A stretch of 39,700 nucleotides of DNA from Bacteroidota bacterium (lineage in GTDB: Bacteria > Bacteroidota > Bacteroidia > Bacteroidales > PUMT01), in the NCBI GenBank assembly GCA_003554865.1, contig PWHJ01000142.1, positions 1-39,700 of the forward strand. The letters are read 5' to 3'. The notes below the pieces were generated by a model. The model made no database searches. It worked only from the letters and a program-made list of their open reading frames with translations, and had not been told where the DNA came from. A program made the position numbers and the translations under genes. This document shows, piece by piece, positions 1-39,700 of this stretch (the stretch's first letter is position 1; every line of letters starts with the position of its first letter).

Positions 1-66
1 AAGCTAAAATACCATAAACCCTTCACTTTTCCTTGCATTTTTCACTCATTTTATCAACATATTGTC

Positions 67-97
67 TTGTTTATCAACAGTATAACCTCTATTTTAT
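67..97 (+). promoter_or_regulatory. possible promoter for the first receiver gene
   Basis: TTG at 67-69, a 20-base spacer, then TATTTTAT at 90-97. Spacing fits the Bacteroidetes -33/-7 pattern (TTG...TAnnTTTG), but the -7 box matches only 6 of 8 positions. It lies about 90 bases upstream of the start at 186. The rest of 1-185 shows no gene. Weak call. Confidence 0.25.
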
Positions 98-185
98 AGA
101 AAATCAGCAGACCCTATTTAATTTTAAATGCCGGTAAAGTGAGGGCTGATTTAGAGAGAAACTGAAACTATTAACTGATACAACC

Positions 186-683
186 ATGAAGGCAACTAAG
201 AAGAAGATCCTGATCACAGATGATGACATTGATGTTATAACTGCTGTGACATCTATTTTAAAAAAGGAAGGCTATGAAGTGATCCCTGCCATGAACAAAA
301 AAGAGGCCCTGGAAATCCTTCGAAGTGAAAAACCCGATGTGGCCATACTGGACGTTATGATGACCACCCATTACGAGGGTTTTGAGCTTGCGCGCGAGAT
401 GCTGGAAAAACCTGTATTTAAAAATATTCCGGTGGTTATCCAGACATCGCTTGAGGTACTTGTAACCACAAAATCAGCCGTAAGGGAGATGGCACGCGAA
501 TACAGAAAAGACCCTCTTTATAAAGATCTGCAGGTATTGCTTTTGAAGAACCCCACAGATGGGACGGCCGGTGTTGATTACAGGGATGAAGAAGGAAGAA
601 GCCACTGGATTCCTGTGAACGGATTTATAAAGAAACCTGTGGATGCTCAGAAACTTTCAGCCGAGGTTGCAAGACATGTATAG
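186..683 (+). CDS. stand-alone response regulator receiver with long insert (copy 1)
   Basis: This is a 165-residue single receiver (CheY-like) domain with no output domain. It is probably a phosphoryl-group carrier or protein-binding switch in the cytoplasm. Visible receiver residues are the acidic pocket D12/D13, phospho-acceptor D56 in ILDVMM, the switch Thr at T87 and the conserved Lys K150 in KKPVD. T87 and K150 are 63 residues apart; in CheY the distance is 22. About 40 extra residues (roughly 99-145) are therefore inserted between beta-4 and beta-5, including the charged segments REYRKDP and DEEGRSHW. It is 71% identical to the next gene, which keeps the same insert. Both sit just upstream of hydCBA, so a partner in hydrogenase-linked signalling is likely. 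No terminator is evident after it. The receiver fold is certain; the role is inferred. Confidence 0.9.
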   Translation: MKATKKKILITDDDIDVITAVTSILKKEGYEVIPAMNKKEALEILRSEKPDVAILDVMMTTHYEGFELAREMLEKPVFKNIPVVIQTSLEVLVTTKSAVREMAREYRKDPLYKDLQVLLLKNPTDGTAGVDYRDEEGRSHWIPVNGFIKKPVDAQKLSAEVARHV

Positions 684-800
684 GGTAATAATTTTTATTA
701 AAACAGGTGATACTTAACTGCAAAACGGATGCAAAAAAGTACCGGATCAAAAGGAAAAAAAATGGTAGTTAAGTTCGGTGAAAATCACGATATTGCTCTC

Positions 801-831
801 TTGCATGATCCATTGTATAAAACTAATTTTG
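801..831 (+). promoter_or_regulatory. promoter of the hydrogenase/signalling operon
   Basis: TTG at 801-803, a 20-base spacer, then TAATTTTG at 824-831, a full match to the Bacteroidetes -7 consensus TAnnTTTG at correct spacing. The predicted transcript would start near 838 and read into the second receiver gene at 906 and on through hydCBA. The 222-base gap between the two receivers holds nothing else convincing. Confidence 0.6.
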
Positions 832-905
832 CTATAAGTGAAAATGAAACAAGAAATGAAATGAAATCATTTTTCACCTAATTACTAACTAAAAACTGTC
901 AGATT

Positions 906-1406
906 ATGAAAACCACAGACAAAAAGATCTTAATCGTAGAGGACGACATTGATGTTATAAATGTAATGAAGTCGATCCTGACAAAAGAAGGCTACGAGGT
1001 AGCAACAGCGATGAACAAGAATGAGGGACTGGAAAAGCTTCGCAGCGAAAAGCCCGATCTTGCAATACTCGATGTTATGATGACCACTCATTACGAGGGC
1101 TTTGAGCTGGCCCAGGAGATTCTTAACAATCCCGAGTTTAAGGATACCCCGTTTTTGATACAGTCTTCAATTGATGTTCTGGTAACATCGAAAGCCTCTG
1201 TAAGGGATATGGCACGCGAGTACAGAAAGGATCCCAATTTCAAGGATCTGCAGGTGCTGCTGGTTAAGAACATAACCGACGGTTCGGCCGGAATCGATTA
1301 CAAGGATGAGGAAGGTAAAAGCCACTGGTTCCCTGTTCACGGTTTCATAAGAAAGCCTGTGGATGCACAGAAGCTTCTTGAGGAGATTGAAAAGCACATA
1401 AGTTAA
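906..1406 (+). CDS. stand-alone response regulator receiver with long insert (copy 2)
   Basis: This 166-residue receiver-only protein is a tandem paralogue of the preceding receiver: 117 of 165 aligned residues match by eye, with no gaps. It has E12/D13, phospho-acceptor D56, S88 near the switch position and K150 in RKPVD. The insert of about 40 residues before the last strand is better conserved than much of the domain: REYRKDP, KDLQVLL, DEEG.SHW and the FI.KPVDAQK end are all retained. That suggests the insert is a functional surface, perhaps for docking a kinase or the hydrogenase. Start at 906 has its own promoter upstream and lies 25 bases before hydC, so it is likely the first gene of the hyd operon. 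There is no DNA-binding domain. The specific partner is unknown. Confidence 0.9.
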   Translation: MKTTDKKILIVEDDIDVINVMKSILTKEGYEVATAMNKNEGLEKLRSEKPDLAILDVMMTTHYEGFELAQEILNNPEFKDTPFLIQSSIDVLVTSKASVRDMAREYRKDPNFKDLQVLLVKNITDGSAGIDYKDEEGKSHWFPVHGFIRKPVDAQKLLEEIEKHIS

Positions 1407-1431
1407 AAAACTTTGACAATGGAGTTGAGCT

Positions 1432-1899
1432 ATGGAGAACAATTTTAAGGAGATTTTAACCCGGTACCCCGAGGGGAGTGTTGAAAACCTGATACCCATA
1501 TTGCAGGATATACAGGAGGCAGAGGGTTATTTGTCGGAGGAATCTGTGGCAAGTGTGGCAAGGTATTTAGATATGCCGGCAAGTAAAATTTATGGAGAAG
1601 CCACATTTTACAACCAGTTTCGCTTCACCCCCCTTGGGAAGTACCATGTACAGGTATGCTGCGGGACCGCCTGTCATGTTTTGGGAGCAGCTACCGTTTT
1701 AGAGGAGATCCAGAAAAATATCGGTGTTGAGTCGGGACAGACATCAAAGGACGGATTGTTCAGTCTTGAGGTTGTTGCCTGTATAGGGGCTTGTGGATTG
1801 GCGCCTGTGATCTCCGTCAACGGAAATTTTCATGCCAAAGTAACAGGCGAGTCAATTAAAGAAATAATGGATAACTATCGTAATCAGGAAAAATCATGA
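1432..1899 (+). CDS. hydC: NAD-linked [FeFe] hydrogenase subunit HydC (NuoE-like, [2Fe-2S])
   Basis: This 155-residue protein is of the NuoE/24-kDa thioredoxin-like [2Fe-2S] family, the small subunit of trimeric HydABC hydrogenases. The N-terminal helical part contains YPEGSVENLIPILQDIQ. Ligand cysteines are visible in CCGTACH (about residues 77-82) and ACIGACG (C118 and C122), the expected C-x4-C...C-x3-C pattern. The gene overlaps hydB by four bases (ATGA), which implies translational coupling and a stoichiometric complex. In the known family the subunit relays electrons between the flavin subunit HydB and the iron-sulfur wires in the cytosol. A nuoE role in respiratory complex I is unlikely because no membrane nuo genes accompany it and hydA follows directly. 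Confidence 0.93.
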   Translation: MENNFKEILTRYPEGSVENLIPILQDIQEAEGYLSEESVASVARYLDMPASKIYGEATFYNQFRFTPLGKYHVQVCCGTACHVLGAATVLEEIQKNIGVESGQTSKDGLFSLEVVACIGACGLAPVISVNGNFHAKVTGESIKEIMDNYRNQEKS

Positions 1900-3848
1900 A
1901 TACTCAATATAACGACTCCGTAAAGGAGTTCCTAGTAAATGATGTTTTGAGGGATTTTACCGACAACTCCAACGACCCTGATCTGCTGGAAAAGATATCA
2001 GAATTGCGGCACGACAAGGTTGATGAGCCGGTGATTTATGTGGGAGCAGGCACATGCGGTCTTGGAGCGGGAGCTGGTAAAACACTTGAAGCTGTAAAAA
2101 ATTATATTAAGGAGAAGGGAGTGTCGGCCACAGTTACCGAGACCGGGTGTATCGGGCTTTGTGCTGTAGAACCGATAATGGATGTTCAGCTTCCCGGGTA
2201 TAACCGTGTTTCATTCCAAAATATCACAAGCGACAGGGTTGAGGCATTATTGGATGAGATCTTTCAATACCGGGTAAGCAGTGAAAATCTGCTGGGGCAA
2301 TTTGACACCCCTGGCTCAAAGGAGTGGGAAGGGGTGAAATACTTGCAAGAGCATCCTTTCTTTGCACCGCAAAAACGTCTGGTTTTAAAGAATTGCGGTG
2401 TAGTTAACCCGGTTGACATAAAGGAATATATTGCACGCGGGGGATATAAGAGTTATATGAAGACCCTGAACCTGTACTCCCCCCTTGAGGTTTGTGAGAT
2501 TATAGAGAAGAGTGGACTTAGAGGCAGGGGCGGGGGAGGATTTCCTACCGGCCGTAAATGGAAGTTTGCAAATTCCGAGGAGAGTGACCAGAAATACCTT
2601 ATCTGCAATGCAGATGAGGGGGACCCCGGTGCTTTTATGGACAGGGCGGTAATTGAAGGTGACCCTCACAGACTTATCGAGGGTATGGCAATCGGCGCCT
2701 ATGCTATTGGTGCCACAGAGGCTTATGTATATATCCGAGCCGAGTATCCTCTTGCCATACAGCGCCTTGAAATTGCTATCGAGCAGGCCAGGGATTATGG
2801 TCTGGTGGGGGAGAATATATTTGAAACCGGTGTGGATTTTGATATAAAGATCAAAAAAGGGGCAGGTGCATTTGTTTGCGGTGAGGAAACGGCACTTATA
2901 CACAGTATAGAAGGCAGAAGAGGAATGCCCCGTCCGAGGCCCCCTTTCCCGACCACCATAGGACTTTTTGGCAAGCCTTCGGTGATAAATAATGTTGAGA
3001 CCTATGCAAATGTTTCTGAAATATTGCTGAAAGGTCCTGAATGGTTTGCCTCCACCGGCACCGAAAACAGCAAGGGAACGAAAGTCTTTGCCCTTTCCGG
3101 GAAAATAGCGCTTACCGGACTTGTTGAGATACCCATGGGCACAACGGTCCGCGAGATTGTATTTGACATTGCCGGGGGAATTCTGGATAACCGGAAATTC
3201 AAAGCCGTTCAGATTGGAGGACCTTCCGGCGGATGTATTACAGAAGAAAACCTGGATATTCAGATAGATTATGAATCGCTTGTGAATGTGGGGGCAATGA
3301 TGGGCTCCGGCGGACTTGTAGTGATGGATGAGAATACATGCATGGTTGATGTTGCCAAATTTTTTATGGGATTCATCCAGCGTGAGAGCTGCGGAAAGTG
3401 TATCCCCTGCCGTGAAGGCACCAGAAGGCTTCTTGAGATCCTGGAAGGGATCACATCTAAGCCCGACGGCAATGATGAGACTGAAACACTCGACCGTTTC
3501 AAGGGGGTTATGCAGATTGAAAGCCTAAGTCGTGTAATAAGGGATACTTCGCTTTGCGGACTCGGGCAGACCGCTCCCAATCCTGTTATGAGCACCCATG
3601 AGAAATTCAGGGATGAATATGAGGCTCATCTCTATGACAGGCATTGCCCGGCCGGTGTTTGCCAGAACCTGAAGGTTTACAAGATAGACGTGGACAAATG
3701 TACCGGCTGTACGGTTTGTGTGAAAAAGTGCCCGGTTGATGCAATAATTGGTAGCAGGAAACAACCCCACTTTATTGTCGAGGATAAGTGTATAGGTTGC
3801 GGAGCTTGCTATGAAGCATGTAAGTTTGATGCAATTGAAGTAGTATAA
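1896..3848 (+). CDS. hydB: NAD-linked [FeFe] hydrogenase subunit HydB (NuoF-like flavoprotein)
   Basis: This 650-residue soluble flavoprotein, the NAD(H)-binding subunit of HydABC, has four parts in order. First is an N-terminal [2Fe-2S] thioredoxin-like module (GTCGLGAG... and TGCIGLC). Second is the NuoF-type FMN/NADH domain with GLRGRGGGGFPTG (about 207-219) and ADEGDPGAFMDR. Third is the 4Fe-4S motif ESCGKCIPCREGTRR (about 497-511). Last comes a bacterial ferredoxin tail with CTGCTVCVKKCP (about 602-613) and CIGCGACYEAC (about 632-642). The extra N- and C-terminal modules separate it from plain complex I NuoF and fit HydB of electron-bifurcating or bidirectional NAD hydrogenases. It overlaps hydC by four bases; hydA starts 21 bases after the stop. 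Bifurcation itself is inferred from family architecture. Confidence 0.95.
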   Translation: MNTQYNDSVKEFLVNDVLRDFTDNSNDPDLLEKISELRHDKVDEPVIYVGAGTCGLGAGAGKTLEAVKNYIKEKGVSATVTETGCIGLCAVEPIMDVQLPGYNRVSFQNITSDRVEALLDEIFQYRVSSENLLGQFDTPGSKEWEGVKYLQEHPFFAPQKRLVLKNCGVVNPVDIKEYIARGGYKSYMKTLNLYSPLEVCEIIEKSGLRGRGGGGFPTGRKWKFANSEESDQKYLICNADEGDPGAFMDRAVIEGDPHRLIEGMAIGAYAIGATEAYVYIRAEYPLAIQRLEIAIEQARDYGLVGENIFETGVDFDIKIKKGAGAFVCGEETALIHSIEGRRGMPRPRPPFPTTIGLFGKPSVINNVETYANVSEILLKGPEWFASTGTENSKGTKVFALSGKIALTGLVEIPMGTTVREIVFDIAGGILDNRKFKAVQIGGPSGGCITEENLDIQIDYESLVNVGAMMGSGGLVVMDENTCMVDVAKFFMGFIQRESCGKCIPCREGTRRLLEILEGITSKPDGNDETETLDRFKGVMQIESLSRVIRDTSLCGLGQTAPNPVMSTHEKFRDEYEAHLYDRHCPAGVCQNLKVYKIDVDKCTGCTVCVKKCPVDAIIGSRKQPHFIVEDKCIGCGACYEACKFDAIEVV

Positions 3849-3869
3849 TATATTATAAAAAACAGAGTC

Positions 3870-5594
3870 ATGAGCTTTTTAATAAATGTAAACAACAAAG
3901 ATATAGAAGCAAGAGAAGGTGAGACCATTCTGGATTCATTGAATAGAGAGGGGTTAAATGTGCCTACGCTTTGTCACCTGAAAGGCAAGCTTCCCACAGG
4001 ATCATGCCGGATGTGTGTGGTGGAGGATATTAACTCGGGCAGGCTGGTTGCAGCATGTGCCAGTCCTGTTTACGAAGGAATGAAGATACAGACTCATTCC
4101 CACCGTGTAGTCGAATCACGCAAAATGATCGTGGAGCTTCTGCTTTCGAACCATCCCGATGACTGCCTTTATTGTGTAAGAAATAAAAACTGCGAGCTGC
4201 AGGACCTCTCAGATGAGCTTCAGGTACGTGAGCGGCGCATAAAGGGGAAAAAGAACAACATTAACCTTGACAGGTCAAGCCCCAGCATTGTGCGCGATCC
4301 TGACAAATGTATCCTGTGCGGTCGCTGTGTTCGCGTTTGCGAGGAAGTTATGGGAGTCTCCTGCATAGATTTCATAAACAGGGGCAGTGATTCTTTTGTC
4401 GGCCCGGCTTTCAATAAAAGTCTCAATACATCCAGCTGTGTGAAGTGCGGTCAATGCATCATGGTATGCCCAACAGGGGCACTGTCGGAGAAAAGTCACT
4501 TTCCGGAGCTTATATCAATGCTGAACAACCCTGAAAAGACGGTTGTGGTGCAGTATGCCCCTGCAATTTCAGTATCTCTGGCCGAGGAATTTGACATGCC
4601 TGCCGGGGTTGATATAACCGGCATTATGAATGCGGCACTGCGCAAAATTGGATTCAACTATGTATTTGATACCACCTTCACTGCCGATCTTACAATAATG
4701 GAAGAGGCAGGTGAGCTTGCTGAGCGTATCAATGAAGGCGGTAAGCTGCCTATGATAACAAGTTGCTGCCCGGGCTGGATAAAATTTGCCGAGCAGTTTT
4801 ATCCCGATATGCTGCCAAATCTTTCCACCTGCAAGTCACCTCAGCAGATGATGGGGGCCGTGATCAAGTCGTACTGGGCAGAAAAATCAGAAGTGAAGCC
4901 GGATGATATTTACTCAGTTTCTGTAATGCCATGTACTGCCAAGAAGTTCGAGGCCCAGCGTGAGGAGATGACCTCCAAGGGGATAAGTGATGTGGATGCT
5001 GTGATAACCACAAGAGAGCTTGGTCAGCTTATACGAATGTACGGTATTGACATAAACAGTATGGCGCCGGAAACCACTGATTCGCCTTTGGGTTCCAGAA
5101 GCTCCGCAGGCAAATTGTTCGCCGCATCGGGAGGTGTGATGGAGGCCGCCATGAGAACCGCTTACTATATGATCACCGGAGAGGAGCTGTTGCGCTTTAA
5201 GATCGAAGCTTTAAGAGGTATGGACGGCTCCAAGGAAGCCAGTGTAAAAATAGGGGATATGAATGTAAATGTGGCTGTTGTAAATGGACTGGCAAATGCC
5301 CGCAAGCTGATGGAAAAAGTTAAAAAAGGGGAAAAGGAATACCATTTCATTGAGGTAATGGCTTGTCCGGGTGGCTGCATCAACGGCGGAGGCCAGCATA
5401 TAGGGGCAAGCGAGGATGAGATTAAGGCAAGGATGAAGACATTGTATGATATAGATGATAAAGAAACCGTTAAGGTCTCTCATAAGAATCCGGAGATTGT
5501 AGAGTTGTATGAGAAGTTCCTGGGTAAGCCTATGGGTAAAAAATCCCATGAACTGCTTCATACAGATTATTTCAAAAGGGAAGTTCTGTTATAA
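3870..5594 (+). CDS. hydA: [FeFe] hydrogenase catalytic subunit HydA
   Basis: This 574-residue enzyme catalyses 2H+ + 2e- <-> H2. Domains in order: an N-terminal [2Fe-2S] (C35, C46, C49, C63), a His/Cys-ligated cluster motif (HPDDCLYCVRNKNC), two [4Fe-4S] motifs (CILCGRCVRVC, CVKCGQCIMVC), then the H-cluster domain. The three signature loops are intact: TSCCPGW (C299, C300), MPCTAKK (C355) and MACPGGC (C499, C503). The proton-path residues E279, E282, R286 and S319 fall at exactly the positions used in Clostridium pasteurianum CpI, which is also 574 residues, so the enzyme should be active. There is no C-terminal [2Fe-2S] extension. Together with hydC and hydB it forms a trimeric NAD/ferredoxin-type enzyme. 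The maturases HydE, HydF and HydG are not in the window. Confidence 0.96.
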   Translation: MSFLINVNNKDIEAREGETILDSLNREGLNVPTLCHLKGKLPTGSCRMCVVEDINSGRLVAACASPVYEGMKIQTHSHRVVESRKMIVELLLSNHPDDCLYCVRNKNCELQDLSDELQVRERRIKGKKNNINLDRSSPSIVRDPDKCILCGRCVRVCEEVMGVSCIDFINRGSDSFVGPAFNKSLNTSSCVKCGQCIMVCPTGALSEKSHFPELISMLNNPEKTVVVQYAPAISVSLAEEFDMPAGVDITGIMNAALRKIGFNYVFDTTFTADLTIMEEAGELAERINEGGKLPMITSCCPGWIKFAEQFYPDMLPNLSTCKSPQQMMGAVIKSYWAEKSEVKPDDIYSVSVMPCTAKKFEAQREEMTSKGISDVDAVITTRELGQLIRMYGIDINSMAPETTDSPLGSRSSAGKLFAASGGVMEAAMRTAYYMITGEELLRFKIEALRGMDGSKEASVKIGDMNVNVAVVNGLANARKLMEKVKKGEKEYHFIEVMACPGGCINGGGQHIGASEDEIKARMKTLYDIDDKETVKVSHKNPEIVELYEKFLGKPMGKKSHELLHTDYFKREVLL

Positions 5595-5612
5595 TATTAA
5601 TATTTTACGGCG

Positions 5613-7601
5613 ATGGGACATGCAAACAGAGATAAGGTTGTAACAACGGTCAAGGGCAAATGCAGGGTATGTTTTACCTGTGTGAGAGAATGTCCTGCAA
5701 AAGCGATAAAAATTGTTGACGGACAGGCCGAGGTGCTGAGTGAAAGGTGCATTGGTTGCGGTAACTGTGTCAGCGTTTGCAGGCAGAATGCAAAGGTTGT
5801 CCTTGACCTTAAGGGTGAGGTTGAAAGTTTGCTGGCCAATAAGGATAAAAAGAATGTTGCACTTGTTGCACCCTCTTTCCCCGCGGAATTTACTGAACTG
5901 GAAGATTACAGGTTGCTTGTGGGAATGGTTCGCAAGCTGGGGTTTGACAAAGTAATGGAAGTTTCTTTCGGTGCCGATCTTGTGGCGCGTCAGTATAAGA
6001 AGCTGCTGGAGAGCGAAAACCAGGGCGACTATATCTCGTCAGACTGCCCGGCAATAGTGTTCTATATTGAGCATTACCATCCCGGTCTTGTAAGTCACCT
6101 TGCACCAATTGCATCACCGATGGTGGCCATATCAAGGCTGGCAAGGCACCTGCACGGTGAAGATATAAATACCGTTTTTATCGGCCCCTGCATCGCCAAA
6201 AAAGCCGAATCGGATGAAATAGATGTTGCCCTTACCTTTTCTGAGCTCAGGGAAATGTTTGAAAAATATTCAATAACGCCTGATAAGGTTGAACCATCTT
6301 ATTTTGATGGTCCGGCTTCAGGTATGGGGGCATTGTTTCCCTTGAGCAGGGGGTTGCTGCAAAATGTAAAAAAATCGGACAATATTGTTGAGGGTAATAT
6401 AATTGTCGATTCGGGCAAAACGCGGTTCAAGGAGGCTATAAGTGAGCTTGAAAGAGGAGAGATAGCCGGCAACAATCTCGAGCTGCTTTGCTGTAATGGC
6501 TGTATAATGGGACCGGGAATGACAGACAGGGAGAACTTTTATTATAAATGGTCCCAGATAGGCAAATATGTCAAAGCCAAGCTGCAGGGCATAGATACCC
6601 AAAAATGGAGGGATGACCTTGAAAAGTACGGGGAAATTATAGATCTTTCCCAGAAACACATGCCGCTTGACAGGCGTATAGAACGACCTGAGGAGCAAGA
6701 GGTTGAAAAAGTACTCAGGGAGATGGGCAAGGAAGATGAGTCAGATCTTCTTGATTGCGGGGCATGCGGATATGAAACATGCCGTGAACATGCCGTTGCC
6801 GTAGTGCAGGGATTTGCGGAGGATAAAATGTGTCTTCCCTACACGATAGAAAGGTTGCACCAGTACATTGAGCGGCTCAATTTGACCAATGAAAAGCTAA
6901 AGAATACAAAGCTTGAGCTGAGGCATTCGGAAAAGCTTGCACACATGGGCCAGATTGCCGCCGGAATTGCACATGAGCTGAATAACCCTCTGGGGGTAAT
7001 TACAATGTACAGCAATATTATCTATGAGGAGCTGGAGGAGAATGACCCCAAAAGAGATGAAGCTGATCTTATTGTGAAGCAGGCTGACAGGTGCAAGAAA
7101 ATTGTGAGCGGATTGCTGAATTTTGCAAGGAGCAACAAGACCAAACTCAGGAAAACCGATATGGCTGAGTTGGTTAACAGGAGCCTGGAATCTGTTGTAA
7201 TTCCCTCAAATGTTCAGGTTTCGGTCGATTCAGATCTGGATGATACGATGGCAGCTGTTGATCAGGAGCAAATGATGCAGGTTCTCACAAATCTTGAAAA
7301 AAATGCGGTTGAGGCTATGCCTGATGGCGGGGAGCTTAAGGTACACTTAAGCGGCAATAAGGAAAAAATTCATATTAGCATTACAGATACCGGCTGCGGT
7401 ATTCCTGAAGAGAATAAGGAGAAACTTTTCACTCCCTTTTTCACAACCAAGGATCTGGGCAAGGGAACGGGACTCGGGTTGCCCCAGGTTCACGGAATTG
7501 TAAAAATGCACCAGGGAAAAATCAATGTAAAATCAAATACAGAGCCTGAAAAAGGACCGACAGGGACGGAATTTATAATAACTATACCAAGAAACATTTA
7601 A
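5613..7601 (+). CDS. hydrogenase-like sensor histidine kinase (H-cluster domain fused to Fe-S and kinase domains)
   Basis: This 662-residue protein has no membrane segment. In order it has two [4Fe-4S] motifs (CRVCFTCVRECP and CIGCGNCVSVC), an [FeFe]-hydrogenase large-subunit-like domain (about 75-330), a four-Cys Fe-S motif (C382, C385, C390, C407, like PF04060), a short coiled linker, a HisKA domain with phospho-acceptor H454 in IAHELNNPLG, and a HATPase with DTGCGIPEENK and GKGTGLGLPQV. All four cysteines expected to hold the H-cluster remain (C145, C193, C293, C297). The proton-transfer Cys of TSCCPGW is replaced by Asp (D144 in SSDCPA), so turnover should be poor, as expected for a sensor. 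It follows hydA by 18 bases. It probably reports hydrogen or redox state to the neighbouring receivers. The function is inferred from domains. Confidence 0.9.
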   Translation: MGHANRDKVVTTVKGKCRVCFTCVRECPAKAIKIVDGQAEVLSERCIGCGNCVSVCRQNAKVVLDLKGEVESLLANKDKKNVALVAPSFPAEFTELEDYRLLVGMVRKLGFDKVMEVSFGADLVARQYKKLLESENQGDYISSDCPAIVFYIEHYHPGLVSHLAPIASPMVAISRLARHLHGEDINTVFIGPCIAKKAESDEIDVALTFSELREMFEKYSITPDKVEPSYFDGPASGMGALFPLSRGLLQNVKKSDNIVEGNIIVDSGKTRFKEAISELERGEIAGNNLELLCCNGCIMGPGMTDRENFYYKWSQIGKYVKAKLQGIDTQKWRDDLEKYGEIIDLSQKHMPLDRRIERPEEQEVEKVLREMGKEDESDLLDCGACGYETCREHAVAVVQGFAEDKMCLPYTIERLHQYIERLNLTNEKLKNTKLELRHSEKLAHMGQIAAGIAHELNNPLGVITMYSNIIYEELEENDPKRDEADLIVKQADRCKKIVSGLLNFARSNKTKLRKTDMAELVNRSLESVVIPSNVQVSVDSDLDDTMAAVDQEQMMQVLTNLEKNAVEAMPDGGELKVHLSGNKEKIHISITDTGCGIPEENKEKLFTPFFTTKDLGKGTGLGLPQVHGIVKMHQGKINVKSNTEPEKGPTGTEFIITIPRNI

Positions 7602-7613
7602 AATAATCAAGAT

Positions 7614-8012
7614 ATGAAGAATGAAGAAAAGAAAACAATATTTCTGGTTGACGATGATGCAGACTATGCTTTCCAGATGACCAAAATGCTTGAGAATATG
7701 GGCTATGAGGTTGTAAGCGCCAACGGGCAGAAAGAAGCCGAGGAGAAGATTGAAAATATAAAGCCCGATCTGGCCATTATTGATCTGATGATGGAGAACA
7801 AGGACAGCGGTTTTATTTTAAGTCACCGCTTGAAAAACCGTTTTCCCGATGTTCCCATAATAATTGCAACGGCACTGACATCTGAGACCGGCATGATGTT
7901 CAGCCTCGAAGATGAGGAAGACAAAAAATGGATCAAAGCCGATGCTTATCTGGAAAAGGGACTAAGGCAGGATCAGCTGGAAAGGGAAATAAATAAACTG
8001 TTAAAATTATGA
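7614..8012 (+). CDS. stand-alone response regulator receiver
   Basis: This is a 132-residue single receiver domain. The acidic triad is D13/D14, the phospho-acceptor is D57 in IIDLMM, the switch Thr is T86 and the conserved Lys is K115, followed by Gly instead of Pro. T86 and K115 are 29 residues apart, slightly longer than the usual 22. Segments such as IDLMMENKDSGF and LEDEEDKKWIK resemble LDVMMTTHYEGF and DEEGRSHW of the two receivers at the head of the cluster, so it looks like a trimmed relative of that family. It starts 12 bases after the sensor kinase and overlaps the next gene by four bases (ATGA). The most likely role is direct phosphoryl acceptor of the upstream hydrogenase-like kinase. 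It has no output domain. Confidence 0.9.
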   Translation: MKNEEKKTIFLVDDDADYAFQMTKMLENMGYEVVSANGQKEAEEKIENIKPDLAIIDLMMENKDSGFILSHRLKNRFPDVPIIIATALTSETGMMFSLEDEEDKKWIKADAYLEKGLRQDQLEREINKLLKL

Positions 8013-9127
8013 GTACACTCAAGTTGCTGATAGTCGACGATGAGCCCGGCATACGGTCGGGTGCTAAAAGGGTGCTGCAGGATTTTTCTTTTGGTTACCC
8101 TTTTATGGACGAGGATTTTGAATTTGAGATACTTGAGGCTGAAACCGGTGAGAAAGCAATAGAAATAATAGAATCCACCGATGTTGATATAATATTGCTT
8201 GACAACAAGCTTCCCGGAATAGACGGTATAGAGGTACTCGAGCATATAAATAATAAAGAGTATGATATTGCGGTGATGATGATCACTGCATATGCATCAC
8301 TTGATCTTGCTATCAAGGCTACAAATTATGGGGCCTACAATTTTGTGCCCAAGCCTTTCAAGCCTCAGGAGCTGAGAATATCGGTCGAAAATATCACCAA
8401 AAACCTTTACCTGAAACGGATGACCCGTGCAATGCAGGAGGGGGGTGAACAGAACAGGTTCCAGTTCCTCTCGGTTTTGTCTCATGAGCTAAAATCACCC
8501 ATTAACGCAATTGAGGGTTACCTGAGGATGATGAGGGAAAAACAGGTTGGGGATACTATTGATGATTATATGGAGATGATAGAGCGCTCTATGGAGCGGA
8601 TAAAGGGTATGCGCTCGCTTATTTCCGACCTGCTTGATCTGACAAAAATTGAATCCGGTGCCAAAAGGCGTGATCTTCAAAAGATTGATATTATGGAGAT
8701 TGCAAAATCATCGGTTGACTCATTTGAACCGATGGCCTCTCAAAGCAACATCAGGATAAATCTTCATGGGGATGAAAATATTTATATGACTGCCGATAAA
8801 AACGAGATGGAGATAATTTTTAACAACCTCGTTTCAAATGCAGTTAAATACAACAAGGAGGGAGGAGAGGTATATGTTTCCATCAGTGAGGATGAGGGGG
8901 AAATATCAATAAGTGTTGAAGATACGGGCATTGGAATGAGCCAAGAGGACAAGCAGCATCTTTTCCAGGATTTTGTTAGGATAAAAAACACAAGGACAAA
9001 ATTTGTTCCGGGCAGCGGACTGGGACTGTCTATTACGAAAAAAATGGTGGACCTCTATAACGGCACCATTGATGTCGAGAGTGAACCGGATGTTGGAAGC
9101 AAGTTTATTGTAAGATTTCCGTTATAA
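8009..9127 (+). CDS. hybrid receiver-histidine kinase (REC-HisKA-HATPase)
   Basis: This 372-residue cytosolic protein begins with a receiver (D10/D11, phospho-acceptor D65 in LLLDNKLPGIDG, conserved Lys in PKPFKP). A HisKA domain follows with H159 in LSHELKSPINA, then an HATPase with NNLVSNAVKYN, DTGIGMS and GSGLGLSITKK. The receiver sits at the N terminus, so phosphorylation may gate the attached kinase; this is common for relay integrators. No transmembrane segment or PAS domain is visible. The ATGA overlap with the preceding receiver indicates co-translation. It probably links the hydrogenase-like kinase and its receiver to a later target, perhaps the inserted receivers at the front of the operon. 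Those partner assignments are inferred from gene order only. Confidence 0.92.
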   Translation: MSTLKLLIVDDEPGIRSGAKRVLQDFSFGYPFMDEDFEFEILEAETGEKAIEIIESTDVDIILLDNKLPGIDGIEVLEHINNKEYDIAVMMITAYASLDLAIKATNYGAYNFVPKPFKPQELRISVENITKNLYLKRMTRAMQEGGEQNRFQFLSVLSHELKSPINAIEGYLRMMREKQVGDTIDDYMEMIERSMERIKGMRSLISDLLDLTKIESGAKRRDLQKIDIMEIAKSSVDSFEPMASQSNIRINLHGDENIYMTADKNEMEIIFNNLVSNAVKYNKEGGEVYVSISEDEGEISISVEDTGIGMSQEDKQHLFQDFVRIKNTRTKFVPGSGLGLSITKKMVDLYNGTIDVESEPDVGSKFIVRFPL

Positions 9128-9176
9128 CCTTTAACTTTGCTTTTTACCGGTTTTTAATTTTCGATTGTAGTAAACG

Positions 9177-11264
9177 ATGAAAAAGTTTTACCTGCCGCTG
9201 AAGCTTCGTCTTTTTTTGCCCGTAAGTTTACTTATTGTGATAATAGTGGCAAGTATCACTGTTTTTTTCGTGAAAAAATCACTTGATGTTTTTCACTCCC
9301 AGATTGAGGATAATCTGAGAGTTGAGGTTCGTACAATTTCCAAAATGTTTGAACGCGAGGCCACCCTGAAAAACGAAAGGGTCAGAACCAATCTGAGGGT
9401 GGCTGCCGCCGCTTTCTCTGACAGTGATTTAAAAATAAGTCCGCAAACCTTCACCGTTGAAGCTGAAAACCAAATTACCGGAGAAATATACGATGCCCGG
9501 CTGAACAGGTGGTATCTGGAAAATGAGCCGTTATACGCCAGCAAATGGTTTGTGGATAGTCTGCAGAATTTGCTCGGCTCGACCGTTACAATCTTTCAAA
9601 AATCAGACAGCGGATTTGTGAGGATGTCAACCAATGTTCTCACAAGAGAAGGTGAGAGGGCGGTTGGAACGTATATCCCTATGGATTCACCCGTGAGTCG
9701 TTCAATATCGGAAGGGGAGACCTACTACGGGCGTGCCTTTGTTGTGGATGACTGGTATGTTACTGCCTATGAACCTTTAATTTATAATGGTCAGCTGGTG
9801 GGAATGATATATGTGGGAGACAGGGAAAAGAACCTGGATAAACTGAAAGATATACTTTATGACCTTAAAATAGGTAAAAGCGGTTATCCTTTTGTCTTCG
9901 ACAGGGAAGGCTATCTTATGATCCATCCTGAAAGAGAGGGGGAGTTCTGGGGCGACAGCCTTCTTTTCAGGCGGGTCAGGGAAAAAGGAGAGGGTGTGAT
10001 TGATTACCGCCTGGAAGGAGAAGGTAAAACGATGGCTTTTGAATATTTTGAAGATTTTGAAGTTTACGTTGCCGCATCTGTTTACCCTCACAAGGAAACT
10101 GCCGAGCTAAGAGAAGATGCAATTTTTGGTGCAATTGTTACAGCCGGTGTTTCAATATTGCTGCTTTTGGGATTTATATACTTTTTTACAACAGAACGCA
10201 TTTACAGTTTTTTCACTGAGCTTCAAAAGTCAAGGGAAAAAATCAGCAGGATGAGCCGGGCACTTAAAGAGTCGGAGGAGCGTTACAGGAAATTGTTTGA
10301 CAGTACCGGAGATGATATTTTTGTAACCGATATTGATGAAAATATTGTTGAAGTAAACAATGCTGCCTGCGAAACACTGGGATATACAAGAAGTGAATTG
10401 CTGAGAAAGAAAATGTCTGACCTGAAACCGGAAAAATACAGGGAAGAGGTTGCCGAAAACCGCAGGATTATTTTTGAAAAAGGAAGTCACTCTTTTGAAT
10501 CCGAGCATATTACAAAAGCGGGTGAGATTATTCAGGTTGAATTTGCAAGCAGACTGGTTAATTATGGTAACGAGAAGCTCGTTTTAAGCGTAGTAAGGAA
10601 TATAAGCAAGCGCATTGAGTACGAGCGCCAGATATTAAGTGCAATTATCAGGGGGGAAGAGCGTGAAAGGAAACGTTTTGCCAGGGAGATGCATGACGGC
10701 CTGGGTCCGTTGCTTTCAACAATTAAGCTTTATATAAATGAGCTGGGATCTATTTCATTGAGTGAGGGTGAAAGAAAAGAACTTATGAGTCATACCAACG
10801 AGCTCATTGACGAAGCGGTAAATTCGACTCGCACCATATCGGACAACCTGATGCCCACCGTTATTAACTCTTATGGTCTGGTTAAGGCCGTACAGGCATT
10901 TTGCGACAAGGTTAACAAGACCAACCGGCTGGATATCTCTTTTAAAACCGAAAACATTGACCAAAGACTTGAAGGGAATGTGGAGATTATTCTTTTCAGG
11001 GTTATAAGTGAGCTTATCAACAACACTATTAAGCACGCAGAGGCGGAAAATGTATATATACTCCTGAGAAAAAAAGACGGCAGCCTGACTCTTTATTTCA
11101 AAGATGACGGATTAGGCTTTGATTCCGATGAGGTTATTTATTCGCAAAACAAGGGAATGGGATTGAAGAATATAATCAGCCGTGTCAGGTCAATAAGCGG
11201 TAAGTATACTATCAACAGCAGTCCGGGAGAAGGTTTTTCTATTAAAATTGAAATAAATATTTAA
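9177..11264 (+). CDS. membrane sensor histidine kinase, Cache-PAS-HisKA_3 (NarX/DegS type)
   Basis: This 695-residue inner-membrane kinase has a short cytoplasmic N terminus, TM1 about residues 10-32 and a large periplasmic Cache-type sensor region (about 35-315, resembling Cache_3-Cache_2 fusions, with VGMIYVGDREKN and GYPFVFDREGYL). TM2 is at about 320-345. A PAS domain (about 362-485, SEERYRKLFDSTGDDIF) precedes the HisKA_3 dimerisation helix with H506 in REMHDGLGPLLS and a C-terminal HATPase (DDGLGFD, GMGLKNI). It starts 49 bases after the receiver-kinase and is followed after 11 bases by a NarL-type regulator, its evident partner. The periplasmic ligand cannot be told from sequence; Cache domains often bind small organic molecules. 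Its inclusion in the hydrogenase operon is likely but not proven. Confidence 0.93.
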   Translation: MKKFYLPLKLRLFLPVSLLIVIIVASITVFFVKKSLDVFHSQIEDNLRVEVRTISKMFEREATLKNERVRTNLRVAAAAFSDSDLKISPQTFTVEAENQITGEIYDARLNRWYLENEPLYASKWFVDSLQNLLGSTVTIFQKSDSGFVRMSTNVLTREGERAVGTYIPMDSPVSRSISEGETYYGRAFVVDDWYVTAYEPLIYNGQLVGMIYVGDREKNLDKLKDILYDLKIGKSGYPFVFDREGYLMIHPEREGEFWGDSLLFRRVREKGEGVIDYRLEGEGKTMAFEYFEDFEVYVAASVYPHKETAELREDAIFGAIVTAGVSILLLLGFIYFFTTERIYSFFTELQKSREKISRMSRALKESEERYRKLFDSTGDDIFVTDIDENIVEVNNAACETLGYTRSELLRKKMSDLKPEKYREEVAENRRIIFEKGSHSFESEHITKAGEIIQVEFASRLVNYGNEKLVLSVVRNISKRIEYERQILSAIIRGEERERKRFAREMHDGLGPLLSTIKLYINELGSISLSEGERKELMSHTNELIDEAVNSTRTISDNLMPTVINSYGLVKAVQAFCDKVNKTNRLDISFKTENIDQRLEGNVEIILFRVISELINNTIKHAEAENVYILLRKKDGSLTLYFKDDGLGFDSDEVIYSQNKGMGLKNIISRVRSISGKYTINSSPGEGFSIKIEINI

Positions 11265-11275
11265 TACTTTTAGAT

Positions 11276-11938
11276 ATGCATGCCACTATAAAAGTAATGA
11301 TAGTTGACGACCACGAGATCTTTCGCAACGGTTTAAAAATGGTGCTGGGGAAGCTTAAATATCTGGAGATAGCGGGAGAGGCTTCCGACGGGAACTCTTT
11401 TTTGGAAATGCTTGATGAAACCGAGGCAGACATTGTTCTGATGGATATTGAAATGCCCGGAATGAACGGTATTGAGGCAACCGAGGCTGTCCTGAAGAAA
11501 AAGCCGGATCTCAAAGTTATTGCACTTACAATGTTCGGTGATGACGAATACATTCAAAGTATGCTGGATGCCGGTGCAAAAGGTTTTCTCATGAAGAACA
11601 TCAACAAGGAAAATCTTGACAGGGCCATCCAGACAGTTTACAACGGAGGGAACTATTTTTCCGAGGAGCTTTTTGAATTCTTCACAAGGCAACTGACAAA
11701 AGAGAAGGAGAAGGATAAGGAGAAGGATGAGGAGAAACTTAAGCTCACCCGCAGGGAAAAGGAGATCCTTCAGCTGCTGTGTGAAGGGCTGACCAACAAG
11801 GAAATAGCGGATGCCCTTTTTATAAGTGAGCGAACTGTTCTGGGACATAAGACCAATTTGCTAACCAAGACCAATACAAAGAATTCTTTGAGCCTTATGG
11901 CATATGCAATAAAGAACAACCTGGTAGTAATAAAGTAA
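11276..11938 (+). CDS. NarL/LuxR-family response regulator
   Basis: This 220-residue transcription factor has a receiver at residues 1-125 (D11/D12, phospho-acceptor D57 in VLMDIEMPGMNG) and a LuxR/GerE helix-turn-helix at about 155-215 (LTRREKEILQLLCEGLTNKEIADAL). The two are joined by a highly charged linker made of Lys, Glu and Asp (about 142-153). It is the only protein among the five receivers in the cluster with a DNA-binding output, and it lies 11 bases behind the HisKA_3 kinase that normally partners this regulator type. It may transmit the combined signal to target promoters, possibly including the one at 801-831. That target is a guess. Convergent kynU begins its coding end 88 bases downstream. 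Confidence 0.94.
   Translation: MHATIKVMIVDDHEIFRNGLKMVLGKLKYLEIAGEASDGNSFLEMLDETEADIVLMDIEMPGMNGIEATEAVLKKKPDLKVIALTMFGDDEYIQSMLDAGAKGFLMKNINKENLDRAIQTVYNGGNYFSEELFEFFTRQLTKEKEKDKEKDEEKLKLTRREKEILQLLCEGLTNKEIADALFISERTVLGHKTNLLTKTNTKNSLSLMAYAIKNNLVVIK
11705..11728 (+). repeat. two-copy 12-base tandem repeat in regulator linker
   Basis: The unit AAGGAGAAGGAT occurs twice exactly (11705-11716 and 11717-11728) and continues imperfectly afterwards. It encodes the Lys/Glu/Asp linker between receiver and DNA-binding domain of the NarL-type regulator. The unit is a multiple of three, so slippage would change linker length without shifting frame. Confidence 0.6.
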
Positions 11939-12025
11939 TATTTTGCCGGCTTCAAAATAAAACCGTTCGCACCGGTTCTGCCGGTCAATTTAACTCAGTT
12001 TTACGTTCCGGTGGAGCAAAGATTT

Positions 12026-13312
12026 TTAAGAGACCGGGTTCCGTTCTCCGCTGAATAATTTATACTCACCTGCTTCCATGATCTCCTGAAGGTTCTCGGC
12101 CACTTTCCACACTTCGGTAAAAGTGTTGTAAAGGGCTGCAGGAGCTAATCTGATTATTGAGGGTGGTCTCAGGTCGGGAACTATCCCCCTTGCCTTTAGC
12201 GCTTCATTAATTCTTACCGCTTCTGGATGTTCAATTGCGATATGTCCGCCTCTTCTTTCATCTTCCGGTGGGGTAACTATTCTGAATTCCTCGAATTTGG
12301 GGATGATCCTTTGCTGAATCAACCCGGAGAGAAAAGAAGTGAGCTTCAATGATTTTTCCCTGATATTTTCTATTCCCGCTTCAAGGGTTATATTGAGGGC
12401 TCCTTCAAGGGGGGCGGAGCTTAATATTGCAGGTGAAGAGATCTGCCACCTTCCTGCGTCAGGGGCAGGTATAAACTCATTGAGCATCTCGAACTGTTTT
12501 TCTTTCAAACATCCGAACCAGCCGGTCATAAAAGGCTCCCTGTAGAAATGCTTCTTGTTTACATACAGGAAAGCAGTCGCTCCCGGTCCGCCGTTCAAAT
12601 ACTTGTAGCTGCACCAAAGCGCAAAGTCCACACCCCACTGGTCAAAATTGTGGGGGATGGTTCCCGCCGAGTGACTGCAGTCAAAACCGATCAAAATGCC
12701 CCGTTTGTGAGCTTCTTCGGTTAAAAATCCAATATCCAGCAATTGTCCGGTATGGTAAACAACTGAGGGTAAAAACACAATTGCTGTTTCAGGGGTCATA
12801 AGTTCAACTATCTTCCTCTCATCAAGATATCCGTTATCGTTAGCCTTTGCAAGAATAAGCTCTTTCTCCGGGTCGAGTCCTCTGAGCTTTATCTGACCTT
12901 TAAGTGCGTATATATCGGAGGGAAAGTTTTGCTCATCTGCAACGATTTTTTTCCTTTCTCCTTCAGGACGGTAAAAACTGCTGACAAGTGCATGTATGTT
13001 GACCGTAGTTGTACCGGTCATTATAACCTCCCCAGGCTGGGCGCCGACTATTTGTGACGCCATTACCCCCATTTCTTCTGCAAACCAGAACCAGGGGCGT
13101 TTGGCTGATAACCATCCCGTTATTGCAAGCTTCTTCCATTCGTTTACAACCCGCATAATGGATTCTTCGGAGTCTCTTGAAAGCAGCCCCAGCGAATTCC
13201 CATCCATGTAAATAGTTTGAGGTGGGATATAAAACCGCTCCCTGAAACCGGCAAGCTTATCTTCTTTGTCAAGTAAAGCGGCGCTTTCCTTTGAATAATT
13301 AACTGAGCTCAT
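12026..13312 (-). CDS. kynU: kynureninase
   Basis: This 428-residue PLP enzyme of the aminotransferase class V fold hydrolyses kynurenine to anthranilate and alanine, or 3-hydroxykynurenine to 3-hydroxyanthranilate. Family hallmarks are the N-terminal DGNSLGLL, TGTTTVNIHALVSSFYRP, FDCSHSAGTIPH with the cofactor-ring Asp, and CSYKYLNGGPG with the Schiff-base lysine K237. The C-terminal substrate region reads RPPSIIRLAPAALYNT. Length matches bacterial kynureninases (about 415-430). No other kynurenine-pathway gene (dioxygenase, formamidase) is nearby, which fits an anaerobe that would not run the oxygen-dependent first step; it may salvage imported kynurenine or supply anthranilate. It converges on the hydrogenase cluster with no obvious hairpin between them. 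Function is confident; physiological use is not. Confidence 0.95.
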   Translation of the reverse strand: MSSVNYSKESAALLDKEDKLAGFRERFYIPPQTIYMDGNSLGLLSRDSEESIMRVVNEWKKLAITGWLSAKRPWFWFAEEMGVMASQIVGAQPGEVIMTGTTTVNIHALVSSFYRPEGERKKIVADEQNFPSDIYALKGQIKLRGLDPEKELILAKANDNGYLDERKIVELMTPETAIVFLPSVVYHTGQLLDIGFLTEEAHKRGILIGFDCSHSAGTIPHNFDQWGVDFALWCSYKYLNGGPGATAFLYVNKKHFYREPFMTGWFGCLKEKQFEMLNEFIPAPDAGRWQISSPAILSSAPLEGALNITLEAGIENIREKSLKLTSFLSGLIQQRIIPKFEEFRIVTPPEDERRGGHIAIEHPEAVRINEALKARGIVPDLRPPSIIRLAPAALYNTFTEVWKVAENLQEIMEAGEYKLFSGERNPVS

Positions 13313-13414
13313 TTTATTGATTTGTTTTGCAATAGTTTGTATTTTTTGAATGGGTGCACACCTTTACCGGCATAGTGTCTTTTCACCAAGGGCTGCGAAT
13401 AGAGGGGCATTGTC

Positions 13415-13618
13415 TTAGTAGAGCCTTCTTCTTTTTGACGGCATAATTATCCATAATATAACATAAACCAGTATGCCGGGAAATGCTGCACTCAAAATTG
13501 AAACCAGAAGATATAACACACGCACAAGTGTTGTGTCCCATCCAAGCCATTCTGCAATTCCTGCGCAAACTCCCCCAATTACACGGTTGTGCGAACGTTC
13601 AAGCTTGTTTTGATCCAT
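13415..13618 (-). CDS. PspC domain small membrane protein
   Basis: This 67-residue protein is of the PspC family. The N-terminal part has the family signature NRVIGGVCAGIAEWLGWD followed by TTLVRVLYLLVSILS, then a hydrophobic membrane segment (about 43-60) and a basic tail. PspC domains are associated with phage-shock or envelope-stress responses and toxin-like regulators, but small stand-alone versions in Bacteroidetes have no assigned task. The gene lies about 100 bases upstream of kynU on the same strand. A possible -7 box, TAATCTTG (7 of 8 matches), reads leftwards near 13666. An overlapping alternative frame at 13383-13568 is rejected as a shadow. Confidence 0.85.
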   Translation of the reverse strand: MDQNKLERSHNRVIGGVCAGIAEWLGWDTTLVRVLYLLVSILSAAFPGILVYVILWIIMPSKRRRLY

Positions 13619-13811
13619 ATTTTGTTACTTTTTTGTTTAAAAATAATAAAAACGATTATTATTACAAGATTAAGTTTTTACCGGCTAAGGGAAAAACAGA
13701 AATTTTTATGTAAATTGCCTGAAGTCTCACAAATCCGGATTAAAAAACAGTGAAAAATGAATTTTTTGAATAACAGATATTTAACCGAAAGTTTAATTAA
13801 ACACTCACCCC

Positions 13812-15938
13812 ATGGACAAAAAATTTTTTTCAAGGCAAGCTGTTTTATTATGGTTTGCTTTATTTTTAATTATGCAAACCGGTTGTAAAATGGAACCAAC
13901 TCCACCGGATGCGGAAAAAAAACCTCATGAAATTACAACTCACGGGGATACCCGCGTTGACAATTATTACTGGATGAGGGACAGGGAAAATCCTAAGGTA
14001 ATAGAGTACCTTGAGGCTGAAAACGAGTATGCCGATGCTATGATGGCCCACACCGAAGATCTTCAGGAAAAACTTTTCGATGAGATAGTTGGCAGGATAA
14101 AGGAGACCGATGAATCCGTTCCCTACTTTGACAACGGATATTATTATTATACCCGTTATGAAGAAGGAAAAGAGTTTCCTATTTATTGCCGGCGTGAGGG
14201 CAGCATGGATGCCGAAGAGGAGATTCTTCTGGATGTGAATGAGAAAGCCGAAGGATACGACTTTTACCAGGCAACGGGCCTGAGTGTCAGTCCCGACAAC
14301 AAAATGCTTGCTTTCGGTGCAGATACGGTTGGACGAAGAAGGTACCCCATTCACTTCAAGGACCTTACCACAGGTGAGATCCTTGACGAGAGTATTCCGG
14401 TAACAACCGGCGGCTCAGTTTGGGGCAATGACAGCGAAACTCTCTTTTACACTACTCGTGACTACAATACTCTGAGAGCCGACAAGATACACAGGCACAA
14501 AGTGGGGGATGACCCCGATGATAGCGAGCTTGTTTATTATGAAGAAGACAATACTTTCAGGGTAGGGGTATCACGCACTAAATCGAGGGAGTATATAATG
14601 ATAGTCTCCTCTCACACTCTTTCCACCGAATACCGTTATCTCGATGCTGACAATCCCGGCGGGGAGTTCACTCTTTTTCAGCCAAGGGAAAGGGATATGC
14701 GTTATTCGGTTGATCATCACGGTGACAACTTTTATATAGTTACCAATATGGATGCGCCCAATTTCAGGCTGATGAAAACCCCGGTAAACAGAACAGGCAA
14801 AGAGAACTGGCAGGATGTTATACCTCACAGGGATGATGTTTTGCTTTCTGGCATAGAGATATTCACTGACCATCTGGTAGTCTCGGAGCGTAAAGATGGA
14901 CTAACACAGCTCAGGGTAATGGAGTGGGACGGAGATGAAGACTATTATCTTGAGTTTGAAGAAGAGGCTTATACTGTGCGTACTTCCAGGAATCCTGATA
15001 TAGACACCGATGTTTTGAGGTTTTCTTACACTTCGCTTACAACCCCTTCTTCAATTTATGACTATAACATGAATACAGGTGAGAGGGAGCTGCTGAGGCA
15101 GGATGAGGGGCTGGGTGATTTTGAGCCGGACGATTATGAAGCAAGACGTTATTTTGCAACTGCCGATGACGGTACCGAGGTGCCCATATCCCTTGTTTTC
15201 CGAAAGGGTACTGAGCTTGACGGCAACAATCCTTTGTTACTTGACGGTTATGGCTCTTACGGCTCCAGCAGGGACCCCTCTTTCAGCTCGGTTCGCCTGA
15301 GCCTTCTTGACCGTGGATTTGTATATGCCATAGCTCATATAAGGGGAGGACAGGAGATGGGTCGCCACTGGTACGATGAAGGAAAGTTGCTGAATAAAAA
15401 GAACACTTTTACAGATTTTATTGCCTGTACTGAATTTTTGATTGAGAATAATTATACAAATCCTGATTTAATGTTTGCCCAGGGGGGGAGTGCCGGTGGA
15501 CTTCTCATAGGTGCGGTCATAAATATGAGACCTGATCTCTACCGCGGCGTTATTTCCCGTGTCCCGTTTGTCGATATAGTGACTACTATGCTGGACGAGT
15601 CGATACCTTTGACAACTTTCGAGTATGACGAGTGGGGCAACCCCAACGATCCGGAATATTACGAATATATGCTCTCCTATTCTCCTTACGACAACGTAGA
15701 AGAAAAGGATTATCCTGCAATGTTTGTTACATCAGGGCTGCACGATTCGCAGGTTCAGTTTTGGGAGCCGACAAAATGGGTGGCAAAGCTCAGGGATAAG
15801 AAAACCGATGATAATCCACTGTTGCTGAGGACCAATATGGAAGCGGGTCATGGAGGAGCGGCCGGACGTTACCAGAGATACAGGGAGACAGCTGAGTTGT
15901 ATGCCTTTTTGCTTGATCTTGCAGGGATCAGCGAATAA
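13812..15938 (+). CDS. prolyl oligopeptidase family serine peptidase (S9A, oligopeptidase B-like), lipoprotein
   Basis: This 708-residue protein has an N-terminal hydrophobic segment ending in MQTGC, so C25 is a probable lipidation site and the enzyme should be anchored in the envelope. The Gln at -3 makes the lipobox imperfect. The beta-propeller (about 60-440; TRVDNYYWMRDRENPKVIEYL is typical of S9A) gates a C-terminal alpha/beta hydrolase with the triad S560 (GGSAGG), D645 (SGLHDSQV) and H680 (EAGHGG). Such enzymes cleave short peptides after proline or basic residues, and the DEWGNP segment favours an oligopeptidase B-like specificity. It is monocistronic: divergent from pspC and ended by a strong hairpin terminator. 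A peptide-scavenging role is inferred. Confidence 0.93.
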   Translation: MDKKFFSRQAVLLWFALFLIMQTGCKMEPTPPDAEKKPHEITTHGDTRVDNYYWMRDRENPKVIEYLEAENEYADAMMAHTEDLQEKLFDEIVGRIKETDESVPYFDNGYYYYTRYEEGKEFPIYCRREGSMDAEEEILLDVNEKAEGYDFYQATGLSVSPDNKMLAFGADTVGRRRYPIHFKDLTTGEILDESIPVTTGGSVWGNDSETLFYTTRDYNTLRADKIHRHKVGDDPDDSELVYYEEDNTFRVGVSRTKSREYIMIVSSHTLSTEYRYLDADNPGGEFTLFQPRERDMRYSVDHHGDNFYIVTNMDAPNFRLMKTPVNRTGKENWQDVIPHRDDVLLSGIEIFTDHLVVSERKDGLTQLRVMEWDGDEDYYLEFEEEAYTVRTSRNPDIDTDVLRFSYTSLTTPSSIYDYNMNTGERELLRQDEGLGDFEPDDYEARRYFATADDGTEVPISLVFRKGTELDGNNPLLLDGYGSYGSSRDPSFSSVRLSLLDRGFVYAIAHIRGGQEMGRHWYDEGKLLNKKNTFTDFIACTEFLIENNYTNPDLMFAQGGSAGGLLIGAVINMRPDLYRGVISRVPFVDIVTTMLDESIPLTTFEYDEWGNPNDPEYYEYMLSYSPYDNVEEKDYPAMFVTSGLHDSQVQFWEPTKWVAKLRDKKTDDNPLLLRTNMEAGHGGAAGRYQRYRETAELYAFLLDLAGISE

Positions 15939-15950
15939 AAAAAATATGAT

Positions 15951-15998
15951 AAAAAAAAGCGGGGATCGCTGCCCGGAGGCGATGATCCCCGCTTTTTT
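15951..15998. terminator. bidirectional intrinsic terminator
   Basis: A perfect nine-base stem GCGGGGATC (15959-15967) / GATCCCCGC (15984-15992) is flanked by an A-run (15951-15958) and a T-run (15993-15998). Inner bases TCGC/GCGA can pair further. It therefore works in both directions and separates the convergent peptidase gene (+) from the FKBP gene (-). Confidence 0.88.
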
Positions 15999-16070
15999 GT
16001 GGTGGTGCGCCGTGCATGATTGTTTAACTTGGTGGTGAAAGTCCTTGCGGGTTTGTAAAGTAGAGCTTGG

Positions 16071-16763
16071 TTACTCTTCCCTGACAATATCTATCAGCTC
16101 AATATCAAAAATAAGTGTCATAAAAGGTTCAATTGGGCCGTCCTGGCGTGGATTTGCACCATATGCAAGCTCCTGGGGAATGAAAACCCGCCATTTTGAC
16201 CCAACCGGCATCATCTGAAGCGCTTCGGTCCACCCCTCGATCACATTGCCGGGCATAAACTGTGCGGGTTCGCCACGCTCATGCGAGCTGTCAAAAACGG
16301 TACCGTCAATCAGCGTGCCGGTATAGTGAACAATTACCTCATCTTCAAAAGTGGGTACCGGACCGTCTCCCTCCTCCAGTATCTTATACTGTAATCCGCT
16401 TTCAGTTGTGACAACATCCTCCTTCAGTTTATTTTCCTCGAGAAACTCTTCTCCTTCTTCAAGATTTTCACTGTAATGCATCATATTGAAATAACTGTTG
16501 AGTATATTGTTTGCCTCCATCTCGTCGAATACATGGTCTTCCTCTGCAAACACTTCACGCATTGCCTCGGCAACCAGTTCGGCGTTCAGCTCCTCCATTC
16601 CGCTCATTTTTAATTGGTTGCCAAATGATATCCCGATGGCGTAGCTAACCGAGTCAATTTCGCTGTCAAGGTTTTTGCTGCCCCCACCCATACCGGTGCC
16701 GTCACAGGAGGTTATAATAAACGTGGCTGCAGCGGTCATTAAAAATAAATTGAATTTCCTCAT
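16071..16763 (-). CDS. FKBP-type peptidyl-prolyl cis-trans isomerase, lipoprotein
   Basis: This 230-residue protein has a lipoprotein signal (FIITSC, lipidated C20), a Gly/Ser-rich spacer and a helical FKBP N-terminal dimerisation region (about 35-110, DSVSYAIGISFGNQLK). The FKBP domain is at about 115-228 (VIVHYTGTLIDGTVFDSS, GWTEALQMMPVGSKW, ELAYGANPR, LIFDIELIDI). It follows the FkpA/Mip layout and should assist proline-limited folding of envelope proteins. It is the last gene before the bidirectional terminator and has its own probable promoter at 16854-16861. The active-site aromatic and Asp positions look normal. Confidence 0.94.
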   Translation of the reverse strand: MRKFNLFLMTAAATFIITSCDGTGMGGGSKNLDSEIDSVSYAIGISFGNQLKMSGMEELNAELVAEAMREVFAEEDHVFDEMEANNILNSYFNMMHYSENLEEGEEFLEENKLKEDVVTTESGLQYKILEEGDGPVPTFEDEVIVHYTGTLIDGTVFDSSHERGEPAQFMPGNVIEGWTEALQMMPVGSKWRVFIPQELAYGANPRQDGPIEPFMTLIFDIELIDIVREE

Positions 16764-16853
16764 TTTTTAAAAGTTATAGTTAGTAAATTAATAATAGGCA
16801 GGTTTTTAAAGCAGAAATAAGGTATTGATTATACAATTGTTTCAACTTCCCGG

Positions 16854-16861
16854 CAAATATA
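16854..16861 (-). promoter_or_regulatory. -7 element upstream of the FKBP gene
   Basis: On the - strand this reads TATATTTG, a full TAnnTTTG match. About 19 bases further upstream is TTC rather than TTG, so the -33 is weak. The leader to the start at 16763 would be about 85 bases and AT-rich. Confidence 0.4.
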
Positions 16862-16927
16862 CATAAATTTTCCATCTGAGGAATCTGTTAAAAAAATATC
16901 CCGAACATTAAAATTGACGGCCTCCTT

Positions 16928-17608
16928 TTACCAGCTGCCATCTGTTTTTGTTGCTCTTATCATTTCCCTTTTTCCAGGTGGGCCGGCAATTTTTTCAACT
17001 TTTAGTCCCGTACCCTCCATGTTTCTGCGTACTTTTCCGCTGGCGCAATAAGTTACCAGTACCCCGTTTTTCTTCATGGCTTTGTGCATTTTATCAAAAA
17101 CTTCGCTTGTCCACATTTCCGGCTGGGCCCGCGGACTAAACGCATCGAAATAGACAAGGTCGTATTGTTCGGTGAAAGAATGGGAAAGCAGATCCACCCT
17201 GTATTTTGAAAATGCAAAATTTTTTGATATAAGCTCTGTCCTGTTCCATTGGCTTTCGTGCAGTCTTTTAAAAACCGGCTCATAGAGGCTTTCATTGTCA
17301 AAATAGTTTAACCGGTTATACTCTTCGGGTTTCAGCGGATAAAGTTCAATGCAATGGTAAACAATGCTGATCTCCCTTTTTTCGGCTTCAATGAGTGTCA
17401 GAGCGGCATTAAGGCCGGTGCCGAAGCCTATTTCCAGAATTTCCGTATGGGGCTTATTTAGGTAAAGCAAGCCTTCTTTAACAAAAACATGCTGTGATTC
17501 CTTTATTGCTCCGTGAAGGGAATGGTATGTTTCGTCAAGATCACTGACATGTAATGTGTGCGACCCGTCTGCGGTTTTTTTGATGATTCTTTTCATCTGG
17601 GCGGTCAT
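16928..17608 (-). CDS. mnmD: tRNA 5-aminomethyl-2-thiouridine methyltransferase MnmD-like
   Basis: This 226-residue SAM-dependent methyltransferase is of the MnmD type, the methylase half of E. coli MnmC, which makes the last methylation of mnm5s2U at the wobble position of some tRNAs. Visible features are the start-proximal SHTLHVSDLDETYHSLHGA, the SAM-binding EILEIGFGTGLNAALT and the catalytic YFDAFSPRAQPEMW. TYCASGKVRRNME and the GPPGKREM end match the family. The FAD-oxidase half of MnmC is absent, as usual in Bacteroidetes. The ATG overlaps the TAA of the upstream S41 peptidase gene by one base (TAATG), so the two are probably translationally coupled, though their functions are unrelated. 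Confidence 0.9.
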   Translation of the reverse strand: MTAQMKRIIKKTADGSHTLHVSDLDETYHSLHGAIKESQHVFVKEGLLYLNKPHTEILEIGFGTGLNAALTLIEAEKREISIVYHCIELYPLKPEEYNRLNYFDNESLYEPVFKRLHESQWNRTELISKNFAFSKYRVDLLSHSFTEQYDLVYFDAFSPRAQPEMWTSEVFDKMHKAMKKNGVLVTYCASGKVRRNMEGTGLKVEKIAGPPGKREMIRATKTDGSW

Positions 17609-18609
17609 TACTGTTGTATCAGTTCAAGTGCCGTTTCCAGTATAGTGTCAAGTCCCCTGCTGATATCACGTTGTCTCATGTCTACCTGAATGTCAGGCGG
17701 GATTCCGTGTTCAACATTGAACTTGTCAGGTGCCAGGGTTATGGTGGCTGAAAATCTGTAAGTCCAGCCGTTAGGCAATTCCTTGTATATGGGGGTTCCG
17801 CCTCCGCCGCCCGTTGTGTCGCCAACAACAGTTACATGGGGAAGGGCAGACATTTTAAGTGCAAAATCATTCGTGGCACTGTATGAACGGCGGTTTGTCA
17901 ATACTACAACAGGTTTGAGGAATTGCTCACTGCCTTTAGGGGACAGGTGTACCGGTTGGGGGTCGGTGAATTCATCGTGTCCGGGGCCTTTTTTAAAAAG
18001 GTTGTAGGCAACAAGTCTTTCTTTGTCGGCAAAACGGCTGGCAAGTATCTCCACGTTTGTGCTGAATCCGCCACCGTTGCTTCTTACGTCAAATACGATA
18101 CCTTTCAGGTCTGAAAAATCCTCAATAATATTGTCGATAATCTCTGGCTCTACTCTTTTGGTGAATGAGCCGAAGTAGATATAGCCTATCGAATCGATCA
18201 CCTGAGTTACGAACGGCCCTTTTTCTTCATATGTGTTTTTAAGGTATGAACTCCTCAGGATACTGTAGTTGAAATTGGCCGGGTAGTCTTTGTACCACTC
18301 CCAGCTCCTGGATATGTCAAAGCCTGCATCAAGGTTAACATGTCCGTCTCTTAAGTGATGAAGCATTTCGCTTAAGACGCTGAAAAGCTGCCTTTCTGTC
18401 ATCTGGTTGTGCACCCTTGGCCTGTACTCACTATAAATTGAGTCCCAGTTAATATTCTTATATTCGAAAAAAGAGTATTTTTTGTCAATCGTTTCCCAGA
18501 GTATTTGAAAATTTTCCACCGGCTCATTTGCCGGGTCCTTTTCTATAAAAGCCTTTTCGCAAGCTGTAAGGCTCAGGGTAATTATAATTATTAAAACGCG
18601 GGTTATCAT
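17608..18609 (-). CDS. S41 family peptidase (tail-specific protease-like), lipoprotein
   Basis: This 333-residue protein starts with a lipoprotein signal (LSLTAC, C17). A tricorn-like helical region (about 28-95, FQILWETIDKKYSFFEY... HHLRDGHVNL) is followed by the S41 catalytic domain. The core IGYIYFGSF, GIVFDVRSNGGG and TNRRSYSATNDFAL are clear, with probable nucleophile S244 in SYSAT. VVGDTTGGGGGTP and HGIPPDIQV complete the fold. No PDZ domain is visible between the parts, so it resembles the small Bacteroidetes S41 peptidases rather than CtpA. It should act in the periplasm or outer membrane on unknown substrates. It is 35 bases downstream of a small barrel gene and overlaps mnmD. Confidence 0.9.
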   Translation of the reverse strand: MITRVLIIIITLSLTACEKAFIEKDPANEPVENFQILWETIDKKYSFFEYKNINWDSIYSEYRPRVHNQMTERQLFSVLSEMLHHLRDGHVNLDAGFDISRSWEWYKDYPANFNYSILRSSYLKNTYEEKGPFVTQVIDSIGYIYFGSFTKRVEPEIIDNIIEDFSDLKGIVFDVRSNGGGFSTNVEILASRFADKERLVAYNLFKKGPGHDEFTDPQPVHLSPKGSEQFLKPVVVLTNRRSYSATNDFALKMSALPHVTVVGDTTGGGGGTPIYKELPNGWTYRFSATITLAPDKFNVEHGIPPDIQVDMRQRDISRGLDTILETALELIQQ

Positions 18610-18644
18610 TTGAATTCAATCGTTTAGTAAGATTTGCAGGCAAT

Positions 18645-19472
18645 TCAGAAATTTACGAATGCATTTAACAATAATGCATTCGTGCCGCTTTTTACCGTAT
18701 TACCGCTGTTGTATTCATAATAATTCCATTTGTATTCGAGTCTGAGGCCGTGAATAGAACTAAGCCTGTATTCAAGGCATATACTGTTTGTTAATCCGCG
18801 AAAACTGTCAACTGTTGCAACTTCAACACTTTCTAAAAAAGCTTTAGTCCCGTTACCTGGATTTGTCAGGTATCCAATTGGTTTGCTCATGGCATATGAG
18901 GGGCGGATATTGAAAGAGACCACAGGTACTGACATCCTGTAAAAAAGGGTGAGGTCTTTTTCATTCCAGGTAAAGTCATACGCCCCCATTCCCGTCAGGT
19001 TAACTGTACTGTAAAGACTGTTTCTTACCGCGCTGTTGTGGAAAAGCATATGCCTGTGATAAACATAGCTGTTGTTGAGTGATCCTCCGGCAAACAATTC
19101 CAGGTGGCCGTTAAAAATATTTGCGGCCTCTCTCATGTAGGTATAATTAACTTTTCCTATGATAGTTTTAACAGAAGACTCGGTTAGTTCGGGGTATGTT
19201 GACGGATGCAGATAGGCTTTGGAAAAGGATATTTCGGTTTGGCTCAGGTGCGAGGAAGCGTGATTGTTTATCCCTGCTCTGACAGTATTGTGCCTCCCGC
19301 TGTAAAGCAGAGAAGAAATTCCCTCATCCCTTATTGAATGGTAGGTGAACCCTCCTCCCAGGTTAATATGGCGGAATGTTTCGTTTGATTCGCCGGCGGA
19401 CAGGTACAGGGGGCCCGATAAAAAAATTATTAAAGGCAGAAGCCTTTTTATATGTAATATCAGTCTGGTCAA
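18645..19472 (-). CDS. putative outer-membrane beta-barrel protein
   Basis: I do not recognise this 275-residue family. It begins with a probable signal peptide (hydrophobic residues about 8-25, cleavage near LSAG). The remainder is made of alternating amphipathic strands rich in Tyr, Asn and Ser, ending in AFVNF; a terminal Phe is typical of outer-membrane barrels. The size would suit 10-12 strands. The only plausible start giving a signal peptide is TTG at 19472; no in-frame ATG follows until deep in the protein. It lies 137 bases behind the barrel gene of the export cassette and 35 bases before the S41 lipoprotein, so it could belong to either group. Confidence 0.7.
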   Translation of the reverse strand: MTRLILHIKRLLPLIIFLSGPLYLSAGESNETFRHINLGGGFTYHSIRDEGISSLLYSGRHNTVRAGINNHASSHLSQTEISFSKAYLHPSTYPELTESSVKTIIGKVNYTYMREAANIFNGHLELFAGGSLNNSYVYHRHMLFHNSAVRNSLYSTVNLTGMGAYDFTWNEKDLTLFYRMSVPVVSFNIRPSYAMSKPIGYLTNPGNGTKAFLESVEVATVDSFRGLTNSICLEYRLSSIHGLRLEYKWNYYEYNSGNTVKSGTNALLLNAFVNF

Positions 19473-19609
19473 TTCTTGTTTAGCCTCTTTATTTTTGACT
19501 ACAATAATAACGATTTAATATAAATAATTGTTCTGTGCGAAAACAATAGTTGAGGCTAACTCATAAGAGTTGCGGGAGTACAATATTTTAGGGAGCTGAA
19601 AGAGAAATT

Positions 19610-20776
19610 TCAGAATGAGTACTGAACTGATAAGAACAGAGAATGACCTGCCTGTTCAAAAATTGTTCTTTCACCCCCGGCAAATATTTGCCCCACCAGC
19701 TCCATATCGAAGTTTCTTGCAAGCGAATAATCAAGGTTCGGCATTACAAAGGCGGCATCAATGTCTGGCAGTGCCATAAAGGATAATCCTCCCTTGAGCA
19801 CGGGGGAGAACGAGTGTTCTGCGCTTACCGTAACTGCAAACTCTGAGAACATAATGTTGTCGGCTCTTAATGGTTGTGTTATCATGAATGCTGTTTCCGG
19901 GTCGCGTGCGTATCCCCCATTATAGAGAAACTCAACAATTCCGAAAGTTCCTCCGGGGAACATGTAATCCATTCCGGCTGCGGCCACAAAATTACCTCTT
20001 TCAACTCCTTCAGTTTTTTCCAGATCATAGAACCAGCTTATTTCCCCTTTTAACCCGGCTTCTTTCAGGTTGCCTGCCCATCCGGCTCCAAGGGCAAGTC
20101 TGTTGCGGTAGTATCCGGCAATTGCCTGCAGGTCATATCCCATGTAATTGTAGTTCATTCTGGTTGCCGCCACAGTTTCTTTTCCATTATCTGACGGACT
20201 CACTGCCAGTTCAAGACTCGACATTCCGTCAATATAGTGCTGGATTCTGATGGCATCCGTGCCGGGGCGTTCAGGATAATCGAAATCAAAAAAAGAATAC
20301 ACATTGAACAAATCGTTGGGATTCGACACAAGGTTAATGCCCCAGTTGACTCTTTGTCTTCCCGTTCTTATCCTCCAGTTGTCGGTTCGCCAGCTCAAAT
20401 AAAACCGGTCTATCATCGTATGGCCGAACAGGGAGTTGTCCGAAAGCCACACCCATGACATATCTATGAGTCCGTCATCCTGACCCAGCAAATCTTCATA
20501 CCGGGGAAAATCTCCAAGCATTTCATTGTATATCAACCTGTTTCTGCTTTCAACCCTCAGGTCTGCATTGGTGGTAATATCCCATCTGAAATTCAATCGG
20601 TTATGGACAAGATTTCCAAGTGAAGGGTTTTCAAAATTGTTGTCAAGCTGAAGGGAGGGCATCTCTTTTATATAGCCGCCCAGGCTAAGGGGAAGTCTGT
20701 CCCCTGCCGAGAGATCTGCGGTGACGATCATATTAAGCAGGAAAACAGCTGAGAGTATTGGTAATATTATCCTCAT
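19610..20776 (-). CDS. outer-membrane beta-barrel of the export cassette (DUF1302-like)
   Basis: This is a protein of 388 residues when started at the ATG at 20776. An earlier ATG at 20809 lies inside the upstream ATPase gene and would place eleven charged residues before the signal peptide. The 20776 start gives a clean signal sequence (MRIILPILSAVFLLN) seven bases after the ATPase stop. The mature part contains repeated amphipathic strands and short turns, with segments such as FYLSWRTDNWRIRTGRQRVN and a final VQYSF, typical of a porin-like barrel that may resemble DUF1302/alginate-export families. It is last in the order LolA-like, permease, permease, ATPase, barrel. It is likely the outer-membrane exit or recipient of the ABC system. 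Confidence 0.8.
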   Translation of the reverse strand: MRIILPILSAVFLLNMIVTADLSAGDRLPLSLGGYIKEMPSLQLDNNFENPSLGNLVHNRLNFRWDITTNADLRVESRNRLIYNEMLGDFPRYEDLLGQDDGLIDMSWVWLSDNSLFGHTMIDRFYLSWRTDNWRIRTGRQRVNWGINLVSNPNDLFNVYSFFDFDYPERPGTDAIRIQHYIDGMSSLELAVSPSDNGKETVAATRMNYNYMGYDLQAIAGYYRNRLALGAGWAGNLKEAGLKGEISWFYDLEKTEGVERGNFVAAAGMDYMFPGGTFGIVEFLYNGGYARDPETAFMITQPLRADNIMFSEFAVTVSAEHSFSPVLKGGLSFMALPDIDAAFVMPNLDYSLARNFDMELVGQIFAGGERTIFEQAGHSLFLSVQYSF

Positions 20777-20783
20777 ATTATTT

Positions 20784-21482
20784 TTAGTTTTCCCTGTTAA
20801 ATGTTTCATCCTTGTCTACTGCCCCGTCAACCAGCGTGATAACCCTTCTTGCCCTTTCAATCACCCTTTGGTCGTGTGTTGAGAATATCAGGGTTATATT
20901 CTCCTCCTTGTTCAGTTTTGCCATAATGTCCAGAAGATTGAAAGCAGATTCGGTGTCAAGGTTAGCTGTGGGCTCATCTGCAAGGACAAAATCAGGCTTT
21001 GATGCCAGAGCTCGTGCTACTGCAACGCGTTGCTGTTGTCCACCGGAAAGCTTGGCCGGTCTCACATTCAGCTTATCGCTCAGTCCCACCTGCTCAAGCA
21101 TTTGCTTTGCTCTTTCTTCCATTTCTGCTTTGGGACGGTTTTGCAGGAGCATTATGAACGAAACGTTTTCAATTGCTGTAAGTACGGGTATCAGGTTATA
21201 GGCCTGAAACACAAAACCTATATGCCTGAGCCTGAAGTCAAAAAGCTTGCTTTCCTTCATTGTTGCTATATCCACCCCGTCAATTATAACATGGCCTTCC
21301 GTGGGCTTGTCAAGTCCGCCGACAACATTCAGAAAAGTGGTTTTACCGCTTCCCGATGGACCAACAATTGCGGTGAATTCGCCTTGTCTGAATTCCAGAC
21401 TGACACTTCTCAGGGCATGAACAGGCACTGCAGTATCTGTGTAGACTTTTGAAAGATTGTTTGTTTTTATTACAGTTTCCAT
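20784..21482 (-). CDS. ABC transporter ATP-binding protein (LolD/MacB-like)
   Basis: This 232-residue nucleotide-binding subunit has Walker A GPSGSGKTT (about 40-48), the Q-loop, the signature LSGGQQQRVAVARAL, Walker B FVLADEPTANLD and the H-loop STHDQRV. The close match to LolD/MacB/FtsE-like ATPases and the two neighbouring FtsX-type permeases indicate a mechanotransmission ABC system that acts on envelope substrates. It does not look like a classic importer. It lies 53 bases downstream of the second permease. No periplasmic MacA-like adaptor is present; a LolA-like protein takes that place. Confidence 0.93.
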   Translation of the reverse strand: METVIKTNNLSKVYTDTAVPVHALRSVSLEFRQGEFTAIVGPSGSGKTTFLNVVGGLDKPTEGHVIIDGVDIATMKESKLFDFRLRHIGFVFQAYNLIPVLTAIENVSFIMLLQNRPKAEMEERAKQMLEQVGLSDKLNVRPAKLSGGQQQRVAVARALASKPDFVLADEPTANLDTESAFNLLDIMAKLNKEENITLIFSTHDQRVIERARRVITLVDGAVDKDETFNREN

Positions 21483-21535
21483 TGTATAGTCAGTTTATGA
21501 GTATGTTTTATACTATTTTGTTTAGATTCAGGTAT

Positions 21536-22756
21536 TTATTCCTGTCTTACTGCCTCGGCAGGCTGCAGGCGGATTGCTTTCCAGGCCGGATAGATTGAGG
21601 CAAGAATTGCAAAAATTATTACCACCATACCTGACTGGAAATAAAATGCTGTATCGATCTGCGGATAAATTACAGAGGCATAGCCGAAATCCTCAAGTCC
21701 TTCGCCACCTGGAACATGGACACCGTATATATTCAATATCCTCACCATTGCAAAGGAAAATATCAGTCCAACTGCCCCGCCTATTAAAGAGACCATAGCC
21801 GACTCCATCACTATCATTGAAAAAACCCTTGCTTTTTTCATCCCGACAGCCATAAGTATGCCAAGCTCCCTTACCCTTTCAAGAATTGACATCAGTATAG
21901 TGTTGAGCAAACCGAAGGAAACACCCATAATTATAATGGCAACAAGCAGAATAAGAACCTGGTCGAGAACCTCCAGTGCATAAAAAAGCGTGGGATCCAA
22001 ATCTGCCCAGTGGCGCACTTTCATGTCGGGATAGGCTTTTTCAAGCTCCCCGGCCACATCCCGGTATTTATCATGATCATCAAGCAAAACGGCAATTTCA
22101 GTTACCGCTTCCGCATCGCCTATAAGATAGTTAATTTCTGAAGCTCTTACAAAAGCCATTCTTTCCTCAAATCCTCTGGATGTCACAGAATAGAGCCCCT
22201 CAACCCTGAAAGATGAGCTTACAATTTCGCCTTCTATATCCTGGAAGGTAAGCACCAGTCTTGAACCTACCTCTGCGTTGAGCTTTTCGGCCAGCCTTTC
22301 TCCTATCAGGATTGAGGGGAGCCTGCTTTCTTCGGTAAAATATGAGCCTTCTTCTATAAGCTCATCGAGCCCGGGGGTTTTAGCTTCTGCTTCAGGTTCC
22401 ACACCTTTGATTCTTATTCCCTCATTCATATTTGCAGATGCGGCCATTCCGTCTAAGACCGTTCGCGGAGCCGCTCTTATTACATCATCTCTTGCGTTTA
22501 TTTCATTTGAGATATTTTTTCCCCGGGGGATACGGTAATATGCTTCCGGATTTGCAATAAATTCGGGATGGTGTATTTGTATATGTGATATTTGATTTTC
22601 AACCGTATCTTCAAATTGTTGCTGCTCTGAGGCCATGCGGACAGATGCGGAGAAGATAGCCCCCATCAGCCCCAGCACCAATGCAATGATAATAACCAAC
22701 GTGCGTGTGCGGTTCCTCCAGATATTTCTCCACGATATTTTGATTAGAGTTTTCAT
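21536..22756 (-). CDS. ABC transporter permease, FtsX/MacB-like (second)
   Basis: This 406-residue inner-membrane permease has TM1 near residues 18-40 after the typical ISWRNIWRNRTRTL start. A large periplasmic MacB-like domain spans about 45-265. Three C-terminal TM segments follow (about 275-300, 320-345, 370-395; ILVAIIIMGVSFGLLNTILM, GILMAVGMKKARVF). It is paralogous to the neighbouring permease, and together they could form a heterodimer comparable to LolC/LolE. It starts 12 bases after the first permease. The substrate is unknown; lipid or lipoprotein is the natural guess from context. Confidence 0.9.
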   Translation of the reverse strand: MKTLIKISWRNIWRNRTRTLVIIIALVLGLMGAIFSASVRMASEQQQFEDTVENQISHIQIHHPEFIANPEAYYRIPRGKNISNEINARDDVIRAAPRTVLDGMAASANMNEGIRIKGVEPEAEAKTPGLDELIEEGSYFTEESRLPSILIGERLAEKLNAEVGSRLVLTFQDIEGEIVSSSFRVEGLYSVTSRGFEERMAFVRASEINYLIGDAEAVTEIAVLLDDHDKYRDVAGELEKAYPDMKVRHWADLDPTLFYALEVLDQVLILLVAIIIMGVSFGLLNTILMSILERVRELGILMAVGMKKARVFSMIVMESAMVSLIGGAVGLIFSFAMVRILNIYGVHVPGGEGLEDFGYASVIYPQIDTAFYFQSGMVVIIFAILASIYPAWKAIRLQPAEAVRQE

Positions 22757-22768
22757 ATTATTTATTTT

Positions 22769-23998
22769 TCAATTACTTGCAGAGTCTGTCATTTCAAGTC
22801 TGAACACTTTTTGCACAGGGTAAAGACCAACTATTATCGCTATAAGGAATATAGTAACTGCCTGGTAAATAAATATACCCGGTTCAGCAGAAAAAGAGAA
22901 TACCGGTTCCAGTCCGAAATCGATAATCGCCTCCTTCAAATCATCATCGGTTATAGGTATGGGGTTTTTGTGCAACCGGTAGATAACGGGAAAGCCGACA
23001 ACAACCCCCGTAATAACCCCGATAAAGCTTATAAATATAGTCTCAAGCATACAAATAATGGCAAGTTGAGTCCGTTTAAGACCGATTGAGAGCAAAATCC
23101 CGAATTCCCTGAGTCGTTCGTGCATCATTGTGATTACCGTGCCAAGGATTCCGAACCCTGCAACTATATACAAGACCCATACAAACACCTTAACCTGGGC
23201 ATCTCTTGCTTCAAAAGCCGCCACCTTGTCAGGCATCAGCTGCTCCCATGTTTTTACGGTGTACCAGTCATCATCAAGATCATTTTGCATTTGCTGAGCA
23301 AGCCGGTCAGCTTCCCTTTCATCCTCCATCATCATTATCAGTCTGTTAAGCCTGTCAGGTGCTGCAAAAAAGTATTGTGCCTCTTTCAGGGGAAGGTAAA
23401 CCATGGTGTTGTTCTGTTCCGGCAGGGGGAATTCAAGTATTCCTCCCACCTTATATTTACCGGCTGCGGTCATACCCTGAAAACCTTGTCCTATAAGTAC
23501 AAGTGTATCTCCGGTTGAAAGTTCAAGCTGGGTTGCAACACCTTCTGCTATTACCGCATAGTTGTCATCAGCGGAGAACATTTCACCTTTTATCAATCTT
23601 GAGGAGAGATCGTTCATCCGGTTTTCCTTTTCCGGCAATATCCCTGTCAGGAATACACCACGGGTTCCGATATCTTTTGCACCCAGGCAAAAACCCTCAA
23701 TTCTCGGAACTGTATACTTTATGTCATCCCCGTACTTTGCAACAGTTTGCTTAACTTCCTCTTCGTACTCCAAAGCATGGTCGATGGAAGATTCGTCGTG
23801 GTAGAGAACATCCTGAATTTGCAGGTGTCCGGTTGTATTGCTTATTATCGATTCGACCATCTCATCCTTCCAACCCTCAATGATTGACATAAGGGCTATT
23901 GCCAGTATGGTGGCAAACATTACAGAACTTGCCGTAATCAGGGTCCTTCGTTTTTTTCGCCAGAGATTTCTCCAGGCAATAGTCAGTAGTGTTTTCAT
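22769..23998 (-). CDS. ABC transporter permease, FtsX/MacB-like (first)
   Basis: This 409-residue protein has the same topology as its neighbour: an N-terminal TM after LTIAWRNLWRKKRRTLI, a large periplasmic domain, and a C-terminal FtsX domain of three TM segments (FVWVLYIVAGFGILGTVITM, then LREFGILLSIGLKRTQL). The gene starts two bases before the end of the LolA-like gene, leaving only two bases between them, so strict co-expression is likely. It differs enough from the second permease that the two are not a recent duplication. Assignment to a Lol-type lipid/lipoprotein system rests on gene order and fold. Confidence 0.9.
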   Translation of the reverse strand: MKTLLTIAWRNLWRKKRRTLITASSVMFATILAIALMSIIEGWKDEMVESIISNTTGHLQIQDVLYHDESSIDHALEYEEEVKQTVAKYGDDIKYTVPRIEGFCLGAKDIGTRGVFLTGILPEKENRMNDLSSRLIKGEMFSADDNYAVIAEGVATQLELSTGDTLVLIGQGFQGMTAAGKYKVGGILEFPLPEQNNTMVYLPLKEAQYFFAAPDRLNRLIMMMEDEREADRLAQQMQNDLDDDWYTVKTWEQLMPDKVAAFEARDAQVKVFVWVLYIVAGFGILGTVITMMHERLREFGILLSIGLKRTQLAIICMLETIFISFIGVITGVVVGFPVIYRLHKNPIPITDDDLKEAIIDFGLEPVFSFSAEPGIFIYQAVTIFLIAIIVGLYPVQKVFRLEMTDSASN

Positions 23999-24000
23999 AT

Positions 24001-24747
24001 TTATCTGATCTCAGTCAGGTTTTCGATCGAAAAAAAGCGCTCGGAGATATCTATCCCGAATTCCGCGTTTTCAATAGTTATAACAGTTTTCCTGTCTTCT
24101 TCATCGGCAGGTACCATTTCCATCACTGCGGGAATTGTTTGTCCGTTAAACTCACGGAAATCGCTGAAATGGACAGAATTGACAAGATCGTCGTGTTCAT
24201 CATAATTTTCCGTTTTTACCGGCAGATAGTATTCCTTTGCTACCCAATATATTATTTTTTCGTATACCACCGGGTTTTCCGGATCGGGTATCATTTCCAC
24301 AACATAGCACTCATAGCCGTTGACGGTTTCAGTGCCGGTAAGTTCGTGGGTATAGTCGTCAATCAATGATGCTGCCCCCACCAGGTCGTCGTTGGTGAAA
24401 TCCGATCCCATCCATGACTGAGACATCATTGACGGTGGCATTCTCACAGTGCGGTCAATGTTTGGCTGGTAGTTCCAGATATCATTTTCCCTTTTGAGAA
24501 AGGCGGTTCCTTCCTCACGTGCAGGAGCCGTTACATAGATGAGGGAATAATCATCGCCAAGTGTCCACGCTTTCATTGATATATCCCTTGTGTAGCGCGG
24601 TCTTACCGTTTCCATTGTCATTTCCTGGTAGGATGCATCACCTCTCATGTTTTTCTCCATTGTTCCTATTATATCCTGTGCATCCTGAGGTACTGCATTC
24701 AGGGATAAAAGGAACATAAACAAACCTGTAATGGTGAATTTTTTCAT
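24001..24747 (-). CDS. outer membrane lipoprotein-sorting protein (LolA-like)
   Basis: This 248-residue periplasmic protein has a signal peptide (MKKFTITGLFMFLLS..., cleavage near VPQDA). The body has the LolA/LppX-like half-barrel pattern of the 'outer membrane lipoprotein-sorting protein' group: MEKNMRGDASYQEMTMETVRPRY, FLKRENDIWNYQPNIDRTVRMPPSMM, WMGSDFTNDDLVGAAS, YECYVVEMIPDPENP and VKTENYDEHDDLV. Such proteins carry hydrophobic cargo in a cavity between membranes, so it may shuttle the substrate of the following ABC permeases to the barrel encoded at the cassette's end. It is the first gene of the five-gene cassette and is preceded by the regulator gene and an inverted repeat. Confidence 0.88.
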   Translation of the reverse strand: MKKFTITGLFMFLLSLNAVPQDAQDIIGTMEKNMRGDASYQEMTMETVRPRYTRDISMKAWTLGDDYSLIYVTAPAREEGTAFLKRENDIWNYQPNIDRTVRMPPSMMSQSWMGSDFTNDDLVGAASLIDDYTHELTGTETVNGYECYVVEMIPDPENPVVYEKIIYWVAKEYYLPVKTENYDEHDDLVNSVHFSDFREFNGQTIPAVMEMVPADEEDRKTVITIENAEFGIDISERFFSIENLTEIR

Positions 24748-24818
24748 AGATCTTTAGTAGTTTGATTTGCAATTATTTACCTGTTAATCTTTAAACTCAT
24801 GTTTAGTTATTATTTTAA

Positions 24819-24868
24819 ACCCGCATCAGACTAAGTCAGACAAAATAAGATGAACAAACCATGCGGGT
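24819..24868. repeat. 8-bp inverted repeat with internal direct repeat upstream of the export cassette
   Basis: ACCCGCAT (24819-24826) pairs perfectly with ATGCGGGT (24861-24868) across a 34-base loop. The loop begins with TCAGAC-TAAG-TCAGAC, two direct hexamers enclosing the small palindrome GACTAAGTC. It lies 72-121 bases upstream of the LolA-like start and 70 bases after the regulator stop. It could be a weak terminator of the regulator gene or a regulator site for the cassette. There is no T-run. Confidence 0.4.
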
Positions 24869-24937
24869 CCATAAATATTGCAAGCTTTTCGGTTTTGTAA
24901 AATTTTAGCAGTAAAGCCGCGTAAAAATTTATAAAAA

Positions 24938-25435
24938 CTATCTTTTGCCCTGACTGTTTTGCTTGGTTTTCTCTACTTTTTGACGCCATTCTTCAAGCAG
25001 GTCGTCAAGCCTTTCTGAGATCCATATATAAAAATCAATTCCGTATTTGAGCCATTCTGAAGTATCATCGTTTTTGTCAGGTCTGAGCTCATAGCCATTC
25101 TCCAGTAATTTTCTGAAATGTTCGAAATTTTGTATTCGTTTTTTAAGATAATCAACCCAGTCTACTTCAGGGGAAAGGCAATAATAAGTTTTTCTTTCAC
25201 CGCTGTGGGATATGGCTTTTATAAATCCTATATTTATAAGAATCCTGACATTATTGCTTATTGAGCTTTTTGAGGCTTTGAGGGCGCGGGTAAGCTCTTC
25301 AAATGACACATCCTGCTTGTCGCTTACCATCAGAAACCCGAATATTCGTCCGGCCATCCTGGGCAAGCCCACATTCTCAAAAAATATCCCGCTCTCTTCA
25401 ATGTGCTTTGTTCTGGAGTCCATCTCAGGTGACAT
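24938..25435 (-). CDS. GbsR/MarR-family winged-helix transcriptional regulator
   Basis: This 165-residue protein has a winged helix-turn-helix (about 25-95): LPRMAGRIFGFLMVSD, then LTRALKASKSSISNNVRILINIGFI and the wing GERKTYYCLSP. A long C-terminal helical dimerisation part follows (YLKKRIQNFEHFRKLLENG, WISERLDDLLEEWRQKV). This layout matches GbsR-like repressors that often control transport or efflux genes in Bacteroidetes. It precedes the LolA-like/ABC cassette on the same strand and is probably its local controller. Its own promoter overlaps a perfect palindrome (25480-25515), which suggests autorepression. The effector is unknown. Confidence 0.88.
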   Translation of the reverse strand: MSPEMDSRTKHIEESGIFFENVGLPRMAGRIFGFLMVSDKQDVSFEELTRALKASKSSISNNVRILINIGFIKAISHSGERKTYYCLSPEVDWVDYLKKRIQNFEHFRKLLENGYELRPDKNDDTSEWLKYGIDFYIWISERLDDLLEEWRQKVEKTKQNSQGKR

Positions 25436-25467
25436 ATTTTATAATATTTTTATATAAGTTTTAATTG

Positions 25468-25497
25468 CAAATATAATAAGTTTTTTTGGTTCTGCAA
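25468..25497 (-). promoter_or_regulatory. promoter of the GbsR/MarR-type regulator
   Basis: On the - strand TTG (25497-25495), a 19-base spacer and TATATTTG (25475-25468) give a full Bacteroidetes promoter. The leader to the start at 25435 is about 25 bases. The -33 lies in the loop, and the spacer in one arm, of the palindrome at 25480-25515. Confidence 0.6.
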
Positions 25498-25515
25498 GCA
25501 CAGAACCAAAAAAAC
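25480..25515. promoter_or_regulatory. perfect 15-bp inverted repeat, candidate operator
   Basis: GTTTTTTTGGTTCTG (25480-25494), a six-base centre (CAAGCA), then the exact reverse complement (25501-25515). T-runs lie on the outer 5' side and A-runs on the 3' side on both strands, the wrong polarity for a terminator. It overlaps the -33 and spacer of the regulator promoter and lies between divergent genes, as a dimeric repressor site would. Confidence 0.6.
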
Positions 25516-25574
25516 AAGATAATTTTTTATCTTTTTTATATTTTTACAATAATTGAAACCAAGCTTTTTTGGGT

Positions 25575-26072
25575 ATGGACCGAAAACACAAAAAATTGCT
25601 TATTGTTGCCCTGATTTTGGCGGTAGCATTAGCTGTTTCTCTTTTTTACAACTTTTATGACGGTGAAGGGGAGCCAGTAGCGGATCTTGAAGAGAAGCTG
25701 GAATACAGGGAGCGGGAGTATGAACAAAGGATAGACAGTCTGGAGAGAACCCTTGAGGAGCTTAGGGTTGTTAAAGAGGTGCCTCCTTTACTTGATGAGC
25801 GGCAGATAAAAAATTTGCAGGAAAAGGGACTTGATGACCCGGTAAAGGATTTGAGGGAAGATCTTATGGAAGATCCGGACCTTATTACTCAGGAAGGGGT
25901 TCTGGGGGGCACAATGGGATTTTACTTCAGTGAGGGCATACATATTCTGAATGAGAGGTGGGTTCTGGCCTATTTTGAGGATGGCCATGTTGGCGGTGCC
26001 ATGCTTTTGAGATATGATGTCCTTCCCGGCGGTGACATCAAATGGGAGGTTATTGACGACTGGACTTACTGA
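25575..26072 (+). CDS. membrane-anchored coiled-coil protein of unknown function
   Basis: I do not recognise this 165-residue protein. After a basic start (MDRKHKKLL) there is one membrane segment (about 7-25, rich in Leu, Ala, Val), then a charged coiled coil (about 30-75, EEKLEYREREYEQRIDSLERTLEELRV). A C-terminal globular part (about 85-165) ends in KWEVIDDWTY. The ATG at 25575 is chosen over the TTG two codons earlier. It is divergent from the GbsR-type regulator and could share the palindrome; a near-match -7 box TATATTTT lies at 25537-25544. Its last seven bases overlap the end of rnz on the opposite strand. Confidence 0.75.
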   Translation: MDRKHKKLLIVALILAVALAVSLFYNFYDGEGEPVADLEEKLEYREREYEQRIDSLERTLEELRVVKEVPPLLDERQIKNLQEKGLDDPVKDLREDLMEDPDLITQEGVLGGTMGFYFSEGIHILNERWVLAYFEDGHVGGAMLLRYDVLPGGDIKWEVIDDWTY

Positions 26073-27007
26073 TTTCTTTTGTCTTTTGTTTGCTTAACTT
26101 TATGAACTTCTCCTTCCTGTGCTGCAAAGGTATTGGGGAAAATCTTCCTGGCATCTTCTACAAGAGGTAATATCGATTTATATCTTGGTGAAAAATGTCC
26201 GATTATCAGTTTTCCTGCGTTTGCCTTTTTTGCTGCCGTTGCCGCTTCACCCGCCGATGAGTGATATTTTTCGCGGGCTTCTTTAGCCATATTGTTTGCA
26301 TAGGTTGCCTCGTGATAAAGAAGATCAACATTTTTTATATATTTTACGATACCTTCGCTGTATCGTGTGTCACAGCAATATGCCATAGATCTTGGTTTGT
26401 AGGGTGGGAGAGTAAGTTTTTTGTTTGGTATTGATGTACCGTCAGGTTTGTTGAAATCTTTGCCGCATTTAATATTATATATCTCCTTAACCGGTATATT
26501 GTGATATTCGATCATATCTTTCCTGATATTCAACAAAGGGGCTTTTTCCCTGAAAAGGAAGCCGCATGTCGGAATGCGGTGTTTCAACGGAATTGTCTCT
26601 ACCGTCACTTTTTCGTCCTCATAGATAAGCTCTTGTTTTTTTGATCCAATGGGATGAAAAATGATTTTAAAAGAAAGAGGCTGTTCAAAAAAGAATTTAA
26701 GAATGTTGTCCAGAATTTTTTCAAGTTTCGGATTTGCATATATATGCAGGTCCGCTGTGCGTTCCAGAAGCCCGAAGGTGCTTATCAGTCCGAAAAGCCC
26801 GAAAACATGATCCCCGTGAAGGTGACTGATGAAAATGTTGTTTATTTTTCCGAAGCGAATATTATTTCTTTTCATCTGTATTTGAGCTCCTTCTCCGCAG
26901 TCTATCAAAAAGTACCGCTCATGTACATTGAGTACATGAGCGGCAGGATATCTTCTTGAAGTAGGCACAGCGGAACTGCTGCCCAGTATTGTCAGTGAAA
27001 AAGACAC
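26066..27007 (-). CDS. rnz: ribonuclease Z
   Basis: This 313-residue metallo-beta-lactamase-fold endonuclease matures tRNA 3' ends. The start matches the family (LTILGSSSAVPTSRRYPAAH). The metal motif is HLHGDHVFGL (about 62-71), with further metal-binding residues expected in YCCDTRYSE and LYHEATY. HSSAGEAATAAKKANAGKLIIGHFSPRY carries the PxKxN-equivalent and late His region. The start is GTG at 27007, 13 bases after the stop of the STAS gene, so the two form an operon. Length is normal for the short, homodimeric RNase Z. Convergent overlap of seven bases with the coiled-coil gene. Confidence 0.95.
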   Translation of the reverse strand: MSFSLTILGSSSAVPTSRRYPAAHVLNVHERYFLIDCGEGAQIQMKRNNIRFGKINNIFISHLHGDHVFGLFGLISTFGLLERTADLHIYANPKLEKILDNILKFFFEQPLSFKIIFHPIGSKKQELIYEDEKVTVETIPLKHRIPTCGFLFREKAPLLNIRKDMIEYHNIPVKEIYNIKCGKDFNKPDGTSIPNKKLTLPPYKPRSMAYCCDTRYSEGIVKYIKNVDLLYHEATYANNMAKEAREKYHSSAGEAATAAKKANAGKLIIGHFSPRYKSILPLVEDARKIFPNTFAAQEGEVHKVKQTKDKRNQ

Positions 27008-27020
27008 GATTTAAGGCGAA

Positions 27021-27365
27021 TTACTCCTTTTTCATTAATTTTGCTGCTTCATCAACGTTTGCTGTAATGTTGAGAACTGTATCAAGCTGAGATATGGTTA
27101 TAAGTCTTTCGACCGCATCATTCAACCCGGTCAGCACAAATTTGCCGTCAGTGTTTTTACTCAGCCTGTTTGCAACAAGTATTGCGCTTAATCCTGATGA
27201 ATCGCAATACTTGCAGTTACTCAGATCAAGGATGATGTTTTTTTCACCTTTACCCGATATCAGCACCAGTTCAGATTTAAGCGTGGGAGCTATATGAGTA
27301 TCGAGTTTTTCCTCAAGCACCTTTATCAGGGTATAACCGTCAAATTTTTCTATGTTGAGTTCCAT
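27021..27365 (-). CDS. STAS domain protein (anti-sigma factor antagonist-like)
   Basis: This is a 114-residue single STAS domain when started at the ATG at 27365; an upstream TTG at 27386 would add seven residues and is less likely. The phosphorylation loop is intact: LDLSNCKYCDSSGLSAILVANRL, with the Ser of DSSG as the expected kinase target, as in SpoIIAA/RsbV. No RsbW-like anti-sigma kinase, PP2C phosphatase or sigma factor is nearby, so its partner must be elsewhere. It is followed by rnz after 13 bases. Whether it regulates a sigma factor or another switch cannot be told here. Confidence 0.87.
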   Translation of the reverse strand: MELNIEKFDGYTLIKVLEEKLDTHIAPTLKSELVLISGKGEKNIILDLSNCKYCDSSGLSAILVANRLSKNTDGKFVLTGLNDAVERLITISQLDTVLNITANVDEAAKLMKKE

Positions 27366-27431
27366 TGTGTCAGGATTTTTGATCAATATACAAATTATGC
27401 ATCAAACATATTAATATTTTATAGAAAATTT

Positions 27432-29975
27432 TCATTTTTCACCGGAGTCTTTTTTATCATCTTTTTCATCCCTGACACTTTCTTCATCTTTATTATCCTT
27501 CTCATCTGACTGTTTCTCATCTCCGGCTTCTTCTTTTTCCCCTTCAGCCTGGTCTTTTATTTCTTCTGCCTCCTTCTCTTCTTCCTTCTTTTCTTTTTTG
27601 GCTTTCGGTTCTTTTTCTTTTATTTTTTCCTCGTCTTTATTTTGTTGCGTGTCTGGATCTTTTGATTCTTTTTCTGTATCACCGGCAGCGGTTTCTTCCT
27701 TGGTTTCCGGTTGAGGTGAAGAAGTTTCCTGTTTTTCTTCGGCCCCGGAGCTTTCAGGAGAGCTCTTTTCTTTTCCTTCCACCATCTCCTCTTTCAGGGA
27801 TGCAAGCTCCGAGATATCACCAAGTGTTGTTTTTTCAAGGTTGCTCTTGAGCTTCCGCATAGTTTTCTTATCGGATGCTTCCTTTGACTTGGATTCACCT
27901 GTTTTGGCTTTACTTTCTTTCTTTTTATCCTTCTCTTTATCCTGCTCCTTGTCCTTCTCTTTTTCTTCCTCATATACCTTGGTGTGGGAAAGGACTATCC
28001 TTTTTGCTGTTTTGGAAAATTCTACAACCTTGAAGGGCAGTTTTTCCTCGACTTTAGGTTGTGAGCCGTCTTCCTTCACCAGGTTTTTTGTCGATGCGAA
28101 ACCTTCAACACCGTAAGGTAGTGCAATTATTGCTCCCTTGTCAAATATATCCACAATGGTTCCCTCATGAACCGAGCCTACGCTGAAAACGGACTCAAAA
28201 ACTTCCCATGGATTTTCTTCCAGTTGTTTATGCCCGAGGCTTAACCTTCTGTTTTCTTTGTCTATTTCAAGGACAACAACCTCAATGTCTTCACCTATGG
28301 ATGTAAATTCGGCCGGATGTTTAACTTTCTTTGTCCATGACAGATCCGAAATATGTATTAGTCCGTCAACCCCCTCCTCAATTTCAACAAAAACTCCGAA
28401 ATTGGTAAAGTTACGAACCTTGGCTGTATGTTTTGAGCCTACAGGATATTTTTCATCTATCTTCTCCCACGGGTCTTCTTTCAACTGCTTAATACCAAGG
28501 GACATTTTCCTTTCTTCACGGTCGAGGGTCAATATCTGGGCCTCAACTTCGTCGCCCACCTTAAGGAATTCCTGGGCGCTCCTAAGGTGTTGTGACCACG
28601 ACATTTCCGATACGTGAATAAGTCCCTCGACACCGGGTGCGATTTCAACAAAAGCACCGTAATCAGCCATAACCACCACTTTGCCTTTAACTCTGTCACC
28701 CACCTTAAGGTTAGGATCGAGCGAATCCCACGGGTGAGGTGTAAGCTGCTTAAGGCCAAGAGCAATCCTCTTTTTATCGTCGTCGAAATCCAGTATAACC
28801 ACATTGAGCTTCTGGTCCAGCTCAACTATCTCTTCAGGGTGGTTAACACGGCCCCATGACAGGTCGGTTATATGTATCAGTCCATCGACCCCTCCCAGAT
28901 CTATAAATACACCGTAGGATGTGATGTTTTTGACTGTTCCTTCAAGAACCTGTCCTTTTTCAAGCTTGGCAATAATCTCTTTTTTCTGTTGTTCGAGCTC
29001 TTCTTCAATCAGAGCTTTGTGGGAAACTACCACATTTTTGAATTCATGGTTTATCTTGACAACTTTGAATTCCATTGTTTTACCCACATAGGCATCGTAG
29101 TCGCGTATAGGCTTAACATCGATCTGCGAACCCGGCAGGAAAGCTTCAATACCGAATACATCAACAATCATACCACCTTTTGTGCGGCACTTGATGTATC
29201 CGTTTATAACTTCATCTTTTTCAAGAGCTTCATTAACCCTGTCCCAGGCACGCAAAGCTCTTGCTTTTTTGTGTGAGAGCAGCAGCTGCCCTTTTTTGTC
29301 TTCCAGGCTTTCAACGTAAACCTCTACCTTGTCGCCGGGCTTAAGGTCGGGATTATAACGAAATTCGTTGAGATTTACGATCCCTTCTGATTTGTATCCT
29401 ATATTTATTACAACTTCACGCTTGCCTATCGATACCACTGTGCCTTCAACCACTTCATTTACGTCTATTGAGGAAAGTGTTTGGTCGTATATGGCTTCGT
29501 GCTTGGATCTTTCCTGTGGGGAGTAATCATCTTTCTCAATGGCTTCCCAGTTGAACTCTTCCTCCTGGGTTGCGGGCTGCTCAACTGCTTCGCCGGGAAT
29601 ATGTGAAGCATTTTCAGGAACCTCTGTTGTCTCTATTGTGGTAGTATACGGATCCTTATCCTCTGCTTCGCCGGCTACTTCAACTGCAGCTTCGGAAGTT
29701 TCAGTTTCTCCAAAAACTTCGGTTTTTTCTTCTTCACTTTTACCTGCAGGAGTTTTCTCTTTTTCTTCCTCTTGCTTTGTATCCTTTACTGTTCCGGCCT
29801 CCTCTTCTGCTTCTTCTTTTATCTCCTCTTTGCCGGATTTTTCTTCTTTTCCCCCGGTTGTAGACTCATCTTTTGTTTCCCGGTCCTCTTCCCTTTTTTC
29901 TTCAGAAAAATCTTGATTGTCAGCACTTTCCGTTGCTGTCCGGTCCTGCTGCTCCTTTCTTTCCTTTTCAGTCAT
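27432..29975 (-). CDS. rpsA: 30S ribosomal protein S1 with long charged tails
   Basis: This 847-residue protein has six S1 (OB-fold) RNA-binding domains (about 168-665). Domains 1 and 2 are of the divergent ribosome-docking type (EGTVVSIGKREVVINIGYKSEGIV; NGYIKCRTKGGMIVDVFGIEAFLPGSQ). Domains 3-5 are the canonical mRNA-binding repeats (YGVFIDLGGVDGLIHITDLSW and two similar), and domain 6 is more diverged. It should bind mRNA at initiation, which matters most in Bacteroidetes where Shine-Dalgarno pairing is weak. The oddity is a Glu/Lys/Thr-rich N-terminal tail of about 165 residues and a Lys/Glu/Asp-rich C-terminal tail of about 180. Typical S1 is about 550-640 residues. Both tails are low-complexity and probably disordered. 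Confidence 0.95.
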   Translation of the reverse strand: MTEKERKEQQDRTATESADNQDFSEEKREEDRETKDESTTGGKEEKSGKEEIKEEAEEEAGTVKDTKQEEEKEKTPAGKSEEEKTEVFGETETSEAAVEVAGEAEDKDPYTTTIETTEVPENASHIPGEAVEQPATQEEEFNWEAIEKDDYSPQERSKHEAIYDQTLSSIDVNEVVEGTVVSIGKREVVINIGYKSEGIVNLNEFRYNPDLKPGDKVEVYVESLEDKKGQLLLSHKKARALRAWDRVNEALEKDEVINGYIKCRTKGGMIVDVFGIEAFLPGSQIDVKPIRDYDAYVGKTMEFKVVKINHEFKNVVVSHKALIEEELEQQKKEIIAKLEKGQVLEGTVKNITSYGVFIDLGGVDGLIHITDLSWGRVNHPEEIVELDQKLNVVILDFDDDKKRIALGLKQLTPHPWDSLDPNLKVGDRVKGKVVVMADYGAFVEIAPGVEGLIHVSEMSWSQHLRSAQEFLKVGDEVEAQILTLDREERKMSLGIKQLKEDPWEKIDEKYPVGSKHTAKVRNFTNFGVFVEIEEGVDGLIHISDLSWTKKVKHPAEFTSIGEDIEVVVLEIDKENRRLSLGHKQLEENPWEVFESVFSVGSVHEGTIVDIFDKGAIIALPYGVEGFASTKNLVKEDGSQPKVEEKLPFKVVEFSKTAKRIVLSHTKVYEEEKEKDKEQDKEKDKKKESKAKTGESKSKEASDKKTMRKLKSNLEKTTLGDISELASLKEEMVEGKEKSSPESSGAEEKQETSSPQPETKEETAAGDTEKESKDPDTQQNKDEEKIKEKEPKAKKEKKEEEKEAEEIKDQAEGEKEEAGDEKQSDEKDNKDEESVRDEKDDKKDSGEK

Positions 29976-30043
29976 AATAATTTAATAATAATTGTTTAAT
30001 GGTTAATAAGTTAGACATTATTTTTAGCTTAACGTGGAATCTG

Positions 30044-30051
30044 CAAAAGTA
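30044..30051 (-). promoter_or_regulatory. -7 element upstream of rpsA
   Basis: On the - strand this reads TACTTTTG, a full TAnnTTTG match, about 70 bases before the rpsA start, leaving an AT-rich leader. No TTG occurs at 19-21 bases upstream, so the -33 is not supported. Confidence 0.38.
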
Positions 30052-30224
30052 TGCAAAATTATTGAAAATTATGAAATTGATGCAAATTTTTTTAAAAAAC
30101 CAAAAAGAAGTAAAAATATTGCCGGAATTTTTTTAAACCGTTTTTTGTAATAGCTCCTTCCATCATTCTTTGGCACATAAAATATGATGAAGCTGACAGA
30201 AGACCAATAATCTTTTCCATCTGT

Positions 30225-30258
30225 TTGCATGTCTTTTTAAAAATCTCGTGTATATTTG
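30225..30258 (+). promoter_or_regulatory. possible promoter of the UDP-glucuronate decarboxylase gene
   Basis: TATATTTG at 30251-30258 is a full -7 match. TTG at 30225-30227 is 23 bases upstream, slightly beyond usual spacing. The leader to the start at 30319 would be about 55 bases. Confidence 0.4.
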
Positions 30259-30318
30259 AACTTAATAACCTTTTTTGGTTTGATTCAATTATTCCAAATT
30301 TGAAAACACTAATCTCTG

Positions 30319-31257
30319 ATGCGCAAAATACTTGTAACAGGTGGAGCCGGGTTTATCGGTTCGCATCTTTGTGAAAGATTACTTGGTGAGGATGCCGAAG
30401 TGATATGTATGGACAACTTTTATACAGGATCGAAAAAAAATATTTTGCATTTGCTTGATAATCCCTATTTCGAAGTGCTTCGCCATGATGTTACAATGCC
30501 CTGTTACATAGAGATCGATGAAATATACAATCTTGCGTGTCCGGCTTCGCCTGATTTCTACCAGGTTAATCCTATAAAGACAATTAAAACTTCAGTAATG
30601 GGAGCAGTTAATATGCTCGGGCTTGCAAAACGAAAGAAAGCGAAAATCCTTCAGGCCTCATCCAGCGAAATATATGGCGATCCTAAAGTTCATCCGCAAA
30701 AAGAGGATTATTGGGGGTATGTTAATCCGGTTGGTGTGCGTTCATGTTATCATGAAGGGAAAAGGTGTGCTGAAACACTCTTTATGAATTATCATATACA
30801 GAACAAGCTGAAAGTAAAAATACTTCGCATATTTAACACTTACGGTCCCCGCATGCAGACCAATGACGGTCGCGTTATATCCAACTTTATTATTCAGGCT
30901 CTCAGGGGTGAGGATTTGACAGTCCACGGTGACGGAAGCCAGACAAGAAGTTTTCTTTATATTGACGACCTCATTGACGCCATTGTAACCTCTATGAATA
31001 CAGCCGATGAGTTTACCGGACCGGTCAACATCGGTAATGAAGTTGAAGTTTCCATGCTCGATCTTGCAGAAAGAATAATTAATATGACCGGTTCATCTTC
31101 AAAGGTGAAATTTATTAAATCCCGTGAAGACGACCCTTCAAGGCGCAAACCTGATATTTCCCTCGCTTCTCAGGCACTTGACCGTTGGAAACCTTCCGTG
31201 GCACTTGATGAGGGGCTGAAAAAAACGGTCGATTATTTCAGGAATGTTATCCTCTGA
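30319..31257 (+). CDS. UDP-glucuronate decarboxylase (UDP-xylose synthase), extended SDR
   Basis: This 312-residue NAD-dependent extended short-chain dehydrogenase converts UDP-glucuronate to UDP-xylose for surface polysaccharides. The N-terminal Rossmann motif is [18 protein letters not shown]. The UXS-type segments [32 protein letters not shown] and [10 protein letters not shown] follow. The catalytic Tyr/Lys pair is SCYHEGKR, and [28 protein letters not shown] and the [16 protein letters not shown] end complete the pattern. PASPxxYQ and SCYHEGKR distinguish it from RfbB and GalE. It precedes rfbACD in the same direction with a 123-base gap containing a separate -7 element. An enzyme making UDP-glucuronate (UDP-glucose dehydrogenase) is not in the window. 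Confidence 0.92.
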
Positions 31258-31318
31258 GCGTTTGCGGTTAAATTGTATGGGAGTGGGATTGGTTTTATAA
31301 AAAAATGTGAATATCAAT

Positions 31319-31326
31319 TATTTTTG
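31319..31326 (+). promoter_or_regulatory. -7 element upstream of rfbA
   Basis: TATTTTTG, a full TAnnTTTG match, about 55 bases before rfbA in the 123-base gap after the decarboxylase gene. No TTG at the right distance was found, so this is tentative. Confidence 0.33.
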
Positions 31327-31380
31327 CAAAAATCGGACACTTTTAATTAATATTATATTATACAGAAAAGCAGAAAATTA

Positions 31381-32250
31381 ATGAAGGGAATTGTTTTGGC
31401 CGGCGGTGCCGGCACCAGGCTTTATCCGGTCACAAAAAGCATATCTAAGCAGATATTGCCCGTTTACGATAAGCCTATGATATATTATCCGTTGTCGGTA
31501 CTTATGCTTGCCGGGATTCGTGAAATACTTATAATATCCACTCCCCATGATCTTCCTTTTTACAGGGATCTTCTCGGGGACGGAAGCAAAATGGGAATGA
31601 ATATTTCTTACAAGGAACAGCCTTCGCCGGGGGGGCTATCAGAGGCGTTTCTGATAGGAGAGGAATTTATCGGGGATGATAATGTATGTCTGGTTCTGGG
31701 AGACAATATTTTTTATGGTCACGGTTTCGGAAGGATACTTGAACGATCGGCCCAATTGAAGGAGGGTGCATTGGTATTTGGTTATTATGTTGACCAGCCC
31801 AGGCGCTACGGTGTGGTAGAGTTCAATGGTAAGGGCGACGTGCTGAGTATTGAGGAAAAACCTGCAAATCCCAAATCAAATTATGCTGTTACAGGGCTCT
31901 ATTTTTACGGCAGTGATGTTGTTGAAAAGGCAAAAACACTTAAGCCTTCATGGCGCGGAGAACTTGAAATAACCGATCTTAACAGGCTTTACCTTGAAGA
32001 AGGACGCCTTAAGGTACAGCTTATGGGGAGGGGTATGGCATGGCTTGACACCGGAACACATGAAAGTCTGCTGGAGGCTTCAAATTTTATACATACCATA
32101 GAAAAACGTCAGGGGCTCAAAATTGCCTGCATAGAAGAGATAGCATACAAAAAGGGCTTTATTGACAAAGATAGGCTGCTTTACCTGGCCGACCTTCATA
32201 AAAGCAGCAGTTATGGAGAGTACCTTATAAAAATATCCGAAAGCAATTAA
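31381..32250 (+). CDS. rfbA: glucose-1-phosphate thymidylyltransferase
   Basis: This 289-residue enzyme makes dTDP-glucose from dTTP and glucose-1-phosphate, the first step of dTDP-L-rhamnose synthesis. The nucleotidyltransferase signature [19 protein letters not shown] is at the N terminus, followed by [44 protein letters not shown] and [19 protein letters not shown]. The conserved [15 protein letters not shown] and [17 protein letters not shown] complete the family pattern; length is normal. It is followed after 12 bases by rfbC. No rfbB lies in this cluster. Confidence 0.96.
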
Positions 32251-32262
32251 ATTTAAGTTTAC

Positions 32263-32832
32263 ATGCAAGTACACGAAGTTGGAATACCCGGACTGCTATT
32301 GGTCGAACCTGATGTTTTTGAGGACGACAGGGGATACTTTTTTGAAAGTTTCAACGAAAAAAAATTTGCCCGGCATGGAATAAGTGTTCATTTTGTCCAG
32401 GATAACCAGTCACGCTCGGTTAAAGGGGTAATAAGGGGGCTGCATTATCAGCTTGAACCGCATTCACAGGCAAAACTGATAAGAGTGCTTGAGGGCAGGG
32501 TCCTGGATGTTGCCGTGGACATAAGAGCGAACTCTCCCACATACGGCAGTTGGCATAGTGTTGAGCTGAGTGCGGAAAACAGGAAGCAACTATTTATACC
32601 AAAAGGTTTTGCACATGGTTTTGCAGTTCTTTCATCCAATGCAACAGTTTTTTATAAATGTGACCGTTTTTACAACCCCGGCTCAGAAAGAGGGATAATA
32701 TTCAATGACTCGTTCCTAGAAATTGACTGGCAAGTTAAGTCCGCTGACGCGATCATTTCCGGAAAAGACTCATCTTTGCCTTCATTTAATGATGCAGAAA
32801 AAAATTTTATGTGGGATCCCAAAAATATTTAG
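32263..32832 (+). CDS. rfbC: dTDP-4-dehydrorhamnose 3,5-epimerase
   Basis: This 189-residue cupin enzyme epimerises dTDP-4-keto-6-deoxyglucose at C3 and C5. Key parts are DDRGYFFESFNEKKFA, FVQDNQSRSVKGVIRGLHYQ with the catalytic His, the conserved Lys in QAKLIRV, FIPKGFAHGFAVLS and TVFYKCDRFYNP with the active-site Tyr. It lies between rfbA and rfbD with gaps of 12 and four bases, in an operon. Length is typical (about 180-190). Confidence 0.95.
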   Translation: MQVHEVGIPGLLLVEPDVFEDDRGYFFESFNEKKFARHGISVHFVQDNQSRSVKGVIRGLHYQLEPHSQAKLIRVLEGRVLDVAVDIRANSPTYGSWHSVELSAENRKQLFIPKGFAHGFAVLSSNATVFYKCDRFYNPGSERGIIFNDSFLEIDWQVKSADAIISGKDSSLPSFNDAEKNFMWDPKNI

Positions 32833-32836
32833 AGGC

Positions 32837-33709
32837 ATGAAGCGTATCCTTGTTACAGGATCGAATGGTCAGCTTGGAAGTGAGCTTTATGAGCTTTCAC
32901 GCAAAAATGAATACCCTTATGAATTTTATTTTAAGCCGCATCGTGAGCTTGATATAACAAAACCCGGGAATGTTCAAAGTTTTCTCGAGGCCACCCCGGC
33001 AGATTATATTATTAACTGTGCCGCCTATACCGATGTTGATATGGCTGAAAAAGAGCGGCAGAAAGCTGTCCTTGTAAACCATACAGCAGTGAAAAATCTT
33101 GTCAAAGCTTCAGCCAGTATTGAGGCTGCTCTTATTCACATATCCACCGATTATGTTTTTGAAGGCACAGCTTGCATTCCTTACAGGGAGGAAGATGAGC
33201 CCAATCCCTTGTCGGTTTATGGTATGTCAAAGCTAGGGGGTGAGCAGGAGGTGCTGAATTACGGGAAGGGCTTGGTTATCCGTACATCCTGGCTTTATTC
33301 ACCGGTTGGGCGTAACTTTTTGAATTCCATGGTCAATCTGGGAAAGGAAAAAAATGAGATAAGGGTGGTCTACGACCAGGTTGGTTCTCCCACCAGTGCA
33401 GCCGATCTGGCAAAAGTTATTCTTGATGTGATCGATCACTCGGAAATCGACGGGAATCCTTTCAGGAAAGGTTTGTTCCATTATGCTAACGAGGGAGTAT
33501 GCAGCAGGTATGACCTTGCCGTTGAGATTATGAATGCTGCAAAACTGAGTTGCAGGGTCATTCCTGTGGAGACCAGCGAATACCCTACACCTGCAAAGCG
33601 CCCCCACTATTGCGTTTTAAACAAATCAAAAGTTAAAAGGGAATATTCGATTGATATACCATACTGGAAAGATAGTCTTTTAAAATGTATTGAGCGGATT
33701 AATCTGTAA
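32837..33709 (+). CDS. rfbD: dTDP-4-dehydrorhamnose reductase
   Basis: This 290-residue NAD(P)H-dependent SDR reduces dTDP-4-keto-rhamnose to dTDP-L-rhamnose. The start at 32837 is chosen because the Rossmann motif ILVTGSNGQLGSELYEL follows at once; the frame extends upstream to 32723, but that would overlap rfbC and add residues foreign to the family. Further marks are INCAAYTDVDMAEKE, HISTDYVFEGT, the catalytic YGMSKLGGEQ and RTSWLYSPVGRNFLN. RPHYCVLNKSKVK at the C-terminal end is typical. It is followed by the phosphohexomutase gene after 11 bases. Confidence 0.94.
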   Translation: MKRILVTGSNGQLGSELYELSRKNEYPYEFYFKPHRELDITKPGNVQSFLEATPADYIINCAAYTDVDMAEKERQKAVLVNHTAVKNLVKASASIEAALIHISTDYVFEGTACIPYREEDEPNPLSVYGMSKLGGEQEVLNYGKGLVIRTSWLYSPVGRNFLNSMVNLGKEKNEIRVVYDQVGSPTSAADLAKVILDVIDHSEIDGNPFRKGLFHYANEGVCSRYDLAVEIMNAAKLSCRVIPVETSEYPTPAKRPHYCVLNKSKVKREYSIDIPYWKDSLLKCIERINL

Positions 33710-33720
33710 AAACTGTAATT

Positions 33721-35460
33721 ATGGGAGATACATTAAATCTGGTAAAGGAAAGAGCAAACCAATGGTTAACCGGAAATTTTGACGAGGAAACCAAGCTTGA
33801 GGTTAAAAAAATGATGGAAGAGGACCAGCAGGAGCTGACAGATGCTTTTTACCGGCATCTGGAATTCGGTACAGGCGGTTTGAGGGGGGTTATGGGACCG
33901 GGTACCAACAGGATGAACATTTATACTGTAGGCATGGCAACACAGGGACTTGCCAATTACCTCAGGAGCCAATTTGCGGGCGACAAAACTATAAGTGTTG
34001 CCATTGCCTATGATACCCGAAACAAAAGCAGGCTTTTTGCTGAGACCACCGCATCCATATTAGCGGCCAACGGTTGCAGGGTTTACCTTTTTGACGATTT
34101 CAGGCCTACACCAGAGCTTTCTTTTGCAATAAGGCATTTCAAATGCCGTGCTGGGGTAGTTATAACCGCATCGCACAACCCCAGGGAGTACAATGGTTAC
34201 AAGGTTTACTGGGAAGACGGGGGACAGATTATTCCGCCCCATGACAGAAATATAATTGAGGAGGTAAAAAAAATAAGCGGTCCCGATGATGTCAAATTTG
34301 AAGGGAGTAAAAGCCTGATAAAGATGATAGGCGAGGAGGCTGACAGCAAATATCTGCGAAAAGTTGCCGGTTTGTCACTATCTCCTGAGGTTATCAAAAA
34401 GCATAGCCAGATGAAAATTGTATATACCCCTCTTCATGGATCGGGAGCTAAAATTTTGCCTGAATGCCTTAAAAAGTTCGGTTTTGAAAATGTGGTGACC
34501 ATACCCGAGCAGGATAAGCCTGACGGCAACTTTCCCACGCTTAATCTACCGAATCCTGAAGATCCGGAAGCGTTTGGGATGGCCCTTAATAAAGCCCGCC
34601 AGATAGATGCAGGTTTGGTCATGGCCACAGATCCCGATACAGACAGGGTTGGTGTGGCGGCAAAAAACAGCAAGGGGGAATATCATCTTTTGAACGGTAA
34701 TCAGACAGCTTCAATTCTGATATATTACCTGTTGAAAAAATGGCGGGAGAAAGGAAAAATTAAAGGTAATGAATATATCGTAAAGACAATTGTAACATCC
34801 GATATTATAAGCGACATAGCTGAAAAATCGGGTGTGGAGTGCTATGACGTACTTACCGGGTTTAAATTTATTGCTGGACTCATGAAGGAGCTTGAAGGCA
34901 AAAAGACTTTCATTGCCGGATGTGAAGAGAGTTACGGTTATCTTGCAGGGGATTTTTTAAGAGACAAGGATGCGGTTATTTCGGCCGCCCTTATTGCGGA
35001 GATCACCGCATGGGCAGCCGACCAGGGAAAAACCCTGCACGATCTGCTGATAGATATTTACCTTGAATTTGGTTTTTATAAGGAGTCCCTCATGTCGGTC
35101 GAACGCAAGGGTAAAAGTGGAGCAGAGGAAATTGCTGCCATGATGGACAAATTCCGTAACTCACCACCCGATTCAATAGCGGGTTCTGATGTGATGCAGG
35201 TAAGTGATTACCTGAAACAAAAGTCATTTGATACCCTAAGTCAGCTGAGACACAACATTGACCTCCCAAAATCGAATGTTTTACAGTTCTTTTTAAAGGA
35301 CGGGACAAAAATATCAATTCGTCCATCCGGAACTGAGCCAAAAATTAAATTTTACTTCAGTGTAAAAGAAAAACTGGAAAAAAGGGAGGATTTTGAAAAA
35401 GTCAATGCTCTTCTTGATAATAAACTCCAATCTTTGGGCAATGAATTCAGGTTTGAGTAA
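33721..35460 (+). CDS. phosphoglucomutase/phosphomannomutase (alpha-D-phosphohexomutase)
   Basis: This 579-residue four-domain mutase interconverts hexose 1- and 6-phosphates and could supply glucose-1-phosphate to RfbA. The N-terminal FGTGGLRGVMGPG is followed by the active serine S151 in TASHNPREYNGYKVYW and the metal loop D304-P-D306-T-D308-R in ATDPDTDRVG. The sugar-binding GCEESYGYLAGDFLRDKD and phosphate-binding IRPSGTEPKIKFYF are intact. The length, larger than ManB/AlgC, fits the PgcA-like phospho-sugar mutase group common in Bacteroidetes and Firmicutes. It is last of the tight rfb run and well placed to feed it. Exact sugar preference cannot be read from sequence. Confidence 0.94.
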   Translation: MGDTLNLVKERANQWLTGNFDEETKLEVKKMMEEDQQELTDAFYRHLEFGTGGLRGVMGPGTNRMNIYTVGMATQGLANYLRSQFAGDKTISVAIAYDTRNKSRLFAETTASILAANGCRVYLFDDFRPTPELSFAIRHFKCRAGVVITASHNPREYNGYKVYWEDGGQIIPPHDRNIIEEVKKISGPDDVKFEGSKSLIKMIGEEADSKYLRKVAGLSLSPEVIKKHSQMKIVYTPLHGSGAKILPECLKKFGFENVVTIPEQDKPDGNFPTLNLPNPEDPEAFGMALNKARQIDAGLVMATDPDTDRVGVAAKNSKGEYHLLNGNQTASILIYYLLKKWREKGKIKGNEYIVKTIVTSDIISDIAEKSGVECYDVLTGFKFIAGLMKELEGKKTFIAGCEESYGYLAGDFLRDKDAVISAALIAEITAWAADQGKTLHDLLIDIYLEFGFYKESLMSVERKGKSGAEEIAAMMDKFRNSPPDSIAGSDVMQVSDYLKQKSFDTLSQLRHNIDLPKSNVLQFFLKDGTKISIRPSGTEPKIKFYFSVKEKLEKREDFEKVNALLDNKLQSLGNEFRFE

Positions 35461-35525
35461 ATTTGTCCGTTACATAACCGGCTGCTGTAATTGAACACTT
35501 TTGGTAAATAAAAGACAATAAAATA

Positions 35526-35945
35526 ATGAAAAGCTACAGAAAAGAGTTATCGTTTAACACTACAAAGAGGCGTGAGCTTATTAACATAACCCCGGACATT
35601 CAGAAATGCGTATCCGAGAGCGGTATAAAAGAGGGGCTTGTGCTTTGCAATTCAATGCATATCACATCAAGTGTTTTTATTAATGACGATGAGTCCGGAT
35701 TGCATAACGATTTTGAGGTGTGGCTCGAAGAGCTTGCACCTGAAAAACCTCATTCCAGGTATCGCCACAATGACGGACCGGAGGATAATGCTGACGGCCA
35801 CCTTAAACGTTCGATTATGGGACGTGAAGTAGTGGTGGCCGTAACTAAAGGTTCTTTGGATTTCGGACCATGGGAGCAGATCTTTTACGGGGAGTTCGAC
35901 GGTAAAAGGCGTAAAAGGGTGCTTGTGAAAATAATAGGAGAATAG
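35526..35945 (+). CDS. YjbQ family protein (UPF0047)
   Basis: This 139-residue single-domain protein is of the YjbQ/UPF0047 family. Characteristic segments are [20 protein letters not shown], the [21 protein letters not shown] stretch with clustered His/Asp/Glu, and [28 protein letters not shown]. The E. coli homologue has weak thiamine-phosphate synthase activity, but the physiological function of the family is unsettled. It follows the mutase gene by 65 bases and may be transcribed separately. Confidence 0.9.
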
Positions 35946-35995
35946 CCTGTAAAGTCGGTTCATTTTTTTCAACTGTAATTTGAGAGCCCCCTCCT

Positions 35996-37411
35996 TTATT
36001 CACCTTCAAAAAAGCTATCTTTGAAATTTACAAGGTATAATTTTTCTGTGGCACGGGTAAATGCCGTATAAAGCCACCTGAGGTATTCAGTCTCGAGCAT
36101 CTCTTCTTTGAAGAACCCCTGGTCAATGAAAACGTTTTTCCATTGACCGCCCTGTGCTTTGTGGCATGTTACGGCATAGGCAAATTTAACCTGCAAGGCG
36201 TTAAAAAAGGGATCGGATTTTACTTTTTCGTATTGCCTTTTTTTGGAGGGCATATCGGCATAATCTTCCATGACGGTGTAAAAAAGTTTTTTGCCGGCCT
36301 CGTTGCCAAGTGATGCGGTTTCAATATGCAGGGTATCGAGCATCAGTTTTACGTCAATCTCCTGGTTGTCATAATCTGCCATTCTTATTACTGCATCCGC
36401 AAAGCGAAATCCGTAAAGTTCTTCGTATCTTTTAATCTGAAGCACCTCAATTATATCCCCGTTGGCTATAAAATTGGTCGTTTCGCTCTCTTCCAGCCAG
36501 TAATAGTTGTTTTTTACCACCATCAGGAGGTCGCCGGGGGCAATTTCAGATTCCCTTTCAAGTATCTGGTTTCGTATTCCCTGGTTGTATTTATTTGCAA
36601 GCTTATTGGACCTGTTTATAACAATTGTATCGGCTGTGCCTGTTTTGGAGTAGGCGTCTGACAATATTTCAACTATATCGGCACCGCTAATTCTTTCAAT
36701 GTCACGGAAGTCAAGTTGTATTTCAGGTATGGTGCTCGAACCGGCCGATATCATATGTCTGAGATTGGTGGCATTGTAAAGTATACCGGATTCCCGGGCT
36801 TGCCTGATAACATCACTTAGAAAGAATGTGGAAACCGGATGACCGGATCCCTCGAGAAAATTTTCATCCAGTGCCGGACTGATAGAGAGGCCTACAGGGG
36901 GCAGCTGTGCTGTATCTCCAACCAAAACCAGCTTGCAGTTTTTGTTGTTAAACACGTACTTTAAAAGATCTTCCAATAAATTGCCACTTCCGAAAATATT
37001 TGACTCAAAGGATGCGTTACCTATCATGGATGCTTCGTCGACAATGAAAAAGGTGTTTGTATGCAGATTGCGGTCAAGGGTAAATTTACCGAAAGCATCT
37101 TTTGAGGTTCTTTGCCTGTATATTTTTTTGTGAATGGTTAGAGCGTTGTGGCCCGAGTAGGATGAGAGCATTTTGGCAGCACGACCTGTGGGTGCGAGCA
37201 AAACCGATCTTATTTTGAGTTCGTTAAGAGTGTTGACAAGGGAGCTTATAAGGGTAGTTTTACCGGTGCCTGCATAGCCTTTTACAAGAAGTATGTTTTC
37301 TCCGCGGGCTGTTATATAATCGGGAAGGAAAGTGATCAGCTTTTTTTGGCTTACCGTCGGCGAGTGTTCCAGTTTATACAATAAAATGTTATATATGTGA
37401 GTTTTTAACAT
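35996..37411 (-). CDS. ATP-dependent RecD-like DNA helicase (SF1B)
   Basis: This 471-residue helicase has Walker A GYAGTGKTTL (about 44-53), motif Ia LLAPTGRAAKML, Walker B FIVDEASMIG, and motif III LVGDTAQLPPVG. Late motifs are YAVTCHKAQGGQWKNVFID and YTAFTRATEKLYLV. These mark the SF1B RecD/Pif1 group and the UvrD-like C-terminal fold. There is no N-terminal RecD extension and no recB or recC nearby, so it is a stand-alone RecD2-like enzyme of the compact type common in Bacteroidetes. The exact role in DNA repair or replication is unknown. It is divergent from the following + strand genes; the facing -7 elements nearly touch (37461-37480). Confidence 0.92.
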   Translation of the reverse strand: MLKTHIYNILLYKLEHSPTVSQKKLITFLPDYITARGENILLVKGYAGTGKTTLISSLVNTLNELKIRSVLLAPTGRAAKMLSSYSGHNALTIHKKIYRQRTSKDAFGKFTLDRNLHTNTFFIVDEASMIGNASFESNIFGSGNLLEDLLKYVFNNKNCKLVLVGDTAQLPPVGLSISPALDENFLEGSGHPVSTFFLSDVIRQARESGILYNATNLRHMISAGSSTIPEIQLDFRDIERISGADIVEILSDAYSKTGTADTIVINRSNKLANKYNQGIRNQILERESEIAPGDLLMVVKNNYYWLEESETTNFIANGDIIEVLQIKRYEELYGFRFADAVIRMADYDNQEIDVKLMLDTLHIETASLGNEAGKKLFYTVMEDYADMPSKKRQYEKVKSDPFFNALQVKFAYAVTCHKAQGGQWKNVFIDQGFFKEEMLETEYLRWLYTAFTRATEKLYLVNFKDSFFEGE

Positions 37412-37460
37412 TGAAAAATATATTTATAAGGGTTTAAAAGGTTAAAATTATTTTTTTTTT

Positions 37461-37468
37461 TACATTTG
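37461..37468 (+). promoter_or_regulatory. -7 element for the 37502 gene group
   Basis: TACATTTG, a full TAnnTTTG match, with predicted start near 37475 and a leader of about 27 bases. A T-run precedes it; no TTG lies at the expected distance. Confidence 0.38.
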
Positions 37469-37472
37469 CAAG

Positions 37473-37480
37473 CAAACTTA
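37473..37480 (-). promoter_or_regulatory. -7 element for the RecD-like helicase gene
   Basis: On the - strand this reads TAAGTTTG, a full TAnnTTTG match only four bases from the opposing + strand -7 element. No clear -33 TTG. The leader to the start at 37411 would be about 55 bases. Confidence 0.3.
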
Positions 37481-37501
37481 AAAAATTAAAAACAGCAGGA
37501 A

Positions 37502-38107
37502 ATGAAAAGAGTAATTCAAATTGTACTTACCGTTGCCATTGTGGTGCTTGGTTATATGCTGGTTGAAAGCATCATGGCTCCAATACGTTTTCAGGAAGAG
37601 CAAAGCAGAAGGTATGACAGGACCATTGAACGGCTGAGAAATATAAGAACGGCCCAGTTGGCTTACCGCTCAGCACACGGGGAGTTTACCGGGTCTTTTG
37701 ATACGTTGATCGATTTTGTATTGAACGATTCCTTCAGCGTAGTAAGGCAAATAGGTGATCCCGATGACGAGGATGCAGTTGAGCGTGGTGATGTTTACAG
37801 AGATACCGTAAAGGTAAGCGTGAGGGATTCAATATTCCGTCCCGGTTTTGATGTAGAACAGCTCCGCTATGTTCCTTTTACGGATCGTGAGGAAGAGTTT
37901 GAACTTGGAGCCGGAGAGGTTAAGACCGGCTCAGGGTTGGAAGTTAAAGTTTTTGAGGCTCGTGTACACAATGATGTTTTACTTCATGGACTTGATCGCC
38001 AACAGGTAATTAATTTGAATGACCAGCGCCGCAGAAGGGATCAGTTTCCGGGACTTAAGGTAGGTGACCTGGAGAGGCCAACCAACCACGCTGGAAATTG
38101 GGAATAA
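37502..38107 (+). CDS. single-pass membrane protein of unknown function
   Basis: I do not recognise a named family. This 201-residue protein has an N-terminal membrane segment (about 5-23) followed by a helical stretch (RFQEEQSRRYDRTIERLRNIRTAQ) and LAYRSAHGEFTGSFDTLIDF, a pattern recalling pseudopilin-like or type IV pilus-associated proteins. The latter half is predicted to be a beta-rich exported domain with many charged residues. It is seven bases upstream of the DUF3822 gene and shares its direction, a neighbourhood typical of Bacteroidetes (DUF3822-rsmD). The pseudopilin resemblance is weak and there is no prepilin peptidase site. Confidence 0.78.
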   Translation: MKRVIQIVLTVAIVVLGYMLVESIMAPIRFQEEQSRRYDRTIERLRNIRTAQLAYRSAHGEFTGSFDTLIDFVLNDSFSVVRQIGDPDDEDAVERGDVYRDTVKVSVRDSIFRPGFDVEQLRYVPFTDREEEFELGAGEVKTGSGLEVKVFEARVHNDVLLHGLDRQQVINLNDQRRRRDQFPGLKVGDLERPTNHAGNWE

Positions 38108-38114
38108 CTTCGGG

Positions 38115-38966
38115 ATGGATGTAATGTTCATAGACGAGACGTTCGATATTAACAATACGGAAAATTGTCATATATCCATTCAGGGCAACCTGAATGGATA
38201 TTTTTTTTCCATACTTGACACTCACAGAAAGAGACTCCTTTTATATACCCACTGGCCTTTTGATGAAGATACCAGTCCTGAAGAGTTTAATAACAGGGTG
38301 AGTGATTTGCACAAGAAGGATAAATATCTTTCCAGGCAATACGCAACAGTTACGTTTGCTTATTCTGCCCCACGATATACTATCGTACCCGCCTCCTTTT
38401 TCGACCCGGGTGATGTTAAGCCCTATTTTACCTTCAATCACGAATTGTCTGAAAATGAAGAGTTGTTTTACAACAGGCTTGAATCATCCGATGCAGTTAA
38501 TATTTTTGCTATGCCAGCGGGACTGAAGGAGAAGTTGTCGGGGTGGAGCGGCAATATAGCTTATTACAACCATATAACCCCCATGGTTGAGCATTTTGTA
38601 AGAAATTATGCTGAAGCAGACCATAAACCGAAGGTTATGGTCAATGTTCACAAGGGGTTTGTTGATGTTGCCGTATTAAAGGGAAACAAACTTAAACTGT
38701 GTAACTCTTACACCTTCGGCGATGAAAGGGATTTTGCATATTTTGTTTTTTCTGTATTTGAGCGGCTCAGGCTTGACCGGGGGGAAACCGGACTGATACT
38801 TATGGGTGAAATAGACAAAGAGTCAGCTTATTTTAAATTGCTGGAAAAGTATATTAGAAATATTCACTTTGAAAAACTTCCCGGACAGCTCAGTTACGAT
38901 CAAAATTTTCTCGATATTGAGCCGCACCGGATAACCAACCTGATAAATCTTGCACTGTGCGAATAA
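38115..38966 (+). CDS. DUF3822 family protein
   Basis: This 283-residue protein fits DUF3822, a family found almost only in Bacteroidetes and typically beside an rsmD-like gene. The start at 38115 (MDVMFIDETFDIN) lies seven bases after the previous stop; the frame extends to 38064, but that would overlap the upstream gene. Segments such as HISIQGNLNGYFFSILD, TIVPASFFDP, VNIFAMP and NVHKGFVDVAVLKGNKL have an actin/ASKHA-like look of paired beta-hairpins, which is my impression rather than a proven fold. No catalytic residues are recognisable. It overlaps rsmD by ten bases, so the two are probably translationally coupled. Confidence 0.85.
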   Translation: MDVMFIDETFDINNTENCHISIQGNLNGYFFSILDTHRKRLLLYTHWPFDEDTSPEEFNNRVSDLHKKDKYLSRQYATVTFAYSAPRYTIVPASFFDPGDVKPYFTFNHELSENEELFYNRLESSDAVNIFAMPAGLKEKLSGWSGNIAYYNHITPMVEHFVRNYAEADHKPKVMVNVHKGFVDVAVLKGNKLKLCNSYTFGDERDFAYFVFSVFERLRLDRGETGLILMGEIDKESAYFKLLEKYIRNIHFEKLPGQLSYDQNFLDIEPHRITNLINLALCE

Positions 38967-39493
38967 TTAGCGGCAAATTAAAAGGAAAGCGTTTTTTCCC
39001 GGGGAAAGGATTCAAAGATCGTCCCACAACCGATTTTGCCAGGGAGAACCTGTTCAATATAATTGATAACTATTTTGATATTGAGTCTGTTAAGGTACTT
39101 GATCTTTTTTCCGGTACCGGTGGGGTAAGCTTTGAGTTTGCCTCGAGAGGTTCCTCTTTTGTAGAACTGGTTGAAATAAATTCAAAGTATGTTTCATTTA
39201 TTGAAAAAACGGCTGAAAAATTTGAGCTTGATCAGATAATCGCCAACAGGGGTGATGCATTTGTTTTTCTTCGAAACACTCCCTACACTTACGATATTAT
39301 ATTTGCCGACCCCCCACATTTTATGGAAGGGATGGAGGAATTACCCCGGCTGGTCTTTGAAAGGGAAATTTTAAATCACAGGGGATGGCTGATACTTGAG
39401 CACGGGAAAAGGGACGACTTTTCATCTCACCATCACTTCAGGGAGTTGCGCCGTTATGGAAGCGTTCACTTCAGTATTTTCGAAAAGCCCTGA
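38957..39493 (+). CDS. rsmD: RsmD-family RNA methyltransferase
   Basis: This 178-residue SAM-dependent methyltransferase is of the RsmD family, which in E. coli makes m2G966 of 16S rRNA. Motifs are the start MRIISGKLKGKRFFPGKG, RPTTDFARENLFNII, the SAM loop VLDLFSGTGGVSFEFASRG, VELVEINSKYVSFI and the catalytic-region FADPPHF. The family usually has an aromatic residue after DPP (DPPY/F); here it is His. The start is GTG at 38957, ten bases inside the DUF3822 gene, chosen because it gives the family N terminus exactly; there is no ATG alternative. Substrate is assumed from the family. Confidence 0.92.
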   Translation: MRIISGKLKGKRFFPGKGFKDRPTTDFARENLFNIIDNYFDIESVKVLDLFSGTGGVSFEFASRGSSFVELVEINSKYVSFIEKTAEKFELDQIIANRGDAFVFLRNTPYTYDIIFADPPHFMEGMEELPRLVFEREILNHRGWLILEHGKRDDFSSHHHFRELRRYGSVHFSIFEKP

Positions 39494-39560
39494 ATATTTA
39501 TTTTAATCTGCGTGCCGGAAGTGGTATGATACCGGTTTTCCTTGTAAATGTAGTGTCATG

Positions 39561-39700
39561 TCAAGCGTGAATTGACGGATATAAACGATGCAGCTTTACC
39601 CTTGCCTGATCAGTCGTAAACTGCCATTTTATCTTGGCCTTTTTGTTGTTTCTGTGATTTTGCCAGGCTTTTACTTCTGCTTTGACCATATTTATCTTAT
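39561..39700 (-). CDS. IS630-type transposase, C-terminal fragment (gene runs off the window)
   Basis: An open frame enters from the right edge on the - strand and stops at 39561-39563. The visible 45 residues include VKAEVKAWQNHRNN and KIKWQFTTDQARVKLHRLYP. This pattern (AWxxxRN...W.FTT.DAR.KLKRLYP) is the characteristic C terminus of a group of IS630-family (DDE_3) transposases. The DDE catalytic core would lie beyond 39700. No terminal inverted repeat can be confirmed because the other end is missing; the element's left end should fall between about 39500 and 39560. It is too short to tell whether the copy is intact. Recognition is from memory of the family pattern. Confidence 0.72.
   Translation of the reverse strand, partial: KINMVKAEVKAWQNHRNNKKAKIKWQFTTDQARVKLHRLYPSIHA

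Follow-up and report, generated by a model that had tools for sequence, protein, structure and literature searches.

The window analyzed here, a 39,700-nucleotide stretch of a Bacteroidota contig (PWHJ01000142.1), encodes next to a hydrogenase gene a 662-aa protein (5613..7601; all window features are on the + strand) that joins a hydrogenase-type domain to a histidine kinase, and that has aspartate (D144) where catalytic [FeFe] hydrogenases have a proton-transfer cysteine. This raises the questions of whether the protein is a sensor that carries an H-cluster, what it would read, and what the aspartate contributes.

Architecture and genomic setting of the sensor kinase

The gene is an intact, complete open reading frame. 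Two ferredoxin-type [4Fe-4S] sites at residues 15-60 (5655..5792; C17, C20, C23, C27 and C46, C49, C52, C56; Pfam Fer4) are followed by an H-cluster domain at residues 79-301 (5847..6515; PF02906, Fe_hyd_lg_C, E 2e-45), a Cx2Cx4Cx16C Fe-S motif (6756..6833; C382, C385, C390, and C407; PF04060 at residues 380-409), a HisKA dimerization/phosphoacceptor domain at residues 445-508 (6945..7136) with H454 in HELNNP, and an ATP-binding HATPase_c domain at residues 550-660 (7260..7592) in which N560/N564, D592, G594, G596, and G618-G622 are conserved. The cysteines of the ferredoxin sites and of the Fe-S motif are invariant in 59 aligned relatives, as is H454, and the H-box, N, G1, F, and G2 boxes of a HisKA histidine kinase are all present. 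The initial annotation described the four-Cys motif as joined to the kinase without a PAS domain, and a Pfam scan of the 662 residues agrees; the spacing between motif and HisKA is only ~35 residues, which leaves no room for one. An AlphaFold2 model (mean pLDDT 81.5) matches [FeFe] hydrogenases over residues ~5-353, with Z scores of 39 for CbA5H, 37 for CpI, and 30 for the CpI C299D variant (6glz), and the matches to CpI and CbA5H argue that the likeness of the H-cluster domain is not due to chance.

The four ligand cysteines of the H-cluster domain (see below), the N-terminal 2[4Fe-4S] region, and the C-terminal Cx2Cx4Cx16C are traits of group C (M2f/HydDB C3), and the last of these matches exactly the motif reported for sensory M2e/M2f hydrogenases (PMC8163306). 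M2f as characterized has a PAS domain, which the sensor lacks. The catalytic relay of group A (C299-E279-E282-R286-S319) is not present, and the sensor departs from group D (M2e; TamHydS) in having L248 at the E252 position and in having a kinase. TmHydS of Thermotoga maritima (group C, M2f) shares with the sensor the N-terminal [4Fe-4S] region, an H-cluster domain that lacks the group A relay, the Cx2Cx4Cx16C motif, and Gly at the M353 position; it differs in that PAS takes the place of the kinase, the proton site is Ala131, and CpI F417 is matched by Tyr rather than the sensor's Phe. TamHydS of Thermoanaerobacter mathranii is likewise a sensory-type [FeFe] hydrogenase with a C-terminal FeS motif and no PAS domain, and has a kinase-like gene nearby, but it has no fused kinase, carries Ala137 at the proton site, and has an E252-E289 relay. 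A closer parallel is BfuT of Hydrogenedentota, described in the passages of PMC11406978 on these enzymes, where PAS is not a requirement, as a group C3 hydrogenase that has a histidine-kinase domain, serves as subunit T of sub-type V BfuABC, and lies beside a group A3 HydABC; the kind of protein to which the sensor belongs is thus already known. Locus L116, a homologue from the same genome as the example in those passages (CSSed162cmA_463), is 50% identical to the sensor in the best segment and falls among the sensors in our tree, and we infer that it is the sub-type V T gene. The host phylum of BfuT differs from that of the sensor, and at the residue equivalent to D144 L116 has Ser, while L109 and L117 have Thr.

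The sensor gene lies in a conserved operon. Upstream of it are hydC (1432..1899; NuoE-like subunit), hydB (1896..3848; NuoF-like, with a C-terminal 2[4Fe-4S]), both identified by Pfam, and hydA (3870..5594), the catalytic subunit, which scores above the NF040763 cut-off (NCBIfam group A6) and has TSCCPGW, the proton relay, and EERCS/MKF intact. Downstream, also by Pfam, are a stand-alone receiver (REC; 7614..8012), the likely phosphate acceptor, which adjoins the sensor across phyla, and a REC-HisKA-HATPase hybrid (8009..9127) conserved in the operon. The order hydC-hydB-hydA-sensor-REC-REC/HK is kept in Bacteroidota, Myxococcota, and Neomarinimicrobiota; Planctomycetota and Melainabacteria have almost the same order. 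Further on are a Cache-PAS-HisKA_3 kinase (9177..11264; Pfam), found near the operon in several relatives, and a LuxR-type response regulator (11276..11938), which Pfam and the neighborhood comparison make a candidate transcriptional output.

PF02906 matches just two proteins of this genome, both encoded at this locus, and the HydE, HydF, and HydG of the genome score over curated cut-offs. SAM motifs are present in HydE and HydG, and HydG, which also has CxxC-x22-C, carries both of its cluster motifs, so the H-cluster can be built and a pseudo-sensor without cofactor assembly is not supported for this genome. HydF has Q instead of H before its CxxC. Among relatives with the sensor, HydG exceeds the cut-off in 37/40; HydG scores in relatives fall into two groups, most of the order lying at about 490-530 bits and genomes G023 and G073 at 866-934 bits. 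Pfam and this setting, with catalytic HydABC adjoining and maturases in the genome, thus bear out the earlier view that a complete kinase here carries a sensor domain of the H-cluster type. The sensor kinase is real and conserved, and it probably bears an H-cluster. We favor, with reasonable though not high confidence, the reading that it combines a sensory [FeFe] hydrogenase of group C type (HydDB C3-like) with a histidine kinase of its own and informs its hydCBA operon of H2 or redox state.

Cluster ligands, the L3 loop, and the residue at the proton-exchange site

We compared 157 sensor kinases, 116 distinct ones and 41 more from Planctomycetota, other phyla, and more distant families of the phylum sample. 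C145 (6045..6047; CpI C300), C193 (6189..6191; CpI C355), and C297 (6501..6503; the bridging ligand, CpI C503) are invariant in the 116 and in the 41, and K196 (6198..6200), at the CpI K358 position, is present in 116/116. These three cysteines and C293 had been proposed as the cluster ligands; all four are where they were said to be, but the remaining ligand, equivalent to CpI C499, is C294 (6492..6494). C294 is invariant (116/116 and 41/41), whereas position 293 varies among the 116 (C 93, A 12, S 9, F 1, T 1) and among the other 41 (F 31, C 6, A 4), and in alignments made by phmmer with the HydA of T. maritima and of T. kivui, C294 again falls on the ligand position, with a one-residue gap. 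C293 is thus rejected as a ligand, a change of numbering that leaves four cysteines at H-cluster positions, and homologues that lack them are not found among the 157. With the ligand at C294, the gap makes the L3 loop one residue short, the motif being C-x2-C in 115/116 sensor kinases rather than the canonical C-x3-C. Because this loop is shorter than in characterized H-cluster proteins, the geometry of the cluster is uncertain, which counts against our preferred reading.

D144 (6042..6044) aligns with CpI C299, the proton-exchange site, in a MAFFT alignment, and with the Asp of the C299D variant 6glz in the phmmer alignment; the original observation that Asp replaces the first Cys of TSCCPGW is therefore correct. 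The residues at this position are D 79, T 17, S 13, A 3, N 3, and P 1 in the 116, and P 20, A 9, S 7, and T 5 in the other 41, so that Asp occurs in 79/157 sensor kinases and Cys in none of the 157. Partner HydA proteins have Asp at this position in 6/105, and the PAS-type paralogues discussed below in 0/41. The sequences with Asp group together on the tree in a single Bacteroidota clade (75 D + 2 N of 77; SH-aLRT 99), with two changes between D and non-D in all, and in a larger quick tree the smallest clade containing every D has 75 D + 1 N (support 87). No Asp was found outside the lineage of the window in 16 newly sampled sensors from Planctomycetota and other phyla or in 25 that represent different families within the phylum sample. 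Asp at site 144 is a lineage marker of single origin, fixed in one Bacteroidota clade, and the idea of an oddity unique to this protein is rejected. Related sensors carry T, S, P, or A at the site, and a direct step from Cys to Asp is accordingly unlikely. Four early-branching Bacteroidota sensors (L114, L115, L118, and L119, from metagenome-assembled genomes named CSSed) have Ser and lie outside the Asp clade.

The surroundings of D144 differ from those of the catalytic site. By alignment, CpI E279 is replaced by Y, E282 by L, and S319 by A, and R286 falls in a gap; M353 is G and M497 is L. Replacement of E279, E282, and S319 makes fast proton transfer in the sensor unlikely. The group D donor position is L248 and its neighbor E289 is E290, again by alignment. 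D144 therefore has no known relay behind it.

The PAS-type paralogue and the partner HydA

Many Bacteroidota have a second paralogue of ~625 aa, divergently encoded and with weak PAS matches. Among 41 of these, L1 has Asn in 26, K358 is lost in 38, and C499 is lost in 16. One of them (L041:2731-4677, - strand) lacks all four H-cluster ligand cysteines (replaced by D, L, K, and F), and apparently derives from an H-cluster sensor that lost its cofactor.

Presence of the paralogue coincides with loss of the HydA relay. All five relay residues (E279, E282, R286, C299, and S319) are intact in the partner HydA at 1/43 loci with a PAS paralogue versus 47/56 without, the nine exceptions without it being mostly contigs that end before the place of the paralogue, or genomes with the paralogue on another contig. 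The association (Fisher p 1e-17) is overstated by this test because there are only three independent changes on the tree, although all three agree. Loci L033-L041, L055-L059, and about 20 others (e.g., L074, L087, and L142) show the substitutions in HydA, with C299 replaced by S, A, D, or H, E279 by M, L, I, or Q, and the ligand cysteines kept. The window locus is of the intact HydA type and has no PAS paralogue. A different variation is seen in partner HydA proteins of other phyla (e.g., L109, L121, L136, and L141), where L1 is TSCSPGW, with Ser at the CpI C300 ligand position (23/105 HydA proteins) and the relay intact; Ser at this [4Fe-4S] ligand position is also remarked on in the passages of PMC11406978 on these proteins. 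The window has two similar tandem receiver-only proteins upstream of hydC, identified by Pfam (186..683 and 906..1406, the second also compared across relatives); a receiver of this type stands at the same place in intact-type loci, and none was seen upstream of hydC in the paralogue-type loci examined.

The hydrogenase subunits and the sensor also differ in how far they have diverged. Median identity of HydA to that of the window is 51.6% in loci with the paralogue versus 66.2% in those without, and HydB and HydC are likewise more diverged in paralogue-bearing loci, whereas sensor identity is the same (55.1 versus 55.6%, p 0.76). In this comparison HydB keeps its main Fe-S cysteines (35/35), its N-terminal ones being partly lost. 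By our reading of the match list, genomes with a PAS paralogue usually have one or two further high-scoring HydA proteins. HydABC thus diverges where the sensor does not, which suggests that signaling is what selection maintains in the operon. We offer tentatively, as less likely than not, the idea that some Bacteroidota have turned the operon to a sensory use: with the PAS paralogue present, HydA ligands kept but its relay lost, HydABC evolving faster, and only the Asp sensor constrained, HydABC might feed H2/NADH input into a kinase complex as a subunit without turnover, and residue 144 (D versus T, S, P, or A) might be a natural setting of the H2 threshold.

Probable signal and possible role of the aspartate

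Sensing of H2 or redox state through the H-cluster of this kinase is rather probable on the sequence evidence. One alternative is a domain with a [4Fe-4S] cluster alone, in which the short L3 keeps out the 2Fe unit and the signal read is not H2 but electrons that come from HydABC or ferredoxin. The L3 of 115/116 sensors is as this would predict, and the nearest PAS paralogues persist though often without the C499 ligand and nearly always without K358; however, the sensors never lose any ligand or K358, unlike those paralogues, and nearly all sensor genomes have maturases. The 95%-complete genome G057 (locus L055) can be read either way. It has a sensor, a degenerate HydA, and a PAS paralogue, with HydE, HydF, and HydG undetected, but it also has a separate high-scoring HydA, so the missing maturases may reflect an assembly gap, and we do not take this genome as evidence for a sensor that functions with no H-cluster. 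Overall, we consider the electron-only alternative improbable, though worth keeping in mind.

For D144, a specific tuning role is possible but falls somewhat short of an even chance, and only a little less likely is that Asp has no special role, the site drifting freely among D, T, S, P, and A in sensory hydrogenases and Asp being the inherited accident of one clade. Six different residues and 23 state changes occur at this site on the tree, sensory hydrogenases at large vary here (Ala about 43%, Cys 17%, Pro 10%, Ser 10%; PMC10055695), and relatives of the same architecture with T, S, P, or A show that no acid is required, which counts against our preferred reading. Drift does not readily account for D in 75/77 sequences of a clade that are otherwise only ~55% identical, with Asn as the sole alternative. 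The initial annotation saw in Asp another solution to the task of the Cys, and true hydrogenases do tolerate it: Asp is the only exchange that leaves CaHydA highly active (C298D, k_cat about half; PMC3485046), and C-to-D variants keep the cluster (PMC3485046, PMC9563086). A further alternative is an active hydrogenase that signals in addition to its biased catalysis, which would run towards H2 evolution and use Asp as a working proton donor; C-to-D shifts the bias in this direction, whereas C-to-S favors H2 oxidation (PMC9563086). However, CpI C299D (6glz) and CaHydA C298D, while having Asp at the same structural position, are engineered catalytic enzymes with an otherwise intact relay, and the sensor has Y, L, and A for E279, E282, and S319 and Leu for the group D donor; we regard an H2-evolving enzyme as very unlikely.

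Returning to a group C-type sensor that bears an H-cluster, we envisage that HydE, HydF, and HydG would build the cluster on C145, C193, C294, and C297, and that H2, or electrons arriving via the N-terminal [4Fe-4S] clusters, would alter its state. A conformational change could pass through the C-terminal FeS domain and helix 408-445 to HisKA, altering phosphorylation of H454, with the phosphate moving to the REC protein (7614-8012), the REC-kinase (8009-9127), or both, and thence influencing transcription. The C-terminal cluster of TamHydS is not reduced by H2 (PMC13104023), which counts against this path. By analogy with C-to-D mutants of catalytic enzymes, in which H2 oxidation falls to 0.02-4% of wild type and Hox is favored (PMC9563086), D144, beside the ADT bridge and without a relay, would slow H2 oxidation and favor Hox, giving a slow sensor with a high H2 threshold. 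These mutants are of group A enzymes, and the analogy may not hold for a sensor, as illustrated by TmHydS, where A131C lowers activity (PMC10055695).

The passages of PMC11406978 on BfuT contain no analysis of the proton site or of a short L3, and in those parts of the cited literature that deal with such hydrogenases we found no description of the fixed Asp, the short L3, or the pattern of partner HydA decay. The best-studied sensory [FeFe] hydrogenases, TmHydS and TamHydS, lack a fused kinase and have Ala at the proton site. The protein described here unites sensor and kinase in a single chain, which makes its signal output directly assayable. Evolution offers matched sets of sensors that differ at one site (Asp, Thr, Ser, Pro, or Ala), and because the mutants predict opposite shifts for Asp (slow H2 oxidation, Hox favored) and Ser (H2 oxidation favored), the role of the site is testable. 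The lineage-fixed Asp is thus a natural test of how H2 sensors are tuned.
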